Assembly: GCA_015200345.1 (NCBI GenBank)
Contig: CP054187.1
Coordinates: 1,472,470-1,536,469, forward strand
Source: Planctomycetia bacterium
Lineage (GTDB): Bacteria; Planctomycetota; Phycisphaerae; UBA1845; UTPLA1
DNA: 64,000 nucleotides
Reading direction: 5' to 3'
The translations under genes and the position numbers were made by a program. Position 1 is the stretch's first letter, and each line of letters opens with the position of its first letter. Shown here in pieces: positions 1 through 64,000 of the stretch. Below the pieces are notes generated by a model, which searched no databases, was not told where the DNA came from, and saw only the letters and a program-made list of their open reading frames with translations.

Positions 1-359
1 AGGCCTGCGGAACGCCGGTTGTCGCGACCGCCGTTGGGGGGATTGTTGAGCAGGTGGAGTCGCTCACGGTTCTGCCGGGCATCGTGGGCAGCCCGGCGGA
101 GCGCGCGACGGGGCTGCTGACGCCGCCGGGGGATGCTGAAGCAATGGCTCGAGGAATAAAAAAACTGCTAACCGACGACGTGCTTCGCCGCCGGTTAGCA
201 GCCAATGGTGTGAAACAAGTCGCCTCGCGCTACCGGCTGGTCGACCAAGTCCATCATTACCTGGACTGGTTCGACGCGCTGGCAACCGGGCCATGGCACC
301 ACGCGACCCGCCCGCTCGGAGCGATCGCGCGTCGGAATCAGGCGAGATCCCCTGCCTGA
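1..359 (+). CDS. Glycosyltransferase family 4, C-terminal fragment
   Basis: The reading frame is already open at the left edge (codons in frame from base 3) and reads CGTPVVATAVGGIVEQV, the classic C-terminal nucleotide-sugar-binding segment of GT-B fold GT4 enzymes (E-x7-E region, here ending in VGGIVEQV). It continues with TGLLTPPGD, also typical of GT4 proteins. About 118 codons remain before the TGA. The family moves a sugar from a nucleotide donor to a glycan or lipid acceptor on the cytoplasmic face. The donor and acceptor cannot be told from this fragment. The N-terminal acceptor domain lies outside the window. Confidence 0.85.
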   Translation, partial: ACGTPVVATAVGGIVEQVESLTVLPGIVGSPAERATGLLTPPGDAEAMARGIKKLLTDDVLRRRLAANGVKQVASRYRLVDQVHHYLDWFDALATGPWHHATRPLGAIARRNQARSPA

Positions 360-371
360 TTGCCAAACCCC

Positions 372-716
372 TTAGCGGGCGGCGCTGCGGACGGTGTTGA
401 TCATCGCGTTCACGTTGCCGTTGAAGACGCGGGTCAGCATGTCCTTGACGAGCTTCTTGTGGACGACTTCGGGCTTGTCCTTGCACTTGTAGATGAAGGC
501 CTTGCCGACGGGGCCCTTCTCGCGGGTGACGTAGTTCTTGTGCTCGAGGCGCGTCAGCAGCGTCACAACCGAACCGTGCGCCATCGGGCGATACTTGAGC
601 ATCATCTGGCGGATCTGGCGCGCCGTCGTCGGACCTTGCTTCCAGATGCAGGCCAGCACGTCCAGCTCGGCAGGCGGCAACGTTCCCTTTGCGTTCGAAG
701 ATTTCTTCCTAGCCAT
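372..716 (-). CDS. BlaI/MecI/CopY-family transcriptional regulator
   Basis: This 114-residue protein has the length and winged-helix layout of the BlaI/MecI family: LPPAELDVLACIWKQGP, then ARQIRQMM, HGSVVTLLTRLEHKNYV and a basic wing (TREKGPVGKAFIY). These repressors bind DNA as dimers and, in known systems, are cleaved by a BlaR1/MecR1-type protease. No such protease gene is adjacent, as is common for planctomycete members. The ATG at 716 is chosen because a purine-rich AGAGAGGG lies about 8 nt upstream and the homology starts just after it; the frame stays open 28 codons further upstream. The basic N-terminus MARKKSSNAKG is consistent with a DNA-binding protein. The target operon is unknown. 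Confidence 0.85.
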   Translation of the reverse strand: MARKKSSNAKGTLPPAELDVLACIWKQGPTTARQIRQMMLKYRPMAHGSVVTLLTRLEHKNYVTREKGPVGKAFIYKCKDKPEVVHKKLVKDMLTRVFNGNVNAMINTVRSAAR

Positions 717-1056
717 GTGTTTACTACCCTCTCTGGTTGGTGTGGAACGGAAACACGGGATCGAATTCCTAGGATCCCCGACGGCGCGCCTTTTTGACAC
801 GCGTCGCTCGAAAGTCCACGTTTTTCTCTTTCGAGCAGGAAAGCATAAGGGATCAAACCAGACAAGGGAAGCGCTTCCGGCAAAAAATTTTTTCCGCGCG
901 TCACAATCCAGTAAAACTAAGTAAAATCACGTGCGCCCCCCGGACGGAACGGGCTGTTTTGTTCGGGGCAAAATTCCCCATTATTGCCTATTCTGTCTTT
1001 CGTGTAATAATTCAAGCATTCGTCCCACAAGGCTCGTGCGGCGATCACACCCATTC
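717..1056. other. Divergent intergenic region
   Basis: This is 340 bp between the BlaI-like gene and the release-factor-like gene, more AT-rich than the surroundings (T runs near 823 and 890, AATAATT near 1006). A weak plus-strand promoter candidate is TTGCCT (984-989) with TAATAA (1005-1010), but the 15 nt spacer is short. I see no BlaI-type dyad operator and no convincing ORF. Confidence 0.4.
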
Positions 1057-1587
1057 ATGACACGATCACACCGAAACGCAATCCTTACGGCGAGCGACGC
1101 ACAATTACTGGCTCAATGCGAGGTCGATACCTATCGCGCCAGCGGACCGGGCGGACAAAAACGCAACAAGACCAGCTCGGCCGTCAGGCTCCGACACCTC
1201 GAAACTGGTCAATTGGTCATCGCCGAGGAAAGCCGCTCCCAGCACGACAATAAAGCTCGTGCATTACGAAGGTTAAGACTCGCACTGGCGCTCCGACTGC
1301 GTTGTGAAATATCGACCGATAACGCGTCGGATCATGTCAAATCGTTCCTGACTGCGGCCGGGCGAATCGAAATCAACCCGCGAAACGATCAATATGCCCT
1401 TGTTGTAGCCGATGTGCTCGATTTCGTAGCAGAAGCCAGCGGCCAGGTGCGCGAAGCAGCCCGGCAACTGGGGATGACAACCAGTCAGTTGTCGCGGTTT
1501 CTGGCCTCGGACGGGAAAATCCTGCACGCGGTGAACGAGCTTCGAAAGAAAGCCGGTCTGTCGCCGCTAAAACCTCCTGCGGATTAA
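1057..1587 (+). CDS. Peptide chain release factor-like GGQ protein
   Basis: This 176-residue protein has the class I release factor catalytic core: [19 protein letters not shown] with GGQ at residues 32-34, followed by RHLETG and the conserved [17 protein letters not shown] stretch. GGQ enters the peptidyl-transferase centre and promotes hydrolysis of peptidyl-tRNA. The protein lacks the codon-recognition domains of RF1/RF2, so it resembles stand-alone rescue factors (ArfB/YaeJ class, or RF-H). The C-terminal half carries a helix-turn-helix-like segment ([18 protein letters not shown]) instead of the short basic ArfB tail. The ATG at 1057 is chosen because upstream codons in the open frame look non-coding. 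A rescue role is inferred. Confidence 0.8.
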
Positions 1588-1612
1588 TCTCACACGTTGG
1601 CGTTTGCCGGAG

Positions 1613-2677
1613 TCAAAACCCCTCGGGCAGATTGAAATCCGCCAGGAATACCTGGCTGCGCCCGCTCGGGCCGCGCTGGCTCGTCCACATCAGCTTCGAA
1701 CCGTCAGCATTGAAGACCGGCAAGCCGTCAAACCTCGCCCGATACGTCACACGCTGCTGCCGGCCCGTCTCGATATTGAGCAGGTACACCTCGTAATTGC
1801 GATGGCCGTGCAGGCTGGTTGTGAACACGATCGATCGGCCGTTGGGATGCCAGTACGGCGCCCAGTTGACGACGCTGCTGTGCCTGGTGAGTTGCCGCTC
1901 GCCGCTGCCGTCGGCATTGATGACAAAGAGCTGCAAATGATCGTCCTGCAAACGATCAGCGCGGAAGATGACGCGCTGGCCGTCGGGTGAGAAGAACGGT
2001 CCGCCGTCGTAGCCGGGTTTGTTCGTCAGTTGCCGCACGCCGGAGCCGTCGGCGTTCATGATGTACAAATCGGGATTCCCGCCGCGATCGGAGGTAAACA
2101 CGATCTGCTTTCCGTCGGGTGAGTATGAACCTTCGGCGTCGTAGCCGACGGTGGTTGTAAGCTGTCGCGGGTTGTCGCCGTTCAGGTCGGCCGCGAGGAT
2201 GTCCATGCCACCGGGCATGTTCCAGGTGTAATTGCTTCCGGTGCGGTGATAGAAGTTCGGATTCGGCAATGAGGGATTGAGGTAACTCGATGCGTAGAGG
2301 ATGCCGCCGCCGTCAGGCCGGAAGTAGCCGCAGGTGCAGGCGCCTCCGGGCGGGCTGACGCGCCGAATCGTGTCGCGCTTCGCGGTGTATTGCTCCGTCA
2401 GTTCAAGCGTGTACATCTGATACTCGCTCTCGCCGGGCGGATACGATTGAAAAATAATGCGCCGGCCGTCGGGGGAAAAATAGGCTTCGCCCGAGTCGCC
2501 GATATTCAATTTCTCGTCGGTGAGCTGCCGGACATTCGTGAGAATCTTCGACTCGGCTTCGTCCCACTGCGCTTCGGGCGTCGCATCGACGATCAGCTCG
2601 TAGCCCGCCGGGCCGCAGCCGGTTGCCGCCGCGACGCAAAGAAAAAGAATACAAACGGTCAAGACACGCATTCGCAT
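1613..2677 (-). CDS. TolB-like WD40/PD40 beta-propeller lipoprotein
   Basis: The protein (354 aa from the ATG) begins with a lipoprotein signal peptide, MRMRVLTVCILFLCVAAATGC (hydrophobic core followed by a Cys). It then has at least five PD40 repeats of the form FSPDGRRIIFQS, YSPDGKQIVFTS, FSPDGQRVIF, HPNGRSIVFTT and NADGSKLMWTS, as in TolB and other periplasmic propellers. It probably works outside the inner membrane as a scaffold; no partner Tol/Pal genes are nearby. A GTG one codon upstream (2680) is the alternative start. AGGGG sits 8 nt before the ATG, favouring 2677. It has its own promoter (2704-2732). The 3' end faces the release-factor-like gene, 25 bp away. Confidence 0.85.
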   Translation of the reverse strand: MRMRVLTVCILFLCVAAATGCGPAGYELIVDATPEAQWDEAESKILTNVRQLTDEKLNIGDSGEAYFSPDGRRIIFQSYPPGESEYQMYTLELTEQYTAKRDTIRRVSPPGGACTCGYFRPDGGGILYASSYLNPSLPNPNFYHRTGSNYTWNMPGGMDILAADLNGDNPRQLTTTVGYDAEGSYSPDGKQIVFTSDRGGNPDLYIMNADGSGVRQLTNKPGYDGGPFFSPDGQRVIFRADRLQDDHLQLFVINADGSGERQLTRHSSVVNWAPYWHPNGRSIVFTTSLHGHRNYEVYLLNIETGRQQRVTYRARFDGLPVFNADGSKLMWTSQRGPSGRSQVFLADFNLPEGF

Positions 2678-2703
2678 CACACGATCCCCTGTGCAGGCCG
2701 GGC

Positions 2704-2732
2704 AGTATAGCGGATTCGCAATTGAAATCGAA
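2704..2732 (-). promoter_or_regulatory. Sigma-70-type promoter of the TolB-like gene
   Basis: On the minus strand, TTCGAT and TATACT are separated by exactly 17 nt. The expected start of transcription falls about 18-20 nt before the start codon, leaving room for the AGGGG ribosome-binding site. Confidence 0.6.
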
Positions 2733-2841
2733 CGCGGCGCAGACTAGACTGGCCACTGTGGATGAGGCCACTTGCACGCATCATGCCGGTCTCCGTGTGC
2801 AGATGTTCCGCGCAGCGCGCGGCTAGGAAGTTGGCGGTCGT

Positions 2842-3675
2842 TTGGAAATCACCCTCTTGTGCATCGGCGACGTCGTCGGCCGCCCAGGCCGCTCTGTTGT
2901 CTCGCAGGCGATTCCGCGCATCGTGAAGGAGCGCGGCGTCGATTGCGTCATTGCGAATGTGGAAAATGCCGCAGCCGGGTCGGGCCTGACCGAAGTGCTC
3001 TACCACAAGTTCATGCGCTACGGCGTGCACCTGATGACCGTCGGCGATCACATCTACCGCCGCGCGGAGATTCTCCCCGTGCTGGAGCGCTGCGAGAACA
3101 TCGTGCGTCCGGCGAACTACCCCGCCGAGTCGGTCGGTCACGAAGTCGCGATCTACGAAACCGCGAAAGGGCCGCGCGTCGCGCTGTTCTCGCTGATGGG
3201 CCGGCTCTTCATGAAGCCGCCGTGCGACTGCGCGTTCCACGCGGCCGATCGCATGCTGGCGCGGATTCCGCCGGACGTGAAGATTACTGTCGTTGACATG
3301 CACGCCGAGGCGACGAGCGAAAAGGTCGCCATGGGCTGGCATCTTGCCGGCCGGGCGAGCGTCGTCTTCGGAACGCATACGCATGTGCCGACGGCCGACG
3401 AGCGAATCCTGAACGGCGGCACGGCGTACATCACCGATCTGGGGATGAGCGGTCCGTATGACAGCGTGCTGGGCCGGCGGAAGGATCGCGTGATGCGATC
3501 GATGATCACGGGGCTGCCGTGTCCGTTCGACGTGGCGACGGGCGATGCGCGAATGTGCGGAATCCTGGTGAACGTCGAATCCGAGACGGGCAAGGCGACG
3601 CACATCGAACGCGTCTGCATCCACGGTCCGGAAGGAGGCCATCTCGAACCCGAAGAGGGCAACGAGCGGGATTAA
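2842..3675 (+). CDS. YmdB/TIGR00282-family metallophosphoesterase
   Basis: This 277-residue protein matches the YmdB-type calcineurin-like phosphoesterases: GDVVGRPGR at residues 9-17, ANVENAAAGSG, VGDHIYRRAE, VDMHAEATSEK and GTHTHVPTAD supply the usual Asp/Glu/His metal ligands. Family members hydrolyse cyclic nucleotides or phosphodiesters and influence developmental decisions in Bacillus. The usual GNHxWD motif is changed to GDHIYR here, an Asn to Asp substitution at a metal-ligand position. Translation probably starts at TTG (2842), with AGGAAG about 11 nt upstream. No ATG is available near the conserved N-terminus. In other bacteria it often sits near rny; that partner is not seen here. 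Confidence 0.88.
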   Translation: MEITLLCIGDVVGRPGRSVVSQAIPRIVKERGVDCVIANVENAAAGSGLTEVLYHKFMRYGVHLMTVGDHIYRRAEILPVLERCENIVRPANYPAESVGHEVAIYETAKGPRVALFSLMGRLFMKPPCDCAFHAADRMLARIPPDVKITVVDMHAEATSEKVAMGWHLAGRASVVFGTHTHVPTADERILNGGTAYITDLGMSGPYDSVLGRRKDRVMRSMITGLPCPFDVATGDARMCGILVNVESETGKATHIERVCIHGPEGGHLEPEEGNERD

Positions 3676-3689
3676 GATCGCGCGAGACC

Positions 3690-3731
3690 GGACTCACGGA
3701 CGTTACTCGTGGACTCACGGACGTTACTCGT
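3690..3731 (+). repeat. Tandem direct repeat, 21 bp x 2
   Basis: Two perfect head-to-tail copies of a 21 bp unit (ACTCACGGACGTTACTCG core) lie 15 bp after the YmdB-like stop codon. Each unit contains an internal dyad, CACG...CGTG. The function is unknown. Confidence 0.85.
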
Positions 3732-3831
3732 GGGTGAATTGCGAAGAGCAACCAGCGAAAGGTCCATGATTGGAGATTTGAAGCGGGAGAGCGCAATCGC
3801 GAAGACACCCCGGCCGACGCGAGTTGATCTC

Positions 3832-3997
3832 TTTCTAGAACCGGTTTCAAGACTCCTCTCCCCCTTGGGGGGAGAGGTCGGGTGAGGGGGAAAATGTGGT
3901 TCAAACGAAATGATTCACCCTCACCTCAACCCTCTCCCTGAATGGGAGAGGGAGTTTTGAACCAGCTTGTGCATTCTCAATTCTTCATTCTAATTCT
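3832..3997 (+). repeat. Dispersed hairpin-rich intergenic repeat, copy 1
   Basis: This shares about 165 bp with the stretch at 43585-43750, in the same orientation. Both start TTTCTAGAACCGGTTTC, then have the hairpin CTCTCCCCC/GGGGGAGAG, an outer GGTGAGGG/CCCTCACC pairing, the hairpin CTCTCCCT/GGGAGAG, AGTTTTGA-type spacing, and an AT-rich tail of CATTCTCAATTC type. It looks like a REP/BIME-type element, small and without an ORF. Its tail runs into the last codons of the VanZ-like gene. Confidence 0.8.
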
Positions 3998-4487
3998 TTC
4001 GCGCTACCAATCGCCAGCCTGACACCAACTCCTGACCCACGACGCGAAGCAAGGCAAGCCGTGCCATTGCGACGACCACCATCGCCCCCATCGCGCCCGC
4101 CAAGCATCCGATGCTGTTCATGCACACATCGCTCACGCCGGGGAAGCGGCCGGGTATGAACACCTGCGTCCACTCGATGGCGACGCTCAACAGCGCGCCC
4201 AGCGTCGCGGCGATGGGCAGCGCCAGCCCGCGACGGACGACCAGCGCTGTCGACGCCCACAGCGACGCTCCCACGGGAATGAACAGCAGCAGATTGTTCA
4301 GCATGTCGCGCGGGTTCGACAGCCGCCAACTCAAATAACGGTATCCGTCCAGGAATGACGCAGCCGGCAGGCGGCGATGATACGGCATCGGCCAGAGCGT
4401 GCAGACCAGCACGCCGACGATGACCAGGGCCGTGAACAGGAATACCCCAGAGCGCAGCGGCCTCCAATCGAAGGATGTTATTGACAC
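3990..4487 (-). CDS. VanZ-family membrane protein
   Basis: The protein (165 aa from the GTG) has four hydrophobic segments: FLFTALVIVGVLVCTLWP, MLNNLLLFIPVGASLW, IAATLGALLSVAIEW and AGAMGAMVVVAMARLALL. It carries VanZ family marks: P-x-R region, N-x-L-L-F-I-P-G/V, E-W-x-Q and the D-x-x-x-N (DVCMNSIG) segment. VanZ proteins are membrane proteins of poorly defined function, linked in one case to teicoplanin resistance. The GTG at 4487 is preferred: GGGAGGGGA lies 7-8 nt upstream and the first membrane segment follows closely. An ATG at 4562 would add 25 unremarkable residues. The last codons lie in the tail of the intergenic repeat, so the C-terminus may have been reshaped by it. Confidence 0.8.
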   Translation of the reverse strand: MSITSFDWRPLRSGVFLFTALVIVGVLVCTLWPMPYHRRLPAASFLDGYRYLSWRLSNPRDMLNNLLLFIPVGASLWASTALVVRRGLALPIAATLGALLSVAIEWTQVFIPGRFPGVSDVCMNSIGCLAGAMGAMVVVAMARLALLRVVGQELVSGWRLVARKN

Positions 4488-4890
4488 CAGTAACTCCCCT
4501 CCCGAACGCAAACGCGGCATCCTCGCCGGCGCGATCGCCCTGCGGCAACCCGTGCGCCGCACCCGACATGGTACGTGATTGCGGACCTTGGAAACAAGAG
4601 AATCGCGCCGCCTCGGTCGCGGTCGGCGTGACTATCGGATCGGCGCTGCGATCAGTCGTCCGTCGGTTCATGCGGGGGTGTTGCCGGGCGACATCACATC
4701 AAGCTGCCATGTGGCCGCGAACCAGCGTTTGAAGTCGCCAACACAGCAGTGCGAGGTAGCTTGCAAGCGACGAATCGATTTCATCGTACGATCCCGATTG
4801 CTTGCGCGATCGGCGCTTTGGATGTTCACGTCACCCGCGATTCGATTGCAGTTTGACCGTAGATGTGCGACACCGCTTATCATATCCATT
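4488..4890. other. Divergent intergenic region
   Basis: About 400 bp lie between the divergent VanZ-like and GNAT genes. Apart from the GNAT promoter candidate at its right end I see no gene, RNA or repeat. The right half is AT-richer than the genome average. Open frames here are not supported by any recognisable protein. Confidence 0.4.
4853..4883 (+). promoter_or_regulatory. Candidate promoter of the GNAT gene
   Basis: TTGACC (4853-4858) and TATCAT (4878-4883) are good boxes, but the 19 nt spacer is long. The -10 box ends 7 nt before the ATG and no Shine-Dalgarno sequence is present, so the transcript would be leaderless or nearly so. Confidence 0.4.
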
Positions 4891-5418
4891 ATGTGCGAAC
4901 TGATTCCCTACGACCGTCGATTCCGCGATGGCGTGATCGCCGTCGTGCGAGCGGTGCACGACGAATACGGCTTCTCGTGGGACGAGGCGGGGTATCACCG
5001 GGACCTGTACGAGATTGATCGCGCGTACCTCCGCGCGGGCGGGGCGTTCTGGGTGCTGGTCGATGGGCCGCGGGTCATCGGGTGCGTCGGCGTGACCGTG
5101 CACGATGCCTCGAATCCGGCACACGATCCGCAGGGCGACGTGGCTGCGGAGCGGCCGGCGGGGTTTCGCTATTGCGAGTTGCACCGGTTGTACCTCGATT
5201 CGGCCTATCGCGGTCGGCGGCTGGGGCGGAGGATGCTCGACGCGGCGATGGATTTCGGCCGGGCGCACGGCTGCACGCGAATGATCGCCTGGAGCGACGT
5301 GAAGCTGCCGCACGCGCATCGGATGTACCTCGACGCGGGGTTGGTGCAATGCGGCTCGCGGATCTGCGACGACCCGGACAAAGCGACGGAGTACGGGTTC
5401 TGGAAAGAGCCGTTGTGA
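4891..5418 (+). CDS. GNAT-family N-acetyltransferase
   Basis: This 175-residue protein has the GNAT fold order: N-terminal helices, the strand FWVLVDGPRVIGCVGVTV, then YCELHRLYLDSAYRGRRLGRRMLDAA, which is motif A with the acetyl-CoA pyrophosphate loop (YRGRRLGR in place of the usual Q/RxxGxG/A). The later KLPHAHRMYLDAGL segment is the usual Y-x-x-x-G-F-like motif B. It transfers acetyl from acetyl-CoA to an amine; the substrate is unknown. The ATG is chosen because homology begins immediately and the upstream frame looks non-coding. There is no ribosome-binding site, which fits the promoter placed just before it. Confidence 0.82.
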   Translation: MCELIPYDRRFRDGVIAVVRAVHDEYGFSWDEAGYHRDLYEIDRAYLRAGGAFWVLVDGPRVIGCVGVTVHDASNPAHDPQGDVAAERPAGFRYCELHRLYLDSAYRGRRLGRRMLDAAMDFGRAHGCTRMIAWSDVKLPHAHRMYLDAGLVQCGSRICDDPDKATEYGFWKEPL

Positions 5419-5475
5419 GCACCAGGCAGTGGTCTGTCGTCAGTGCTTACAAAGCTCTGACAGGTCGGTAGCGCC

Positions 5476-7197
5476 ATGAGCAAGTCACGCCGAAAACCGG
5501 GTCGCGAATCGTTCGACCCGCGCCGCGCGCGCGGGGCCGACGCGAGCGAGGCCGTCGGCCTGTTCGGCCAGCCGCTCGATTCGCCGCCGAACGCAGCTCC
5601 GAGCGCGAGCGAGCGGGCACCGGAGACTCCCCGAACATGGCCGCCCAAGCCCACAGCCATGCCACCCGTCGAGGCCATGCAGGCAAATTCGCCGGACCTT
5701 GGGGGCGCGGTCACCATCGCACCGCTGACCGTTTCGCAGGTGACGCGGCTCATCAAGGGCGCGATCAATTCGGCCTTCGCCGGCACGATCCAGGTCGTCG
5801 GCGAGTTGTCGAACGTCTCGCGCGGCGGCGCGGGCGGTCATCTGTATTTCACGCTCAAGGACGCCGCCAGCGAGCTTCGCAGCGTGATGTGGCGGGCGGA
5901 TGCGGCGCGCATGAAGTTCAAGCTTGAAGACGGCATGGAAGTGATCGCGTCGGGCACGATCGACGTGTACGAGCCGCGCGGGCAGGTTCAATTTTACGTC
6001 CGTCGTCTTGAGCCGCGCGGCGTGGGTGCCCTGGAGCTCGCGTTTCGCCAGTTGAAGGATCGCCTCCAACGCGAAGGCCTCTTCGACGCGGCGCGCAAAA
6101 AGCCCCTTCCTCGGCTGCCACGGCGAATCGCCGTCGTGACCAGCCCCACCGGCGCAGCGCTGCATGACATCCTGACGACGCTATCACGGCGATTTCCCGG
6201 CGTCGAGGTTCTCATCTACGGCGTGCGCGTGCAGGGCGAAGGTGCGGCCGACGAGATCGCCGACGCAATCGCCCGGCTGAATCGCTCGTCGGCGGATTTG
6301 GGCGGGATCGACGTGATGATCGTCGGACGCGGCGGCGGATCGCTGGAAGATCTGTGGGCGTTCAACGAGGAAGTCGTCGCCCGCGCGATCTTCGCCAGCC
6401 GCATTCCCATCGTCAGCGCCGTCGGGCACGAGGTGGATTTCACCATCGCCGATTTCGTCGCAGACGTGCGCGCGCCGACGCCGACGGCTGCGGCGGAGCT
6501 GGTCGTCCCGGTGCGCGCGGAACTGCTGGCGAATGTGAGCGAAACGGCGGCCCGACTGGACCGCGCGGTGGCACGATGCCTCGAACGGTGCCGGGCGCGG
6601 CTGGAGCTGGCCGAGCGGTGCGAGTGGTTTCGCGATCCGATCAGCCGCATCCGTCAGCGGGGGCAGCAACTGGACGAGGCGATGGGCCGGCTGCACCTGG
6701 CCAAGAATCGCTATCTTGACGCGCGTCGTTCACAAGTGCATCGCATGGAGATGCGGCTGGCGCGCGTGCAGCCCGCGTCGCAGCTCGCCGCGCGGCGCGA
6801 GATGCTCGGCGCGACGGCGCACCGGTTGCGCCTGGTGATCGAACGGCTCCATCGAACGCGCGAACGGCGCCTGCGCGACGTGGCGGCGCGCCTGGCGGCG
6901 TGCGGATTGCAGCAGGTGGTGGCGCGCGAGCGATCGGTGGCGCGGCAGGTGGAGACGCGGCTGTCCGTCGGGCTGACGCGACTGCTCGAGCGCCGGCGCG
7001 ATGCGCTAAGCGCGATGGAGAAGCGACTGCTGGCCGCAAGCCACGAGAGCATCCTGCGGCGCGGGTTCTCACTGACACGCCGCGCAACCGACGGCACGTT
7101 GATCCGCTCGGCGGGCGAGGTGCGACCGGCGGAGGTGGTGGAAACGCAGACCGCCGAGGGAACCTTCCGCAGCCGTGTCACGGACGACCAGGCGTAG
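5476..7197 (+). CDS. xseA: Exodeoxyribonuclease VII large subunit
   Basis: This 573-residue protein has an OB-fold DNA-binding domain (about 75-170; LTVSQVTRLIKGAI, GGHLYFTLKD, LRSVMWR) followed by the catalytic core (LPRLPRRIAVVTSPTGAALHDIL, VMIVGRGGGSLEDLWAFNEE, IPIVSAVGHEVDFTIADFVADVRAPTP). A long Arg-rich coiled-coil-like region follows, then a C-terminal RGFSLTRR segment. Exo VII degrades single-stranded DNA in both directions, with XseB as small subunit. The N-terminus carries about 70 extra Pro/Ala-rich residues compared with E. coli XseA. A shorter product starting at an internal Met (MPPVEAM) is possible. xseB, ispA and dxs follow, a conserved bacterial gene order. Confidence 0.95.
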   Translation: MSKSRRKPGRESFDPRRARGADASEAVGLFGQPLDSPPNAAPSASERAPETPRTWPPKPTAMPPVEAMQANSPDLGGAVTIAPLTVSQVTRLIKGAINSAFAGTIQVVGELSNVSRGGAGGHLYFTLKDAASELRSVMWRADAARMKFKLEDGMEVIASGTIDVYEPRGQVQFYVRRLEPRGVGALELAFRQLKDRLQREGLFDAARKKPLPRLPRRIAVVTSPTGAALHDILTTLSRRFPGVEVLIYGVRVQGEGAADEIADAIARLNRSSADLGGIDVMIVGRGGGSLEDLWAFNEEVVARAIFASRIPIVSAVGHEVDFTIADFVADVRAPTPTAAAELVVPVRAELLANVSETAARLDRAVARCLERCRARLELAERCEWFRDPISRIRQRGQQLDEAMGRLHLAKNRYLDARRSQVHRMEMRLARVQPASQLAARREMLGATAHRLRLVIERLHRTRERRLRDVAARLAACGLQQVVARERSVARQVETRLSVGLTRLLERRRDALSAMEKRLLAASHESILRRGFSLTRRATDGTLIRSAGEVRPAEVVETQTAEGTFRSRVTDDQA

Positions 7198-7247
7198 CCG
7201 ACTTGGCGCACCGGGCACGTTGGGCCAACATGGGAGCGGAGCAACGC

Positions 7248-7478
7248 ATGGCAGAATCGCAAACAACCCCTCCGAGTTTTGAGCAGGCGATGGCCCGATT
7301 GGAGAAAATCGTCGAGGCGATCGAGCAGGGGCGTATCGGTCTGGAAGATGCAATCAAGCAATACGAGGAAGGCATGGCGCTGATCCGCCAATGCCGCGAC
7401 GTGCTCGCCGGGGCCGAGTTGAAGATACAACAACTGCAGGCGCAGGGGGCCGATCGCGCGGGGCCCGCGGCGGGCTAA
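7248..7478 (+). CDS. xseB: Exodeoxyribonuclease VII small subunit
   Basis: This 76-residue protein has the length and signature of XseB: SFEQAMARLEKIVEAIEQG, then LEDAIKQYEEGMALIRQCRDVL and LKIQQL. XseB forms helical hairpins that bind the XseA coiled coil and are needed for nuclease activity. GGAG lies 6 nt upstream of the ATG at 7248; an in-frame ATG at 7230 is less well placed. It lies 50 bp after xseA and is probably cotranscribed with it. Confidence 0.95.
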   Translation: MAESQTTPPSFEQAMARLEKIVEAIEQGRIGLEDAIKQYEEGMALIRQCRDVLAGAELKIQQLQAQGADRAGPAAG

Positions 7479-7520
7479 TCGCGACCACTCACGGCGCATC
7501 GTTGCGCGAAGCAAACCGCG

Positions 7521-7549
7521 TTCGACGGGGCGCGTTTTTCGACTACAAT
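7521..7549 (+). promoter_or_regulatory. Promoter of ispA, probably leaderless
   Basis: TTCGAC and TACAAT are separated by 17 nt. The -10 box ends 9 nt before the ispA ATG and there is no ribosome-binding site between them. Confidence 0.55.
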
Positions 7550-7558
7550 GTTCCATCT

Positions 7559-8572
7559 ATGAGATCCGCCGACCCCGGTGCCCAGGCGACCGACGCCGAA
7601 TCCCGATCGCCTGGTGCGCCCTCGCCATCTGATGCACCGCTCTCGGACCCGGAAGGTACGTCGGACCCGGCGGACATCCGGCGACAACTGGCCGCGACCG
7701 CGAAGGACATCGACGACGCCATCGGGCTTTTTTTTGACAAATATATTAATCGCCCGCCCGACGGCGGGCCGGACCAATCGGCCACGCTTGCCAAAGCCAT
7801 GCGTTACAGCCTCGACGCCGGCGGCAAGCGCCTGCGCCCCGCACTGGTGCTCTGGAGTTGCGAAGCGTGTGGCGGCCAATCCGCCGTCGCCATGCCGGCG
7901 GCCGTCGCCATCGAATTCGTTCATACGTTCAGCCTGATTCACGACGACCTGCCGGCGCTGGACAACGACGATCTGCGGCGCGGGCGGCCAACGAATCATC
8001 GCGTCTTTGGCGAGGCCGCGGCGATCCTGGCGGGGGATGGCCTGCTCGCGCTGGCCTTTGAAACGATCGCGCGCGGCGTGAGCGATGCACGAATCGCAGC
8101 GGAGCAGATCGCCGAACTGGCCGGGGCGACCGGCGCAGCCGGCATGATCGGCGGCGAGGCGCTCGACCTGGAAGGCGAGCGGCAGCCCCCGAGTGAGCCG
8201 CTTTCGACTACAATCTCCCGAATGAAGACCGCGCGGCTGATCGAGTCGGCGTGCCGACTCGGAGCCATCGCCGCACGTGCATCATCGGCGCAGCGCGATG
8301 CATTGGGTCGCTACGGTCAAGCGCTGGGCATGGCGTTCCAGATCGCGGACGATTTACTGGACGCATCGGGCGACGGCGAGCGGTTGGGCAAGCGCGTGCA
8401 GAAAGATGCCGACGCGGGCAAACAAACGCTCGTGCGGGCCGTAGGGATGGAGGCGGCGCGCGAAGCGGCCCGGCGGTTCGCCGGGGAAGCGTCGGCGGCG
8501 GCGGCGGAACTGGGAGCCGGCGGCGTTCGGCTGGCCGCGCTGGCTGATTATGTAATCTGTCGCGATTCGTAG
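7559..8572 (+). CDS. ispA: Polyprenyl (farnesyl/geranylgeranyl) diphosphate synthase
   Basis: This 337-residue trans-isoprenyl diphosphate synthase has the first Asp-rich motif DDLPALD at about 129-135 and the second QIADDLLD near 265. It also has GGKRLRP (substrate binding) and GDGLLALAFE. It condenses isopentenyl diphosphate with allylic diphosphates to make C15-C20 chains. The residues before the first Asp motif and chain-length determinants do not let me separate FPP from GGPP synthase. The first 45 residues are a Pro/Ser/Asp-rich extension absent from E. coli IspA. dxs, which makes the first MEP-pathway intermediate, starts 36 bp downstream. The start rests on the adjacent promoter; the N-terminal extension is not conserved enough to confirm it. 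Confidence 0.9.
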   Translation: MRSADPGAQATDAESRSPGAPSPSDAPLSDPEGTSDPADIRRQLAATAKDIDDAIGLFFDKYINRPPDGGPDQSATLAKAMRYSLDAGGKRLRPALVLWSCEACGGQSAVAMPAAVAIEFVHTFSLIHDDLPALDNDDLRRGRPTNHRVFGEAAAILAGDGLLALAFETIARGVSDARIAAEQIAELAGATGAAGMIGGEALDLEGERQPPSEPLSTTISRMKTARLIESACRLGAIAARASSAQRDALGRYGQALGMAFQIADDLLDASGDGERLGKRVQKDADAGKQTLVRAVGMEAAREAARRFAGEASAAAAELGAGGVRLAALADYVICRDS

Positions 8573-8608
8573 GGAGGCGGATCGCGCCCGTGGAGACTCA
8601 AGGAACGA

Positions 8609-10552
8609 ATGGACCGAATCCTGTCGAATCTGCATGACCCGGCGTTGCTGCGCGACCTGAATCCGGCGCAACTCACCCAGTTGGCGGGCGAAATCCGCGA
8701 ACGCATCATCGAAGTCGTCGGGCGAAACGGCGGCCACCTCGCCAGCAACCTCGGCGTCGTGGAACTCACCATCGCCCTGCACCGCGTCTTTGATTTCCGA
8801 AGCGATCGGCTGCTCTGGGATGTCGGCCATCAGGCGTATGTCCACAAGCTTCTCACCGGTCGCAACGAGCGCTTTGACACGCTTCGCAAGGCCGGCGGCA
8901 TCAGCGGTTTTCCCAACATCGAAGAAAGCGAGTATGACCTGTTCAACGTCGGGCATGCCGGCACAGCCATTCCGACGGCGGTCGGCATGGCCCGCGGGTC
9001 GGCCGCGTTGCAGGATGGTCGCCGCGTGGTGGCGCTGGTCGGCGATGCGAGCATCTTCAACGGCGTGGCGTTCGAGGGGTTGAACCAGGCGGGCACGTTG
9101 CGCCGTCAACTGCTCGTGATTCTCAACGACAACTCGATGGGGATCGCCCCGACGCAGGGCGGCATGGCGGAATACCTCGCGAAGTTCCGCACGAGCACGA
9201 TCTACGAAGAATTGAAGAAAAAGGTCAAGCGTTACCTGCCCAACGTGCCGCTCGTAGGCAAAGCCGCCTTTGACGCACTGGATCATCTGAAGGAAGGCCT
9301 CAAGGCGACGATCTCGCCGCACCAGATTTTCGAGCAGCTCGGCTTCCTGTACGTCGGCCCGACCGACGGGCACGACCTGCCGCACCTGATTGAATTGCTC
9401 GAAGGCCTGAAAGACGTTGACCATCCCGTGCTGCTGCACGTTCACACGCAGAAAGGCCGCGGGGCCGAGTGGGCCTGCGCCGATCCGACGACGTTCCACA
9501 GCCCCAAGCCGTTCAAGGTCGAGGGCTGCCGCGTGGAGATCCAATCGGGCGGGCGCAGCTACACCGCGGCCTTCGCCGACGCGCTGATCAACGTCGCGCG
9601 CGATGACCGCCGCGTGTTCGCGTTCACAGCCGCCATGCCCGACGGCACCGGCACGGCGAAGTTTCAGAAGGTGTTCCCCGAGCGCTATCTTGATGTGGGG
9701 ATCGCCGAGAGCGCAACGGTCGATATCGCCGCCGGCATGTGCAAGGCGGGCATGCGTCCGGTTGTCGCGATCTACTCGACGTTTCTCCAGCGCGCGTTTG
9801 ACCAGGTGTTTCAAGAAGTCGCGCTCCAACGATTGCCCGTCATCTTCTGCCTCGATCGCGCCGGACTCGTCGGCGGCGACGGCCCGGTGCATCACGGTTT
9901 CGCTGACATTGCGTACCTGCGCGTGATGCCGGGGTTCGTGCTGATGGCGCCGGGCGACGGCGACGAGATCGAAGCAGCGCTGCGCTTGGCGCTCACGCTC
10001 GACAAGCCCTGCGCAATTCGCTACCCGCGCGACAGCGTGCCGCAGGGTCTGTACGCCCCGAGCGCGACGCCGCCTTTTGAACTGGGGCAATCGGTCGCGC
10101 TCCGCACCGGTGTCGACGGGACGATCCTCGCCTATGGCGGACCGTGCCGGGCGGCTTTGGAGGCGGCCGAACTGCTCGCGGCGGACGGCGTGAATTTCCA
10201 GGTGGTCAATGCACGGTTCGCCAAACCGGTGGACCGCGACATGATCGCGCAGGCGATCGCACGCGGCGGTCCCGTGCTGACCGTGGAGGATCATTCCATC
10301 GCCGGCGGGTTCGGGTCGGCTGTTCTCGAAACTGCCGTGGACATGAGGCTGAACACGACGAACATCGTGATGCTCGGCATTCCCGAGAATCGCTTCATCG
10401 CGCACGGCCCGCGCGCCGGACAACTGGCCGAGGTTGGGATCGACGCCGCGGGCATTGCGGCGGCTGCCCGGCGCGCCTTGCCCGTTCCGCGCGAGCGCGC
10501 GGTCTCACCGATCGAACCACGCGCCGCCGCGCCGGTCGTCGTCACGCCCTAG
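8609..10552 (+). CDS. dxs: 1-deoxy-D-xylulose-5-phosphate synthase, divergent form
   Basis: This 647-residue thiamine-diphosphate enzyme condenses pyruvate and glyceraldehyde 3-phosphate in the MEP pathway. The order of motifs matches Dxs: NGGHLASNLGVVELTIALH, LLWDVGHQAYVHKLLTGR (catalytic His), the diphosphate site, YVGPTDGHDL, the second domain with DVGIAESATVD (catalytic Glu), YSTFLQRAFDQV, DRAGLVGGDGPVHHG, and the C-terminal transketolase domain with VEDHSIAGGFG. Two usually strict stretches differ: GHSSTS is GHAGTA, and the cofactor motif GDGxxTGGMA(Y/F)E reads GDASIFNGVAFE. The metal-binding Asp and later Asn (NDNSMG) are kept. It is probably functional, of a divergent subfamily. It ends 9 bp from the end of rpoN. 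Confidence 0.92.
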   Translation: MDRILSNLHDPALLRDLNPAQLTQLAGEIRERIIEVVGRNGGHLASNLGVVELTIALHRVFDFRSDRLLWDVGHQAYVHKLLTGRNERFDTLRKAGGISGFPNIEESEYDLFNVGHAGTAIPTAVGMARGSAALQDGRRVVALVGDASIFNGVAFEGLNQAGTLRRQLLVILNDNSMGIAPTQGGMAEYLAKFRTSTIYEELKKKVKRYLPNVPLVGKAAFDALDHLKEGLKATISPHQIFEQLGFLYVGPTDGHDLPHLIELLEGLKDVDHPVLLHVHTQKGRGAEWACADPTTFHSPKPFKVEGCRVEIQSGGRSYTAAFADALINVARDDRRVFAFTAAMPDGTGTAKFQKVFPERYLDVGIAESATVDIAAGMCKAGMRPVVAIYSTFLQRAFDQVFQEVALQRLPVIFCLDRAGLVGGDGPVHHGFADIAYLRVMPGFVLMAPGDGDEIEAALRLALTLDKPCAIRYPRDSVPQGLYAPSATPPFELGQSVALRTGVDGTILAYGGPCRAALEAAELLAADGVNFQVVNARFAKPVDRDMIAQAIARGGPVLTVEDHSIAGGFGSAVLETAVDMRLNTTNIVMLGIPENRFIAHGPRAGQLAEVGIDAAGIAAAARRALPVPRERAVSPIEPRAAAPVVVTP

Positions 10553-10561
10553 CGATGTCGT

Positions 10562-12115
10562 TCAGTATTCCCGCCGCTCGCGAACCGACGGAATGTTGAG
10601 CTGCGCGCGGTACTTGGCCACGGTGCGCCGGGCGATCGGCGTGCCGCCGGATTCGGTGAGAAGCTTGACGATTTCATCATCGGACAGAGGGTTCTTCTTG
10701 TCCTCCTTGTCGATGATTTCCTTCACTTTGGCCTTGATGCTGTTCCAACTGACGGCTTCACCGCTGCCGTCGGTCGTGCCGCCGGTGAAAAACATGCGCA
10801 GCGGAAAGATGCCGCGGGGCGTCTGGATGTACTTCCCGTCCACCGTGCGGCTGATCGTCGACGCGTCGCAATTCAACTCTTCGGCGAGATCACGCATGCG
10901 CAGGACTTTCAGAAACTGCGGACCGAAATCGAAAAACTCTCGCTGTCGATCGAGGATGATCTTCGCGATCTCCAGCAGCCGCTGCCGGCGAAAGGCGATG
11001 GCGTCAATGATGGTGGTGGCCGCTTCCATGCGCCGGCGAATGAACTCGCGGGCTTCCTTGTCGGTCTCGCGGTCCTGAAGCATCTCGCGGTAGTGCGGGC
11101 TGATGCGCAAGCGCGGGGTATTGCCCCGCGCGAGGCGAACGTCGTACCCGTCGCCCTCTTCAGCGTGATCAACGATGATGTCCGGCGTGATCCCCTGCAC
11201 GTCGCCCGGACGCACCAGATGGCCGGGATGGTGATTCAGCCGGCCGATGACCCGCAGGGCTTCCTTGATTTCTTCGATGCTGCGCCCGGTCGCCTTCGCC
11301 ACGGCGGGAAAATTGTTCTTCGCCAACTCCACCAGATACTTGCGCACGATCTCTTCGCAGAGCGGATCGACGTTTTCCTGACCGGCGAGCTGAATCAGCA
11401 GGCACTCGGTGAGATCGCGCGCGCCGACCCCCGCCGGCTCCAGCGTCTGAACGAGCGTCAGCGCTTGTTCCAGCACCGCCACGTCGATCGGCGGCTGCAC
11501 GCTCGCGCCGATCTCCTCCAGCAGCCGCCGCGCTTCCTCGGGCGTGCGCTGGATGATGAGCGGCGTGGTCTCCAGTTGGTCGTCGCCGTTGCCGCCCTTC
11601 GTGTGATGCTCCGCCTCGCTGCGCAGATAACCGTCGTCATCCATCCAGTCGATCAACACCTGCCCAGGCCGCCGCAGCGATTCGGGCATTTCCATGAGCG
11701 ACCACTGGCGCGACAATTGATCGCGCAAAGCCTCCTCGCGCGAAGCCGTATTGGCCATCGCGTCCAGCTTTGCGTCGCGCTCGCCGCTGGCGGCCGAGCT
11801 GCCGGCGCGCCCGAATGGCAGATCACCCGGGTCCAGCTCCAGCTCGCGCGTCATCCGATCCAGACGCTCGAAGCTTTCGGCCTCTGCGAGATTGGTTTCC
11901 GTCGCGGGCAAGTCTTCCTTGGGGGGGCCGGCCTCTTCCTTGCCTTCCGGTTCCAGCAGCTCCAGGACCGGATTGGACTCCAGCTCTTCGCGCACCCGCG
12001 CTTCCAGCGCCATCAGCGGCAGCGTGAGAATCTCCATCGACTGGATCAGTTGCGGCGTGAGCCGCTGCTCCAGCCGCATCTGCTGCGACGGCATCATGGA
12101 CATGTACTGGGACAC
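10562..12115 (-). CDS. rpoN: RNA polymerase sigma-54 factor
   Basis: This 517-residue protein has all three regions of sigma-54: the Gln/Leu-rich N-terminus (MRLEQRLTPQLIQSMEILTLPLMALEARVREEL), an acidic linker, the core-binding region (QTLEPAGVGARDLTECLLIQL), the HTH (MRDLAEELNCDASTISRTVDGKYIQTPRGIFPLRMFF) and the RpoN box ARRTVAKYR at about 495-503, which reads the -24 element. Sigma-54 needs an AAA+ activator; none is encoded in this window. The start is GTG, with GAGAGG 12 nt upstream. A TATAAT box lies on the same strand near 12220-12225. A consensus sigma-54 promoter lies just upstream, pointing the other way. Confidence 0.96.
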   Translation of the reverse strand: MSQYMSMMPSQQMRLEQRLTPQLIQSMEILTLPLMALEARVREELESNPVLELLEPEGKEEAGPPKEDLPATETNLAEAESFERLDRMTRELELDPGDLPFGRAGSSAASGERDAKLDAMANTASREEALRDQLSRQWSLMEMPESLRRPGQVLIDWMDDDGYLRSEAEHHTKGGNGDDQLETTPLIIQRTPEEARRLLEEIGASVQPPIDVAVLEQALTLVQTLEPAGVGARDLTECLLIQLAGQENVDPLCEEIVRKYLVELAKNNFPAVAKATGRSIEEIKEALRVIGRLNHHPGHLVRPGDVQGITPDIIVDHAEEGDGYDVRLARGNTPRLRISPHYREMLQDRETDKEAREFIRRRMEAATTIIDAIAFRRQRLLEIAKIILDRQREFFDFGPQFLKVLRMRDLAEELNCDASTISRTVDGKYIQTPRGIFPLRMFFTGGTTDGSGEAVSWNSIKAKVKEIIDKEDKKNPLSDDEIVKLLTESGGTPIARRTVAKYRAQLNIPSVRERREY

Positions 12116-12263
12116 GTGGGGTGCTAACCTCTCCTCGGCTTCGTCGGCGAATCGGGCCGGGCAAGAGCCAAAGACCGCCCGATCTGGTTTTCGGCCGTTG
12201 GCCTGCCCGACTCCATGTGATTATACATTACGTTTTTGACGCCGCAGCCTCTTTCTTCGGGAA

Positions 12264-12280
12264 TTGGCACGGCAGTTGCT
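12264..12280 (+). promoter_or_regulatory. Consensus sigma-54 (-24/-12) promoter
   Basis: TTGGCACGGCAGTTGCT matches the sigma-54 consensus YTGGCACGRNNNTTGCW at every defined position. GG and GC are separated by 10 nt as required. It reads toward the DinB-like gene, whose start lies about 100 nt beyond the predicted transcription start. An imperfect inverted repeat (12158-12173 and 12197-12209, CGGGCA...GCCAA and its complement) lies 55-105 bp upstream, where an activator could bind. Confidence 0.75.
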
Positions 12281-12394
12281 TGGCGGCCAGTATCGGCCGC
12301 TTCGGGCAGCTTTAACCCGAGCGAAATTCTCATGCAGCGGGAACGATTCAATCCCGAAAGGCAATTCGTCCCGACAACCCAAAGGAACAAACTC

Positions 12395-12889
12395 GTGTCA
12401 AGAACGGAATCTCGGGCCCCCGTCCCGCTGCTGCTCGAATTGGTCGCCGAAGTATTTAACGGAAAGAGCTGGCACGGCCCGAGCCTGCGTTCCACCGTCC
12501 GGCGCGTGTCGGCCGCGCAAGCAGGCTGGCGACCTGGGCGGGGCCGAAAGTGCATCGCCGAGATCGTGCTTCACGCCGCGTACTGGAAATACGCCGCGCG
12601 GCGGCGACTGCGTGGTGAACCGCGCGGGAGCTTCGCGCTGAAAGGCAGCAACTGGTTTACCGTGCCCGCCAAGCTGGGCGACGCGCAGTGGAAGGAGTAT
12701 CTGAAACTCCTCGACGCCGAGCACGCGCAGTTGTTGGATGCGATTGCGGAACTGACGCCGGCCGACTTGCTAATCGTCCCCACCGGCAGCCGGGTGAACA
12801 ACGCGAAGCTCGTGCGCGGCATCGCCAGCCACGACGTGTATCACGCCGGGCAGATTCAGACGATCAAGCGATTGTGCCCCATCCAGTAG
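12395..12889 (+). CDS. DinB-superfamily protein
   Basis: The protein (164 aa from the GTG) has the DinB/YfiT four-helix pattern: an early LLLELVAEVFNG helix, a His in IAEIVLHAAYWKYA, and the C-terminal HDVYHAGQIQTIKR, which gives the three His positions that bind a divalent metal in this family. Members include thiol-transferases that use mycothiol or bacillithiol; the substrate here is unknown. GTG at 12395 is preferred because AAAGGA lies 8 nt upstream. An ATG at 12332 would add 21 residues of no recognised homology. It is the only gene downstream of the sigma-54 promoter before the next minus-strand gene, so it may be sigma-54 dependent. Confidence 0.75.
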   Translation: MSRTESRAPVPLLLELVAEVFNGKSWHGPSLRSTVRRVSAAQAGWRPGRGRKCIAEIVLHAAYWKYAARRRLRGEPRGSFALKGSNWFTVPAKLGDAQWKEYLKLLDAEHAQLLDAIAELTPADLLIVPTGSRVNNAKLVRGIASHDVYHAGQIQTIKRLCPIQ

Positions 12890-12931
12890 CCGAGCGATCT
12901 CACGTTTCCGATTCGCCCGATGACGCGGCCA

Positions 12932-14080
12932 TCATCGCCGCGCGACGGACTCATACATCGAAACGTATCGCGGGATCAACCCCCGCCAGTCGTAGCGCTC
13001 CGCCGCCAGCGCCCGGCCGCGCTGCCCCATCGCCCGCCGCGCTGCGTCATCGAGCGTGACCAGTTCCTTCAGTGCCGCCGCGATGGCGCGACGCTGCGGC
13101 GCGACAATCCGGCCCGCATCGGCCTGTTTCACTTCCGGCATGTTGCAGGCGTCGGAAATCACCACGGGCAGGCCCGCCGCCAGCGCCTCGAGGATCGACA
13201 TGCTCAACCCTTCGCTCAAGCTGGGCTGAAGCAGAATGCTGGCCCGGCCCAGCGCCGCGCGGACTTCGTCGCGCGACAGGTGCCCCGTAAAGGTCACGCG
13301 CGACTCCAAGCCTTTTCGCCGAATCGCCGATTCCAGCATGCGCTGAAGGCCGAACTCGTCCGGCCCGGCGATCACGAGATGCCAGTCCTTGCCCGCCGCC
13401 AGAATATCGAAACATGCCTGCATGCCGGGCACGATGCCCTTCTGAATCGCGACGCGCCCCAGCATCAGCACCCACTTGCACGGCGCCGCGCTGGGAAATC
13501 GCGAATGCATCGCATCGGGCGAAGGAAGCGTCGCATACTCCGCCGTATGAAGACCGTTCGGGACCGTCGTCACGCGCGAATTGAATCCCAGCGCGCGAAT
13601 CGCCTCCGCCTCGCCGTCGGCCAGTGCATGCAGCATCGCCGCGCCGCGAAGATTGCGATGCTCAAACATCCAGCCGGCCAGCAGCTTCTTCCACCGGCTG
13701 CGTTTCCACGCCCACGGCATCATCATGCTGTGCGGCGTCATGATGTACGGTCGACCGGTCTTTCGCGCGGCGCGACCAGCGGCCTGATTCTGACCGGTCC
13801 ACAAGCCGTGCAGGTGAACCACCTCGCAGTCGTTCACGAGTCGGGCGATCTCACGATTGAACTGCGCGGAGCGGCCCAGGCGCGAATCGCCGGCATCGGA
13901 GAACGCGACCACTTCGACGCCGCCCACGTCCGGCGGCGTGCCGAATCGCCCCCCCGCCAGCGTCGCAATCCGACAGGAATGACCAGCCGCGACAAGACCC
14001 GACGCCAACTCCGGTACAACGCGCGCGATCCCACCCCAGGCCGGGTCCAGCGATTGAATGACGTGCAGAATCCGAAGCAT
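12932..14080 (-). CDS. Glycosyltransferase family 4
   Basis: This 382-residue GT-B enzyme has the N-terminal GGIARVVPELASGL loop, HLHGLW, and YIMTPHSMMMPWAW in the acceptor domain. Its donor domain has LMLGRVAIQKGI, LVIAGPDEFG, FTGHLSRDEVRAALGRASILLQPSLSEGLSMSILEALAAGLPVVISDACNMPEV (the EGL...E-A-x7-E motif). It is probably cytoplasmic, acting in surface polysaccharide synthesis. No other polysaccharide gene is adjacent, so the acceptor is unknown. The ATG start is followed immediately by the first beta strand (LRILHVIQSL). It is transcribed convergently to the DinB-like gene. Confidence 0.9.
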   Translation of the reverse strand: MLRILHVIQSLDPAWGGIARVVPELASGLVAAGHSCRIATLAGGRFGTPPDVGGVEVVAFSDAGDSRLGRSAQFNREIARLVNDCEVVHLHGLWTGQNQAAGRAARKTGRPYIMTPHSMMMPWAWKRSRWKKLLAGWMFEHRNLRGAAMLHALADGEAEAIRALGFNSRVTTVPNGLHTAEYATLPSPDAMHSRFPSAAPCKWVLMLGRVAIQKGIVPGMQACFDILAAGKDWHLVIAGPDEFGLQRMLESAIRRKGLESRVTFTGHLSRDEVRAALGRASILLQPSLSEGLSMSILEALAAGLPVVISDACNMPEVKQADAGRIVAPQRRAIAAALKELVTLDDAARRAMGQRGRALAAERYDWRGLIPRYVSMYESVARR

Positions 14081-14188
14081 CGTGCGGGTAGCCTAATCTG
14101 CTTCATTCAGGACGCAACGATCCTTTCAATTGAACCCGACCCATCAACCTCTAGGCCCGCCCCGCTCGCAGGTTAAACAAGCCCCGAC

Positions 14189-14216
14189 TTGTACCGGAAC
14201 GCCTTGCGGTTAGAAT
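14189..14216 (+). promoter_or_regulatory. Promoter of guaB
   Basis: TTGTAC and TAGAAT are separated by 16 nt. The predicted start lies about 15 nt before the ATG, leaving an AAAGGG ribosome-binding site in the leader. I see no purine riboswitch in the leader. Confidence 0.5.
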
Positions 14217-14237
14217 CCCCCAAAAGGGCAACCATCC

Positions 14238-15749
14238 ATGCACCCCGGCCCCGCAGCCTCCAAGATCATCGGCGACGGTATCACCTTCGATGACGTGCTC
14301 CTGCTCCCCGCGCGCAGCAGCGTCGTCCCGAAAGACGCCGACGTGCGCACGCATCTGACGCGCAACATCACGATCAACATCCCGCTCGTCTCCGCGCCGA
14401 TGGACACCGTCACCGAAGCCGGGCTGGCCATCGCCCTCGCGCAGGAAGGCGGCATCGGCATCATTCACAAGAACCTTCCGCCCGACGTGCAGTGCCGCGA
14501 GGTCGAAAAGGTCAAGCGCTCCGCCAATGGCGTCATCCTTGACCCGGTCACCCTGCGGCCGACCGATACGGTGGATCGCGCGGCCGAGTTGATGCGCCTG
14601 CACAACATCTCCGGCGTCCCGATCACGGACGAGTCGGGCGTTCTGGTCGGCATCGTCACGCGGCGCGACATGAAGTTTCTGCTGCACGCCGACCGGCAGG
14701 GTTCGACGGCCGGCGCGATGAAGATCGCGCAGATCATGACGAAGGACGACCTCGTGACCGCCCCGCCAGGGACCAGTCTTGACGAGGCCGATCGCATTCT
14801 TCAGCAGCACAAGGTCGAGAAGCTCCTGCTGGTTCACGCCGACCGACGGCTGGCAGGGTTGATCACAATCAAGGACATCGACAAGAATCGACAATTCCCG
14901 AACAGTTGCCGCGATGCGCGGGGGCGCCTTCGCGTCGGGGCGGCCGTCGGCGTTCACGAATACGATCGCGTGGCCGCGCTGATCGAGGCCGAGGTGGACG
15001 TGATCGCGGTCGACACGGCGCACGGCCATTCGGACAACGTGATCGAGACGGTTCGGCGGATCAAGCGCGAGCACAGCATCGACGTGATCGCCGGGAACAT
15101 CGCGACAGCCGAAGCGGCGGTTGACCTGCTCGACGCGGGGGCCGACGCGCTCAAGGTCGGCATCGGCCCGGGTTCGATCTGCACGACGCGAATCGTGTCC
15201 GGCGTGGGCGTGCCGCAGCTTTCGGCAATCATGAACGTGGTCAGCGTCGCGCAGGATCGGCATGTCCCGGTGATTGCCGACGGCGGAGTGCGGTTCAGCG
15301 GGGACATCACCAAGGCGATTGCCGCCGGGGCGCACAGCGTGATGATCGGGTCGCTGTTCGCCGGTCTGGACGAGTCACCGGGCAGCGTGGTGCTCTGGAA
15401 AGGCCGCCGGTACAAGGAATATCGCGGGATGGGGTCGCTGGGGGCGATGGTTTCGGGCAGCGCCGACCGATACAAACAAGGCGGCGAGACGCAGCGGGAC
15501 AAGCTGGTGCCCGAGGGCGTCGAGGGGCGCGTGCCCTATCGCGGCCGCCTGGCGGAGCTGACGTACCAACTGGTCGGCGGGCTTCGATCGGGCATGGGTT
15601 ACTGCGGCGCGGCGTCGATCGAGGCCCTGCGGCATGACGCACGATTCGTGCGGATCAGCGGCGCGAGCATGGTCGAGTCGCACCCGCACAACCTGGTCAT
15701 CACCGAGGAAGCGCCGAACTACGCCGTGGAACACATTGTCGAGGTTTGA
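14238..15749 (+). CDS. guaB: Inosine-5'-monophosphate dehydrogenase
   Basis: This 503-residue enzyme oxidises IMP to XMP with NAD+, the first committed step to GMP. It begins with the TIM-barrel start ([23 protein letters not shown]) and [25 protein letters not shown]. Two CBS domains are inserted at about 95-220, then the barrel resumes with the catalytic loop [13 protein letters not shown] (Cys315), the phosphate-binding [21 protein letters not shown], and the flap segment. Length and order match bacterial GuaB. The downstream lipoprotein starts one base after the stop codon and may be cotranscribed. Confidence 0.97.
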
Positions 15750-15750
15750 G

Positions 15751-16371
15751 ATGAGCATGATACGTCTGTCTGGTTATTTCGCGATCGCGGCGATGGCGCT
15801 GGCGCTCACTGGCTCCGCCGGGTGCGCGCACGTCAACAATCCGTACGAGGACTCCGGCGCGACGATCAACTCGGAGATGAAGACAACCAGCTCCGAGAGC
15901 TACGCGAGGGGCCATTCCGAGTTCGGCCGGCCCGTCCGTCGGCAGGCGCCCGAATCCGAGGTGCGGTATGAGAACGGCGCGGTCACGCATTGGCCGCTCT
16001 GGTTTGAAGATCCCTTCGAGGACAAAGGCAATCGGTTCATCCCATACGGCAACGCCGACGCCGAGCGCGACCTGCCCGACAATGAGTTCGCCTGGAACTG
16101 GGTGGATTACTTCCACATGGCCTACGGCCCAGCCCGGCTCGTCACCAACGCCGTCGGCTGGCCGGTCAGCGCCGTCGTGCAGCATCCGGGCATGTTGCTG
16201 GAGAGCAACGGGCGCATCGACCGCAATCTCCTCGGATACGATCACGACGCGACGCGCAGCGACAGCGTCACGCGCGAACCGCCGCATGTGAGCATCATCA
16301 ACAAGCAGGTGCTCGAGTCCGACGCCGAGGCGACCGACGATGCAGCCGATGCAGCGCCGTCCGCGAATTAA
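15751..16371 (+). CDS. Lipoprotein of unknown function
   Basis: This 206-residue protein starts with a signal peptide and lipobox (ALALTGSAGCAHVNNPY; Cys at about 25) and is otherwise soluble and acidic. The central segment is aromatic-rich (HWPLWFEDPFEDKGN, FAWNWVDYFHMAYGPARL) and contains NAVGWPVSAVVQHPG. I do not recognise a named family. The ATG lies directly after the guaB TGA, with GAGG 10 nt upstream, so it is translated from the guaB message or by re-initiation. It probably acts in the periplasm or outer membrane. The pairing with guaB gives no clear functional hint. Confidence 0.8.
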   Translation: MSMIRLSGYFAIAAMALALTGSAGCAHVNNPYEDSGATINSEMKTTSSESYARGHSEFGRPVRRQAPESEVRYENGAVTHWPLWFEDPFEDKGNRFIPYGNADAERDLPDNEFAWNWVDYFHMAYGPARLVTNAVGWPVSAVVQHPGMLLESNGRIDRNLLGYDHDATRSDSVTREPPHVSIINKQVLESDAEATDDAADAAPSAN

Positions 16372-16399
16372 GGCCGGGGCGTCGTCGAAACAGCGTCGT

Positions 16400-16428
16400 T
16401 TGGCCGACGACGACGCGTTTGGTATCAT
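16400..16428 (+). promoter_or_regulatory. Promoter of the cysteine-rich lipoprotein gene
   Basis: TTGGCC and TATCAT are separated by 17 nt, about 80 nt before the ATG. A GCGTCGTCG/CGACGACGC inverted repeat overlaps the -35 region. Confidence 0.45.
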
Positions 16429-16513
16429 GTTCCTGAAGTGGAACCGCTTCGACAGGCGTACGCCGAGGTTGCGTGTGCCGGTTTGCCTCTTGGTAGAAAA
16501 AGGAAGGAACCCC

Positions 16514-16747
16514 ATGAACGCCCTGCGAACCAAGCTCTCGAAAGTGGCCTGCCTCGCCTGTTGTGCCGTCGCCCTGCTCGTCGGCTCGGCCTGCTCGCAG
16601 AACACCTGCGGCGATTGCTCGTCCGACAAGTGCTGCATGGCCAAGTGCGCGGCCGGCTGCTGCGACGCCAACTGCAAGAGCGAGACCTGCTGCAAAGAGA
16701 AGAAGTGCGCCGCCAACTGCGACGCCCCTTGCTGCAAGAAGGCCTGA
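16514..16747 (+). CDS. Metallothionein-like cysteine-rich lipoprotein
   Basis: This 77-residue protein has a signal peptide (KVACLACCAVALLVGSAC) that probably ends at Cys27, a weak lipobox. The mature part has 15 Cys in 51 residues, arranged as CxxC, CC and CxxxC pairs (CGDC, KCCMAKC, GCCDANC, TCCKEKKC, NCDAPCC), with many Lys and no aromatic residues. This density of thiols suggests a metal-binding, metallothionein-like role or a disulphide-knotted surface peptide. I know of no exact family. AGGAAGGA lies 5-6 nt before the ATG, so translation should be efficient. Its downstream neighbour is an iron-sulphur protein, supporting a metal theme. The function is inferred only. Confidence 0.8.
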   Translation: MNALRTKLSKVACLACCAVALLVGSACSQNTCGDCSSDKCCMAKCAAGCCDANCKSETCCKEKKCAANCDAPCCKKA

Positions 16748-16832
16748 TCAACACCGGAAAAACGCTCATTCGGCATGACCGGACGGCATGATCAGCCGCC
16801 TGGTTCGGCCCTGTTGCGCGGAGGAACGCCTG

Positions 16833-17078
16833 ATGAACGCCAAGCACGACAACAAGCCGATCGTCATTGAAGAAACGCCGGGCAAGAAGGCCTACTGCCA
16901 GTGCGGCCATTCGGCGAAGCTGCCCTATTGCGACGGCGCGCACGCGCGCCTCGGCACGGGATTGGCCCCCATCGTGTGTGAAATCAGCGAGGCAGGGAAA
17001 AAGGCGGTCTGCCAGTGTCACCGCAGCGGCAATCTGCCCTGGTGCGACGGATCGCACAAGTCAATGGCCAGTGGTTAG
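16833..17078 (+). CDS. Tandem CDGSH iron-sulphur protein
   Basis: This 81-residue protein has two complete CDGSH-type motifs: CQCGHSAKLPYCDGAH and CQCHRSGNLPWCDGSH, each with the CxC...CDG(A/S)H ligand set that binds a [2Fe-2S] cluster by three Cys and one His. Bacterial members are small cytoplasmic proteins, single- or double-motif, implicated in iron or redox handling. There is no signal peptide. GGAGGAA lies 8 nt before the ATG. It sits 85 bp after the cysteine-rich lipoprotein gene with no evident promoter between, so the two may be cotranscribed. The final Ser-Gly codons run into the AATTC-rich intergenic stretch. Confidence 0.9.
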   Translation: MNAKHDNKPIVIEETPGKKAYCQCGHSAKLPYCDGAHARLGTGLAPIVCEISEAGKKAVCQCHRSGNLPWCDGSHKSMASG

Positions 17079-17189
17079 TAGACAGCGGCCGGTGGGAAGT
17101 GGGCAGAGAAGTTAAGAATGGAGAATTGGGAATGGAGAGAGCTTTCTGGAAGTCACCCCAATTCTCAACTCTACATTTTTCGCAATTCG
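17079..17189. repeat. Degenerate AATTC-type intergenic sequence
   Basis: This 111 bp stretch between convergent genes contains GTGGTTAGTAGACAG, GGTGGGAAGTGGGCAG, AGAATGGAGAATTGGGAATGG and later CAATTCTCAACTC. The AATTC/ATTCTC words resemble, partly in inverted orientation, the AT-rich tails of the two dispersed repeats at 3832 and 43585. It may be a decayed relative of that tail. Confidence 0.35.
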
Positions 17190-18527
17190 CTATTGGCGCT
17201 TCGCAATCTTCCGCCACAGCGGAAACGCCCCCGCCACGATCGCGAGCACTCCCAGCGTATAGAGCCAGTCGTGCCCGCCACGGCCAATCTCCTCCATCGC
17301 GACGAAAATGGCTATCAGCATTTGAACGCTCGTGACGAACAGGGCCGTCCCCACGCCGCCGGGCGCCAGAAAGACCTCGTCCCGGCGAATCCCCGCGCGG
17401 CGATCCCGCGCGCGGAACACGATGAGGCTGACGTACGCCATCCCATAAAGAATCGTGCTGGCGACGAAGTAAATGCCCAGAATCTCCGTGAACGATCGCT
17501 GCAACACGAAAACCGCTGCGATCCCCGCCGCCAGCATCTGCGACCAAACCGGTGACTGCCCCGCGTTCATCCGCGCCAGCGCCGCCGGCGCCAGGCCATC
17601 CCGCGCGAGCGCAAACGTCACGCGCACATTGGACAGAATGGTCGAACTGATCGAGCCGAGGCAAACGAGGATCCCGGCGATCAATACGACCTCGCGAAAT
17701 CCCGTCAGGCCGACTCGGCTCAACGCCGCGGCGGCCGCGCTGCCCGATCCGCGCATGGCCTGCGGCGTTGCCGCGCAGAGCAGACCGTATTGATACAGAA
17801 CATAGACGGCTGTCAGAAAAATGGTCGTCGATGCCAGCGCGCGGGGCAGCCGTTGGCGAGCGTCGCGCATTTCCTCGGCGAGCTTGGCGCTGTCGGTTGC
17901 GCCGGCGTACGACCACATCACGCTGACGAGGCCGAGCAGGAATCCTTTTGCGGTAACCGCATCAATCGGCGTCGTCTCGACCTGCGGTGTCCAGCGTCCC
18001 GCCCCCACCCACGCGACGATCCCGATTCCAACAACCGTCGCGACCTTCAGAATCGTCAACAAATTCTGGAACACCGCCCCCGCGCGAAGCCCGATGACGT
18101 TGGCCGCCGTCACCAGCGCCAGCGCGGCGCAGCCGAAAACGGATTCCGCAGCGGGAACGCTCCAACCGAACAGTTGCGATGCAAGGCGCCCCAGCCCGGC
18201 CGCGATGACGCCCGTCCCGGCGCCGGTGACAAAGATGGTGAACGACCAACCGAAGAAGAACGCGGCAAAGTCTCCATACGCCGCGCGAAGATACTGATAC
18301 TCCGCCCCCGCCTGCGGAAACCGAGTGGCCAATTCTGCCGTCACGAGAGCCTGAAGATACGTGATTGCTCCGCCGGCGATCCACGCCACGAGCAGCCACC
18401 CGGGCGAGGGAATCCATCCCGCCATGTCGCCCGGCGTCGTGAAGACGCCCGAGCCGATGGCGACGCCGAGGCCGACAAAGACAATCGTCCATGTCCCGAG
18501 GAGGCGCTTCAGCGCGCATCCGTTCAC
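17190..18527 (-). CDS. APC-superfamily amino acid permease
   Basis: This 445-residue protein has about 12 predicted membrane segments. The APC signature appears in helix 1, IVFVGLGVAIGSGVFTTPG (GxG(S/A)GxF substrate loop), then AWIAGGAITYLQALVTAELATRFPQAGAEYQYLRAAYG and, in helix 6, SVMWSYAGATDSAKLAEEM. These proton- or exchange-coupled carriers move amino acids across the inner membrane; the substrate is unknown. The GTG start overlaps the purC stop by 4 nt (GTGA), so the two are translationally coupled. The 3' end is followed by the AATTC-type intergenic sequence. Confidence 0.88.
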   Translation of the reverse strand: MNGCALKRLLGTWTIVFVGLGVAIGSGVFTTPGDMAGWIPSPGWLLVAWIAGGAITYLQALVTAELATRFPQAGAEYQYLRAAYGDFAAFFFGWSFTIFVTGAGTGVIAAGLGRLASQLFGWSVPAAESVFGCAALALVTAANVIGLRAGAVFQNLLTILKVATVVGIGIVAWVGAGRWTPQVETTPIDAVTAKGFLLGLVSVMWSYAGATDSAKLAEEMRDARQRLPRALASTTIFLTAVYVLYQYGLLCAATPQAMRGSGSAAAAALSRVGLTGFREVVLIAGILVCLGSISSTILSNVRVTFALARDGLAPAALARMNAGQSPVWSQMLAAGIAAVFVLQRSFTEILGIYFVASTILYGMAYVSLIVFRARDRRAGIRRDEVFLAPGGVGTALFVTSVQMLIAIFVAMEEIGRGGHDWLYTLGVLAIVAGAFPLWRKIAKRQ

Positions 18528-19474
18528 GCACCGCCCCCGCGCGACGAACCGATCGTCGAAACGTCAAACCGTCGCTCGGTCAGCCGCTCATAGGCCTCGA
18601 TGTACCGCGCGCGGGTCGCCGCGATGACCTCGGCCGGCAGCGGCGGCGTCGGCGGCGACTTGTCCCACTTGCCCTGATCGCAAAGTGCCTGAAGGTGATT
18701 GCGAACGTACTGCTTGTCAAAGCTCTCCTGGTCGCGGCCGATCTCGTACGTATCGGCCGGCCAGAAGCGGCTGCTGTCCGGCGTCAGGATTTCATCGATC
18801 AGGAGAATCTCGCCGTCCACGATGCCGAATTCGAACTTGGTGTCGGCGAGGATAATCCCGCGGCGCCGGGCATACTCGGTGCCTTCGGAATACAACTCCA
18901 GCGTCCGCTTGCGAAGGTGCTCCATCGTGTCGCGGCCGACCAGTTCGCAGGCTCGCTCAAACGAAATATTCTCGTCGTGGCCTGATTCCTCCTTGGTCGC
19001 AGGGGTGAAAATCGGTTCTGGCAAGGCCTGGCACTGTTTCAGACCAGGGGGTAGCTCGATTCCGCAGACTCGTCCGGTCTTGCGGTATTCGGCCCAGCCG
19101 CTTCCGGCAAGATACCCCCGGGCCACGCATTCGATGGGGATTACTTTCGTCTTCCGGCAGAGCATCGTCCGGCCGGCAAGGACCTCCCGGAACGGCTCGA
19201 ACCCGGCTGGGGCACTTTCACCCACCACCCCCAGCAGGTGGTGCGGCCGGGCGGCAGCCAGCCGGTCGAACCAAAAGGCCGACAAAGCGGTCAGGACGCG
19301 GCCTTTGTCGGGGATCGGGTCGGGTAGGACGCAGTCAAAGGCACTGATCCGGTCGGTTGCCACGATCATCAGGCGGTCGCCGAGGTTATAGACGTCGCGA
19401 ACCTTTCCCCGTTTGACCTCCACCCCGGGGATTTGAGTAGTCTTGACGGCTTGCAGAACGGGTGCTTCCGGCAT
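18524..19474 (-). CDS. purC: SAICAR synthase (phosphoribosylaminoimidazole-succinocarboxamide synthase)
   Basis: This 316-residue enzyme couples aspartate to CAIR with ATP in purine synthesis. Conserved motifs are RGKVRDVY, MIVATDRISAFDCVLPDPIPDKG, VIPIECVARGYLAGSGW, PIFTPATKEESGHDENISFE, GIILADTKFEFG and ILTPDSSRFWPAD. The length suits the longer PurC type found in fungi and many bacteria. GGAG lies 8 nt before the ATG. An amino acid permease gene follows with a 4 nt overlap, so aspartate supply is a possible but untested link. guaB, another purine gene, lies 3 kb upstream on the other strand. Confidence 0.97.
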   Translation of the reverse strand: MPEAPVLQAVKTTQIPGVEVKRGKVRDVYNLGDRLMIVATDRISAFDCVLPDPIPDKGRVLTALSAFWFDRLAAARPHHLLGVVGESAPAGFEPFREVLAGRTMLCRKTKVIPIECVARGYLAGSGWAEYRKTGRVCGIELPPGLKQCQALPEPIFTPATKEESGHDENISFERACELVGRDTMEHLRKRTLELYSEGTEYARRRGIILADTKFEFGIVDGEILLIDEILTPDSSRFWPADTYEIGRDQESFDKQYVRNHLQALCDQGKWDKSPPTPPLPAEVIAATRARYIEAYERLTERRFDVSTIGSSRGGGA

Positions 19475-19610
19475 GGGTCGCTCCGTCAGTTCAAAGAGAG
19501 GGTTTCATGGGCTGCACCGACCGCGCTCGGCCAGCTTGCGGCGGCTAGTGTAAGGGAATCCGGGGTCGTAAAAACCGCTGATTTTTTTAGGAATCTCGCG
19601 CGGGACCCCA

Positions 19611-19638
19611 TTGATTTCCCTGATTTTCTTGCTATTTT
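19611..19638 (+). promoter_or_regulatory. Promoter of the HU-like gene
   Basis: TTGATT and TATTTT are separated by 16 nt, within an AT-rich patch, about 80 nt before the ATG. Confidence 0.45.
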
Positions 19639-19719
19639 GTCCAGCCTAAACGGCGGGCGGAGGCTCGCCGGGAGTAGGAAATCGAAACAAGCAGAAACCC
19701 ACACACAAGGAGTCGCCCC

Positions 19720-20007
19720 ATGGCAGCAGGTATGAGCAAGAGCGCGTTGATTCGACATCTGGCGGAGAAGAACGATCTGTCCCGCAAGCAGGTCGTGATG
19801 TTCCTCGATACGCTGACGGCGACGGCCTACAAAGAGGCCAAGAACAGCTTCACGCTGCCGGGCCTGGGCAAGCTCGTGCTGGTCAATCGCAAGGCGCGCA
19901 TGGGCCGCAACCCGGCGACCGGCGAGGCGATCAAGATTCCGGCGAAGAAGGTCGTGAAGTTCCGCGTCGCGAAGGCGTGCAAGGACGCGATTCTCGGCAA
20001 GAAGTAA
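19720..20007 (+). CDS. HU/IHF-family nucleoid protein
   Basis: This 95-residue basic protein has the HU fold: N-terminal helices (MSKSALIRHLAEKNDLSRKQVVMFLDTLTATAYKEAK), then FTLPGLGKLVLVNRKARMGRNPATGEAIKIPAKKVVKFRVAKACKDAIL. This includes the GRNPxTGE...IPA beta-arm that inserts in the minor groove, with the proline. AAGGAG lies 8 nt upstream. A hairpin terminator candidate follows. It probably compacts and bends the chromosome; HU cannot be separated from IHF here. There are no other HU genes in the window. Confidence 0.93.
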   Translation: MAAGMSKSALIRHLAEKNDLSRKQVVMFLDTLTATAYKEAKNSFTLPGLGKLVLVNRKARMGRNPATGEAIKIPAKKVVKFRVAKACKDAILGKK

Positions 20008-20078
20008 GCCGTGCGATCGCCCGGCGCCGTGCCGGATTCAGATGTTTGTCTCAAAAAAAATCGCAGTATGTTTAATGG

Positions 20079-20108
20079 AAGGACCCGCGCGTCGCAGCGC
20101 GGGTCCTT
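20079..20108 (+). terminator. Hairpin after the HU-like gene
   Basis: AAGGACCCGCGC and its exact complement GCGCGGGTCCTT flank a 6 nt loop (12 bp stem). It lies between convergent genes and could act in both directions; no clear U-run follows. Confidence 0.65.
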
Positions 20109-20109
20109 G

Positions 20110-22662
20110 TCATTCATGAGAACGCTCCCGCAGGTACGCTCGCTGCGCTTCGGCCTCCTGATCTAGACCGGCCGACTCCAGCACCCGAAGCCGCACGCGG
20201 CCCAGCGCGCCGGGCTGCGGATCGCTCGGTGAGACGGGAGCCCCCCACAGGATCGACGCGGCATCGGCCAATTTGCGCAAGTTTGCATCCGCGTTTGATC
20301 CGCCGTGCGCCGCGACGTCGTACTCGACCCATTCGCTGATCGCCGCGACGCGCGCGGCAAACAGGCCCGGCCCGGCCCGCTCGTACATCTCGTCTGCTTT
20401 CGCGGCCAGGTTCATCGCACGCGGCGATTCGTCGTCGCGCCGCGCCCGCATCGCCGCCAGGCGCAGCGTCTCGGGGCTGAAGCGATCCCGCCAATCAGCG
20501 GCCTTCGACCGGGTCGCGTCCGACAGCGCGACATTTGTCAAGTCTTCGATGATGGCGGGCAGGTCCGCCGACTTCAACAGCTCCTGCGCCATCTCGGCGG
20601 TCATCGCATCGACTAACCCGCCTCGCAGCAGCGCGCGCAACCAGTCGATCCGCTGCCTCGCCGACGCCGCGGGGCTGACGCGCCACAGCGTCCAGACGAT
20701 CTGCGACGAAAACGGCTCGTCGGCATGTTGTCGCTCCAGCGCCTGAATCCATCGACGCTGATATTCGGCGGCCGCTGCCCCGTCGCCGCGTCGCTGCGCC
20801 GCTCGTCCGAGGTTCAGCGCCAGGTCCGCTTCGAGACGCGAGAGCTGAAGAAATCGCGGTACGTCGGCCCTCAACTGGCTAAGCCGGATCACCGCGTCGC
20901 TCGCGCGGTTCAGCATCGCACCATCGGGCGGAGCATCCCCCGCATCCAGACTCATCTGAAACGCCAGCGCCCGCGCGCGAATCGCCATCAAGCGCGCCAA
21001 ATTCCGCTGGAACGGATCCATCGTGCGCGCGGCGGCGTAGTCCGCATGCGCCGCAGCGTCCTCGAAATCTCCTTCCGCCATCGCGGCGTCAGCCTGCGCG
21101 CGGCCGATTGACGCGTGCCAGTCAGCCAGCGCCGCGCTGCCGAACCACGCCACCGCCACCAGCAGCGCCACGCCGGCCAGCCGCACCACACCATTCGACA
21201 GCCGATGCGCTGCCTGCATCTCGAACCGCTCCGTCCGACCGCGCCGTACGGCCGCCCACGCCAACGCCCACACGGTGAGAAACACAGCCGGCCCCCCCGG
21301 CTCACGGACGGAAGGCTCTCCGAAATGATCGACCGCCAGTCCGACCAGCGCCGCGCCAAGCCCCGCGATCACAAAACGATTCGAACACGATTCGTCGCCT
21401 CGACGATCGCACGCGCGCGCGACATAGATCAACGTCAAAATCATCGCGACGAGGTACGCCCCCGCACCGACGATGCCGATCTCCGCCGCCTGTTCCAGGT
21501 ATTCGTTGTGCGCGTGGCCGGTCCAGAATTGTTCGTCAAAACGAAGCGTCATCGGGTCTTCCAGCTGATCTTCCCGCGCGAACTGACCCGCCAGCATCGA
21601 ATACGCCCCGTCACCATGTCCCAGCACCGGTTTGTCCATCAACAATCGCATCGCATAGGGCCACTCGAAATTGACGCGAGTCCGAATCGAATGCGACCGG
21701 GTCGCCGTCCCGCCCTCGCTGGCCAGCCGGTTGAGAATCGCCGCCCCACCCAGGCCGCCGACCAACGCGATCAGGAGCAGAACGCGCCGCGCCTTCTTGC
21801 CGATCAGCAGACAGACCATCGCCAGCCCCGCCGCCACCAGGCCCGCCAGCCCCGAACGCGAACGCGTCAGCAGCAGCCCAATCAGGATCAGCACGGCAAC
21901 CACAACCCACGCGACGCAAGCCGCCCATCGCGCGACGGGCCGTCGCGCACTCGAACCCACGCCACGGTCCAACGCCAAGCCGATGGCGATCGGTACTCCC
22001 GGCAGCAAACAGGCCGCCAGCCACAACTCGTTTCCGAACGGATACGACAATCGCGCCGTCCACGGAGATGGTCCGCCGCGCACGGCCTGATACGCCAGCG
22101 CCAGCGCCGCCGTCGCCATCAGCGCGATCGCCAGCGCCGCCGTGAGGGCGCGAACGTGCCGCGTCGTCAGCATCGCCGCCAGCGGCCACCACCACGCCAG
22201 CCACAGAATGTGCGCCATGGCCTGCCCCTGGCAGACCGCCGGCGCGTGTGAAAAGTAGGAGCTCAACCCGCACGAGACCATCCACAGCGCCCACCAGAAA
22301 TAGGGACTGCCGGCGCGCGCGCGATAGTCGAGCAGGTCATCGAGGCTGTAGCGGGGCCGGCGCCCGGTCGTGAGCAGTCGAATGGCGCTCACCGCCAGGA
22401 TCAGCGCCGCACCACCGTAGAAGACGAGATTGCGAACTTCCACGCCACGGGCCGTGCCGACGCGCCCGCCCAGGCCCAGCGCCGTCACGATCGGCTTGAG
22501 CAGCGTCGTGTCGGTCGTGTGTTTCTCCGAGAAGCGCGACGGCGAGTTCAAGAGACAGTTGGCGAATACGAGGACGGCGGCCAATCCCGCCAGCGCACCG
22601 CTCGCCAGCCTCGCCCCGCGCGAGTCATCCACCACGACTTCAGGCAAGTTGTCGGATGGCAT
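20110..22662 (-). CDS. O-antigen ligase-family membrane protein with TPR-like C-terminus
   Basis: This 850-residue protein has an N-terminal half of about 10-12 hydrophobic segments typical of the Wzy/WaaL O-antigen ligase family. Its central loop reads LLTRSRSGLAGLVAAG, and HNEYLEQAAEIGIVGAG is the family's conserved periplasmic His motif. The C-terminal ~380 residues are soluble, Ala-rich and helical, like degenerate TPR repeats. It probably polymerises or attaches surface polysaccharide at the periplasmic face. It overlaps the end of radA by 23 bp and is likely cotranscribed with it. Acceptor and donor are unknown. The GT4 genes elsewhere in the window could supply the same polysaccharide. 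Confidence 0.85.
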   Translation of the reverse strand: MPSDNLPEVVVDDSRGARLASGALAGLAAVLVFANCLLNSPSRFSEKHTTDTTLLKPIVTALGLGGRVGTARGVEVRNLVFYGGAALILAVSAIRLLTTGRRPRYSLDDLLDYRARAGSPYFWWALWMVSCGLSSYFSHAPAVCQGQAMAHILWLAWWWPLAAMLTTRHVRALTAALAIALMATAALALAYQAVRGGPSPWTARLSYPFGNELWLAACLLPGVPIAIGLALDRGVGSSARRPVARWAACVAWVVVAVLILIGLLLTRSRSGLAGLVAAGLAMVCLLIGKKARRVLLLIALVGGLGGAAILNRLASEGGTATRSHSIRTRVNFEWPYAMRLLMDKPVLGHGDGAYSMLAGQFAREDQLEDPMTLRFDEQFWTGHAHNEYLEQAAEIGIVGAGAYLVAMILTLIYVARACDRRGDESCSNRFVIAGLGAALVGLAVDHFGEPSVREPGGPAVFLTVWALAWAAVRRGRTERFEMQAAHRLSNGVVRLAGVALLVAVAWFGSAALADWHASIGRAQADAAMAEGDFEDAAAHADYAAARTMDPFQRNLARLMAIRARALAFQMSLDAGDAPPDGAMLNRASDAVIRLSQLRADVPRFLQLSRLEADLALNLGRAAQRRGDGAAAAEYQRRWIQALERQHADEPFSSQIVWTLWRVSPAASARQRIDWLRALLRGGLVDAMTAEMAQELLKSADLPAIIEDLTNVALSDATRSKAADWRDRFSPETLRLAAMRARRDDESPRAMNLAAKADEMYERAGPGLFAARVAAISEWVEYDVAAHGGSNADANLRKLADAASILWGAPVSPSDPQPGALGRVRLRVLESAGLDQEAEAQRAYLRERSHE

Positions 22663-24010
22663 CCGCCAGCCTCTCGCAGCGCATCAGACGCATCGTCTCA
22701 TGCTTGGTAGACGTTTCTCCCGAACGACTGGTTCGCGGCAAGATGAACTGACGGAAGCCCACCCGCGCCGCCTCGGTCACGCGCTGCCGCAGATGCGTCA
22801 CCGGTCGAAGCTCCGCACCCAGGCCCAATTCCCCGCAGACCACCGTCCCCACGTCCAGACACCGCTGCGTCATCGCCGAGACGACCGCCAGCGCGATCGC
22901 CAGATCGGCCGCCGGCTCGCTCACGCGCACGCCTCCGACGACGTTCACGAACACGTCCTGGTCGCCCAGGACGATCTCCGCGTGCTTCTCGATCACCGCC
23001 AGCAGCATCGCCACGCGCCCGGCATCGACCCCCGTCGCCTTGCGCTTCGCCGAGCCGAACACCGACTGCGCGCACAGCGCCTGCACCTCCACCAGCAGGG
23101 TGCGCGTCCCCTCGCATGCCGCGAGGATCACGCTGCCGGGCCGTGACTCACGGTTCTCCTGAAGAAACAGCTTGGAGGGATCATCGACCGGGCGCAGACC
23201 CGTGTCGCCGATCTCAAAGACGCCCAATTCGTCCGTCGAACCATAACGGTTCTTCACCGCGCGAATCAATCGGTGCGCGTGAAAGCGGTCGCCCTCGAAG
23301 TACGCCACGCAGTCGACCAGGTGTTCCAGTATCTTCGGCCCCGCGATCGCCCCGTCCTTCGTGACATGCCCCACCAGAAACAGGGAGAACCCCATCTGCT
23401 TCGCCAGCCAGATCAGCCGCGCCGCCGCCTCGCGCAACTGCGACAACGACCCCGGCGGGCTGGCGCCGTCGGGTCGATAGACCATCTGAATCGAATCAAT
23501 CACGACCACCTCGGGCCGCTCCTTGCTCGCGAGATTGCAGATGACATCGAGATTGGCCGTCGCCGCGACGAGCAACGCCGAATCGCTCGCGCCCAGTCGC
23601 TGCGCGCGAAGCTTGATCTGCCCGGCCGATTCCTCGCTGGAGACGTACAGCGTCTTGCGCTTTGCGCGGACCAGTTGATCGCACACTTGCAGCAGCAGCG
23701 TCGACTTGCCGATGCCCGGATCGCCGCCGATGAGAACCGCCGACCCCGGAACGATGCCGCCGCCCAGGACGCGATCAAACTCGCCGATTCCGGTGACATA
23801 ACGTGGGCACGACTCGGCGTCCACGTCCGACAGCTTCGCCATGACCGGCTGATCGACCGGTACCGCCGGTCGATGCCGATCCGGCACGACGCCGTCGACG
23901 ACCTGCTCGGTCAATGAATCCCATTCACCACAGTCGGGACATTTGCCGGACCACTGGCTCTGCACCCGCCCGCAATGGCTGCACGCGAATTGTGAATGTT
24001 TCCTGGGCAC
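22640..24010 (-). CDS. radA: DNA repair protein RadA (Sms)
   Basis: The 456-residue protein (GTG start) has a zinc finger (CSHCGRVQSQWSGKCPDCGEW), a RecA-like ATPase with Walker A GGDPGIGKST (about 95-104), the family motif KNRYGSTDELGVFEI and a C-terminal Lon-like domain (GGVRVSEPAADLAIALAVVSA). RadA promotes branch migration in recombination. The GTG at 24010 gives the usual short lead to the zinc finger, with GGCAGG upstream; the TTG at 24052 would add 14 residues. The O-antigen ligase gene overlaps its end. rplA lies divergently upstream. Confidence 0.96.
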   Translation of the reverse strand: MPRKHSQFACSHCGRVQSQWSGKCPDCGEWDSLTEQVVDGVVPDRHRPAVPVDQPVMAKLSDVDAESCPRYVTGIGEFDRVLGGGIVPGSAVLIGGDPGIGKSTLLLQVCDQLVRAKRKTLYVSSEESAGQIKLRAQRLGASDSALLVAATANLDVICNLASKERPEVVVIDSIQMVYRPDGASPPGSLSQLREAAARLIWLAKQMGFSLFLVGHVTKDGAIAGPKILEHLVDCVAYFEGDRFHAHRLIRAVKNRYGSTDELGVFEIGDTGLRPVDDPSKLFLQENRESRPGSVILAACEGTRTLLVEVQALCAQSVFGSAKRKATGVDAGRVAMLLAVIEKHAEIVLGDQDVFVNVVGGVRVSEPAADLAIALAVVSAMTQRCLDVGTVVCGELGLGAELRPVTHLRQRVTEAARVGFRQFILPRTSRSGETSTKHETMRLMRCERLADAIRQLA

Positions 24011-24164
24011 CGATGCCTGCCGTTTCGACCGAATGTTAATACGTTCCCTCAAGATCGCCGGGCATCATACCGCCATCGCCGCAGCAAGGTGCCTCTCGAA
24101 AGCCCAGACATAACCACCTGTAAATGCTTGCCTTATGAAAACCGCTGGCGTCCATTCGGTATGG

Positions 24165-24192
24165 TTGCCACCCAATGGGCTTCGGTTATGAT
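24165..24192 (+). promoter_or_regulatory. Promoter of rplA-rplJ-rplL
   Basis: TTGCCA and TATGAT are separated by 16 nt. The predicted leader is about 115 nt, long enough for autoregulation by L1; I could not fit an obvious L1-binding kink-turn by eye. Confidence 0.5.
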
Positions 24193-24315
24193 ACTCGGCT
24201 CGGTCTTTTTCGAAGGGCCGGATCGTCTTCCCTCCGCACGACGAGCCATTTGCAGTGCGTGCCGCTCGACCACGCGCGTCAGCGTGGCAGACCTTCGGGT
24301 CGAAAGAGAGAAACC

Positions 24316-25185
24316 ATGGCAAAAGAAAAGAAGAATCCCTCGGTCGAGGGCGAGGCGAAGCCGGGCGCGCCCGACGCGACCGCGGGTGGCGCTGCGCCCG
24401 ACGACCAGGCCGGCGCCAAAGCGCCGAAGTCAAAGAAAGAAAAGAAAGCGGCTGCCGGGGAAGCCTCGGGCGGTCGAAAGCAGCGCGGTCGATCGATGCG
24501 CGGGCGCAGCAAGCGTCATGAGAAGATGTTGAAGGAAGTCGACGCCAAGCGGCGCTACCCCCTCGACGACGCGGTGAAGGTGCTCAAGAAGATCACGGCG
24601 GGCACCAAGTTCAACCAGACGATCAACGTCGTCATGCACCTGGGGATCGACCCGAAGAACGCCGATCAGATGATCCGCGGCTCGGTCTCGCTGCCCAAGG
24701 GCATCGGCTCGACGAAGAAGGTCATAGCATTCGTCGACGGCAACGAAGCCGACGAGGCCAAGGCGGCCGGCGCGATGGAAGTCGGCGTTGATGACTTGAT
24801 CAAGAAGGTCAACGACGGCTGGACGGATTTCGACGTGGCGATTGCGCACCCGCGCACGATGGCCAAGGTGGGCAAGCTCGGGCGCGTCCTCGGCCCGGCA
24901 GGCAAGATGCCGAGTCCGAAGAACGGCACGGTGACCAGCGACGTGGCGACGGCGGTGAAGGAGTTCGCCGCGGGCAAGATCGAGTTTCGCAACGACGCCG
25001 GCGGCAACGTTCACGCGATCGTCGGCAAGGCCAGCTTCCCCGAAGGGGATCTGAAGGAGAACATCGACGCCTTCATCAACCACATCAAGCGCATGAAGCC
25101 TCCGACGAGCAAGGGGCTGTTCATCAAGAAGGCGTGCGTTTCGGGAACCATGTCGCCGGCGATTGAGTTGGAGGTCGCCCAGTAA
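24316..25185 (+). CDS. rplA: 50S ribosomal protein L1
   Basis: The protein is 289 residues, about 60 longer than usual. The first ~60 are a low-complexity Lys/Ala/Gly-rich extension (KNPSVEGEAKPGAPDATAGG, KSKKEKKAAAGEASGG). The L1 core follows: KRRYPLDDAVKVLKKI, FNQTINVVMHLGIDPKNADQMIRGSVSLP, MAKVGKLGRVLGPAGKMPSPKNGTVT and VHAIVGKASF. L1 binds 23S rRNA at the stalk and can repress its own mRNA. rplJ follows 17 bp downstream. rplK, which normally precedes it, is absent; radA is divergent instead. The extension is unusual for bacteria. Confidence 0.96.
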   Translation: MAKEKKNPSVEGEAKPGAPDATAGGAAPDDQAGAKAPKSKKEKKAAAGEASGGRKQRGRSMRGRSKRHEKMLKEVDAKRRYPLDDAVKVLKKITAGTKFNQTINVVMHLGIDPKNADQMIRGSVSLPKGIGSTKKVIAFVDGNEADEAKAAGAMEVGVDDLIKKVNDGWTDFDVAIAHPRTMAKVGKLGRVLGPAGKMPSPKNGTVTSDVATAVKEFAAGKIEFRNDAGGNVHAIVGKASFPEGDLKENIDAFINHIKRMKPPTSKGLFIKKACVSGTMSPAIELEVAQ

Positions 25186-25202
25186 GACGGGCGGAACAAG
25201 CC

Positions 25203-25742
25203 ATGAGTCGATTCACGAAAGAGCTGGTCGAAGCCGATCTTCGAAAAAAGTACAAGGACTTGGACAACGCACTGGTCGTTTCCGTCCACGGGCTGACCGG
25301 CGTCGAGGTCAACACCGTCCGCGGCGCCCTGCGCAAGAAGCAGATCGAGGTGCACGTCGTCAAAAACCGCGCGATGAAGCGCGTGATCAAGGGCACACCG
25401 CTCGAGCCGCTGGGCAAGGTGCTCACCGGCCCGTGCGCCTTTGTCACCGGCGGCACCAGCCCGGTCGATACCGCCAAGCACCTGCTCGAGCTGGTGAAGG
25501 ACTATCCCAAGCTTGAACTCAAGCACGGCGTGCTCGATGGCGAGGCCGATGTTCTGACCATCGACGAGATTTCCAAGCGGCGCAGCAAGGCCGAGATTCA
25601 GGGCGAGGTCGTCATGCTGTTCTGCTCGCCGGCCCGGCGCATCGCGGGTTGCCTGAACGTCGGCGGCAAGATCGCCGGCTGCATCAAGGCGATCGTCGAC
25701 AAGCTGGAGAAGGGCGAGTCCATCGCCAGGCTGGCATCGTAA
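25203..25742 (+). CDS. rplJ: 50S ribosomal protein L10
   Basis: This 179-residue L10 begins with FTKELVEADLRKKYKDLDNALVVSVHGLTGVEVNTVRGALRKKQIEVHVVKN, the N-terminal rRNA/L11-binding domain. It ends with a helix (GCIKAIVDKLEKGESIARLAS) that anchors the L7/L12 dimers of the stalk. The spacing to rplA is 17 bp, consistent with one operon. rplL lies 174 bp downstream, a wider gap than in most bacteria. Confidence 0.93.
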   Translation: MSRFTKELVEADLRKKYKDLDNALVVSVHGLTGVEVNTVRGALRKKQIEVHVVKNRAMKRVIKGTPLEPLGKVLTGPCAFVTGGTSPVDTAKHLLELVKDYPKLELKHGVLDGEADVLTIDEISKRRSKAEIQGEVVMLFCSPARRIAGCLNVGGKIAGCIKAIVDKLEKGESIARLAS

Positions 25743-25916
25743 GCCGGCTGCCAGGAATTGAGTCAAGACACGCGTCGTTGACAGCCCCGTTGGCAGGTCG
25801 CTCGCGAGCGGCCGGGTTAAACGAAGTCATCGGGACTTCGGCTCTCAACACGGTGAAACGAATAGACGCCCCGGCCAGCTTGCCGCGGTCGTCGCAGAAA
25901 GTGAAGGATTGTGAAC

Positions 25917-26339
25917 ATGGCAGAAGCACCCGCAAAGGAATTCAGCGCAGCCGTCAAGGACCTTGGCGACAAGATCGTCAATCTGTCGGTCAAAGACGCC
26001 CAGAGCCTCGCCGACTACCTCAAGGCCGAGTACGGCATTGAGCCGGCCGGCGGCGGCGCGGTCATGATGGCGGCCGGTGGCGGCGGCGGCGGCGCGGCGG
26101 CCGAGGCCGAGGACGCTCCGACGATGTTTGACGTCGTGCTGGCCGATGGCGGCGCGAACAAGATCAACGTCATCAAGGTCGTCCGCGCGGCGACCAACCT
26201 GGGTCTGAAGGAGGCCAAGGACATCGTCGACGGCGCCCCGAAGACGATCAAGGAAGGCATGAGCAAGGAAGACGCCGAGAAGCTCAAGAAGGAACTCGAA
26301 GCGGCCGGCGCCAAGGTCGAACTGAAGGGCAAGGCGTAA
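25917..26339 (+). CDS. rplL: 50S ribosomal protein L7/L12
   Basis: This 140-residue stalk protein has the N-terminal dimerisation helices ([34 protein letters not shown]), a Gly/Ala-rich hinge ([12 protein letters not shown]) and the C-terminal factor-binding domain ([67 protein letters not shown]). It recruits and stimulates translational GTPases. ATG at 25917 has AAGGA 8 nt upstream; an in-frame GTG two codons earlier is possible. A strong terminator follows, so rpoB is not in this operon. Confidence 0.97.
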
Positions 26340-26370
26340 GCCCCCTCGCTCGATTATTCCGTCTGACGTG

Positions 26371-26401
26371 AAAGCCCCGGGCATTTGCCCGGGGCTTTTT
26401 T
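26371..26401 (+). terminator. Intrinsic terminator of rplA-rplJ-rplL
   Basis: AAAGCCCCGGGCA pairs perfectly with TGCCCGGGGCTTT (13 bp) and is followed by a T run. The complementary A run on the other side lets it also serve the converging addA message, whose stop codon overlaps the T run. Confidence 0.92.
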
Positions 26402-29400
26402 ATTCGTCTGCTCGGCGCGGCTCGTCCACATTGACGATCTCGCGCGCCGAAAGAAACACCAGCCAACACCGCAGGGCCGAGCCGGGAAACGTGGCTGCCA
26501 GCGCCTCGGCATAGATGGCGAGTTGTCCGCGATACAGCGCCGCCCGCTCGGCCACGTCCGCACCGCTGACCGCGTCGGTCTTGTAATCCACGATCTCCCA
26601 ACCCTCGCCAGCGTCGAAAAAACAGTCCACGATGCCGCGCACCAGCATCCGATCGCCGGCTTGCGCCGCGTCGCCCGCCGGCACCGCGCCGGCCGTCACG
26701 ATCGCCGGGTCATACCGTCGGGGGTCCACGGCCATCACGAACGGCCACTCGCGCTTCACGCGCGCGCCCGGTCGACGCATTCGCTGCCCGAGATCGGTCG
26801 TGAAGAACCACGCCACGTTGTCGAGATCAATCTGGCTCGCATCGTCGGCGCTCACGACGCCCGCGTTGATCAGCCCGAGCAATTGGTCTTGCAGGCCCGC
26901 TGCGTCGCAAGGCCGCGTCAAGTCCAGCCGCTGCAAGAACTCGTGCGTCAGCGTTCCGCGCTGCCTCGCATCCGGTTCCGGCTTCGATTGGGCGAATCGC
27001 GGCAGCGGCAGGACGCGCCCGGCGGTCGACGCCGACGTTGCAGTCGATTTCGTTGCACGCCAAGCGGCCGTCGGCTCTTGCGGGTCTTCGCGCGTATCCC
27101 AACGCCGCTTCAGCACGCTCGCCGCCGCGACCGCCGGCAGGCGCGTCATTGGCTCGAACGCGTAGGAGGTTTCGAGACGCCGTCGCACGGTCGCCACGAT
27201 CTGCTCAATCTCTTTCGCGCGTTCGCCGGCACCCGCCGCCGGCGCGGGAAGCGGCGCCAGCGTTGCAGCGGCTCCGAGCAGCGTTGACGACGCCGAATGA
27301 ATCGGTGTATCAAGTTTCCAATCCGCCATCGCATCAGTCGAATACGTGACGACATCGAACAGTTCCGGCGGTCCTCCCGTCGATCCCGGCGATGCGTCGC
27401 GATCGTTCACGACCGTCGCACGATACCGAACGCGATCATTCGGCTGCGCGCAGATCGCCGGCAGCACCCAGTCCAGCATCGTGCTAGCGCTGCGCCGCTC
27501 AATCAACGGCAGCGCACCGAACGACCCCGCGTAGCGCCGTCGCAGGTCGTCTATTGAGTCGATGTTCCCGCTCCCGACGAGGATCAGCCGCTGCTTCGCG
27601 CGCGTCATGGCCACGTACAACACGCGCAGCTCTTCCGCCAGCGCCTCCTCGGTCAACGATCGCGCGACGAGCTTGTACGCGATCGTCGGATAGGTGATGT
27701 ACTGCTCCAGATCAACCGCCTTGAGCGCCAGTCCGAGACGCCGATCCATCAGCACCGCCTCGCGCGCGTCGCCGAAGTTGATCCGCTTGCCCAGTTCGCC
27801 GACGATCACCACCGGAAACTCCAGCCCTTTGCTGCGATGGATGCTCATCACCTGCACGGCGTCCTCATCGCCGGCCGAGACGCTGCCGCGCGCGAGATCA
27901 CGATCAGATTCTTTCATTGCCGCGATGAACTCTAGGAATCGCCGCAGCCCCTGCCGCTGAAAGGCGCCGAACTGCCGCGCGAGATCGTGCAGGCATACGA
28001 GGTTCGCGCGCCGCTGCGCCCCATCGCGAAGCCCGCTGACGTAAGCCAGATAGCCCGTCTCCTCGTAAAGCCGCCATAGCAGATCGGCGGGCGTCAGTTG
28101 CCGCGCGCGGTCGCGCCACGTTTGAATGGTTTCCAGAAAATCGGCAACGCGCCTGGCGCGTTCACGATCCTCGTCGTGCTTGACGTAGCGCACCACGGAC
28201 TCGTGGAAGTCCGAATCGCGCGACGATGAACGAATCATGGCCAAGTCATCGTCACTGAACGGCTCACCCAGCAGCGGACCACGCATCACCGCCGCCAGGG
28301 GGATGTCCTGCCGCGCGTTGTCCAACAACGCGAGGAACGACAGCACATCACGAACCTCCAGCGCCTCGAACAAACCGCGGTCCGACTCGCTGCGCACCGG
28401 GATGCCACGCCGCGCGAGCGTGCGCACCAGCGCACCGGCCCGCGGTTGCAGCGAACGCAACAAGACAACGATGTCACCATACCGAACGCCCTCGGCCGCT
28501 AACGCAGCAATGCGATCCGCGATGACATACGCTTCGCGCTCGATCTGAAGCCAGTCCACGGCCTCGCCGTCCGAATCCGGTGAATCGGAATCGTGGCTAC
28601 CCGCCGCGTCGTCGCTCGATTCGCCGGCGGCTGCGTGATCCGATTCATCCCCGCGCCGCGGCGTCTCCAGCAGGTGCAATTCGACAGGAGTCACTTTTTC
28701 AGCATCCGCGCTTTCGGTCCGGCCGGGCTTCAGCCGCGCGCGATCGTCGTAATCGATCTCGCCCAGGTCCTGCGCCATGATTTTCTCGAACACGGCGTTG
28801 ACGGCTTCCAGCACTGCCGGCCGGCTGCGAAAGTTCTCAACCAGATCAATCCGCCGTCCGCGGTCATCCACGCCCGAACCGTAGGCCTCGGCGCGCCGCA
28901 GGAACAGCCGCGGCTCGGCGAGGCGAAAGCGATAGATGCTCTGTTTCACATCGCCGACGCAGAAGAGATTGCCCGGTCGCCCGGTATCGTCCTCACGGCT
29001 GATGAGCCGAATGATCTCCGCCTGCACCGGGTTGATATCCTGAAACTCATCGACGAGAACATGCTCGAAGCGATCGCGCAGCCGCCTGGCCACGCCGGCC
29101 GCATCGTTGCGAAGCAAATCCAACGTGTAACGCTCAAGGTCGGCGAAGTCGATCGCGGCGAGCTGGTGCTTGGCCGTTGCGTAGGCATCCCGCGCTCGGG
29201 CCGCGATGGCGAAAAGCGTCCGAATATGCGGCGCGATCCGCGCGAGGCCCGCTTTCGCCTGCGCTCGGCTCAAACCACCGAAATCCCGACGCAGCCGACC
29301 GGCGAAGTAACGCTCCTTGATGGCCTTCAATTCGTCACGAATCGGCTCCAGGGCGCTCACCGCATCATTCGACACTTCCTTCGCCCAGCGCTTGAAGTCC

Positions 29401-30275
29401 AGCCGACCGAATTGGAAGTTTGATATCTCACCGATGAGGCCATCCAACGCCGCCTCATTCGCTGACGGCCGCGACACACAACGCCGCCATGCGTCCATCG
29501 AGCGATCGAAAGGCTCGATCCACTCCAGCATCTTGACGATCAAGGCCTCCGCCTTCGGCCGCGCGGCCATCAACCGGGCGATCACGGCCTTCACCACCGC
29601 CGATTGCTCGGTCAGCTCCGATTGCAGCGCGGCCAGCCATTCCCGCTGCCACGCCGCGCCGTCTGCGTCGTAGCGTGCCAGAGATCCGGCACACCACGCA
29701 TCGGGATCGGGCAACGACGCGAGAAACGCATTCAATCGCTCCACCGCATCCAGCAGCCGGCGATCCCCCGCGCTGCCGTACGCGCCCAGAAACTCCAGCA
29801 CCGCCTCCCCCGCCGCGCCGTCGAGCGTCGCCAGCTCGTCCAGCGCCTGCTTGGCCGTCTCGCGCCGCAGCATGGCGGATTCATTTTCATCCAGCAGCGG
29901 CGCCTGCGGCTCCAGATCGACCTCGGCAAAGTGTCGATTCAACGTGCGCCGACAGAAGCTGTGAAGCGTGGAGATCGCCGCGGTGTCGAGCAGCGCGAGC
30001 TGCCGCGCGAGCCACGAATTCCCCGGTTCACGCGCCAGCCGCTCACGCAATGCCAAGCCGATGCGCTCGCGCATCTCCGCCGCCGCGGCGTCGGTGAACG
30101 TGACGACCAGAAACCGCTCCACGCCGCACCGCGCCGTCTCATCCGCCATCAGCCGCGCGCAACGCTCCGCCAGCACGGCGGTCTTGCCGCTGCCGGCGCC
30201 GGCCGACACGAGCACGTTCACGCCGAGGGTTTCAATGGCGGCGCACTGCGAGGGCGTCCAGCGAATCGCGCTCAT
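26400..30275 (-). CDS. addA: AddA-type UvrD-family helicase/nuclease
   Basis: This 1291-residue superfamily 1A helicase has Walker A SAGAGSGKT (about 24-32), FTDAAAAEMRERI (motif Ia), LVDEFQDINPVQ (motif II), VGDVKQSIYRFR (motif III), MSIHRSKGLEFPVVIVGELGK (motif V) and LYVAMTRAKQRLILVG (motif VI). A C-terminal PD-(D/E)XK nuclease follows, with GIVDCFFDAGEGWEIVDYKTD. It forms the AddAB helicase-nuclease that resects double-strand breaks for RecA loading. The ATG overlaps the addB stop by 4 nt, so the two are coupled. Length and order match AddA (about 1230 aa in B. subtilis). Confidence 0.92.
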   Translation of the reverse strand: MSAIRWTPSQCAAIETLGVNVLVSAGAGSGKTAVLAERCARLMADETARCGVERFLVVTFTDAAAAEMRERIGLALRERLAREPGNSWLARQLALLDTAAISTLHSFCRRTLNRHFAEVDLEPQAPLLDENESAMLRRETAKQALDELATLDGAAGEAVLEFLGAYGSAGDRRLLDAVERLNAFLASLPDPDAWCAGSLARYDADGAAWQREWLAALQSELTEQSAVVKAVIARLMAARPKAEALIVKMLEWIEPFDRSMDAWRRCVSRPSANEAALDGLIGEISNFQFGRLDFKRWAKEVSNDAVSALEPIRDELKAIKERYFAGRLRRDFGGLSRAQAKAGLARIAPHIRTLFAIAARARDAYATAKHQLAAIDFADLERYTLDLLRNDAAGVARRLRDRFEHVLVDEFQDINPVQAEIIRLISREDDTGRPGNLFCVGDVKQSIYRFRLAEPRLFLRRAEAYGSGVDDRGRRIDLVENFRSRPAVLEAVNAVFEKIMAQDLGEIDYDDRARLKPGRTESADAEKVTPVELHLLETPRRGDESDHAAAGESSDDAAGSHDSDSPDSDGEAVDWLQIEREAYVIADRIAALAAEGVRYGDIVVLLRSLQPRAGALVRTLARRGIPVRSESDRGLFEALEVRDVLSFLALLDNARQDIPLAAVMRGPLLGEPFSDDDLAMIRSSSRDSDFHESVVRYVKHDEDRERARRVADFLETIQTWRDRARQLTPADLLWRLYEETGYLAYVSGLRDGAQRRANLVCLHDLARQFGAFQRQGLRRFLEFIAAMKESDRDLARGSVSAGDEDAVQVMSIHRSKGLEFPVVIVGELGKRINFGDAREAVLMDRRLGLALKAVDLEQYITYPTIAYKLVARSLTEEALAEELRVLYVAMTRAKQRLILVGSGNIDSIDDLRRRYAGSFGALPLIERRSASTMLDWVLPAICAQPNDRVRYRATVVNDRDASPGSTGGPPELFDVVTYSTDAMADWKLDTPIHSASSTLLGAAATLAPLPAPAAGAGERAKEIEQIVATVRRRLETSYAFEPMTRLPAVAAASVLKRRWDTREDPQEPTAAWRATKSTATSASTAGRVLPLPRFAQSKPEPDARQRGTLTHEFLQRLDLTRPCDAAGLQDQLLGLINAGVVSADDASQIDLDNVAWFFTTDLGQRMRRPGARVKREWPFVMAVDPRRYDPAIVTAGAVPAGDAAQAGDRMLVRGIVDCFFDAGEGWEIVDYKTDAVSGADVAERAALYRGQLAIYAEALAATFPGSALRCWLVFLSAREIVNVDEPRRADE

Positions 30276-33200
30276 GATTCGCCCCCTTTCGTACGGCGCT
30301 TGTTGCTCGGCGCGGGTTTCGTCTCGCGCTGGACCTTTGAATCGATCGCGCCACCCAGTTTCCGCAGCACCTCCTCGCGCCGCATGGCGTCGAGCCGCCG
30401 GCTCGAGCGCGCGACCTGCTCAATCCGACAGACCGCGGCGTAGTCGCAGTGCGCACAGGGCGACTTCGTGCCCAGCCGATACGGTGACACGGCAATCTCT
30501 CCCGCGATCCACGCCTCGCACAACTCCGTCATCTTGTCGCGCACATAATCCAGCAGCGGTCCCATCACACCGCTCGAGACAACATCAGTCGAATTAACAT
30601 AACCCGGGCTGCCGTCCTTGCTGATCTGCACCGAGAAAACGTTGCTGCGGCCATTGCCCAGCTCGGAGTCCAGTTCGCCGATCCAGTCGAAATCGATGAT
30701 GCCGCGCGGCCCGAAGCCGCTGAACGGCCTCTTCTTCTCCACCGCGTCGGGCGAATCCACGCTCGTCAGCGGCGACAACAGTGGAAGATAAAACGCTCCG
30801 CCGGGGATGACGCGTGCGCCGGCGATGCGCTCGCCATGGTCCCGCAGCACGAGCAGGTACGCCGCCAGTTGCAGCGCCAACCCGTGCCACAACTCATCCA
30901 GCCCCAGCCGCTTCGCTTTGGTCGAGCGTTTGTAGTCGTAGACCACACCGACGATCCCGCGCGATGACTGCATCAGGTCGATCCGATCAATCACGCCGCG
31001 CAGCAGCACCTTCGCGCCATTCTTGAGCGTCAGCTCCAGCGCCGGCAACGGCTCGGGCCGTTTCGCCTCGCCCTCCCGAATCGACAGGCCGAACTTCTGC
31101 TCCAGCCGCGCCGGCGCGAGTTTCGTCCGCCCGATCGTTCGACGCTGGCCTTCGACGGCCGCCGGCAGCTCGCGCCGGCCGCGCCACGTCGCCAGCTTCT
31201 GCTGCGGCGCTTCCATGCGAATCTGCTCGGCATAGCGGTTGACGGCCTGTTCGCAGAGCGTCGACACGCGTTGCGTGATCTCGACGGCCCCCAGTTGTTC
31301 CAGCGCGCGCCCCTCGGTCCGCAATCCCTCGACGAACTCCTCCATCACCGTGTGATACACGCGGCCCAGGTCCAGCGCGCCGATCTCGTGCTCCACGCGC
31401 TTTTCCAGTCGAAGGCCGCGCGCCGCGAAATGCCGGAACGGGCACTCCGCCATCATCTCCAAAGAATATACATTAGTCTCATACGGCGCCCGCCACATCG
31501 CCCCGGCCGCATCCGTTCCGAGCCGCGCGGTCTCGGCCGGCCGCAACGCCGACAGCGCCCGCTTCGCATCGCCGCGCAACAACTCATCGGTCCGCGCCAG
31601 CTCGTACAACGCCCGCCACGGCTCGGCCACGGACGGCGACAACCGCTGCTCGCACAGCGCGCGAATCTGCTCCGCGACCGCGCCCGCCAATTCCCGCGAC
31701 GTCGACACATCCGCCGCGCCGAATCCCTCGATCGTCTCTTCCGCCGCCTCGGGCAGCACCGCGCGAACCTCCTCCCAAAAGGGCGAAGGCCGCAGCGATC
31801 GCCCTTTTTCATCGCTCCGGGGACAGCTCACCCACAATCGCTCGCTCGCACGCGTCAGCGCGATGTACGCCAGCGATCGCTCATCCAGCGCCCGCCGCTG
31901 GAAATTCATCGCCATCTCCAGACCGCTCGCCGCCAGCGCTGCCCGTTCGTCATCCCCCAGCACATCGTCCTCGCAGAGCCGCGCCGGGAAATCCGACTCG
32001 CTCATTCCCAGCAGGAAGACCGCCCGGACCGGCGGGTGGCGGCTGCGCTCGATCGCACTCACCAACACCTGATCGAGCGTCGACGGCGCCAGCGCCAAGG
32101 TGAACTCACTCAAGCCCGCTTCCACGCACTCGCGAAACTGCCGTGCGGTCATCTGCTCATCGCCCAGCGCGTCATGCAATTCTTCCAGCAATCGCACGAC
32201 GCTGGTCCACGCCTGCTCATGCTCCGCTGCGGCGTCGTGATCGCCGCGCGCCATCGCCGAATCCCGCCACGCCATCAATTGCGCCCCCACCTGCATTCGC
32301 TCCAGCATCGACCACAACCGCTCCAGCCAGGTCGCCGTCTTCGGGTGCGCCCCCGCCGCGCCAGGAAGCCAATCGCCAACGAGTTCCAGCACCGCCGCGC
32401 GCATCGCATTGAGCCGCGCGAGCGCGTCGGAATCCGCTCGCGACATCGTTTCTTCGTCGCTTCCGCCGCCGGCTCGCGGGGAGTACTTCCACGGCTCCCG
32501 CCAGTTCGCCACGTCAATCAATCCGTACGCGAGAACGTAATTCTCCAGCTCGTCGGACTCATCATCCGTGAAGCGCGTCAAGCCCGATTTGAGCACCCCC
32601 AGCACCGCCGGACCGAAGCCGCGCGGCGCGTGCAGCGCCAGCGTCTCGCGCAACAGGCGAATCAGCGCATGCGGATGCGTCGGCCGACGACGATCCATGA
32701 AATACGGGATGCCATGCGCCGTCAGCGCCGCCGACAACAAATCGTGGTACGGCTCCAGGTCGCGCACGATGATCGCGAGATCGCGATAGCGCAGCCCGCC
32801 GACCGGCTTTCGCACCAAATCGACCATCGCCTTCACCGCCGCGAGCACCTCCGTCCGGCGATCCGGCGTCAGCACCAGTCGCACGGCCGGATCAGCCGAC
32901 GGTGCGGACGCCGGCGTCGGTCCGTTCGCATCACGTTGCGCGACGTTCGATCGGCCGATTGAGAACAGTTCGCGCTCCAATCGAGCCAGCCATGGCGACC
33001 CTGCAAAGCGCGGGAACTCCTTCGGCGCCAAGAGCAGCGGCCGATCGACCGTCACGCCGGCCTCGGTCATCGCATGGCGCACGCCGTGCCACGTCCGTTC
33101 CATCCGCGCGAACAGGCCCAGTTCATCCGGCGCGCCGGCTCCGCTCCACGCCGCTTCGCACCCGGGGTCCAGCAGCAGCGCCAGTTCCATCTGCGACGCC

Positions 33201-33871
33201 TGCCGTGCCAGCGACACCAGCATTCGCACCTGTTGGCGCGTCAGCCCGGCGAAGCCGTCCACCCAGATCATCGCGCCGCTCAACCAGTCCGAACGCTCCA
33301 GACGCAGACGCGCCAGATCGAGCACCCCTTCGGGATCAACCCGCTCACTTCCCAGATACTCCAGGTAGTCGCGATACAGCATCGCCAGGTCATGCAAGCG
33401 TCGCGCCGACGGCACGTCGTCCGATTCCGCGCGACGGGCAGCCTCGTCCAGTTGCTCGACCGTCGCCGCTTCCTGGAGCAATTCCGTCACGCCGCGCGCC
33501 ACGGCCGCGATGAAGCCCGGCCGATCGGCCACACGATCAAACTCCCGCCATTGCCCGCGACGACGCCCCAGCAATCGTCGCAGCACCGCCTGACGCCCGC
33601 TCGGCGAGAGCACGACCGGCACCGGCCCCGTCAACTCATTGAGAATCCGATGCGCGAGACGGCGAAAGCTCAACACTTCGCACCGGCCCAGCACCGGCAC
33701 GCCAGCCATCGCCAACAGTCCGCGCTCCATCTGAAACGCCGCCTGCTCCGGCACGAGCATCACCAGGCGCGGACCGTCCGCGATGCTGTGCGTCAGATGC
33801 TCGCACAATCGACGCAGACAGGCGTGGGTCTTGCCTGACCCCGCCCGACCGGCGATAAGGCGGATCGACAT
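30272..33871 (-). CDS. addB: AddB-type nuclease subunit
   Basis: This protein of about 1199 residues begins MSIRLIAGRAGSGKT (Walker A at 7-15) like AddB. Degenerate helicase motifs follow, including GLTRQQVRMLVSLARQ and YIALTRASERLWVSCP. The C-terminal nuclease domain carries GVIDRIDLMQ and VVYDYKRS, with the likely iron-sulphur ligands Cys in MAECPFRHF and CAHCDYAAVC (CxxCx5C), as in AddB proteins. The nuclease cuts the other strand to that cut by AddA. MSIRL at 33871 is chosen by homology; ATG at 33901 or an upstream start at 34027 are possible. The gene overlaps addA. Its 5' end overlaps the promoter of the divergent WecA-like gene. Confidence 0.88.
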   Translation of the reverse strand: MSIRLIAGRAGSGKTHACLRRLCEHLTHSIADGPRLVMLVPEQAAFQMERGLLAMAGVPVLGRCEVLSFRRLAHRILNELTGPVPVVLSPSGRQAVLRRLLGRRRGQWREFDRVADRPGFIAAVARGVTELLQEAATVEQLDEAARRAESDDVPSARRLHDLAMLYRDYLEYLGSERVDPEGVLDLARLRLERSDWLSGAMIWVDGFAGLTRQQVRMLVSLARQASQMELALLLDPGCEAAWSGAGAPDELGLFARMERTWHGVRHAMTEAGVTVDRPLLLAPKEFPRFAGSPWLARLERELFSIGRSNVAQRDANGPTPASAPSADPAVRLVLTPDRRTEVLAAVKAMVDLVRKPVGGLRYRDLAIIVRDLEPYHDLLSAALTAHGIPYFMDRRRPTHPHALIRLLRETLALHAPRGFGPAVLGVLKSGLTRFTDDESDELENYVLAYGLIDVANWREPWKYSPRAGGGSDEETMSRADSDALARLNAMRAAVLELVGDWLPGAAGAHPKTATWLERLWSMLERMQVGAQLMAWRDSAMARGDHDAAAEHEQAWTSVVRLLEELHDALGDEQMTARQFRECVEAGLSEFTLALAPSTLDQVLVSAIERSRHPPVRAVFLLGMSESDFPARLCEDDVLGDDERAALAASGLEMAMNFQRRALDERSLAYIALTRASERLWVSCPRSDEKGRSLRPSPFWEEVRAVLPEAAEETIEGFGAADVSTSRELAGAVAEQIRALCEQRLSPSVAEPWRALYELARTDELLRGDAKRALSALRPAETARLGTDAAGAMWRAPYETNVYSLEMMAECPFRHFAARGLRLEKRVEHEIGALDLGRVYHTVMEEFVEGLRTEGRALEQLGAVEITQRVSTLCEQAVNRYAEQIRMEAPQQKLATWRGRRELPAAVEGQRRTIGRTKLAPARLEQKFGLSIREGEAKRPEPLPALELTLKNGAKVLLRGVIDRIDLMQSSRGIVGVVYDYKRSTKAKRLGLDELWHGLALQLAAYLLVLRDHGERIAGARVIPGGAFYLPLLSPLTSVDSPDAVEKKRPFSGFGPRGIIDFDWIGELDSELGNGRSNVFSVQISKDGSPGYVNSTDVVSSGVMGPLLDYVRDKMTELCEAWIAGEIAVSPYRLGTKSPCAHCDYAAVCRIEQVARSSRRLDAMRREEVLRKLGGAIDSKVQRETKPAPSNKRRTKGGES

Positions 33872-33961
33872 GGCCAGTGTCCAGAGAGTTTCGTTTTCCA
33901 TGCTCCAGTAGAAAGCACGCGGCGACGCTTGGCAACCATCCTTTGCACGCCGTGCCTGATT

Positions 33962-33989
33962 TTGACACCCGCTCGCAGTTTGGCAAAAT
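33962..33989 (+). promoter_or_regulatory. Promoter upstream of the WecA-like gene
   Basis: TTGACA (33962-33967) and CAAAAT (33984-33989) are separated by 16 nt. A second -10-like TACAAT lies at 34023-34028 with no matching -35. A possible upstream addB start (34027) lies beyond it; I prefer a later addB start. Confidence 0.5.
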
Positions 33990-34058
33990 CCGGCACAAGG
34001 CTGCGGCGCCGTGTTATTCGGGTACAATCCCCGCGTTGTCGCACGGAGCCATACGATC

Positions 34059-35570
34059 GTGACCGCCGCGCCGCACCTGCTCGCCGACGCCGCAGACTGG
34101 ATAGCGGTCCTGCTGCGCTACAAGACATTTGCCGCGCTGTTCTTCGCGGCCGCCGTCGCGTCGGCCGTCGCCACGCCGATGTACATCCTGCTCGCGGCGC
34201 GGCTCGGATGGGTCGATCGTCCCGCCGGACGCAAGCAGCACGAGAAAGCAACGCCCACCATGGGCGGGCTGGTCATCTTCGCGGTCGTCTTCGCCGGCGC
34301 GGCCGCTGCCATGATGCTGACCAACCGCGTCGGCACGATGCTCGCCGAAAAGCGTTTCTACCTGTACGGGCTGGCCGCCTGCACGGCCTGCATGATCGGG
34401 CTGGGCATCATCGACGACCGCCACCCGGTCCGGCCGCGCGTCAAGCTGTTTGTTCAGACAATTGTCGCTATCGCCGCCGTGGCACTGGGCTTTCGAATGG
34501 AAGCGCTCACGATCCCCGGCGTCGGCTCGCTTCCGCTGCATCCCGCGATCGCCGCGCCGTTGAGCCTCCTCTGGATCGTCGGTATCACCAACGCAGTGAA
34601 TTTGACCGACGGACTGGACGGTCTTGCCGCGGGCGTCTGCTTCCTGGCGGCCGCCGTCAACGCGCTCGTCGCGATCTGGCTCGAGAACTATTACATGAGC
34701 GTGATGATGCTGCTGCTGGCCGGCGCGCTGCTCGGCTTCCTCCGCTGGAACTTCCACCCCGCGCGCGTCTTTCTCGGCGACACCGGATCGCTGGCACTGG
34801 GCATGTTCCTCGCGCTGGCCTCGCTGCATTCGGCGCAGAAGGCGCACACCGTCGTGCTCATTCTCGTGCCGCTTTTCGCCCTGGGCTACCCCATCTTCGA
34901 CACGCTCCTGGCGATCACGCGTCGCATGGTGCGCGGGCAGCCGCTCTTCGCATCCGACCGCGATCACATTCATCATCGCCTGCTGGATCGCACGCGCAGC
35001 CCATCGGCGGCGGCGATTCAAATCTACGCCGGTTCGGCCCTGCTTGCCCTGCTCTGCCTCGCCGCCATGACGACCAATTTCCTCGTCGTCGGCCTCGCGG
35101 TGACGGCCGTACTCGGGCTGGCGGTCTTCTGCGCGCGGGTGCTGGGCTACCTCGAATGGGGCGGCTGGGCGGCGAAATGGTCGGGCCGAAGTGAGACACA
35201 ACTCCTCCATGCCGCGGCGCAACACGCGCGGTTGCGAATCGGCACGGCGAAATCAATGCCCGAAGTGCTTGGCGCCTTCGCGCTGGTCGCGCCGGAGACT
35301 CCTCTGCGCGAAGTGCAGGCCGATCTGCCGCACGGATGCGAGGCCGTCAAGCTGGCCGACGCCGAAGACGCCGCCGTGGAAGTCCGGCTGCAAATCGCAG
35401 CGCACGACGCCACCCTGACGCTTCTTCTGGACGGCTCGAAGCCGCTCGACGCCGAGCGCCGTCTGATCCTGGAAGAACTGGCACACGCCGCCACGCAGCG
35501 CCTTGCCGAGCTTCGCATGGCTTTTGTCGATGATTCACCCGACGCCAACCGACCAGCCCCAGTCCCGTGA
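34059..35570 (+). CDS. Undecaprenyl-phosphate sugar-1-phosphate transferase (WecA/MraY family)
   Basis: The protein (503 aa from GTG) is a polytopic membrane enzyme of the MraY/WecA family: GWVDRPAGRKQHEKATPTMGG, IDDRHPVRPRVKLFVQ (DD motif), ITNAVNLTDGLDGLAAG (second Asp motif) and FLGDTGSLALG, then SDRDHIHHRLLDR, the His motif typical of WecA-type enzymes rather than MraY. It loads a sugar phosphate on undecaprenyl phosphate to begin glycan synthesis. After the membrane domain there are about 130 soluble residues (AAAQHARLRIGTAKSMPE...) of no known function. GTG at 34059 has CGGAG about 10 nt upstream. It overlaps the next glycosyltransferase by 4 nt. Confidence 0.9.
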   Translation: MTAAPHLLADAADWIAVLLRYKTFAALFFAAAVASAVATPMYILLAARLGWVDRPAGRKQHEKATPTMGGLVIFAVVFAGAAAAMMLTNRVGTMLAEKRFYLYGLAACTACMIGLGIIDDRHPVRPRVKLFVQTIVAIAAVALGFRMEALTIPGVGSLPLHPAIAAPLSLLWIVGITNAVNLTDGLDGLAAGVCFLAAAVNALVAIWLENYYMSVMMLLLAGALLGFLRWNFHPARVFLGDTGSLALGMFLALASLHSAQKAHTVVLILVPLFALGYPIFDTLLAITRRMVRGQPLFASDRDHIHHRLLDRTRSPSAAAIQIYAGSALLALLCLAAMTTNFLVVGLAVTAVLGLAVFCARVLGYLEWGGWAAKWSGRSETQLLHAAAQHARLRIGTAKSMPEVLGAFALVAPETPLREVQADLPHGCEAVKLADAEDAAVEVRLQIAAHDATLTLLLDGSKPLDAERRLILEELAHAATQRLAELRMAFVDDSPDANRPAPVP

Positions 35571-36826
35571 CCGACACACGCCATCTTCTCTACGTCACCG
35601 AGTTCTTCGCGCCCGATCTCTGCGCCACGGCCGTCGTCGCGACCGATCACCTCGCGCACCTTGCCGCTCGGCGACCGGACTGGCAGTTCACCGTCCTGAC
35701 CGGCAACCGCGCCTGGCACGATCCGACGATCGTTTATCCCGCGCGCGAACGGATCGGCCGCGTGGATGTCATTCGCGTGGCACGCCCATCGCTGCACAGC
35801 CGCTCGCTGCTCGACCGGGCGCGCGGTTTCGCCGTGTTTTACTCTCGCGCGCTCGCCGCCGCGCACGATCTGGGCCGCTTTGATCTGGTCATCGGCTCGA
35901 CTGCGCCGCCGCTGGGCGGTCGCATCGCCCGCAAGCTCGCCAAGCGGATCGGCTGCCCGTACCTCTACAAGGTTTACGACCTGTACCCGGATACCGCCGT
36001 GGCCCTCGGGCGACTAGGCGAACACTCGCTCATCACGAAGGTATGGCTGCGCGACGATTCGCGCACGATGCGCGACGCCGACGCCGTCGTCTGCATCGCC
36101 CGCGGAATCGAGGATCGGCTGCGACGAACGCGCGGCCTGATTTCGCCGAAACTGCTCACCATCCATGACGGCTACGATCCGGCGCGGATCGCCCGCCGTC
36201 ACGTGAAACCGCACGAGGAACAGACGCCATCCGTCCCCGGCTTCACAACGGGCCGGCCGCTGATCGTTCAATACGCCGGCAACATGGGGCTGTCTCATCC
36301 GTTCGGCACGATTCTCGACGCGGCGAAGCGCCTCGCCACGGATGCGCGAATTCGATTCCAGTTCATCGGCGCGGGGCCGGCGCGCGGCGAACTGGCCGCC
36401 GGCCTGCCGCCCAGCGCCGAGCTGCTGCCCTTCCAGCCCGACGACCGCTTCGCGGACCGGATGCATGATGCCGACATTTGTCTTGTCACGCAGCACACCA
36501 ATCTGTTCGACCACGCCCTGCCCTACAAGGTGTATGCCATTCTCGCCGCCGGCAAACCGCTGATCTTCGTCGGCAACCCGCGAAGTGAAATCGCCGATTG
36601 GCTGCAATCAGCCGAGTGCGGGCTTACCATCCCACAGGGAGACGGCCCAGCGCTGGCCGATGCGATCAAGACGTTGTATTCCGATCCCTCGCGCCGGACG
36701 GCGATGGGCCGCCGGGCGCGCGCGCTCTTTGACGAGCGTTTCCACGTGAACGCCGCCACCGGCAAGTGGGTCACTCTGATTAACGACGTACTGAACCGGC
36801 CTCGCAAGCCCGCAGGGTCGCAGTAG
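35567..36826 (+). CDS. Glycosyltransferase family 4 (WbuB-like)
   Basis: This 419-residue GT4 enzyme has a long N-terminal acceptor domain (LLYVTEFFAPDLCATAVVATDHLAHLA; DLVIGSTAPPLGGRIA; YKVYDLYPDTAVALG) as in WbuB-type enzymes. Its donor domain has IVQYAGNMGLSHPF, FQFIGAGPARGELA, ADICLVTQHTNLFDHALPYKVYAILAAGKPLIFVG and SAECGLTIPQGDGPALADAI. It probably adds the second sugar to the product of the preceding transferase. The GTG overlaps the previous stop (GTGA), so translation is coupled. Located in the cytoplasm or at the membrane face. Confidence 0.88.
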   Translation: MTDTRHLLYVTEFFAPDLCATAVVATDHLAHLAARRPDWQFTVLTGNRAWHDPTIVYPARERIGRVDVIRVARPSLHSRSLLDRARGFAVFYSRALAAAHDLGRFDLVIGSTAPPLGGRIARKLAKRIGCPYLYKVYDLYPDTAVALGRLGEHSLITKVWLRDDSRTMRDADAVVCIARGIEDRLRRTRGLISPKLLTIHDGYDPARIARRHVKPHEEQTPSVPGFTTGRPLIVQYAGNMGLSHPFGTILDAAKRLATDARIRFQFIGAGPARGELAAGLPPSAELLPFQPDDRFADRMHDADICLVTQHTNLFDHALPYKVYAILAAGKPLIFVGNPRSEIADWLQSAECGLTIPQGDGPALADAIKTLYSDPSRRTAMGRRARALFDERFHVNAATGKWVTLINDVLNRPRKPAGSQ

Positions 36827-36862
36827 TGCTCGGTTTGGATTTACGGAGGATCGCCCTCTAGA

Positions 36863-37753
36863 ATGCCGCCAAGGAATGCTTTGATCATGCTTAGCGCTTC
36901 CGCACGCGTAACGAAAACCGTCTGCCCCGTGTTGGTCTGGATGATCGCCGCCACGGCGTGCAGTTTCGCCGAAGACGGCAAATCGCCGCCTGCCGCTCGG
37001 CAGGCGACTTCCGTCCCCTCAACACAACCGGCCGATGCCGCCTCCTCCGGCGACCCGGTCGCTGACGAAATTCTCGACCGACTCGACGCGCGCGGCGAAT
37101 CCATCAAGGGCCTCGCCTGCAAGATCATCTACCGCTACGTCACCGTCTTCCCTGCCGAGAGCATGCAGCAGAAGGACGGCACGCTGCTTTTCGCCAAGGC
37201 CGACCCCAACGCGCGCTTTCTCATTCACTTCACGAAACTCTCCGCCGAGGGCATCGAGCGCGAAACGGGCGAATACTGGGCCTTTGACGGCCGCTGGCTG
37301 ACCGAGCGCAACGACAAGAGCCGCACGATCATCAAGCGCGAGATCGCCGCGCCGGGCGAGCGCAAGGATCCGTTCAAGCTCGGTCAGGGTCCGTTCCCCT
37401 TGCCGCTGGGACAGAAGCGAAAGGATATCCTCGACAACTTCACCGTGCGGCTGGAAAAATTCACGCTCGGCGACCCGCGCGGAAGCGACCATTTGCACTG
37501 CGTCCCGAAGCCGGGCACGCCGCTGGCCAATAAATATACCAGAGTAGATATATACGTCGACCGCGCCGCCAGCCTGCCCGTGCGCATCGTCACCGAGCGC
37601 GTCAGCGACGCCAATCGCATCGAGGTCGATTTCAAATCCATTGACACGAACGAGGCGCCCGCCGCCTCGCGCTTCACGATCGAGGAGCCGAAGGGATACG
37701 ACGTATCGGTCGAGCCGCTTGAATCGGCCGACGCCGCCGGGGTGCTGCCATGA
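36863..37753 (+). CDS. LolA-like outer-membrane lipoprotein-sorting protein
   Basis: This 296-residue protein has an N-terminal signal-like segment (TKTVCPVLVWMIAATACSFAED) and then a LolA/LppX-like half-barrel pattern (ILDRLDARGESIKGLACKIIYRYVTVFPAESMQQKDGTLLFAKADP, YWAFDGRWLTERNDKSRTIIKREIA, RVDIYVDRAASLPVRIVTERVS). Planctomycetes have many such periplasmic lipid-carrier-like proteins; the ligand is unknown. GGAGG is 12 nt before the ATG. An internal ATG at 36887 is equally plausible. The stop overlaps the start of the DUF192 gene, so the two form an operon. Confidence 0.72.
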   Translation: MPPRNALIMLSASARVTKTVCPVLVWMIAATACSFAEDGKSPPAARQATSVPSTQPADAASSGDPVADEILDRLDARGESIKGLACKIIYRYVTVFPAESMQQKDGTLLFAKADPNARFLIHFTKLSAEGIERETGEYWAFDGRWLTERNDKSRTIIKREIAAPGERKDPFKLGQGPFPLPLGQKRKDILDNFTVRLEKFTLGDPRGSDHLHCVPKPGTPLANKYTRVDIYVDRAASLPVRIVTERVSDANRIEVDFKSIDTNEAPAASRFTIEEPKGYDVSVEPLESADAAGVLP

Positions 37754-38253
37754 CGCGACCGAAAGCCGTTCGCCTCGCGCTCGCCTGCCTGCCGGCGCTT
37801 CTCATTGCCGCCATCGCGCTGCCCGCCTGCGATTACATCCCGCGCGGCTCGACGCAGAAAAACGATCTCGCCACGCTGCGAACCGTGACCATCACCATCA
37901 CCGGTAAGAAGTCCTACAACGCCTGGGTCGCCGAAACCCAGGAGACGCAGATGCTGGGACTCATGAACGTCACCAATGCCGAGCTGACACCCGATCGCGC
38001 CATGATTTTCGCCTTCGATCGTGACGAGTACCGCTCGTTCTGGATGCGCAACACGATCATTCCGCTCGACATCGCCTACATCCGCTCCGACGGCACGATC
38101 GTGAAGACCTACACCATGGAGCCGCTCAACGAGATCGGGTACCACTCGATCGAGCCGGCCCGCTTCGCCCTCGAGGTCCGCGCCGGCCAGTTTGCCGAGC
38201 TTGGCATCCAACCCGGTGACCACGTCGAGATTCCACCCGACCTGCTGGATTAG
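37750..38253 (+). CDS. DUF192-family lipoprotein
   Basis: This 167-residue protein has a lipoprotein signal (LLIAAIALPACDY) and the DUF192 fold: VTITITGKKSYNAWVAETQETQMLGLMNV, MIFAFDRDEYRSFWMRNTIIPLDIAYIRSDGTIV and a C-terminal FALEVRAGQFAELGIQPGDHVEI. The conserved W-M-x-N-T and D-I-x-Y-I motifs are intact. The family is periplasmic, of unknown function. Its ATG overlaps the preceding stop (ATGA), so it is coupled to the LolA-like gene. Confidence 0.88.
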   Translation: MTRPKAVRLALACLPALLIAAIALPACDYIPRGSTQKNDLATLRTVTITITGKKSYNAWVAETQETQMLGLMNVTNAELTPDRAMIFAFDRDEYRSFWMRNTIIPLDIAYIRSDGTIVKTYTMEPLNEIGYHSIEPARFALEVRAGQFAELGIQPGDHVEIPPDLLD

Positions 38254-38371
38254 GCTCTCATTTCTATCGGGCCTTCCAGCGTCCCGAAACGGCAGCAATT
38301 CAGGACTTCGCGCAGCGAATGCTGCGACCCCTTGCGGCCGAAGTAATCTCGCGGCCCGGCCGCCTCGCACC

Positions 38372-39661
38372 ATGATGACCGCCCAGACACCCATCCGCGA
38401 CGCGCCGACCACGAACGGTGCACCTTTTGAGGCCACAAGCCGTCCGCGCCTCGCCGTGGAGTTGTTTAATCCTTCCTGCATTGAAGTGCCGTCGCTCACG
38501 GAACTCGCGCAAGACGGGTCGTTCGAATTGATCCCTGCGACGCATCACACAGTCCAACCATCGAGTGCGAATCCGCTCGAAACCAGCCGACCGGCGGCCA
38601 ATCCACGCACACCACCGCCCGTCGCGGTCATCGTCGATCCGGCGCTGGCCGGCACGGTCAACGAAACCGAGCTTACCGATCTTCTCGCGGCGGCGGATCA
38701 GCGCGGGCAAACCGTGCTGATCCTGACGCGACGGCCGGCGCGGTTCCATCTTCCGGCGCCGTGCTGCGTCGCCCTCTCGCCCGACGATTCCACGGAGACC
38801 GTCCGCGGGGCGCTGCGAGGCTTGGCGGCATCGTCCGGCGCGCTCGCGCGTTTGCAGTCCGAACGCCGGCGCATTCAACACGTCGGCGAAAGCGTGCGCG
38901 ATTACTTTGCCGCCATGGACTGCGAATTGCGGCTCGCGTCGCGACTGCAACAGGAATTTCTCCCACGCAGTGGCCAGCGCTTCGGACCGGCCGTCTTTCA
39001 CACGCTCTTTCGGCCCGCCAACTGGGTCAGCGGCGATGTCTTCGACATCGTGCGGCTCGATGAGGAGCACGTCGCCTTCTATCTCGCCGACGCCATGGGG
39101 CACGGCGTCGCCGCCGGACTGCTCACCATGTACGTCCGCCAGTCGATCCGGCCCAAGCGCATCCTCGTCTCCGGCTACGAGATCATACCGCCCGGCGAGG
39201 TGCTCGGAATGCTCAACGATCGCTTCTGCGACCAGAAACTCCCCGAGCCGCACTTCATCACCGCCATCTACGCGATCTTCAACATGGAAACGCTGCAACT
39301 GGACTACGCCGTCGCCGGCCATCCGCCCGCGTTACGCATCCGTCCCGGTGGCGACATCTCCGAACTGCCGGGCGACGGCGCGCTCATCGGTCTCGGCTAT
39401 GGTCAGACATTTGTCGCGCAATCCGTCCAGCTCCATCGCGGCGACCGCCTCATCGTCTACAGCGACGGCATCGAGCCGGCCATCATCACCGAACGTCACC
39501 CCGCGCCGCAGCCGCCCTGCTGGACGGCCAACGCAAGCGAGCTCCTGCAACTGCCCGCGGACCAGCTTATTCCGCGCCTCTTCGACGCCGTCGACCGCAC
39601 ACCTGGCAGCCTTCGCCACGCGGACGACGTCTCCGCACTCGTGCTTGATATCGACCCCTGA
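38372..39661 (+). CDS. PP2C/SpoIIE-type serine phosphatase
   Basis: The protein (429 aa) has a degenerate receiver-like N-terminal domain (VAVIVDPALAGTVNETELTDLLAAADQRGQTVLILTRR) without a clear phospho-acceptor Asp. A helix follows (YFAAMDCELRLASRLQQEFLPRSG), then a SpoIIE/PP2C domain with WVSGDVFDI, YLADAMGHGVAAGLLTMYVRQSI, PHFITAIYAIFNMET, YAVAGHPPALRI and HADDVSALVLDID (acidic metal ligands present). Such enzymes dephosphorylate anti-anti-sigma or regulatory proteins in partner-switching. No anti-sigma gene is adjacent. The ATG pair at 38372 is chosen since homology starts after it. There is no strong ribosome-binding site. Confidence 0.85.
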   Translation: MMTAQTPIRDAPTTNGAPFEATSRPRLAVELFNPSCIEVPSLTELAQDGSFELIPATHHTVQPSSANPLETSRPAANPRTPPPVAVIVDPALAGTVNETELTDLLAAADQRGQTVLILTRRPARFHLPAPCCVALSPDDSTETVRGALRGLAASSGALARLQSERRRIQHVGESVRDYFAAMDCELRLASRLQQEFLPRSGQRFGPAVFHTLFRPANWVSGDVFDIVRLDEEHVAFYLADAMGHGVAAGLLTMYVRQSIRPKRILVSGYEIIPPGEVLGMLNDRFCDQKLPEPHFITAIYAIFNMETLQLDYAVAGHPPALRIRPGGDISELPGDGALIGLGYGQTFVAQSVQLHRGDRLIVYSDGIEPAIITERHPAPQPPCWTANASELLQLPADQLIPRLFDAVDRTPGSLRHADDVSALVLDIDP

Positions 39662-39727
39662 AACACGCGGCGCTTCGCCGCTGCGACCCTCCGAAACATG
39701 CTACAATAGGCATCGAGAGGGGTTTTT

Positions 39728-41113
39728 GTGCGCTCCACGAGCCGGTTGATTCTGTTCGCCGCGGCCATGACGCTGCACGCGGGCTGCGGCCTCGCGCCGG
39801 CTGCGTCCGTCTCGGGCACATTCGAGAACGTCGGCAACGACACCGTCCCGAGATTCTTCCACAAGGCCACGCGCCTGCACGACGGCCGCGTCCTCGTCAC
39901 CGGCGGCATGACGCTGCAAATCTTCCCGCCTTCGCTCATCTCGCTGAACCGCATCGCGACGTACGACCCCGTCTCACGGACGTTCTCCGATTCGTTTGCG
40001 CCGACCGGCGGCGGACCGGCAACGAATCCGCTCCTCGCAACCGCACGCAGCAGCCATACGCAAACCACCCTCCTCGACGGCCGCGTGCTGATCACCGGCG
40101 GACACATCGGCGCCAGCGGCACCAATCCGGGCACGGCGACGACATCCGTAGAAATATTCAACCCGATCACGGGCGCCGTCACCCCCGGCCCCGTTATGGC
40201 CATCCCCCGAGCCATGCACACCGATACGCTGCTCGCGGACGGTCGAGTCGTCGTTTGCGGCGGAGGCAGCAATACCTGGCAAGTGCTCGACCCCATCACG
40301 AACACCTGGTCTACACAATTCTTCCTTGCACATTCTCGCATCAGCCATGCGGCCGTGCGGCTGGCGGACTTTCGCGGTCCGGGGCTGGACAGCGTGCTGC
40401 TCATCGGCGGCGGCGGCAGCGGACCGGCGACGATGGAGTTTCTCAACCCCGACGCGGGCACGACGAGTCTCGCGACCTCGGTTCTGTCGGTCGGCGTCGA
40501 TGATCTCGGCGCGGCCGTGCTGCCCGACGGCACGGTGCTGATCGTCGGTGGACAAAGCATCGCCACCGGCAACACCGTCAACCTTGCCTACCGCTTCAAT
40601 CCCGAGACGGATACACTCGTCTCGATTGATCCGCCGCCCAATCGACCCGACGGCCTCTCCGACCACGCCGTGATCCCAATGGGCCGCTACGTCGCCCTCT
40701 TCGGCGGCGAGCAGGAGATCAGCGGCAACGACACCGAACTGGACTACTGTGCTATCTTCGATTCCGCGACGAACACTTGGCCCTTCACGGCCGCGATGAA
40801 CCGCGTACACGATGACTTCCCCGCGGTGCAGCTTGAGGACGGGGCGATCCTGCTCATCGGCGGCGGCGCGCCGCTCTTCGGCAACGAGGCCCCCACCAAT
40901 CTTGCCGAAATCTTCGTGCCGATTCTCCCGCAGCCGGGCGATCTCAACGCCGACGGCGCGATCAACGAACTGGACATCCCCTTCTTCGTGTCCGTCCTCA
41001 TCGCGCCCGAATCCGCCACGGTTAAGCAAGCCGCCGCCGCCGACCTGAACGACGACGACGCCCTCGACGGCCAGGACGTACCGCTGTTTGTGGCCGCGTT
41101 GACGGATCGCTAA
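39728..41113 (+). CDS. Kelch-repeat protein with dockerin-like C-terminus
   Basis: This 461-residue secreted protein (GTG start, GAGAGGGG upstream) has a lipoprotein-like signal peptide (LFAAAMTLHAGCGLA). Kelch-type propeller repeats follow (HDGRVLVTGG, LDGRVLITGG, ADGRVVVCGGG, LPDGTVLIVGGQ, EDGAILLIGGG). The last ~60 residues carry two EF-hand/dockerin-I-like calcium loops (GDLNADGAINELDIPFFVSVL and ADLNDDDALDGQDVPLFVAAL). Such C-termini are common in planctomycetes and serve as cell-surface or complex-assembly modules. A -10-like TACAAT lies at 39702. The function is unknown, probably extracellular scaffolding. Confidence 0.82.
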   Translation: MRSTSRLILFAAAMTLHAGCGLAPAASVSGTFENVGNDTVPRFFHKATRLHDGRVLVTGGMTLQIFPPSLISLNRIATYDPVSRTFSDSFAPTGGGPATNPLLATARSSHTQTTLLDGRVLITGGHIGASGTNPGTATTSVEIFNPITGAVTPGPVMAIPRAMHTDTLLADGRVVVCGGGSNTWQVLDPITNTWSTQFFLAHSRISHAAVRLADFRGPGLDSVLLIGGGGSGPATMEFLNPDAGTTSLATSVLSVGVDDLGAAVLPDGTVLIVGGQSIATGNTVNLAYRFNPETDTLVSIDPPPNRPDGLSDHAVIPMGRYVALFGGEQEISGNDTELDYCAIFDSATNTWPFTAAMNRVHDDFPAVQLEDGAILLIGGGAPLFGNEAPTNLAEIFVPILPQPGDLNADGAINELDIPFFVSVLIAPESATVKQAAAADLNDDDALDGQDVPLFVAALTDR

Positions 41114-41366
41114 AACTCCCTGACCCGTCGGGCGACCAACCCCGCACGAACAGCGCGGCCTTGTCCGTACCGCCGCAGTCGTGCGGCGTAATGATCGACG
41201 GCAACCCCCATCGGCCGGCGCGCTCCGGACCATTCCCACAGCACAGGACACGGCCATCGCCGGACCCATTGCGCGAATGATCCGATCCATGCGAGCGATC
41301 CGGGTGGCAACATTCTCGCCATCTGGAGAATCGTTCCTGGAGTGGGGATTGCCGCTGGAATTACAT

Positions 41367-41396
41367 TTGGGGCCACGATGGGCTTCGAGGTAGTAT
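41367..41396 (+). promoter_or_regulatory. Candidate leaderless promoter of truA
   Basis: TTGGGG and TAGTAT are separated by 18 nt. The -10 box ends 9 nt before the ATG, and no Shine-Dalgarno sequence lies between. Confidence 0.35.
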
Positions 41397-41405
41397 GAAC
41401 CACGA

Positions 41406-42329
41406 ATGCTTCGCAATCTCATGCTTACCCTTGCCTACGACGGCGCCGACTTTCACGGCTGGCAGAACCAGCCCGGCCAGCGCACGGTCCAGTCCTGCGT
41501 CGAGACGGCGTTGCGCCGGGCGTTGCGACATCAGGTCGTCGTCATCGGGTGCAGTCGGACCGATGCCGGCGTCCATGCGGCGGCTTACGTCGCCAATGCC
41601 TACACGACCGCGACGACCGCCGATCTGCCGATCGCGCGAAGCATCGGCTCGCGCCTGCCGAAAGACATGACCCTGCTTCACCTCGAGACGGTCCCGCTGA
41701 CGTTTCACGCGACGCGCTCGGCCCTGGGCAAACTTTATCGGTATCGCGTTCACGCCGCGCCAGGTCGGCCGTGCGAACAACTCACCCAGCGTTTTACGTA
41801 TCACTTCTGGCAGGCGCTGGACGTCAACGCGATGCGCGCCGCGGCGGAGCATCTGATCGGTCGGCACGATTTCACGTCGTTCGCGTCGGCGGGCAACGAG
41901 CGCGAATCGAACGTGCGAACGATTCGGCGGATTGACGTATACCGCGTCGGACTGGAAGTGCGATTCGACATTGAGGGCGACGGGTTCCTGTACAAGCAGG
42001 TGCGCAACATGGTCGGCACCCTGATCGAGGTCGGTCGCGGGCATCGGCCGCCGGAATGGGTGGCGCAAGTTCGCGACGCGCTGGATCGGACCAAGGCCGG
42101 ACCGACCGCTCCGGCGCGAGGCTTGTGCCTGCAATGGGTGCGATACAATCTGCGCGACCTGCCGGAGCCGGCGCCGGACGTGCTGGACAAGGCGCGGGAG
42201 GCCGGTGCGCCGCCGGCGCACCTGCGAGCCTTGGTGGAACGGCAGCATCGCTCGCTGAATGAGAAACAGCGGCAGGCGCTCGCGCCGAAGCCGGAGGGCG
42301 TGGAAATCGTTGAAGACCCCGAGGCGTGA
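41406..42329 (+). CDS. truA: tRNA pseudouridine synthase A
   Basis: This 307-residue protein has the TruA layout: LAYDGADFHGWQNQPGQRTVQ, the catalytic Asp53 in SRTDAGVHA, LGKLYRYRVH, LIGRHDFTSFASAGNERESNVRTI and FLYKQVRNMVGTLIEVGRGH. It modifies U38-U40 of tRNA anticodon stems. The residue before SRTDAGVHA is Cys rather than the usual Gly. The C-terminus has about 45 extra residues, Ala/Pro-rich, compared with E. coli TruA. It is followed 42 bp later by a glycosyltransferase. Confidence 0.93.
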   Translation: MLRNLMLTLAYDGADFHGWQNQPGQRTVQSCVETALRRALRHQVVVIGCSRTDAGVHAAAYVANAYTTATTADLPIARSIGSRLPKDMTLLHLETVPLTFHATRSALGKLYRYRVHAAPGRPCEQLTQRFTYHFWQALDVNAMRAAAEHLIGRHDFTSFASAGNERESNVRTIRRIDVYRVGLEVRFDIEGDGFLYKQVRNMVGTLIEVGRGHRPPEWVAQVRDALDRTKAGPTAPARGLCLQWVRYNLRDLPEPAPDVLDKAREAGAPPAHLRALVERQHRSLNEKQRQALAPKPEGVEIVEDPEA

Positions 42330-42371
42330 GCGCGCGAGGCGCGTTCGACGGGTCAATGGCGATCCAGACGC

Positions 42372-43556
42372 GTGGAGCCTGCTGCCTTGCGCATTGTACA
42401 CGTCATCACGCGGTTGATCGTCGGCGGGGCGCAGGAGAACACCGTTCTGACCTGCGAGGGGTTGGCGCAGCGCGGCCACGATGTCTATTTATGGGCCGGT
42501 CCGACCACGGGGCCGGAAGGCTCGCTCGTACCACGGGTCGAGCGCGCGGGCCGATCGCCCAACGGGGCATACGCCTATGAGGAGTTTCCTGATCTGGTGC
42601 GGCAGATCAGTCCCGCGTGTGAGCTTCGCGCGCTGGCGGCGCTACGCCGTCGATTGGAACAGCTTCGGCCCGACGTGATCCACACGCATTCGAGCAAGGC
42701 GGGGATTCTGGGGCGGATCGCGGCCCATCGCGCTGGGGTGCCGGTCATCGTGCACACCGTTCACGGCATGAGCTTCAACCGCACGCAGGCATGGCCGGCC
42801 CGGGCGCTGTATGCCGCGCTGGAACGGTTCTGCGCGCGACGATGTCACAAAATTGTCAGCGTGGCCGACGCCATGACGCGGCAGGCGCTGGAGGCCGGCG
42901 TGGGGCGGCCCGATCAGTACGTCACCGTGCGCAGCGGCATGGTGACGGCGGACTTCGACCCGGCGCGCTACGAGGGTCGCGAAGTGCGGCGCGCGTGGGG
43001 CATGCCGGACGATGCCGTCGTCGTCGGCACGGTGGCGCGCTTGTTTGAGAACAAGGGATATGAGCAGTTGATCGAGGCGATCCCGCGAGCCGTGCAAGCG
43101 GAGCCGCACTTGCGATTTGTCTGGATTGGGGACGGCGCCCATCGCGCGAAGTACGAGGCGGAGCTGGTACGCCGCGGGCTGCGCGATCGCGTGACGATCA
43201 CCGGTCTACTCCCGCCGGAGGAGATGCCGCGCGTGCTGTCGGGCATGGACCTGGTGGCTCATGCCTCGCAGTGGGAAGGCCTGCCGCGCGCCGTGGTGCA
43301 GGGGATGCTGATGGGCAAGCCGGCGGTGTGTTTTGACTTGGACGGCGCGCCGGAGGTGGTCATCCCCGGCGAAACGGGCGAACTCGCGGCACCGGGGGAC
43401 GTTGGCGCGTTTGCCGATGCAATCGTGAAACTCGCGCGCGATGCGGCGTTGCGTGCGCGCTGCGGTGAGCAAGGCCGGCGGCGGTGCCTGCTGGAGTTCG
43501 ACCACCATCGCATGGTGGACGCGCTGGAGGGGCTGTATCGGAGCTTGCGGAAATGA
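42372..43556 (+). CDS. Glycosyltransferase family 4
   Basis: This 394-residue GT-B enzyme has LRIVHVITRLIVGGAQENT (GGAxxx acceptor loop), IHTHSSKAGILGRIAAHRAGVPVIVHTVHG and, in the donor domain, VGTVARLFENKGYEQLIEA, FVWIGDGAHR, ITGLLPPEEMPRVLSGMDLVAHASQWEGLPRAVVQGMLMGKPAVCFDLDGAPEV (EGLPR motif) and GETGELA. It starts at GTG with no obvious ribosome-binding site. The VHTVHG...AWPARALYAALERF segment resembles WcaL/Cps4-type sugar transferases. It is likely cotranscribed with truA. Donor and acceptor are unknown. Confidence 0.9.
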   Translation: MEPAALRIVHVITRLIVGGAQENTVLTCEGLAQRGHDVYLWAGPTTGPEGSLVPRVERAGRSPNGAYAYEEFPDLVRQISPACELRALAALRRRLEQLRPDVIHTHSSKAGILGRIAAHRAGVPVIVHTVHGMSFNRTQAWPARALYAALERFCARRCHKIVSVADAMTRQALEAGVGRPDQYVTVRSGMVTADFDPARYEGREVRRAWGMPDDAVVVGTVARLFENKGYEQLIEAIPRAVQAEPHLRFVWIGDGAHRAKYEAELVRRGLRDRVTITGLLPPEEMPRVLSGMDLVAHASQWEGLPRAVVQGMLMGKPAVCFDLDGAPEVVIPGETGELAAPGDVGAFADAIVKLARDAALRARCGEQGRRRCLLEFDHHRMVDALEGLYRSLRK

Positions 43557-43584
43557 AGCGACGTTTGCTGCGGATGGCGGCGTG

Positions 43585-43750
43585 TTTCTAGAACCGGTTT
43601 CTAAACTCCTCTCCCCCTTGGGGGAGAGGTTGGGTGAGGGGGAAATGTGGTTCAACCGAAAGGATTCACCCTCACCCCGACTCTCTCCCTGAAAGGGAGA
43701 GGGGGTTTTGAAACAGCTTGTACATTCCTAATTCGTCATTCTCAATTCCG
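43585..43750 (+). repeat. Dispersed hairpin-rich intergenic repeat, copy 2
   Basis: This matches 3832-3997 in the same orientation: TTTCTAGAACCGGTTTC, the CTCTCCCCC-TT-GGGGGAGAG hairpin, TTGGGTGAGGG with its CCCTCACC partner, the CTCTCCCT-GAAA-GGGAGAG hairpin and an AT-rich tail (CATTCCTAATTC, CATTCTCAATTC). As in copy 1, it lies between a plus-strand gene and the 3' end of a minus-strand membrane protein gene. Confidence 0.8.
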
Positions 43751-43756
43751 CCACGC

Positions 43757-45598
43757 TCATGCGTGGATCAGCAGCTTCGTTTCCTTCGGCAGGTTCGCCG
43801 CGACCTCGGAGATGATGTCGCCGCGCAGGGTGCGAAAGACCGATCCGCGCCGCGTCACCCCCATGATGACGTAATCGACGGCGTAGGTTCCCGCGAAGTC
43901 GAGAATCATCTCGGCCGGCGATCGCGCGACGCAATAAATCGGCACAAGCGGGATGCGTTTCTCGCGCGCGAGCTGATGCGCCTGAAGGAAGATCGGCACG
44001 GCGTCGGGATCGTCTTCCATGCGAAACTGACCGTCCGCCGGCGGCCCGTAGGCCACGCGCAGATCGCGCACGAACAAAACGAGCAGGTTGCAGTTCCGCG
44101 CCTCGGCTTCTTCCGCGGCAAACGTCAGCAGATCGGGATTGCCGCGCGTGGAGACCAGCACCCGACCCCGCGACGGATCGAACGGCTCGATGCCTTCCAT
44201 CGTGAGCGCGTTCGCGCCCTCCACCGGCGGCGCTTCGAACCAACTCCCCACCGCATCGGCGACCCGGGGAATGTACGGCTTCACCGCCGGCGCTTTCTTC
44301 ACGAGCGCGCGCAGCAGGTATCCGCCAGCGATGACGGAGAGCGCGAAGATCGACGCATGGACTTTCTGATAGGCAATCGTGCATTCCACGATGAGCAGGA
44401 ACGCGGCGATCGTACCCAGCGCAACGCGCTCCCATTGCTTCAGTTCGACCTTCCGGTTGATGCAGGTCGATCCCAGGTTCAGCGTGATCGCGCCGACGAC
44501 GCCGATGGCGTAGAGGTGCGCCAACCTCTCGACGTCGCCCTCGAAAATCAGCACCATCGTGCAGATCGCCAGCGACGTGATCAATCCCAGCCAGGGAACG
44601 CCGAAGGCGTTGAGCCGGGTAAAGCCGCCGGGCATCTCCCCGTCCCGCGCCAGCGCGTATTGCAGGCTGATCATCGCCCCCACCGCCGTGTTCGTCGCCG
44701 ACAGCAGCAGCAGCCCGAACACGACCGCCGCGACCATGCCAAACGTCGGGTGAACCACTTCCGACGCGACCACTTTCATCATCGTGTCGCGCGCGGCCAG
44801 ATCGTGCGCCGTCAGTTCGTGCTCGGGCCGATCGGCGAGGATCGGCGTCGGCTCGCTCTCCAGCGCCGTCAGGCTCGGCAGGTTGGTCATGGCGACGGCG
44901 AAGAACAGGTTGAAGAAAACCACTTCGGCGAGAACGACGGAGATCGCCTTGCGCGACGTCTTGCCGACCGGCTCGACCATGATGCCGGTCATGTTGGCGA
45001 TGGCTTCGACGCCTGACAGCGCCAGGATGATGTGAACGAAGCTGGTCCACTTCACGTTGAGCGGGCGATGATCCCAGGTAATGTGCGACAGGCCCATCCG
45101 TGGGATGCAAAACAGCGCAATGATCACCATACAGACAAATGTAAGTATCGCGATCATCGTGGCGAGCCGGCTCGCACGCCGCGGACCCACGAAGTTCACG
45201 CAGGCAATGACGAAAATCGCCCCAATGGCGAACATCCACGCCGACTCGGCGGATACCCCGAAATAGCGGAACGCCTCCACCGCCGACAGACCCGCCGTGA
45301 TCACGTAATCCGCGAAGAGCAGGTACGCCCCGAGCAGGGCGACCTGCTGGTGCGTGGCCTTCGCAGCCGAATACACCCCCCCGCCGTCGTGAAAACACCG
45401 GCAGATCACCGTGTAGGCCCAGCCCACGATGATCATGAGCAGGCACATGCCCGCGACGTGCCACGGGCTGGAGGTGCCCGAATAGAAAAACGCCAGACCC
45501 AGCACGTAGAGGCGGCTGGTCCCCCAGTCCCCAAACAGCAGGCTCCCGGCGTGTCGCCAGGTCAGTTCACGCGGCCGTTGTTGATGGACCTGCAACAC
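43757..45598 (-). CDS. APC-family permease fused to a universal stress protein domain
   Basis: This 613-residue protein has about 12 membrane segments of the APC type (LYVLGLAFFYSGT, FADYVITAGLSAVEAFRYFG, SGVEAIANMTGIM, SLQYALARDGEMPGGFTRLNAFGVPWLGL). A C-terminal USP-like domain of about 140 residues follows (GRVLVSTRGNPDLLTFAAEEAEARNCNLLVLFVRDL ... DYVIMGVTRRGSVFRTLRGDIISEVAANLPKETKLLIHA), similar to the tail of bacterial amino-acid transporters of the CAT/KUP-like group. The TM core suggests amino acid or cation uptake, with the USP domain sensing nucleotides. The start is GTG at 45598, not certain. Confidence 0.85.
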   Translation of the reverse strand: MLQVHQQRPRELTWRHAGSLLFGDWGTSRLYVLGLAFFYSGTSSPWHVAGMCLLMIIVGWAYTVICRCFHDGGGVYSAAKATHQQVALLGAYLLFADYVITAGLSAVEAFRYFGVSAESAWMFAIGAIFVIACVNFVGPRRASRLATMIAILTFVCMVIIALFCIPRMGLSHITWDHRPLNVKWTSFVHIILALSGVEAIANMTGIMVEPVGKTSRKAISVVLAEVVFFNLFFAVAMTNLPSLTALESEPTPILADRPEHELTAHDLAARDTMMKVVASEVVHPTFGMVAAVVFGLLLLSATNTAVGAMISLQYALARDGEMPGGFTRLNAFGVPWLGLITSLAICTMVLIFEGDVERLAHLYAIGVVGAITLNLGSTCINRKVELKQWERVALGTIAAFLLIVECTIAYQKVHASIFALSVIAGGYLLRALVKKAPAVKPYIPRVADAVGSWFEAPPVEGANALTMEGIEPFDPSRGRVLVSTRGNPDLLTFAAEEAEARNCNLLVLFVRDLRVAYGPPADGQFRMEDDPDAVPIFLQAHQLAREKRIPLVPIYCVARSPAEMILDFAGTYAVDYVIMGVTRRGSVFRTLRGDIISEVAANLPKETKLLIHA

Positions 45599-45749
45599 GA
45601 ATGGTAGGTGATGCCCTTAAAGCAATTGCGCCCGCCGGAAACACCAGTCCCCGGTGCCGTTGCGGTGGTGCGAATGCTACCCGATGCGACGGCGCGCTCC
45701 AAAGGGCCTGTGAATTCCATCGGTCAGGGGATGCGAAGAAGGGGGTGGA

Positions 45750-46658
45750 ATGGCGATTCGCCTGCGGCTAATCTGCCCGGCTATGAATCCCCAAACGTTG
45801 AATAAGACCATGGACCGCAACGACTTAGATTCCCTGGTCTGCCGCGAGGTGCTGGTCGAATTGTTCGGTCTTATGCGGCGGATGAAGCGGCGCGGGGTGG
45901 CCTATTCGTCCTGGTATGGGCACCTCGATGCCTGGCCCAGCGCGTGGGAACACATCAATCGCGGCGAAACTTACGAGATGTGGCCGGGCAATCCGGATGA
46001 GCTGACGGTTCCCTGGTTTCTGCTTTGGGAAATTGCCTGGCTGGCGGCCAACACACCGATGCGGCATGGGGCGCGGGTATTGGACATGGGCGGCGCGGGG
46101 TCGTTGTTCACCTGCTATTTGGCGAGCCGTGGATGCGAGGTCCATACCATCGATCTGCAACAGGAGCTTTGCGATCGGACGGCGAGCATCGCGAAAGCCA
46201 TGAATTGGCGGCTGATTCCCCGTCGAATGGACATGACGCGTTTGGAGTACCCCGACGGTTATTTTGATCACGTGTTCAGCGTCTGCGTGTTTGAGCATCT
46301 GCCGGTTTCGGGGCGCGTGGAATGCAACACGCAGGTCAAGCGTGTACTCAAACCTGGCGGTACGGCCGCTTACACGTTTGATTTCGCCAATCCGCAATCG
46401 TTCGGTCGGATCGACACGCCGGAGGACGTTCGGCGACAGTTCATCGAACCATCCGGCCTGACGCCGCGCGGCAACGAGAGGTTCCACGACAATGGAAAGC
46501 GGTACCTTGCGTCGCCGCAGTGTTTCGGGTTCGGCCGATTCCTTCGAACCGGAGCGGCCCTTCATTCGTTGGTAACAGGGACAATGGATCGTCGCCGCGT
46601 GCTGGCGGGGAGCACGTCCTATACGATGGGATCGGTGTTCCTAGAAAAAGGGGAGTGA
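45750..46658 (+). CDS. SAM-dependent class I methyltransferase
   Basis: This 302-residue protein has the Rossmann-like methyltransferase fold: motif I VLDMGGAGSLFTCYLASRG, motif II HTIDLQQE, and the post-I acidic FDHVFSVCVFEHLPVSGRVECNTQVKRVLKPGGTAAYTFDF. The substrate is unknown. The N-terminal 80 residues (WYGHLDAWPSAWEHINRGETYEMWPGN) are not typical of a named family. ATG at 45750 has AAGGGGGTGGA close upstream; internal ATGs at 45783 and 45810 lack a ribosome-binding site. The intergenic region after it has an inverted repeat but no clear terminator. Confidence 0.8.
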   Translation: MAIRLRLICPAMNPQTLNKTMDRNDLDSLVCREVLVELFGLMRRMKRRGVAYSSWYGHLDAWPSAWEHINRGETYEMWPGNPDELTVPWFLLWEIAWLAANTPMRHGARVLDMGGAGSLFTCYLASRGCEVHTIDLQQELCDRTASIAKAMNWRLIPRRMDMTRLEYPDGYFDHVFSVCVFEHLPVSGRVECNTQVKRVLKPGGTAAYTFDFANPQSFGRIDTPEDVRRQFIEPSGLTPRGNERFHDNGKRYLASPQCFGFGRFLRTGAALHSLVTGTMDRRRVLAGSTSYTMGSVFLEKGE

Positions 46659-46703
46659 ATATCGGCAAAACCCGCGGTCCGGTATTAGCGCCGCCGGGCA
46701 GTG

Positions 46704-46724
46704 CTGAAAATCGGGAATTTTCAG
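46704..46724. repeat. Inverted repeat after the methyltransferase gene
   Basis: CTGAAAAT and its complement ATTTTCAG flank a 5 nt loop (8 bp perfect stem). It may be an operator or mRNA hairpin; a short T run occurs 10 bp later. Confidence 0.4.
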
Positions 46725-46833
46725 GAAACCGGCCATTTTTCGTTTGCCAGCAGCCGATAGAGACCATATAGATACCGTTGACGTTAGCGGTCGCGCAGGC
46801 TTGAAGTGGGTGGGAGACCAGGGCGAGCGTTCG

Positions 46834-47286
46834 ATGCGGGCACAGATCAAAACCGACCCCAACCGGCACTATAAGACCCTCATTGCGCTCGTGCTTTCCA
46901 TGACGTGCGTGACGTTGTTCCTGTTCTGGCTGGCGAATGTCACGCCTGTGACACCGCTGCGTGGCAAGGTCGGCGCCGCGCCGACGTGGGATCGCATCTC
47001 CGTCCGCGCCGAGAAGGAACCGGGCACCGAACGGGGATTCTTTCACTTTCGGATCGACGAGCAGGGTCGCCTGTTTCAGACCAGCGCGTGGAAGAGCGGC
47101 GTGCCTTCGCCTGTCCGCCGCGGCACGATTCACATCCTGCTAAGCAACGACAATCCGCTGAATCCCCCGACGGTCGAGCAGACGCAGACGCTGTCTCGGA
47201 CGATCCGGGAGCTGCGCACGCGCTTCAACATCGGCGTCGATCAGGTCCACGTGGACCACGGCGAGCAAGTCGCCCGCGCGGGCTGA
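46834..47286 (+). CDS. Membrane-anchored protein resembling a truncated amidase/PGRP fold
   Basis: This 150-residue protein has one N-terminal membrane segment (LIALVLSMTCVTLFLFWLANVTP). The rest resembles the middle of amidase_2/PGRP proteins: FFHFRIDEQGRLFQTSAWKSG (compare YHFVIDxDGxIYQGRPW), then GTIHILLSNDNPLNPPTVEQTQTLSRTIRELRTRFNIGVDQVHVDHGE. The zinc-ligand segment at the start of the domain and the final Cys/His are missing, so catalysis is unlikely. It may bind peptidoglycan. Start at the ATG 46834 is uncertain; other in-frame starts lie upstream. A terminator follows. Confidence 0.6.
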   Translation: MRAQIKTDPNRHYKTLIALVLSMTCVTLFLFWLANVTPVTPLRGKVGAAPTWDRISVRAEKEPGTERGFFHFRIDEQGRLFQTSAWKSGVPSPVRRGTIHILLSNDNPLNPPTVEQTQTLSRTIRELRTRFNIGVDQVHVDHGEQVARAG

Positions 47287-47316
47287 CCACGAACCGCTCA
47301 CAAGCGAGTCTCCTCC

Positions 47317-47343
47317 AACCGGCTCTGCAACGGCCGGTTTTTT
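47317..47343 (+). terminator. Intrinsic terminator
   Basis: AACCGGC and GCCGGTT form a 7 bp stem around a 9 nt loop, followed by a run of six Ts. It lies 30 bp after the amidase-like gene. Confidence 0.8.
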
Positions 47344-47481
47344 GTTGCGCGGTGGAAGTTCGTGCAGGTAGCGAGGCGATCTCGCAATCACCGGGCCGAC
47401 GCGGCCCGGCTTTGAAGCGGGATCGCTCGGTCATCGAAAGCGGGCACGTCGATCGCGTCAAAGCGCATATACTGTCCGGCG

Positions 47482-48732
47482 ATGCGCGGTTTGGTTTACG
47501 AAGCTTCGCCGATGCGCTGGATGCTCTGCCGGGTGGCGGGCCTGTTCACCCCGCGCGCGTACTACGGTCCTCTGTCGATGCTGCGCCTGCGCGAACTGCC
47601 GATGCCGGCGCTGCCCGGCCCGGACTGGGTGCGCCTGCGAACGCGCTTGGGCGGCATCTGCGGCACGGATCTCGCCCTGATCGCGCAGCGCAACCATCCG
47701 GCGACCGTCCTTCAGCGTTTTGCACACTTTCCGGCCGTCCTGGGCCACGAAAACGTGGCCACGATTGAAGCAGTGGGCGAAGGCGTGCGAGGCTGGGCCG
47801 TCGGCCAGCGGGTTTGCGTCGAGCCTTCCATCGGCTGCGCGGGCCGCGGGATGGCGCCGCTGTGTGCACAGTGTGCAGCGGGCCGATGCTCGATCTGTGA
47901 GCATGCGGGCGACGCCGATCTTCCCCCGCGGGCACTGGTGGGGTTGAATCGCCTGACGGGCGGGAGCTGGTCGGAGTTCTTTGTCGCCCATGTATCGCAG
48001 CTTCACGCCGTATCGGACGCGCTGCCCGACGAGCAGGCTGTGTTGATTGATCCATTGGCGTCGGCGGCGCATGGCGTGCTTCGCCGGCCGCCGCGCGCGG
48101 GCGAGCGCGTGCTGGTGAACGGTGCGGGGATCATCGCGCTGGGCGTGATCGCGGCGATTCGGGCGCTGGGATTGCGGAATGAAATCGTCGCGACGGCGCG
48201 GCACGCCTTCCAATCGCATCTGGCACGAAGCGCCGGCGCAACGGATGTGATTGAGATCCCGAGCGGAACGCGCCAGGCGGACCGGTATGAAGCGATCGCG
48301 CGGCGCGTCGGCGGCCGGCGAGTGGAAGGACGATTCGGCAACCAGGGCCTGCTTGGCGGGTTTGATCTGACGTACGACTGCACCGGCAACGGGGCGGGCA
48401 TGACCGATGCGATGAAATGGACGCGGGCGCGAGGGTGCGTTGTGATGCTGGGCACGAGCGGAATCACGCTGCTTGATACCACCCCGCTCTGGTTTGACGA
48501 GTTGGAAGTCATCGGGGCCAACGGTCGCCAGATGGAAGAGTCCGAAGGCAGCAAGGTTCACACATACGAGATGCTGATGGGCTGGGTGGCCGAGGGTCGT
48601 TTGAAGCTGGACGCGTTTCCGGTTCGGACGTATCGGCTGGACGCCTATCGGACGGCGTTGGGGGATTTGCTGTCGCGCGGGCGGCGCGGGGTTCTGAAGG
48701 CAGCATTTGATTTTCGGTCCGCAGGTGGCTGA
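47482..48732 (+). CDS. Zinc-type medium-chain dehydrogenase/reductase
   Basis: This 416-residue enzyme has the MDR layout: GGICGTDLALI, FPAVLGHENVATIEAVGEGV (catalytic zinc Cys, Gly-His-Glu), a Cys cluster CAQCAAGRCSIC (CxxCx4CxxC) as structural zinc site with unusual spacing, then the Rossmann fold VLVNGAGIIALGVIAAIRALG. It oxidises an alcohol or sugar with NAD(P)+. The substrate is unknown. A TATACT box ends 8 nt before the ATG with no ribosome-binding site, suggesting a leaderless message. The nearest upstream gene ends in a terminator. Confidence 0.87.
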   Translation: MRGLVYEASPMRWMLCRVAGLFTPRAYYGPLSMLRLRELPMPALPGPDWVRLRTRLGGICGTDLALIAQRNHPATVLQRFAHFPAVLGHENVATIEAVGEGVRGWAVGQRVCVEPSIGCAGRGMAPLCAQCAAGRCSICEHAGDADLPPRALVGLNRLTGGSWSEFFVAHVSQLHAVSDALPDEQAVLIDPLASAAHGVLRRPPRAGERVLVNGAGIIALGVIAAIRALGLRNEIVATARHAFQSHLARSAGATDVIEIPSGTRQADRYEAIARRVGGRRVEGRFGNQGLLGGFDLTYDCTGNGAGMTDAMKWTRARGCVVMLGTSGITLLDTTPLWFDELEVIGANGRQMEESEGSKVHTYEMLMGWVAEGRLKLDAFPVRTYRLDAYRTALGDLLSRGRRGVLKAAFDFRSAGG

Positions 48733-48834
48733 TAACATTCCGTGCCGGGCTGCTGAAAGTTCCTCCTTATGCAGCCGGTGCATCCTGCCGACGATGGGGG
48801 GGCTTAGGAGTCTTTCCACAGGGAGGAATCGGAC

Positions 48835-49131
48835 ATGCGTCGGAAGACAATCGTAACGAAACTCACCGTCGTCGCGGCCTTGTTTGTCTCACCCATGCTG
48901 GCCGGCTGCGACGCGGTCGGCGTGCTGGGGCCGAACTTGAATTTGAACTACGTATTGCCCCTGGGCTTCGGCGGAGCGCCGGGCCTGTACAACCCGTACG
49001 GCATCGTGCAGGCGATCGTCAATTCGCTGCTCGGCTCGGCGCTTCCGTCGGGTGACGGCGGCGACGGCGGCAGCCCGCAGCCGAATCCGTCGATCGTCAA
49101 TTCGACGGCGGTCGGCGCCATATCGCAGTAA
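48835..49131 (+). CDS. Small lipoprotein of unknown function
   Basis: This 98-residue protein has a clear lipobox (VVAALFVSPMLAGCDAV; Cys at about 25) and a Gly/Pro/Asn-rich mature part (LNYVLPLGFGG, LLGSALPSGDGGDGG). GGGAGGA lies 8 nt before the ATG, so translation is likely strong. No homologue family is recognised; it is probably outer-membrane or periplasmic. A terminator follows. Confidence 0.75.
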   Translation: MRRKTIVTKLTVVAALFVSPMLAGCDAVGVLGPNLNLNYVLPLGFGGAPGLYNPYGIVQAIVNSLLGSALPSGDGGDGGSPQPNPSIVNSTAVGAISQ

Positions 49132-49154
49132 ACCGGCGATTGAAACGGCATCCC

Positions 49155-49191
49155 AAGGGCCGTCGCTTCGATCGAGGCGCCGGCCCTTTTT
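49155..49191 (+). terminator. Intrinsic terminator
   Basis: AAGGGCCG pairs with CGGCCCTT around an 18 nt loop and runs into five Ts. It ends the small lipoprotein gene. Confidence 0.75.
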
Positions 49192-49212
49192 CCTGCGCCG
49201 CGGCGCCGATCG

Positions 49213-49866
49213 CTACTCGGCCGAATCCAGCCCCATGCACGCCAGCAAATCGACCAATTGCGAAATGACGTGATCGGCTTCACCGGCCCAGGCTGGACGC
49301 GGCACGGGCGGTTCGGCGCGGTCGCCGACCCAGAGCAGGACCGTCGTCGCGCCGGCGCCTCGGCCGCACAGAATGTCGAAATGGTAATCCCCGACCACCC
49401 AGGCGTCGCACGGTGAGCGGCCCAGCGCCGCGCAGACTTCGCGGACCGGCGTCGGATCGGGCTTGATCACACCGTCCTCGCGCGTCCGCACGTGGTCGAA
49501 GGCCAGGTCGTGTCGATCGAGAAAGGTTCTTGCCGAGTCGCGGCTGTTTCGCGTCATCAGGGCTACTTTGTAGCCGCGTCGGCGCAGCCCATCGACGACC
49601 TCGCGCGCGCCGGGCTGCAATCTGCTCGTTTGCGCGTTGTACGTTTCGTGGCGATGGAGAATCGCCTCGGCGCGGGCGCGCTGGGCATCCGTCATCTGTT
49701 CAAGCGATTCGAGAATGGGCCGCCGCGCCGGTCCATCCGGCAGGCCGATCTCGCGGCGAATGGCGTCGAAATCGAACTGGTCATGCGTAAGCGTGCCGTC
49801 CATGTCAAACAGGACGGCAGTCTTGAGCGGGTTCACGCGCGGGCACTGGGAAAGCGATTCAGACAT
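49213..49866 (-). CDS. HAD-superfamily hydrolase
   Basis: This 217-residue protein has the HAD motifs: AVLFDMDGTLTHD (nucleophile and general acid Asp), VALMTRNS (motif II Thr), KPDPTPV (motif III Lys) and VVGDYHFDILCGRGAG (motif IV Asp). A cap domain lies between. It resembles phosphoglycolate phosphatases (Gph-like), but the substrate is unknown. The ATG at 49866 is chosen because the HAD motif follows after about 15 residues; a GTG at 49911 would overlap the DUF3052 gene. No clear ribosome-binding site is present at either. It lies just downstream of the DUF3052 gene and is likely cotranscribed with it. Confidence 0.85.
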   Translation of the reverse strand: MSESLSQCPRVNPLKTAVLFDMDGTLTHDQFDFDAIRREIGLPDGPARRPILESLEQMTDAQRARAEAILHRHETYNAQTSRLQPGAREVVDGLRRRGYKVALMTRNSRDSARTFLDRHDLAFDHVRTREDGVIKPDPTPVREVCAALGRSPCDAWVVGDYHFDILCGRGAGATTVLLWVGDRAEPPVPRPAWAGEADHVISQLVDLLACMGLDSAE

Positions 49867-49888
49867 GATGAACGAGCGCGCCGGGGGG

Positions 49889-50527
49889 TCATCGTGCCTT
49901 AGCGGTGGCACCCTTGGCGCGGGCGTGTGCCGGGCGCATGATCTTGTGCGCCGCCTGGGTCTCGGAGAAATCGACGACTTCGACGGGGGTCAGTCCGGCC
50001 TCGCGCGCGGCGGCGTGAACGTTGGCCTTGGTGACCGTGCGGACGCTCTTGGGCAAGACGACCCAGATCGCTCCGTCGGACTCGAGGTTTTCACAAAGGT
50101 CTTCAATCTGACGCAGTTCGCTGGCGCGTTCGACGCCGAGCATGACCAGATCGCAGCGCGCATCGCCGTTGTGCACGACGCGGGCGCACTTGTTCTGGAG
50201 CGAGTTCAGGAAGGCCGGATCGTCAATGTTCATGATGCGGATGGTCTGGCCGTCGCGAATGCCGAGCTTGTCGGCGAGGCTGCGCGGGTGGCGCATCTGC
50301 TCGATCCACTGGCTGGCGGTTTTCTCGGAATGCAGATCGATGGAGACGGTGTTCCCATGAAAACCGAAATGCACGACGGGGCCTTCCTGCCGCGGGGCGG
50401 TCAGCTCGGCGATGCGAAAGCGATACTTGGTGGAGCCGGCAAAATCGATATGGTCGGCCTCCATGCGGGCCTTTCCTTCGTAGCGCTCCTTGCCGACTTT
50501 CAAGTGACAGGCGGATTCCATTGCCAT
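49889..50527 (-). CDS. DUF3052-like protein
   Basis: This 212-residue protein has a C-terminal DUF3052-like domain (PRSLADKLGIRDGQTIRIMNIDDPAFLNSL, CDLVMLGVERASELRQIEDLC, DGAIWVVLPKSV, AAREAGLTPVEVVDFSETQAAHKIM). The N-terminal domain (MESACHLKVGKERYEGKARMEADHIDFAGSTKYRFRIAEL, VVHFGFHGNTVSIDLH, TASQWIEQM) reads as a beta-rich unit. The C-terminal tail is basic (ARAKGATAKAR). The function is unknown. ATG at 50527 is followed by AMES; it is the first start with recognisable homology. It shares an operon with the HAD gene. Confidence 0.72.
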   Translation of the reverse strand: MAMESACHLKVGKERYEGKARMEADHIDFAGSTKYRFRIAELTAPRQEGPVVHFGFHGNTVSIDLHSEKTASQWIEQMRHPRSLADKLGIRDGQTIRIMNIDDPAFLNSLQNKCARVVHNGDARCDLVMLGVERASELRQIEDLCENLESDGAIWVVLPKSVRTVTKANVHAAAREAGLTPVEVVDFSETQAAHKIMRPAHARAKGATAKAR

Positions 50528-50978
50528 GATCACGATTCCTCTCGAATCATTCGGGGCCGTCGTGCGCGGCGACCGACGGGCGGCGATTCGCACGCGGAAA
50601 AAACGAGACCCAGGACGAAGACATCCTGCTTGGAGCGCCGACACTTTCGCGTGATCACGCTGCTTCGCAAAAGCCAGGCATCGATGTCACCGTGCGCCCA
50701 AGACCTGCCTTGCCCCGAAGGAAACGATTCTCATGGCATGCCGGCTTGCGATTGAACCGCGCCCATTGCCGACGAACCGCGAACCGTTTCCGAAAAGCCA
50801 TTATACCCGAACGGCGCCGACCGGCAAACGTCGCAAGTCGCGCCGTCAGCGTGGATTGCCGACGTCGCCATGAATGAATCCATTTCGGGCGGCATCGCAT
50901 GATGAATTCACAATCGCGCGACCTCGCCCGATTTCGGCGCGTTCAACACGGAAGGAGTTGAAAAATGTCAGCGCGCAC
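50528..50978. other. Long upstream region with a promoter
   Basis: About 450 bp between the DUF3052-like gene and the tRNA-Glu terminator, without a convincing gene. The minus-strand promoter at 50800-50827 would give a leader of roughly 265 nt before the DUF3052 ATG. I see no known riboswitch in it. Confidence 0.4.
50800..50827 (-). promoter_or_regulatory. Promoter upstream of the DUF3052-like gene
   Basis: On the minus strand, TTGCCG and TATAAT are separated by 16 nt. The -10 is a perfect match to consensus. Confidence 0.5.
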
Positions 50979-51015
50979 AAAAAACCCCGGCGCTTCGTCT
51001 GCTGAAACGCCGGGG
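50979..51015 (-). terminator. Intrinsic terminator of tRNA-Glu
   Basis: On the minus strand, CCCCGGCG and CGCCGGGG flank a 15 nt loop, followed by TTTTTT. It ends the tRNA-Glu transcript 13 bp after the mature 3' end. Confidence 0.9.
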
Positions 51016-51027
51016 CCGGTGTTGATA

Positions 51028-51100
51028 CACCCCCACGGGGACTCGAACCCCGGTCTCCAGGATGAGAACCTGATATCCTAGGCCACTAGACGATGGGGGC
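51028..51100 (-). tRNA. tRNA-Glu (CTC)
   Basis: On the minus strand, the 73 nt sequence folds as a cloverleaf. Acceptor GCCCCCA pairs with TGGGGGT, the D arm carries TCTAGTGGCCTAGGA, and the anticodon loop is TTCTCAT (anticodon CTC, decoding GAG). The T arm is CGGGG-TTCGAGT-CCCCG, and the discriminator base is G. CCA is not encoded. It has its own promoter and terminator. Confidence 0.97.
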
Positions 51101-51154
51101 CGGATAAACCCGAACGGCTTTCACCAATCGGGCCAGACTTAAGAGGGACTGACT

Positions 51155-51183
51155 ATTAGAGCAGTGAATTCGGCAGTTGGCAA
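51155..51183 (-). promoter_or_regulatory. Promoter of tRNA-Glu
   Basis: On the minus strand, TTGCCA and TCTAAT are separated by 17 nt, with about 48 nt to the mature tRNA 5' end. Confidence 0.65.
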
Positions 51184-51205
51184 GTGCTCCCGCGACGCCC
51201 GTTTC

Positions 51206-51234
51206 TTGTCGAATCGTGCGATCCGGAGTATACT
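51206..51234 (+). promoter_or_regulatory. Promoter of the FmdB-like gene with a palindrome over the -10
   Basis: TTGTCG and TATACT are separated by 17 nt. The -10 is inside the perfect 12 bp palindrome GGAGTATACTCC (51225-51236), a plausible operator. Downstream, CGCTTCAA-GCGA-TTGAAGCG (51254-51273) can form a hairpin in the leader. Confidence 0.6.
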
Positions 51235-51296
51235 CCGTCGTTATAAGTGAAGCCGCTTCAAGCGATTGAAGCGACGGGCGTGAGGTGATCGCCGAT

Positions 51297-51533
51297 ATGC
51301 CGATTTACGAGTTTTCCTGCCCCGAATGCGGGCACGAGTTTGACGAATTGGTACCCTCGGCGTCTGCACGTCCGCGCGCGGTCTGCCCGCGCTGCGGCAA
51401 GGACACCGTGCAAAAGCGCCTTAGTCTGTTCGCGGCACGTTCCCATGAGGGAACGTCGCGAACGAACCAGCCGGTCCCGCCAGGCGGGTGCGGTCGCTGC
51501 GGTGACCCGGCCGGGCCATGCGGTCTGACTTGA
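51297..51533 (+). CDS. FmdB-family zinc-ribbon protein
   Basis: This 78-residue protein has a zinc ribbon at its N-terminus: MPIYEFSCPECGHEFDELV and AVCPRCGKDTVQKRLSLF (two CxxC pairs). This is the FmdB/CxxC-SSSS family. A third Cys pair near the C-terminus (GGCGRCGDPAGPCGLT) is typical of the family tail. It probably binds zinc; the function is not established. GAGGTG lies 9 nt before the ATG. It is followed by membrane protein genes in the same direction. Confidence 0.88.
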   Translation: MPIYEFSCPECGHEFDELVPSASARPRAVCPRCGKDTVQKRLSLFAARSHEGTSRTNQPVPPGGCGRCGDPAGPCGLT

Positions 51534-51562
51534 CCAGCGTGCATTTCGTAAGGAAACAAGGG

Positions 51563-52021
51563 ATGGGCAATCTCCCGCAGCAGTCCACTCGTGCGAATTC
51601 CGTTCCGGCCCCCGTCGCGGCCCTCATGGCCTGGCTGGTGCCGGGTCTGGGTCACTGGCTGCTGGGTGAGCGGGCGCGCGGCGCGGTTTTCTTCGTGGTG
51701 ATTTGTGTCACGTTCTGGGCCGGCGTCGCAGTCGGCGGCGTGCGCAGCACGGTGACGCCGAAAGAGAACGGCGCCTGGATCGCCGCCCAGTTGTGCGCCG
51801 GGCCGCAGGCGGTGGCAGCGATGTACCTCGGCAAGCGCGATCAAACGCTGAACGGCAATCGGCACAAGGCACCTTGGCCGGCGTCAAACATCTCGGTCGT
51901 CTACGCGGGAATCGCGGGATTGTTGAACCTGCTGGTCATCATTGACACGTTGTCGCGCTGCGAAGCAGCACCGGTACCGGCCGTGTCGCGCGGTCCGCCC
52001 GGAAAGGGAGCCGTACGATGA
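51563..52021 (+). CDS. Small membrane protein, DUF6677-like
   Basis: This 152-residue protein has PVAALMAWLVPGLGHWLLGERARGAVFFVVICVTFWAGVAVGG (two membrane segments with a P-G-x-G-H-x-x-x-G loop) and a third hydrophobic segment (VYAGIAGLLNLLVIIDTL). From memory this resembles the DUF6677 proteins of planctomycetes, function unknown. The ATG at 51563 has AAGGAAACAAGGG upstream; an in-frame start at 51518 would overlap the FmdB-like gene. The next gene overlaps its stop by 4 nt. Confidence 0.75.
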   Translation: MGNLPQQSTRANSVPAPVAALMAWLVPGLGHWLLGERARGAVFFVVICVTFWAGVAVGGVRSTVTPKENGAWIAAQLCAGPQAVAAMYLGKRDQTLNGNRHKAPWPASNISVVYAGIAGLLNLLVIIDTLSRCEAAPVPAVSRGPPGKGAVR

Positions 52022-52248
52022 ACGCCCTGCTGGCGACCTTGTTTGTTCATCCGCTGTCGATCACGGGAATCGGCCGGATCGCCATGCTGGCGCCGCTGTG
52101 TTTGTCCGTCGCGCTGGTTTACAAGACGATCCGCTGCGAGCGGCTGTCGGAGATTCCGAAGGCGAGCGTGGTGCTTTGGGTGACGATTCTTGCCTGCATG
52201 ATGCTGATCGGGGCGGGGCTGCTTGTTGTGTCGAACGTGCTGGCGTGA
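52018..52248 (+). CDS. Small two-segment membrane protein
   Basis: This 76-residue protein has a hydrophobic segment (RIAMLAPLCLSVALVYKTI) and a second (VVLWVTILACMMLIGAGLLVV), separated by a charged loop (RCERLSEIPKA). Its ATG overlaps the stop of the DUF6677-like gene, so translation is coupled and the two may form a complex. The family is not recognised. Confidence 0.75.
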   Translation: MNALLATLFVHPLSITGIGRIAMLAPLCLSVALVYKTIRCERLSEIPKASVVLWVTILACMMLIGAGLLVVSNVLA

Positions 52249-52322
52249 CGGTGCGGCGAAGGGATCGACCGCCTCGCGGCGGGCGAATCGGCCTCATCTT
52301 CAAGAACCATACGGATAATGCC

Positions 52323-52862
52323 ATGAATGTAACAGTGAAACGGGCGACGCTCTGGACCACGGAAAAGCCGAACACGCCGGGGACGCTGGCGACGGCGCTG
52401 GGGCCGCTGGCGGATCACGGGGTGGACCTGGGCCTGGTCATGGGTTACAGCACGCAGGACAAGTCGCGTGCGTCGGTGGAAGTCTCGCCGGTGGACGGTG
52501 CGGCGGCCAAACGCGCGGCGCGGCAGGCCGGTTTCACAAGATCGGGGTACCCGTGCGTGAGCGTCATAGGCGTGAACAAGCCGGGGCTGGGCCGCCACAT
52601 CGCTGCAAGCCTCGCCGACGCGGGGATCAACATCAACTTCTTCGTGGCGCAGGTCGTCGACAAGCACTACGCCGGAATGTTCAGCTTCGAGGCGGAATCG
52701 GAAGCCGACCTGGCCGTGAAGATCATTCGTCAAGCCGTCGCACATTACACCGGCCGTGGTGCCGCGGCGAAGCAATCAGCGGGTTCGCGCCGAAAGACTG
52801 CGACCCGCAGCCTGTCGCGTAGCCGTTCCGCCGATCGCCGTCCGTCCAGAAAGGTTCGCTGA
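52323..52862 (+). CDS. ACT-domain protein
   Basis: This 179-residue protein has two ACT-like domains: TPGTLATALGPLADHGVDLGLVMGYS and VIGVNKPGLGRHIAASLADAGININFFVAQVVDKHYAGMFSFE. The last 40 residues are a basic Ser/Arg-rich tail (RRKTATRSLSRSRSADRRPSRK). ACT domains bind amino acids and regulate enzymes; no enzyme domain is fused. The basic tail may bind nucleic acid. The DUF1573 lipoprotein gene begins 2 bp after its stop. Confidence 0.8.
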   Translation: MNVTVKRATLWTTEKPNTPGTLATALGPLADHGVDLGLVMGYSTQDKSRASVEVSPVDGAAAKRAARQAGFTRSGYPCVSVIGVNKPGLGRHIAASLADAGININFFVAQVVDKHYAGMFSFEAESEADLAVKIIRQAVAHYTGRGAAAKQSAGSRRKTATRSLSRSRSADRRPSRKVR

Positions 52863-52864
52863 CG

Positions 52865-54160
52865 ATGCGCGCTGCAATCAGCTGCTTGGTCGTCTTGGGG
52901 ATGAGTTTTCTTGGCGCGTGCGACAAGCCGGCTGACTCCACGTCCGGCGCGGGAAGCGCCACGCCGGCGGTCACCGGAATCAAAGCGCCCGCGACGCAGT
53001 CCTCTGTGCCGTTGAACGGCGCGCCGGCCGGATCGCCCTCGGCGGATAACGCGATGAGGTCATCCACGACGCAGCCGAACCTGCGCCGCGCCGAGACGCT
53101 CAAAGGCGCCTGGTGGGAGCTGGATGAGAATTCGTACGATTTCGGCACGGCCTGGTCGGGCCAGCTTCAATCGCACACCTTTCTGCTCAAGAACAACGGT
53201 CCGGAGCCGCTGGAAATTTATGAGATGAAACCGTCGTGTTTCTGCGTGACGACGGAGCGGCTCGCCGCGCGCGTGCTGCCCAATCGGGGCACATCGGTTC
53301 GGTTCCACGTCAACCTCGCCAATCGCGTCGGTCCGTTCCTGGAGAGCATGACGCTGGTCACGAACGACCCCCAGCAGCCCTACATCGTGATGGAGATGCG
53401 CGGTGACGTGCGGATGCCGGCGGTGCAGGAAGTGATTTACGATTCCTCGCTTCCGGGCGGAGGCGACGCGACCACGCTGGGTCCGGTGCGAGGCATGCTG
53501 GGCACGTTCGGGAAGCTCAAGCGCGGCGACGTGCCGCTGAAGCGCATCCTGCGGATTCGCAATACGTCGGGTCAGCCGTTGCACCTGTCGTTGCTGCCGA
53601 TGTTCCCGGAGAAGTCGCGGTTCAGCGCCGCGTTGAAGGCGACGATCGAGGGCGAAGAATACGAACTCACCATTGACGGTCATCCGCCCTTTGACGAAGG
53701 GCGAACCGAGGCGATGATTTCGCTCCAGACGAACCTGCGCGATCTCGAACGGTTTTCAATACCCGTGTCGGTCGAAGTCGTGGGCCGCATCGAGGTGCGT
53801 CCCAATCTGATTGTCGTCAATCCCAACCGGGCGGCGGTCCTGGAGCGACGGATCACCATCCGCCATGACGGAAGTCAGCCGTTTGTCATTACAGGGCTGT
53901 TCGCGAGCGACGCAAGCTTTGATCTGCGGCTGCTTCCACAGGACCCGGCCAAGCCGAACGAATGGCGGGCCTTGCTGAAGCTGCCCGGACCGCAATGGGT
54001 CCCGCCGCCCTGGGGCGAGATCATCCGTTTTGAAACGACGGACGCCCAGCGACACACGATCGACATTCCCGTCGTTGTGGATCGGGACATTCCCCTGTCG
54101 CCACGGCCGGATTCCGTTCCGCTGGCCTGGCAGCCGGGGATGATGCCGCCGGCGCCGTAG
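52865..54160 (+). CDS. DUF1573-domain lipoprotein
   Basis: This 431-residue protein has a lipoprotein signal (VVLGMSFLGACDKP, Cys19), a low-complexity Thr/Ala/Gly-rich linker, then a DUF1573/immunoglobulin-like domain (SYDFGTAWSGQLQSHTFLLKNNGPEPLEIYEMKPSCFCVT, with the family's C-x-C). At least two further beta-sandwich domains follow, to residue 431 (RMRNTSGQPLHL-like, RIEVRPNLIVVNPNRAAVLERRITIRHDGSQPFVI). It is probably exposed in the periplasm; the function is unknown. It is at the end of a compact plus-strand gene run from 51297. Confidence 0.82.
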   Translation: MRAAISCLVVLGMSFLGACDKPADSTSGAGSATPAVTGIKAPATQSSVPLNGAPAGSPSADNAMRSSTTQPNLRRAETLKGAWWELDENSYDFGTAWSGQLQSHTFLLKNNGPEPLEIYEMKPSCFCVTTERLAARVLPNRGTSVRFHVNLANRVGPFLESMTLVTNDPQQPYIVMEMRGDVRMPAVQEVIYDSSLPGGGDATTLGPVRGMLGTFGKLKRGDVPLKRILRIRNTSGQPLHLSLLPMFPEKSRFSAALKATIEGEEYELTIDGHPPFDEGRTEAMISLQTNLRDLERFSIPVSVEVVGRIEVRPNLIVVNPNRAAVLERRITIRHDGSQPFVITGLFASDASFDLRLLPQDPAKPNEWRALLKLPGPQWVPPPWGEIIRFETTDAQRHTIDIPVVVDRDIPLSPRPDSVPLAWQPGMMPPAP

Positions 54161-54187
54161 ATTCGATCGCGCGGTTCGCCCGGCCGG

Positions 54188-55858
54188 CTATTCGCGTCGT
54201 GCAAACGTCACAATCACGTCGGTGATCGGCTGTTCCCCGTTGAGGGGCACCGCGGCGATGGCATCAACGACGTCCATTCCCTCAACGACCCGCGCGAACA
54301 CCGTAAAGCCGCCGTTCTGGTTGTCGAGGTTCGCGGAATTGTCGGCAAGGTTGACAAAGAACTGGCTCGTGGCAGAGTTGGGATCGCCGCCGAGCTTGGC
54401 CATGGCGACGGTGGCGCGCACGTTGCTGCGGCTGGGGCTGAACTCGTTCTGAATCGGCGGGCGCAGGCCGGCCGGCTGAACGTTGCCAGGCAGGAATCCG
54501 CCGCCCTGAACAACGAAGCCCGGCACGACGCGATGGAAGATCGTGCCATTGTAGAAGCCATCGGTGACGTATTGCAGGAAGTTCGCGGTCGTGATCGGGG
54601 CATCGTCCACGAGTTCAAACACCATATCGCCCAGCGTCGTGGAGAGGCGCACGCGATTGGCCGTGACGACCCGGAAGGCGTTGTCGAGCGTGTCGGACGA
54701 GGCGTCGGGGTTGATGACCCGAGCGCTGTAATCGCCGAGCGGCGCGCCGCGGAGGTCCACGTCAAACGTCAGCGTGGAAGAACCCTGAACGACGACGTTC
54801 GTGCCCTCGATGGTCGTGGCGTTACGCGTCAGCCGGACGATCGCGCCGTCGACGAAATTCTCGCCCGTGGCGATGATGCCGGTGACCGTCGTGCCCACCA
54901 CGCCGAAGTCGGGATTGAGCGATCTCACGAAAACGTCCGTGCCGACGACATCGACCAGCCGGGTGGTGGACGACGATGCACCGACCTCATCGGTCACCGT
55001 GAGTCGCACGTTGTAATCGTTCGGTTCGGCGTAGGTATGGCTGATCGTCGCGCCTTCGCCGGTCTGACCGTCGGCAAAATCCCAGGCGAACCGGACGATG
55101 TTGCCGTCGCTGTCCGTGCTGCCGGTCGCATCGAAGTTAAAGCGCAGGGCGTTGTTCGGGTCTTGTGTGAAGGTAAAGACCGCCGTCGGCAACGCATTGA
55201 TCAGCACGGTGCGCGTGACGTTCGACGCCGCGCCGCGATCATCGCGGACGGTGAGCCGCACGACGAATCGTCCGCTGCGTGGGAACTCATGCACGACGTT
55301 GCTGCCGACATCGGATGTGCCGTCGCCGAAATCCCACGCGAAGGATTCGATCACGCCGTCCGGGTCGCGGCTGGTGGACGCATTGAACCGGCGCGAAAGC
55401 GGCAGGAGATTGTCCTCGCTGTCACGCACGTCGGAAAAGACAAACGCCGCCGTCGGCGCGACGTTCGGCCCGCGGACTTCGACGGGAATCGAACCAGTCG
55501 CCAGGAACGCCGCAGGCGTCCCATTGATCGGATCGGCCGCGCTGAACAGATGCACGCGCACGTTGAAGACGCCGTTGCCGGTGTATTGGTGGCTCACGGT
55601 GCGACCCGTCGAGACGGTCATGTTGTTGAGCATGCCGCCGTCGCCGAAATCCCAGTTGATCCGATGGGTTTCGGGATAGGCGCGCAGATCGACCGTGAAG
55701 GTGCGCGTGAAGGTGTCGCCGTCGGGCACGTTCGGGATGATCGCCGGCGGGCCGCGGAAGTTCAGCAGGCTGCCGACCCCGCCGCAGCCGTCGGCCGTCA
55801 TGCCGAGTGACAGTGCCAGGCCGCCCAGAAGACAGAGTACCATCGCACGCTTGGACAT
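54188..55858 (-). CDS. PKD-TIG-cyclophilin fusion protein
   Basis: This 556-residue exported protein (start ATG 55858, GGGGAA upstream) has a signal peptide ending near ADGCGG. Three PKD domains follow (NWDFGDG, AWDFGDGTSD, AWDFADGQTGEG; about 50-305), then an IPT/TIG domain (LNPDFGVVGTTVTGIIATGENF; about 310-395). A complete cyclophilin-type peptidyl-prolyl isomerase closes it (about 400-556: GDMVFELVDDAPITTANFLQYV, FHRVVPGFVVQGGGF, NATSQFFVNL-like, FTVFARVVEGMDVV). The catalytic Arg in FHRV and the Gln in VQGG are present. It should fold proline-containing proteins at the cell surface. The fusion of a folding enzyme with adhesive domains is unusual. Confidence 0.9.
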   Translation of the reverse strand: MSKRAMVLCLLGGLALSLGMTADGCGGVGSLLNFRGPPAIIPNVPDGDTFTRTFTVDLRAYPETHRINWDFGDGGMLNNMTVSTGRTVSHQYTGNGVFNVRVHLFSAADPINGTPAAFLATGSIPVEVRGPNVAPTAAFVFSDVRDSEDNLLPLSRRFNASTSRDPDGVIESFAWDFGDGTSDVGSNVVHEFPRSGRFVVRLTVRDDRGAASNVTRTVLINALPTAVFTFTQDPNNALRFNFDATGSTDSDGNIVRFAWDFADGQTGEGATISHTYAEPNDYNVRLTVTDEVGASSSTTRLVDVVGTDVFVRSLNPDFGVVGTTVTGIIATGENFVDGAIVRLTRNATTIEGTNVVVQGSSTLTFDVDLRGAPLGDYSARVINPDASSDTLDNAFRVVTANRVRLSTTLGDMVFELVDDAPITTANFLQYVTDGFYNGTIFHRVVPGFVVQGGGFLPGNVQPAGLRPPIQNEFSPSRSNVRATVAMAKLGGDPNSATSQFFVNLADNSANLDNQNGGFTVFARVVEGMDVVDAIAAVPLNGEQPITDVIVTFARRE

Positions 55859-56375
55859 GATGTTCCCCATTCGACCGTTCGGTGGAACCGGTCGGCCTTC
55901 GTCAGCCCCTGTGCGAGAAAGGCGGTTGTTCATTGTATTCCGTCACCAGGGGTGCAGTCCGCTGCCGGGCGACGAAACGCAGCGGGACCTTCCGTCGAAG
56001 GAATTTCGGACGGTCCGGCAACGTGCTTGAGGTGCAAGTCCCCCAGGCACAGCCATTACGACATCGGCGGATGAGTTATCGGGCGAGGCGATACCCAGCC
56101 GTCGCGCAAGGCGTTCGTTTCGAGCCGGGCGAAGCCTGTCCGGTGCGGCGGGCCAACCGGGGGCGGGCCATTCGGGCAGGTAAGACAGATAACAACCAGA
56201 TCAAGCCTCGGGGAGCAGGTCACTGCTGGGCGAAGCGTTGCACCCGGCGGTGCAATACCGTTCAACGGCGTGCGCGGAATCGGGTAAATCGAGACAGTCG
56301 GCGAGATCAAGCCAAGGACGCCGCGAGCAAGGCATTACCGCGCAACGAAGTGAATGAAAACGACCAGAAGTGAAA
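55859..56375. ncRNA. Noncoding stretch, possible structured RNA
   Basis: About 515 bp lie between the PKD-cyclophilin gene and tRNA-Phe, with no credible ORF. GGTTGTTCATT (55924-55934) can pair with AATGAAAACGACC (56353-56365), joining the two ends into an enclosed unit of about 440 nt. Internal hairpins are visible: GGACC..GGTCC with TTCC/GGAA inside (around 55993-56024), AGCAG/CTGCT, and TTGCACC-CGGC-GGTGCAA. Hairpin CCGTT/AACGG follows. Whether it is transcribed, and from which strand, is unknown. Confidence 0.35.
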
Positions 56376-56448
<73 letters not shown>

Positions 56449-56498
56449 GCCTGCCGGGCAATCAGGCCAACGGCGATTACCCGCATGGCAGACTGGCG

Positions 56499-56527
56499 AT
56501 TATGAATCGGGATTGAACGGGTTGCAA
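56499..56527 (-). promoter_or_regulatory. Promoter of tRNA-Phe
   Basis: On the minus strand, TTGCAA and CATAAT are separated by 17 nt, about 45 nt before the mature tRNA. Confidence 0.6.
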
Positions 56528-56617
56528 GAGAAGCCGCAACCGTGCCGCCTCGACACGCACCCGCTGGCTCGATTGCAGGCGATTTGGACGCTCCTCATCA
56601 TACAGCAGATCGACCGA

Positions 56618-58303
56618 TTACGACCGCGCGAACTTGGACGGATCGAGCGATCCCAACCCCTGGTCCCACGAAATCGTAAGACCACCCCGGCGGCCGGCCG
56701 ATTTCTCGCGGCGCTTGGCCGCTTCCTTCTCTGCGGCGGCCTTGGCGGCGGCGCGCTCGGCAAGTTCCTCGGGGGTCGGCTCACGCGGCGGCGTCTTCAT
56801 GGAAAGCGAGATCTTGTGGTTCGCCGGATCGACGCCGAGCACGCGGACCTCGACCTCCTGCCCCGGCTTGACCTTGTCGGTCACGGCCTTGACGCGCGTG
56901 TCCGACAGTTCCGAAATGTGAATCAGGCCGTCGATGCCGTCCTCCAGCGCGACAAACGCGCCGAACTCGGTGGTGCGGACAACTTTGCCGGTGACCTTCG
57001 AACCGGCCACGTATTTCTCGGCGGCCTTGGACCACGGATCATCGGTCACCGCCTTGAGGCTCAATCCGATCCGCTTCTTCTCGGCATCGACCGAGAGCAC
57101 GCCCACTTCGACGATATCGCCCTCTTTCACGACTTCCTTCGGGTGGTGCACGCGGCGCGTCCAACTCAACTCGGCCAGCGGCAAGAGGCCGTCCACACCC
57201 GGCTCCAACTCAACAAACGCGCCGAAGTTCTGCAGCCGCACGACCCGGCCGGAAACCTTCGCGCCGACGGGGTATTTCTCCGTCACGCGCGTCCAGGGAT
57301 CAGGCTGCGCCTGTTTGAGACTAAGCGAAACGCGATTCTTCTCCTTGTTCAGCTTGATGATCTTGACTTCAATCTCGTCGCCGACCTTTAGGACGTCTTC
57401 GGGCTTGTTGACGCGGCCCCAACTCATGTCGGTCACATGCAACAGGCCGTCGACCCCGCCGAGATCGACAAACGCGCCATACTCGGCGATGCCCTTCACC
57501 TTGCCGCGGCGAATCTGGCCGACCTCCAGCTCGCCCAGTGCCTTCTCGCGTAATTGCGCCTGCTCTTTCATGAGCCACTTGCGCCGGGAGAGAATGATAT
57601 TCTCCTCACCGGGATCGTGCTTCGTCACCTCGGCCGAAACGGTCTTGCCGATCAACTCCGAGATGTCCTTCAGGAAGTGCACGTCGACCTGGCTCGCGGG
57701 GATGAACCCGCGCAGGCCTTCGATGTTGACCTCCAGACCGCCCTTGTTCATGCCGGTCACGACGCCGGTGACCACCGCGCCGGGCTTCATTTCGCGCAGA
57801 ATCGCCGCCTGACGTGCCTTGCGCCGCGAGACGTTCAGCAAACCTGTGCGATCATCATTGCCAAGGACCGCGACCTCGATCGAATCGCCGACGGCGAAAT
57901 TTTCATCCTTGCCAAACTCCGATTTGGGCATCGTGCCCAGGCTCTTGCCGCCGAAATCGATCAGCACGTCCTCCGACCCGATGTTGGCGATGCGACCTGA
58001 CACGATCGTGTCGGTCGTCGGCTCACCCACGGCCAGTTGGTTGTTCACGTCGGCCGTGCGATCGGATTCCGTCAGCCCGGCCATGGCCTCTTCAAGGGCC
58101 GCATTGACCGACGGGTCATCGACGCCTGCGAGAGAGGCCACCAGTTCCGCTCCGGACAACTTCTGTCGAGGCGCCCCTCCCCCGCCGGAGGGTCGAACCG
58201 GCGCGGCGGCAGCGTCGGGCGCCGGCGGATTCGCCGGCGCGGCGGATGGTGAATTAGACGAGTGTGAATCGGCGGGTTGAGAAATGGGATCGGTCGAGTC
58301 CAT
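56618..58303 (-). CDS. rpsA: 30S ribosomal protein S1-like (five S1 domains)
   Basis: This protein of about 561 residues (start 58303) has an Ala/Pro-rich, disordered N-terminal ~90 residues and five S1 domains. They begin at DTIVSGRIANIGSEDVLIDFGG, GAVVTGVVTGMNKGGLEVNI, GQIRRGKVKGIAEYGAFVDLGGVDGLLHVTDMSW, GAKVSGRVVRLQNFGAFVEL and GSKVTGKVVRTTEFGAFVAL. The tail is basic and Lys-rich (KAAAEKEAAKRREKSAGRRGG). S1 binds mRNA on the 30S subunit. E. coli S1 has six domains, so this is a five-domain variant. The ATG at 58303 is chosen because the frame upstream (to 58363) lacks homology. It may alternatively be a general S1 RNA-binding protein. Confidence 0.85.
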   Translation of the reverse strand: MDSTDPISQPADSHSSNSPSAAPANPPAPDAAAAPVRPSGGGGAPRQKLSGAELVASLAGVDDPSVNAALEEAMAGLTESDRTADVNNQLAVGEPTTDTIVSGRIANIGSEDVLIDFGGKSLGTMPKSEFGKDENFAVGDSIEVAVLGNDDRTGLLNVSRRKARQAAILREMKPGAVVTGVVTGMNKGGLEVNIEGLRGFIPASQVDVHFLKDISELIGKTVSAEVTKHDPGEENIILSRRKWLMKEQAQLREKALGELEVGQIRRGKVKGIAEYGAFVDLGGVDGLLHVTDMSWGRVNKPEDVLKVGDEIEVKIIKLNKEKNRVSLSLKQAQPDPWTRVTEKYPVGAKVSGRVVRLQNFGAFVELEPGVDGLLPLAELSWTRRVHHPKEVVKEGDIVEVGVLSVDAEKKRIGLSLKAVTDDPWSKAAEKYVAGSKVTGKVVRTTEFGAFVALEDGIDGLIHISELSDTRVKAVTDKVKPGQEVEVRVLGVDPANHKISLSMKTPPREPTPEELAERAAAKAAAEKEAAKRREKSAGRRGGLTISWDQGLGSLDPSKFARS

Positions 58304-59070
58304 GATCGGTTCAATCCACGCGCGGTCGACGGGCGGCCGCGCGAACGTTCGGCTGGGTAACAAGCAGTCACGCAGAGGCGATCATCGATCGAACCGCGCT
58401 CCCAGCCGTACGGAGCGCGTGGCGATTCGACGAACGTTCGTCGCAGCAATTCCATTTGCGTGCGGGACGAGACAGCAAGAAAACGGCGGGAATCTCCCTC
58501 CTGCCGATCAGACCATACGATACCGGAAGACGATGGCCAAGTCGACACCGCCGCCGGGTCGTCCACGTCCTTCATCGGTCAGAGAATGCCGTGTCGAGAA
58601 CCCGATCCCGAAGCGCGTTTTTCGCCCCGCCGGTGGTTTCTTTTAACAAATCGGATTCCTTTCGGACTATCGCCGCAAGTGAGAAAAGGTCTGACCAATC
58701 GAAGCCGGCGCAGTCGCAGCAGCGCGATGTTGACGGGCGATGCTGCGACGAACGCAACAAGCCGTGAGAACAGGAAATGGACCGTTGTAGCAACAACGAA
58801 AGCACTCAAGGGATGGCTCGGCAGCCGATGTCCGCGCGCGGCGCAGACGGCGAGCGCGGTCGGTAAACGATACGGCTGGACGGTATCGGTGCGAGGCTTC
58901 TGAAAAATGATAGGCCGCACGATGGCGCGTTGTCATCGGCTTTATCGGCACCATGCGAAAAAAATGCGCGTGCGGGAATCAATGGACGAGATTCCGGCGC
59001 ATTCGGCCGAAGTTAAGAGATATAATGGAGTGACTCCCGAGACGAAATCCCTAAGCTGGGGGAGACTGCC
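58304..59070. other. Long gene-free region
   Basis: About 765 bp between divergent S1 and UVR-motif genes. I see no protein with recognisable homology and no tRNA or rRNA. A TATAAT box lies at 59021-59026 on the plus strand, about 45 nt before the UVR gene, without a clear -35. The stretch 58600-58700 is AT-rich (GGTTTCTTTTAACAAATCGG). It may hold the S1 promoter and leader. Confidence 0.4.
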
Positions 59071-59865
59071 ATGGCCTCTCACGATCTGCGACGTATCCTG
59101 GCCGGTTGGGATTACGAGCCCAATCAAATCACGGTGCGAAAGATCACCGGTGATGACGGCACGATCAAGATCCAGATGCGCCTGGACCTGGGCCTGCTCC
59201 AGATGGAGGTGCAGGGTCGGCCCGACGGGCTTCGTCCCCACGGATTCGAGTCCCTGCTGGACTATCACGAGAACCGCATCAACGAGCACATGAACAAGAA
59301 CGGCACCGATCTGGGGCTGGAGCTGACGCCCGAGGAGTGCCAGGCGCTGCGTGAGGAATCCGTCCAGTACTACCATCGGTACCTCGCCGAGTTCGTCCTG
59401 GAGGATTTCGCCGGAGTGCAGCGCGACACAAGTCGCAATCTGCGCGTGCTCGATCTGTGCGCCAACTACGCCCGCGAAGAGAGCGATCGCGAAGTGCTTG
59501 AGCAGTATCGCCCCTACCTGATCATGATGAACACCCGCGCCGAGGTCCACCTCGCCCTGCGAAAAGGCTCCTTCAAGACGGCCTTGGCGCGCGTGAACGC
59601 GGGCTTGACCGCCATCAAGGATGTGATGACCGAGTCGGGCCAGGACGAGCGATGGGAAGACGCGACTGAAGTGTCAATTCTCATGGCGCTTCGCAGCGAA
59701 ATCGCCGCGCGCCTGCCGGCCGACCCGATGCAGAAGCTCGAAGAAGAACTGCAACGCGCCGTGGATGAAGAGCGCTATGAAGACGCCATCGTGCTTCGCC
59801 AACGCATGCAAGCCATGCGCGAACAACAGTCCGGCGCCCCGGTCCGCCGGCGTCCCAAGAAGTAG
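59071..59865 (+). CDS. UvrB/UvrC-motif protein
   Basis: This 264-residue protein ends with a UVR motif (about 222-256: MQKLEEELQRAVDEERYEDAIVLRQRMQAMR), which in UvrB and UvrC mediates dimer contact. The preceding 220 residues (DLRRILAGWDYEPNQITVRKI ... LDLGLLQMEVQGRPDGLRPHGFESLLDYHENRI ... VLDLCANYAREESDRE) show a long helical pattern and are not a known nuclease. Similar proteins are widespread in planctomycetes. The ATG is preceded by a GGGGGAG ribosome-binding site. The function is unknown; a role in DNA repair should not be assumed from the motif alone. Confidence 0.85.
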   Translation: MASHDLRRILAGWDYEPNQITVRKITGDDGTIKIQMRLDLGLLQMEVQGRPDGLRPHGFESLLDYHENRINEHMNKNGTDLGLELTPEECQALREESVQYYHRYLAEFVLEDFAGVQRDTSRNLRVLDLCANYAREESDREVLEQYRPYLIMMNTRAEVHLALRKGSFKTALARVNAGLTAIKDVMTESGQDERWEDATEVSILMALRSEIAARLPADPMQKLEEELQRAVDEERYEDAIVLRQRMQAMREQQSGAPVRRRPKK

Positions 59866-59932
59866 CCAATCCCAATGGATTCGGCTCGCGGAATCACCCG
59901 TCGCGGCGCGCGCCAACGCAACCTCGCCCCAC

Positions 59933-61066
59933 TTACGGCCCCACCACGCGGGCGATCAACGCCGGGCCATCCTGCTTCCCGAATGGAAAAATGTTCGGGT
60001 GCAGATTTGCCGTCTTGAAATCCTGGTCCGCCAACAACGTGCTCGCAGAACCGGTCGTGTCCATTAAATCCGTCACGTCCGACGTGTGGTTCAGCCCGAG
60101 CAGGTGCCCCGCTTCGTGTGCCGCGACGTTGCCGATCGCCGTGGCAATGCCGTCGGCGGTCGGCTGCACCGCGAACGCCTTGTCGAAATCATTGGTGAAA
60201 ACAATCGCGTCGTCGCAGCGATCGACGTTTTCCTGATCGACATCCTGCGAGATTCCAAAGAGCGTGGCGCTGAACGCCCCAAACTCAATCGTGCTGAAGG
60301 GGCCCGCGGGCGGCGGGTCGTCGCTCGTGACGACCTGCACGGGCGTTCCCTCGAAGTTCTCCCGTACGACGTCAGCAATTTTCATCTTGATCGCGGCGGT
60401 CATGCCCGCGTAGTTCGCGTCGATGTCGGCGGCATTAAACGGCAGGACGGTGAAGTTCCCCTCGGGCAGCATGATCGAACCGCCGGCAAAGTTCAGAAGC
60501 AGAATCTGCGGCGGCGGCGTAGGGATCGGCTCACTGCGCAGAATCTCCACCGAGCCGGAATAGGCCTGCGTCACGTTGTTCGCCGCCGAGTTTGCCAGAC
60601 AGAGAAACAGCTTGCCCGTCGCCTGTGTGACCACCGCGTCAATGATGGTTTGCAGACCCGCCGCGCCGCCCTGCCCGGAATAGTACGTGAACAGCACGCC
60701 GTCAAAATCCAGCACCGCCGTCTTGGGGCGCAGCGTGCCGACCGGCGGCTCCAGCGCGACGCGAACACGATCTCCCGGCTGAACCGGTCCCAGGTCGTAC
60801 ACATCGACCTTGCTCGGAGCGAGGCTCGAATTCAATGCGGCGAATCCGGCGTCGTCGAGGAGCAAGCGCGTCGCGGTACCGAGCGAACTACCGATCGGTC
60901 CGGGTGGAAGCGGCGTGTCCATGCTCCCGCCGCAGTTAAGGCCCGTGGCGCAAACGAGCATGGCAAGCGCGAGGAGCGCCGGCGCGAATCCGCGGGAGGC
61001 GAATACGCCGGTCGATTCGCGGTGAGGCGCGGGCACGGAAAGGTCAATGGCGTTATGGGAATTCAC
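59933..61066 (-). CDS. Metzincin-like zinc metalloprotease, lipoprotein
   Basis: This protein (377 aa from the GTG at 61066) has a lipoprotein-like segment (LLALAMLVCATGLNCGGS) and a zinc site AAHEAGHLLGLNHTSD, the HExxHxxGxxH motif of metzincins, followed by TDLMDTTG as Met-turn. The middle has two beta-rich stretches (VDVYDLGPVQPGDRVRVALE and LTFAGGSIML-like). It probably cleaves proteins outside the cell. The start is unsure: GTG at 61150 also begins the frame, but the lipoprotein signal argues for a later start. Neighbours are the UVR-motif gene and MltA. Confidence 0.78.
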   Translation of the reverse strand: MNSHNAIDLSVPAPHRESTGVFASRGFAPALLALAMLVCATGLNCGGSMDTPLPPGPIGSSLGTATRLLLDDAGFAALNSSLAPSKVDVYDLGPVQPGDRVRVALEPPVGTLRPKTAVLDFDGVLFTYYSGQGGAAGLQTIIDAVVTQATGKLFLCLANSAANNVTQAYSGSVEILRSEPIPTPPPQILLLNFAGGSIMLPEGNFTVLPFNAADIDANYAGMTAAIKMKIADVVRENFEGTPVQVVTSDDPPPAGPFSTIEFGAFSATLFGISQDVDQENVDRCDDAIVFTNDFDKAFAVQPTADGIATAIGNVAAHEAGHLLGLNHTSDVTDLMDTTGSASTLLADQDFKTANLHPNIFPFGKQDGPALIARVVGP

Positions 61067-61335
61067 AAGGAGGTACTCACGGCGAAGGTTCTCCGGCGAG
61101 GGGTATTTGATCCTATGCGGACGGATCCCGCTTCGCGCGGCGCGGGGCACGTGGGTCCGACCCGGCTCCGCACCCGCGATTATACCGCCGGAATTCGCGG
61201 ACGCGCGGGCGCGAAACCAGTTGCCAGCACCCCGGATCGGCCGTTATATTCGGCGGCAGATAAGGATAGTCGCGTCGCCCGAAACGATCGGATCCCGTAC
61301 CGGGATCGGGCGACCCCGCCGAAAGGAGTCGGATC

Positions 61336-62613
61336 ATGCCGCGTACGTTCATTCTGCTCTGCACAATGGCCCTCTCATCCATCGCGCTGACCGGCTGCAA
61401 AAAGCCCGACCAGCCGCTGCCGATCGGCAACATCGACAAGGATTATGACCGCCCGCTGCCGCCGGGCGCGTTCGCCTTGCGCAAGATCGACCCGTCGCAA
61501 TACCCGCGGTTCGGCGATGCGTGGTACAAGGCCAAGGGCACGACCCTGCGCGACGCGGTGCAGAGCAGCATCAACTACCTCAAGAAGCCGTCGAGCAAGA
61601 AGTACTACCCGCTCGGACCGATCACGCATGAGAAAGCCATGGCGACGCTTCAGGCCTTCCTCGTGACGCTGGACCAATCCAACAGCCCCGAGGCGCTCGA
61701 TGAAGCCATTCGTCGCGATTACGACGTGTACATGTCCATCGGCTGCGACGATGATGGCGCCGTGTTGTTCACCGGCTACTACTCGCCGATCTTCAACGGC
61801 AGCAAGGAGCAGACGGCGGAATACACCGTGCCGCTTTATCGTCTGCCGCCCGGCTTCACGAAGGACGTCGAGGGCAACCCACTCGGCGGGCCGTACAAAA
61901 CCCGCGCTGAAATCGAAACCAGCCAGGAACTCATGGGCAATGAAATCGTCTGGCTCGGCGATCGTTTCGAGGCGTATGTCTTCACCGTGCAGGGGTCGGG
62001 TTTCATCCGCCTGCCCGATCAGTCGCTCTTTGAAATCGGCTACGCCGGCCACAACGGGCATGAGTACACACCCATCGGCCGCCAGATGGTCGCCGATGGA
62101 AAAATCGACAAATACAAACTTTCGCTCGATACCCTCATTCGTTACTTCAAGGAACACCCCGAAGACATCGACACCTATTTGCACCTCAACAAGCGATACG
62201 TTTTCTTTCAGGAATCCACGGGCGGGCCGTACGGCTGCCTCGCCGAGAAGGTTCGGCCCTATCACTCCATCGCCACCGACAAGGACATCTTCCCCCGCGC
62301 GGGCCTCGCGTTTGTTGACACGCGCATTCCCGACGAGCGCGACCACGGCACCAAGCGGCCGTTCCGCACGTTTGTGCTGGACCAGGACCGCGGCGCGGCG
62401 ATCCGCGCTCCGGGCCGCTGCGACATCTACATGGGCGTCGGCGACGAAGCCGGCAAGATGGCGGGATTCACCTACAGCGAGGGGCGGTTGTATTACCTGT
62501 TCCTGAAAGACGGCGTGCAGCCGCCGGGGCAGATGGCGGGGCAACCGGGCGCGGCGGAATCGACGGAATCGACGGAATCGTCCGGGGCGACGATGACGTC
62601 ATCGGGCGAATGA
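61336..62613 (+). CDS. mltA: Membrane-bound lytic murein transglycosylase A (MltA)
   Basis: This 425-residue lipoprotein (lipobox SIALTGCKK, Cys21) has the MltA domain: GAVLFTGYYSPIFNGS, PLYRLPPGF, VQGSGFIRLPD, FEIGYAGHNGHEYTPIGRQMV, then the 3D-like domain FVLDQDRGAAIRAPGRCDIYMGVGDEAGKMAG with the catalytic Asp. It cleaves glycan strands of peptidoglycan and leaves 1,6-anhydro ends. The C-terminus carries a short tandem repeat (ESTESTESSG). The stop codon lies inside the tail of the converging GlmU-like gene (15 bp overlap). Confidence 0.93.
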   Translation: MPRTFILLCTMALSSIALTGCKKPDQPLPIGNIDKDYDRPLPPGAFALRKIDPSQYPRFGDAWYKAKGTTLRDAVQSSINYLKKPSSKKYYPLGPITHEKAMATLQAFLVTLDQSNSPEALDEAIRRDYDVYMSIGCDDDGAVLFTGYYSPIFNGSKEQTAEYTVPLYRLPPGFTKDVEGNPLGGPYKTRAEIETSQELMGNEIVWLGDRFEAYVFTVQGSGFIRLPDQSLFEIGYAGHNGHEYTPIGRQMVADGKIDKYKLSLDTLIRYFKEHPEDIDTYLHLNKRYVFFQESTGGPYGCLAEKVRPYHSIATDKDIFPRAGLAFVDTRIPDERDHGTKRPFRTFVLDQDRGAAIRAPGRCDIYMGVGDEAGKMAGFTYSEGRLYYLFLKDGVQPPGQMAGQPGAAESTESTESSGATMTSSGE

Positions 62614-63843
62614 TGAATCGCGTTCCACCCGCCCCGCTTCCTCCGCAATCGCCATGAACAGATTCTGCTCCGCCGCGGAATACTTCCGCCCGCGGCGGGC
62701 CACGACCTTCAGCGCCACGTCCAGCGCCTTGACCGGGTCATTTCGCGCCGCGCCGGCATCCGTCAGCCAGCTGAAACTCGGCACGAACTGCGGCGGCATG
62801 CGGCTTCCCAACACGTTGCAACCGTAGCCGAACACCGCGCCGGTCGGCAGCCGCGTGCCAATAGCGGTCTTGGTGTGATCCCCGATGAACGCACCGACAA
62901 ACGTCTGCCCGGATTCAACCGGCACGCCGTTGATCGGCACGCGAACCGGGCCGTACGTATTCTTCAAATCGCTCCCCACCGTGTCCGCGCCGAGGTTCAC
63001 CCACTCGCCGACGTACGAATGCCCGATGAACCCGTCGTGCTGCTTATTGGAATAGCCGTGAAAAATCGTGCCCTCAACCTCGCCGCCGATCTTGCACGCC
63101 TCGCCGATGCTGCACCCAGGCCGCACGGCCGCACCGGGATTAATAATACATTTGTCACCGATATAGCACGGCCCCACGATCACCGCGCCGGGCGAAACCG
63201 TCGCGTTCTCCCCGATGTAGATCGGTCCTTCCTCGGCATCCAGCACGGCGCCGGGCTTGATCGTTGTTCCACCGCCGACGTGAATTGCGTGCCCGCTCAC
63301 GAGGTGCGCGCCGGCGTACACGCGACCCAGCACGTCGCACTGCCGCTGCGCCGCCTGCCGCACGATCTCGCCCGCGTTCTCCTGCACCGCCTGCCACGGC
63401 CAGTCGATCAGCCTCCAAATCTCGTCCGACATCGTCGCACCGGCCAGCCCGCCCAGCTTCTGCCGCAGGGCTACCGGATCGAGCAATACGTTTGGCGTCA
63501 ACTGCGAACCCAGCGCCCGATTCACCCGCGCGGCCACCAGCACCTCCCCTTGCCACACAGCCGACATCGGAGGCAACGCGAACGCGGCTCGCAGCAACAC
63601 GCGCCCGTTCACCCACAACTGATCGTCGCAGGTCGAGGGTTGATTCACGCGCCGCGGCTGCCGCTCGGCCATCACCGCCGCCAGCACCGGACGCACGAAT
63701 ACCGCATCGGCTGTTCGATTGACGGCCGTCTCGATCTTGGCCAGCAGGTTGTCGAAACCGATCCGGAGATTAAACGTCGCGCGGGAATAGACCAGCGGCA
63801 GCAGGTTGCGAAAGCCCGCGTCTTCAAACACGATCAAGGACAT
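62599..63843 (-). CDS. GlmU-like sugar nucleotidyltransferase/acyltransferase (left-handed beta-helix)
   Basis: This 414-residue protein begins MSLIVFEDAGFRNLLPLVYSRATFNLRIG, then a degenerate nucleotidyltransferase-like region. It has a long left-handed beta-helix of hexapeptide repeats (GTTIKPGAVLDAEEGPIYIGENATVSPGAVIVGPCYIGDKCIINPGAAVRPGCSIGEACKIGGEVEGTIFHGYSNKQHDGFIGHSYVG), as in GlmU-like proteins. Family members in planctomycetes are annotated putative sugar nucleotidyl transferases. The classic GxGTRM motif of GlmU is absent, so the first domain may be inactive. It probably works in envelope sugar activation or acylation. The 3' end overlaps mltA. Confidence 0.82.
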   Translation of the reverse strand: MSLIVFEDAGFRNLLPLVYSRATFNLRIGFDNLLAKIETAVNRTADAVFVRPVLAAVMAERQPRRVNQPSTCDDQLWVNGRVLLRAAFALPPMSAVWQGEVLVAARVNRALGSQLTPNVLLDPVALRQKLGGLAGATMSDEIWRLIDWPWQAVQENAGEIVRQAAQRQCDVLGRVYAGAHLVSGHAIHVGGGTTIKPGAVLDAEEGPIYIGENATVSPGAVIVGPCYIGDKCIINPGAAVRPGCSIGEACKIGGEVEGTIFHGYSNKQHDGFIGHSYVGEWVNLGADTVGSDLKNTYGPVRVPINGVPVESGQTFVGAFIGDHTKTAIGTRLPTGAVFGYGCNVLGSRMPPQFVPSFSWLTDAGAARNDPVKALDVALKVVARRGRKYSAAEQNLFMAIAEEAGRVERDSSFAR

Positions 63844-63869
63844 GGCCGAATCATCCCCTCCCCCGCGCG

Positions 63870-64000
63870 CTATTGCAACGACACGGGGTCTACGTCCACG
63901 ACGACGCTCTGGATCGCACTGCGCAGCGCCCCCTCCGCCCGAAAGGCATCCATCGCCGCCAGCACCGCATCGCCGCCCGAAAATATCATCACGATCTCGT
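63870..64000 (-). CDS. priA: Probable primosomal protein N' (PriA), C-terminal end
   Basis: A minus-strand frame reaches the right edge and ends EIVMIFSGGDAVLAAMD ... SVVVDVDPVSLQ at TAG 63870. The ending VDVDP(V/Y)S is typical of PriA C-termini (the DVDP motif). Only 43 codons are visible, so the assignment is moderate. PriA would load DnaB at stalled forks, fitting with AddAB and RadA in this window. Confidence 0.5.
   Translation of the reverse strand, partial: EIVMIFSGGDAVLAAMDAFRAEGALRSAIQSVVVDVDPVSLQ

Follow-up and report, generated by a model that had tools for sequence, protein, structure and literature searches.

The window analysed here, a 64,000-nucleotide stretch of planctomycete DNA, contains a gene for a small Cys-rich lipoprotein followed on the same strand by a gene for a tandem CDGSH protein. 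The original prediction had described a 77-residue exported protein rich in Cys and, 85 bp later in the same direction, a protein with two complete CDGSH motifs; the gene positions, the lipobox and the Pfam match given below bear out this anatomy. The features of the locus, in window coordinates, are as follows.

14238..15749, + strand: guaB (IMP dehydrogenase), an ORF that opens the conserved block and lies upstream of the pair in 7/7 pair genomes
15748..16371, + strand: fam2, an exported lipoprotein-like protein, directly 3' of guaB at family f1 loci
16400..16428, + strand: candidate sigma-70-like promoter TTGGCC-N17-TATCAT (sequence match; hexamers and spacing kept in G031)
16500..16508, + strand: ribosome-binding site AAGGAAGGA of the Cys-lipoprotein gene (from sequence; partly kept in G031)
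16514..16747, + strand: Cys-rich lipoprotein gene, 77 aa (ORF)
16514-16591, + strand: predicted signal peptide of the Cys-lipoprotein (pattern match)
16592-16594, + strand: codon of the predicted lipidated Cys (lipobox)
16820..16826, + strand: ribosome-binding site GGAGGAA of the CDGSH gene (from sequence; kept in G031)
16833..17078, + strand: tandem CDGSH [2Fe-2S] gene (type 6 CISD), 81 aa (ORF, Pfam)
16896-16943, + strand: CDGSH motif 1
17010-17057, + strand: CDGSH motif 2

The 81-aa product of the downstream ORF (16833-17078, + strand) contains the motifs CQCGHSAKLPYCDGAH and CQCHRSGNLPWCDGSH, both complete versions of C-X-C-X2-S-X3-P-X-C-D-G-[SA]-H, at residues 22-37 and 60-75 with 22 residues between them. 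Pfam zf-CDGSH matches this protein in two stretches (8e-18), and the Cys3-His ligands of both motifs are invariant across 31 sequences. Type 6 CISD proteins are defined by two complete CDGSH motifs ∼20 residues apart (PMC3174974), which is the arrangement found here together with a predicted monomeric, pseudo-dimeric beta-sandwich fold. The structure was predicted with confidence (pLDDT 92), and over the whole chain it most resembles human MiNT/CISD3 (6avj) and the bacterial type 6 protein 3tbn (TM 0.79-0.81). When the protein is compared with these type 6 proteins (MmCISD 3tbn and human MiNT/CISD3 6avj), the tandem motifs and predicted fold are the same and there is no essential difference. 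The gene is under purifying selection relative to its counterpart in the congeneric genome G031 (dN/dS 0.03, from few sites), and it is the one CDGSH gene of this type in its own genome. Relatives are common in Phycisphaerae and in other phyla, and many Phycisphaerae in the sample carry type 6-like tandem CDGSH proteins; a 2011 report gave type 4 as the preferred CISD type in Planctomycetes (PMC3174974). From these results, we conclude that the 81-aa product is a typical type 6 CISD.

The upstream ORF (16514-16747, + strand) translates as MNALRTKLSKVACLACCAVALLVGSACSQN..., a 77-aa protein whose lipobox Cys is residue 27, and the pattern of lipobox plus signal peptide is shared by this protein and four family f1 relatives. 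On this pattern, the protein is predicted to be lipidated. Its mature part of 51 residues holds 15 Cys (the lipidated one and 14 others). It lacks aromatic residues and consists of CX3CX3CC units strung together, namely CMAKCAAGCC, CAANCDAPCC, and a near-repeat, CDANCKSETCC. Searches gave no match to families in Pfam or NCBIfam up to E=1 or to PDB sequences up to E=5. AlphaFold gave no fold (pLDDT 46) from an input alignment of 5 rows only; this result is consistent with a protein that needs bound metal or disulfides in order to fold, and it is a weak indication because the alignment is so shallow.

Between the window and G031, dN/dS for the mature Cys-lipoprotein is ∼0.05 (from few sites), and the flanking intergenic DNA has diverged. 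Purifying selection on the coding sequence, together with the recurrence of the protein in other genomes, rules out a chance ORF. Cys-dense chance readings do occur in this GC-rich window, as in an out-of-frame reading at 47372-47677 (+ strand) with 11 Cys in 40 residues that overlaps an alcohol-dehydrogenase-like ORF, so conservation is what makes the Cys-lipoprotein ORF credible.

Relatives of the Cys-lipoprotein were found by a profile search in 15/397 genomes of the class. Of the order's 114 genomes, 21 had relatives by a wider profile, built partly from genomes that the same profile then finds; a few of these matches are weak (G212, E 0.006; G188, E 3e-4). A phylum-wide draw returned relatives in 2/293 other genomes. 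Among the genomes sampled, the family is thus nearly confined to the order and occurs almost nowhere else.

The lipobox and signal peptide recur across the relatives used. Their mature parts are 32-94 residues long with 7-22 Cys besides the lipidated one and at most one aromatic residue; apart from Cys they are nearly all Lys, Ala, Gly, and Asp, with many Lys. In most of them the sequence closes with CC and a Lys/Ala-rich tail, and the number of exact CX3CX3(4)CC units per relative ranges from none to five. When scored with the family f1 profile, six relatives from another family exceeded all 200 composition-matched shuffles of their own mature parts, which shows that spacing or residue order is shared, by descent or convergence, and not composition alone. 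Based on these data, the Cys-lipoprotein represents a previously undescribed family with CX3CX3CC repeats as its building blocks, and this unannotated family, rather than the gene pair, is the new and interesting part of the finding. Its repeat is distinctive, and the repeat number varies.

Our best reading, to which we give a probability of about 0.5, is that the lipoprotein, anchored to a membrane, buffers metal outside the cytoplasm in the manner of a metallothionein, that the CDGSH protein is cytosolic, and that the two do not form an obligate pair. The signal peptide would export the small lipoprotein, the lipidated Cys would hold it to the membrane, and its Cys thiolates would bind soft metals, for example Cu(I) or Zn(II), aided in several relatives by His clusters. 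The type 6 CDGSH protein would carry two [2Fe-2S] clusters in the cytosol, so that the two proteins would act in different compartments, probably without depending on each other. Metal binding is the most likely property of the mature part, judging from its Cys density, its lack of aromatics, and features of the relatives, namely His clusters in several of 19 (EHGHDHG, DHSHKHQHGK, EDHKHGW, EEHKHGW) and CKC or CSHC motifs in those from G287, G293, and G296. CKC and CSHC motifs are typical of metal sites. The window protein itself has none of the CXC motifs that are common in metallothioneins. In the loci listed, whose translated ORFs were mostly inspected visually, no neighbor of any relative stood out as a recognized metal-handling gene, so the metal reading draws on the protein sequences themselves.

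Metallothioneins have been described chiefly from the cytosol. Like the bacterial metallothioneins SmtA/BmtA and MymT, the window protein is small and Cys-rich, has almost no aromatics, and lacks a predicted stable apo fold; unlike them, it is an exported lipoprotein with CX3CX3CC spacing. No described metallothionein family model in Pfam or NCBIfam matched it and, given the lack of any family match in these databases to E=1 or in the PDB to E=5, we do not file it as a metallothionein. It shares with exported copper storage proteins of the Csp1 type the character, here by sequence, of an exported Cys-rich store, whereas Csp1 carries a Tat signal and folds into a four-helix bundle, and no fold is predicted for the window protein, a short lipoprotein. 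The bacterial metallothioneins and Csp proteins reviewed are cytosolic, except Csp1, which is a Tat-exported folded bundle (PMC7558416). In the literature searched, which excluded most subscription papers, no exported or membrane-anchored bacterial metallothionein was found. If the metal reading is correct, a lipid-anchored metallothionein family outside the cytoplasm would be a new way to buffer metal at the cell envelope.

The main rival, serious though in our estimate unlikely, is that the lipoprotein is a disulfide-bonded envelope protein without a metal role, whose intra- or intermolecular disulfides would cross-link or stiffen a surface layer. Not counting the lipidated Cys, 16 of 19 mature parts have an even Cys count, as disulfide pairing would favor, and even counts are also partly expected because a four-Cys repeat biases toward them. 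The genome has no DsbB and encodes two VKOR homologs, so exported thiols may be oxidized. The relative in G045 carries CASDCKKECKEGCTAPCC, with the exact CX3CX3CX3CX3CC spacing of the cnidarian minicollagen Cys-rich domain, which forms disulfides (PMC4195985). This is a resemblance in spacing only: the organisms are unrelated, and the window protein has CX3CX3CC alone rather than CX3CX3CX3CX3CC beside collagen triplets, with no Gly-X-Y repeats. The occurrence of the Cys module inside or after a lipocalin-like lipoprotein is also in keeping with an envelope role. Against it stand the His clusters and CKC motifs of several relatives, the shortness of the mature parts and their restricted composition, and the finding that most genomes of the order are without the family, which would be odd for a structural component. 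The lipocalin-like lipoproteins with a CX3CX3CC module are those of G077 and G385 (L184:4930-5382 and L137:1507-2022); the module lies mid-domain in one and at the C terminus in the other, as if portable, and the lipocalin likeness is a sub-threshold Pfam match in G385 only.

The original prediction also treated the two genes as one unit with a shared promoter and good ribosome-binding sites. The proposed promoter is plausible: 15700-17250 holds no sigma-70-like site other than TTGGCC-N17-TATCAT, and G031 retains its two hexamers, still 17 bp apart, although the sequence between them has diverged. Ribosome-binding sites precede both genes; GGAGGAA is kept in G031, whereas AAGGAAGG, that of the lipoprotein gene, is kept just partly. 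No terminator-like site was found in the 85-bp gap between the genes, and the two may be co-transcribed. The corresponding gap in G031 is 205 bp, so their close spacing is not fixed.

Family f1 comprises 17 genomes, 13 of them with a CDGSH gene. In seven of these, from four genera (G000, G031, G045, G287, G293, G296, and G322), the Cys-lipoprotein gene lies directly upstream of the CDGSH gene on the same strand, and the order in all seven is guaB, fam2, Cys-lipoprotein, CDGSH. The pair in G045 was found by direct inspection, its lipoprotein being below the profile threshold. The other 6/13 have no Cys-lipoprotein beside the CDGSH gene: G118 and G124 keep the guaB-fam2-CDGSH order without it, and in G052, G130, G200, and G397 the CDGSH gene is elsewhere. 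Across the CDGSH loci scanned, a Cys-lipoprotein was present in 4/111, all four from family f1. The pair that was predicted to recur in other genomes does so, within this one family, and the remaining 107 loci rule out a widespread pair. On a guaB tree, the details of which are rough (the G130 row was badly extracted and has a very long branch), the distribution of the pair is explained by 2 changes compared with a shuffled mean of 5.7. This pattern is compatible with an ancestral block that was lost or broken in some lineages. The fam2 protein (15748-16371), which had no Pfam or NCBIfam match, has homologs in 94/114 genomes of the order. We conclude that the pair is the tail of a conserved guaB neighborhood and is real within one bacterial family.

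Outside this neighborhood, the two genes part company. In f3 genus g13 (L130, L131, L132, L134, and L138), the Cys-lipoprotein gene is directly downstream of an SSF symporter gene in 5/5 genomes (sodium:solute symporter, PF00474, an identity checked for one of these neighbors), and the CDGSH gene sits on a different contig. In G212, which lacks a CDGSH gene, a lipoprotein of weak relatedness lies near purC. The CDGSH loci without a lipoprotein and the SSF-linked lipoprotein in a second family show that the two genes are separable.

These data bear on the proposal that the two proteins form one small system across the membrane, with a metal or thiol sink outside and an Fe-S redox partner inside. 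An exported lipoprotein and a tandem CDGSH protein do recur as neighbors, at the guaB locus the lipoprotein was never seen without CDGSH, and on the guaB tree the pair needs fewer changes than after shuffling; a joint function is possible on this conserved neighborhood in one bacterial family. The single system itself we consider improbable. Because guaB and fam2 are likewise conserved neighbors, shared synteny explains the pairing, and the separations in G118, G124, G212, and genus g13 argue in the same direction. In addition, a cytosolic and an exported protein would need a membrane partner to make contact, and none is conserved alongside. The more specific version, in which an extracytoplasmic metallothionein and a cytosolic NEET-type Fe-S protein would make up a two-compartment metal/Fe-S stress module, is quite improbable; if true, it would be the first such pairing described. 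Little is known of what type 6 CDGSH proteins do in bacteria, and the locus offers a setting in which this can be tested. Equally hard to favor is a lipoprotein acting as a thiol/redox buffer or an electrophile/peroxide scavenger rather than as a metal buffer: dense Cys outside the cytoplasm and a redox-active Fe-S protein as neighbor would suit it, but no reductase stood out nearby in the loci listed, and the His clusters favor a metal role.

A few kb from the Cys-lipoprotein gene at one of the genus g13 loci lies a second Cys-rich, possibly exported ORF (L138:2443-3057).
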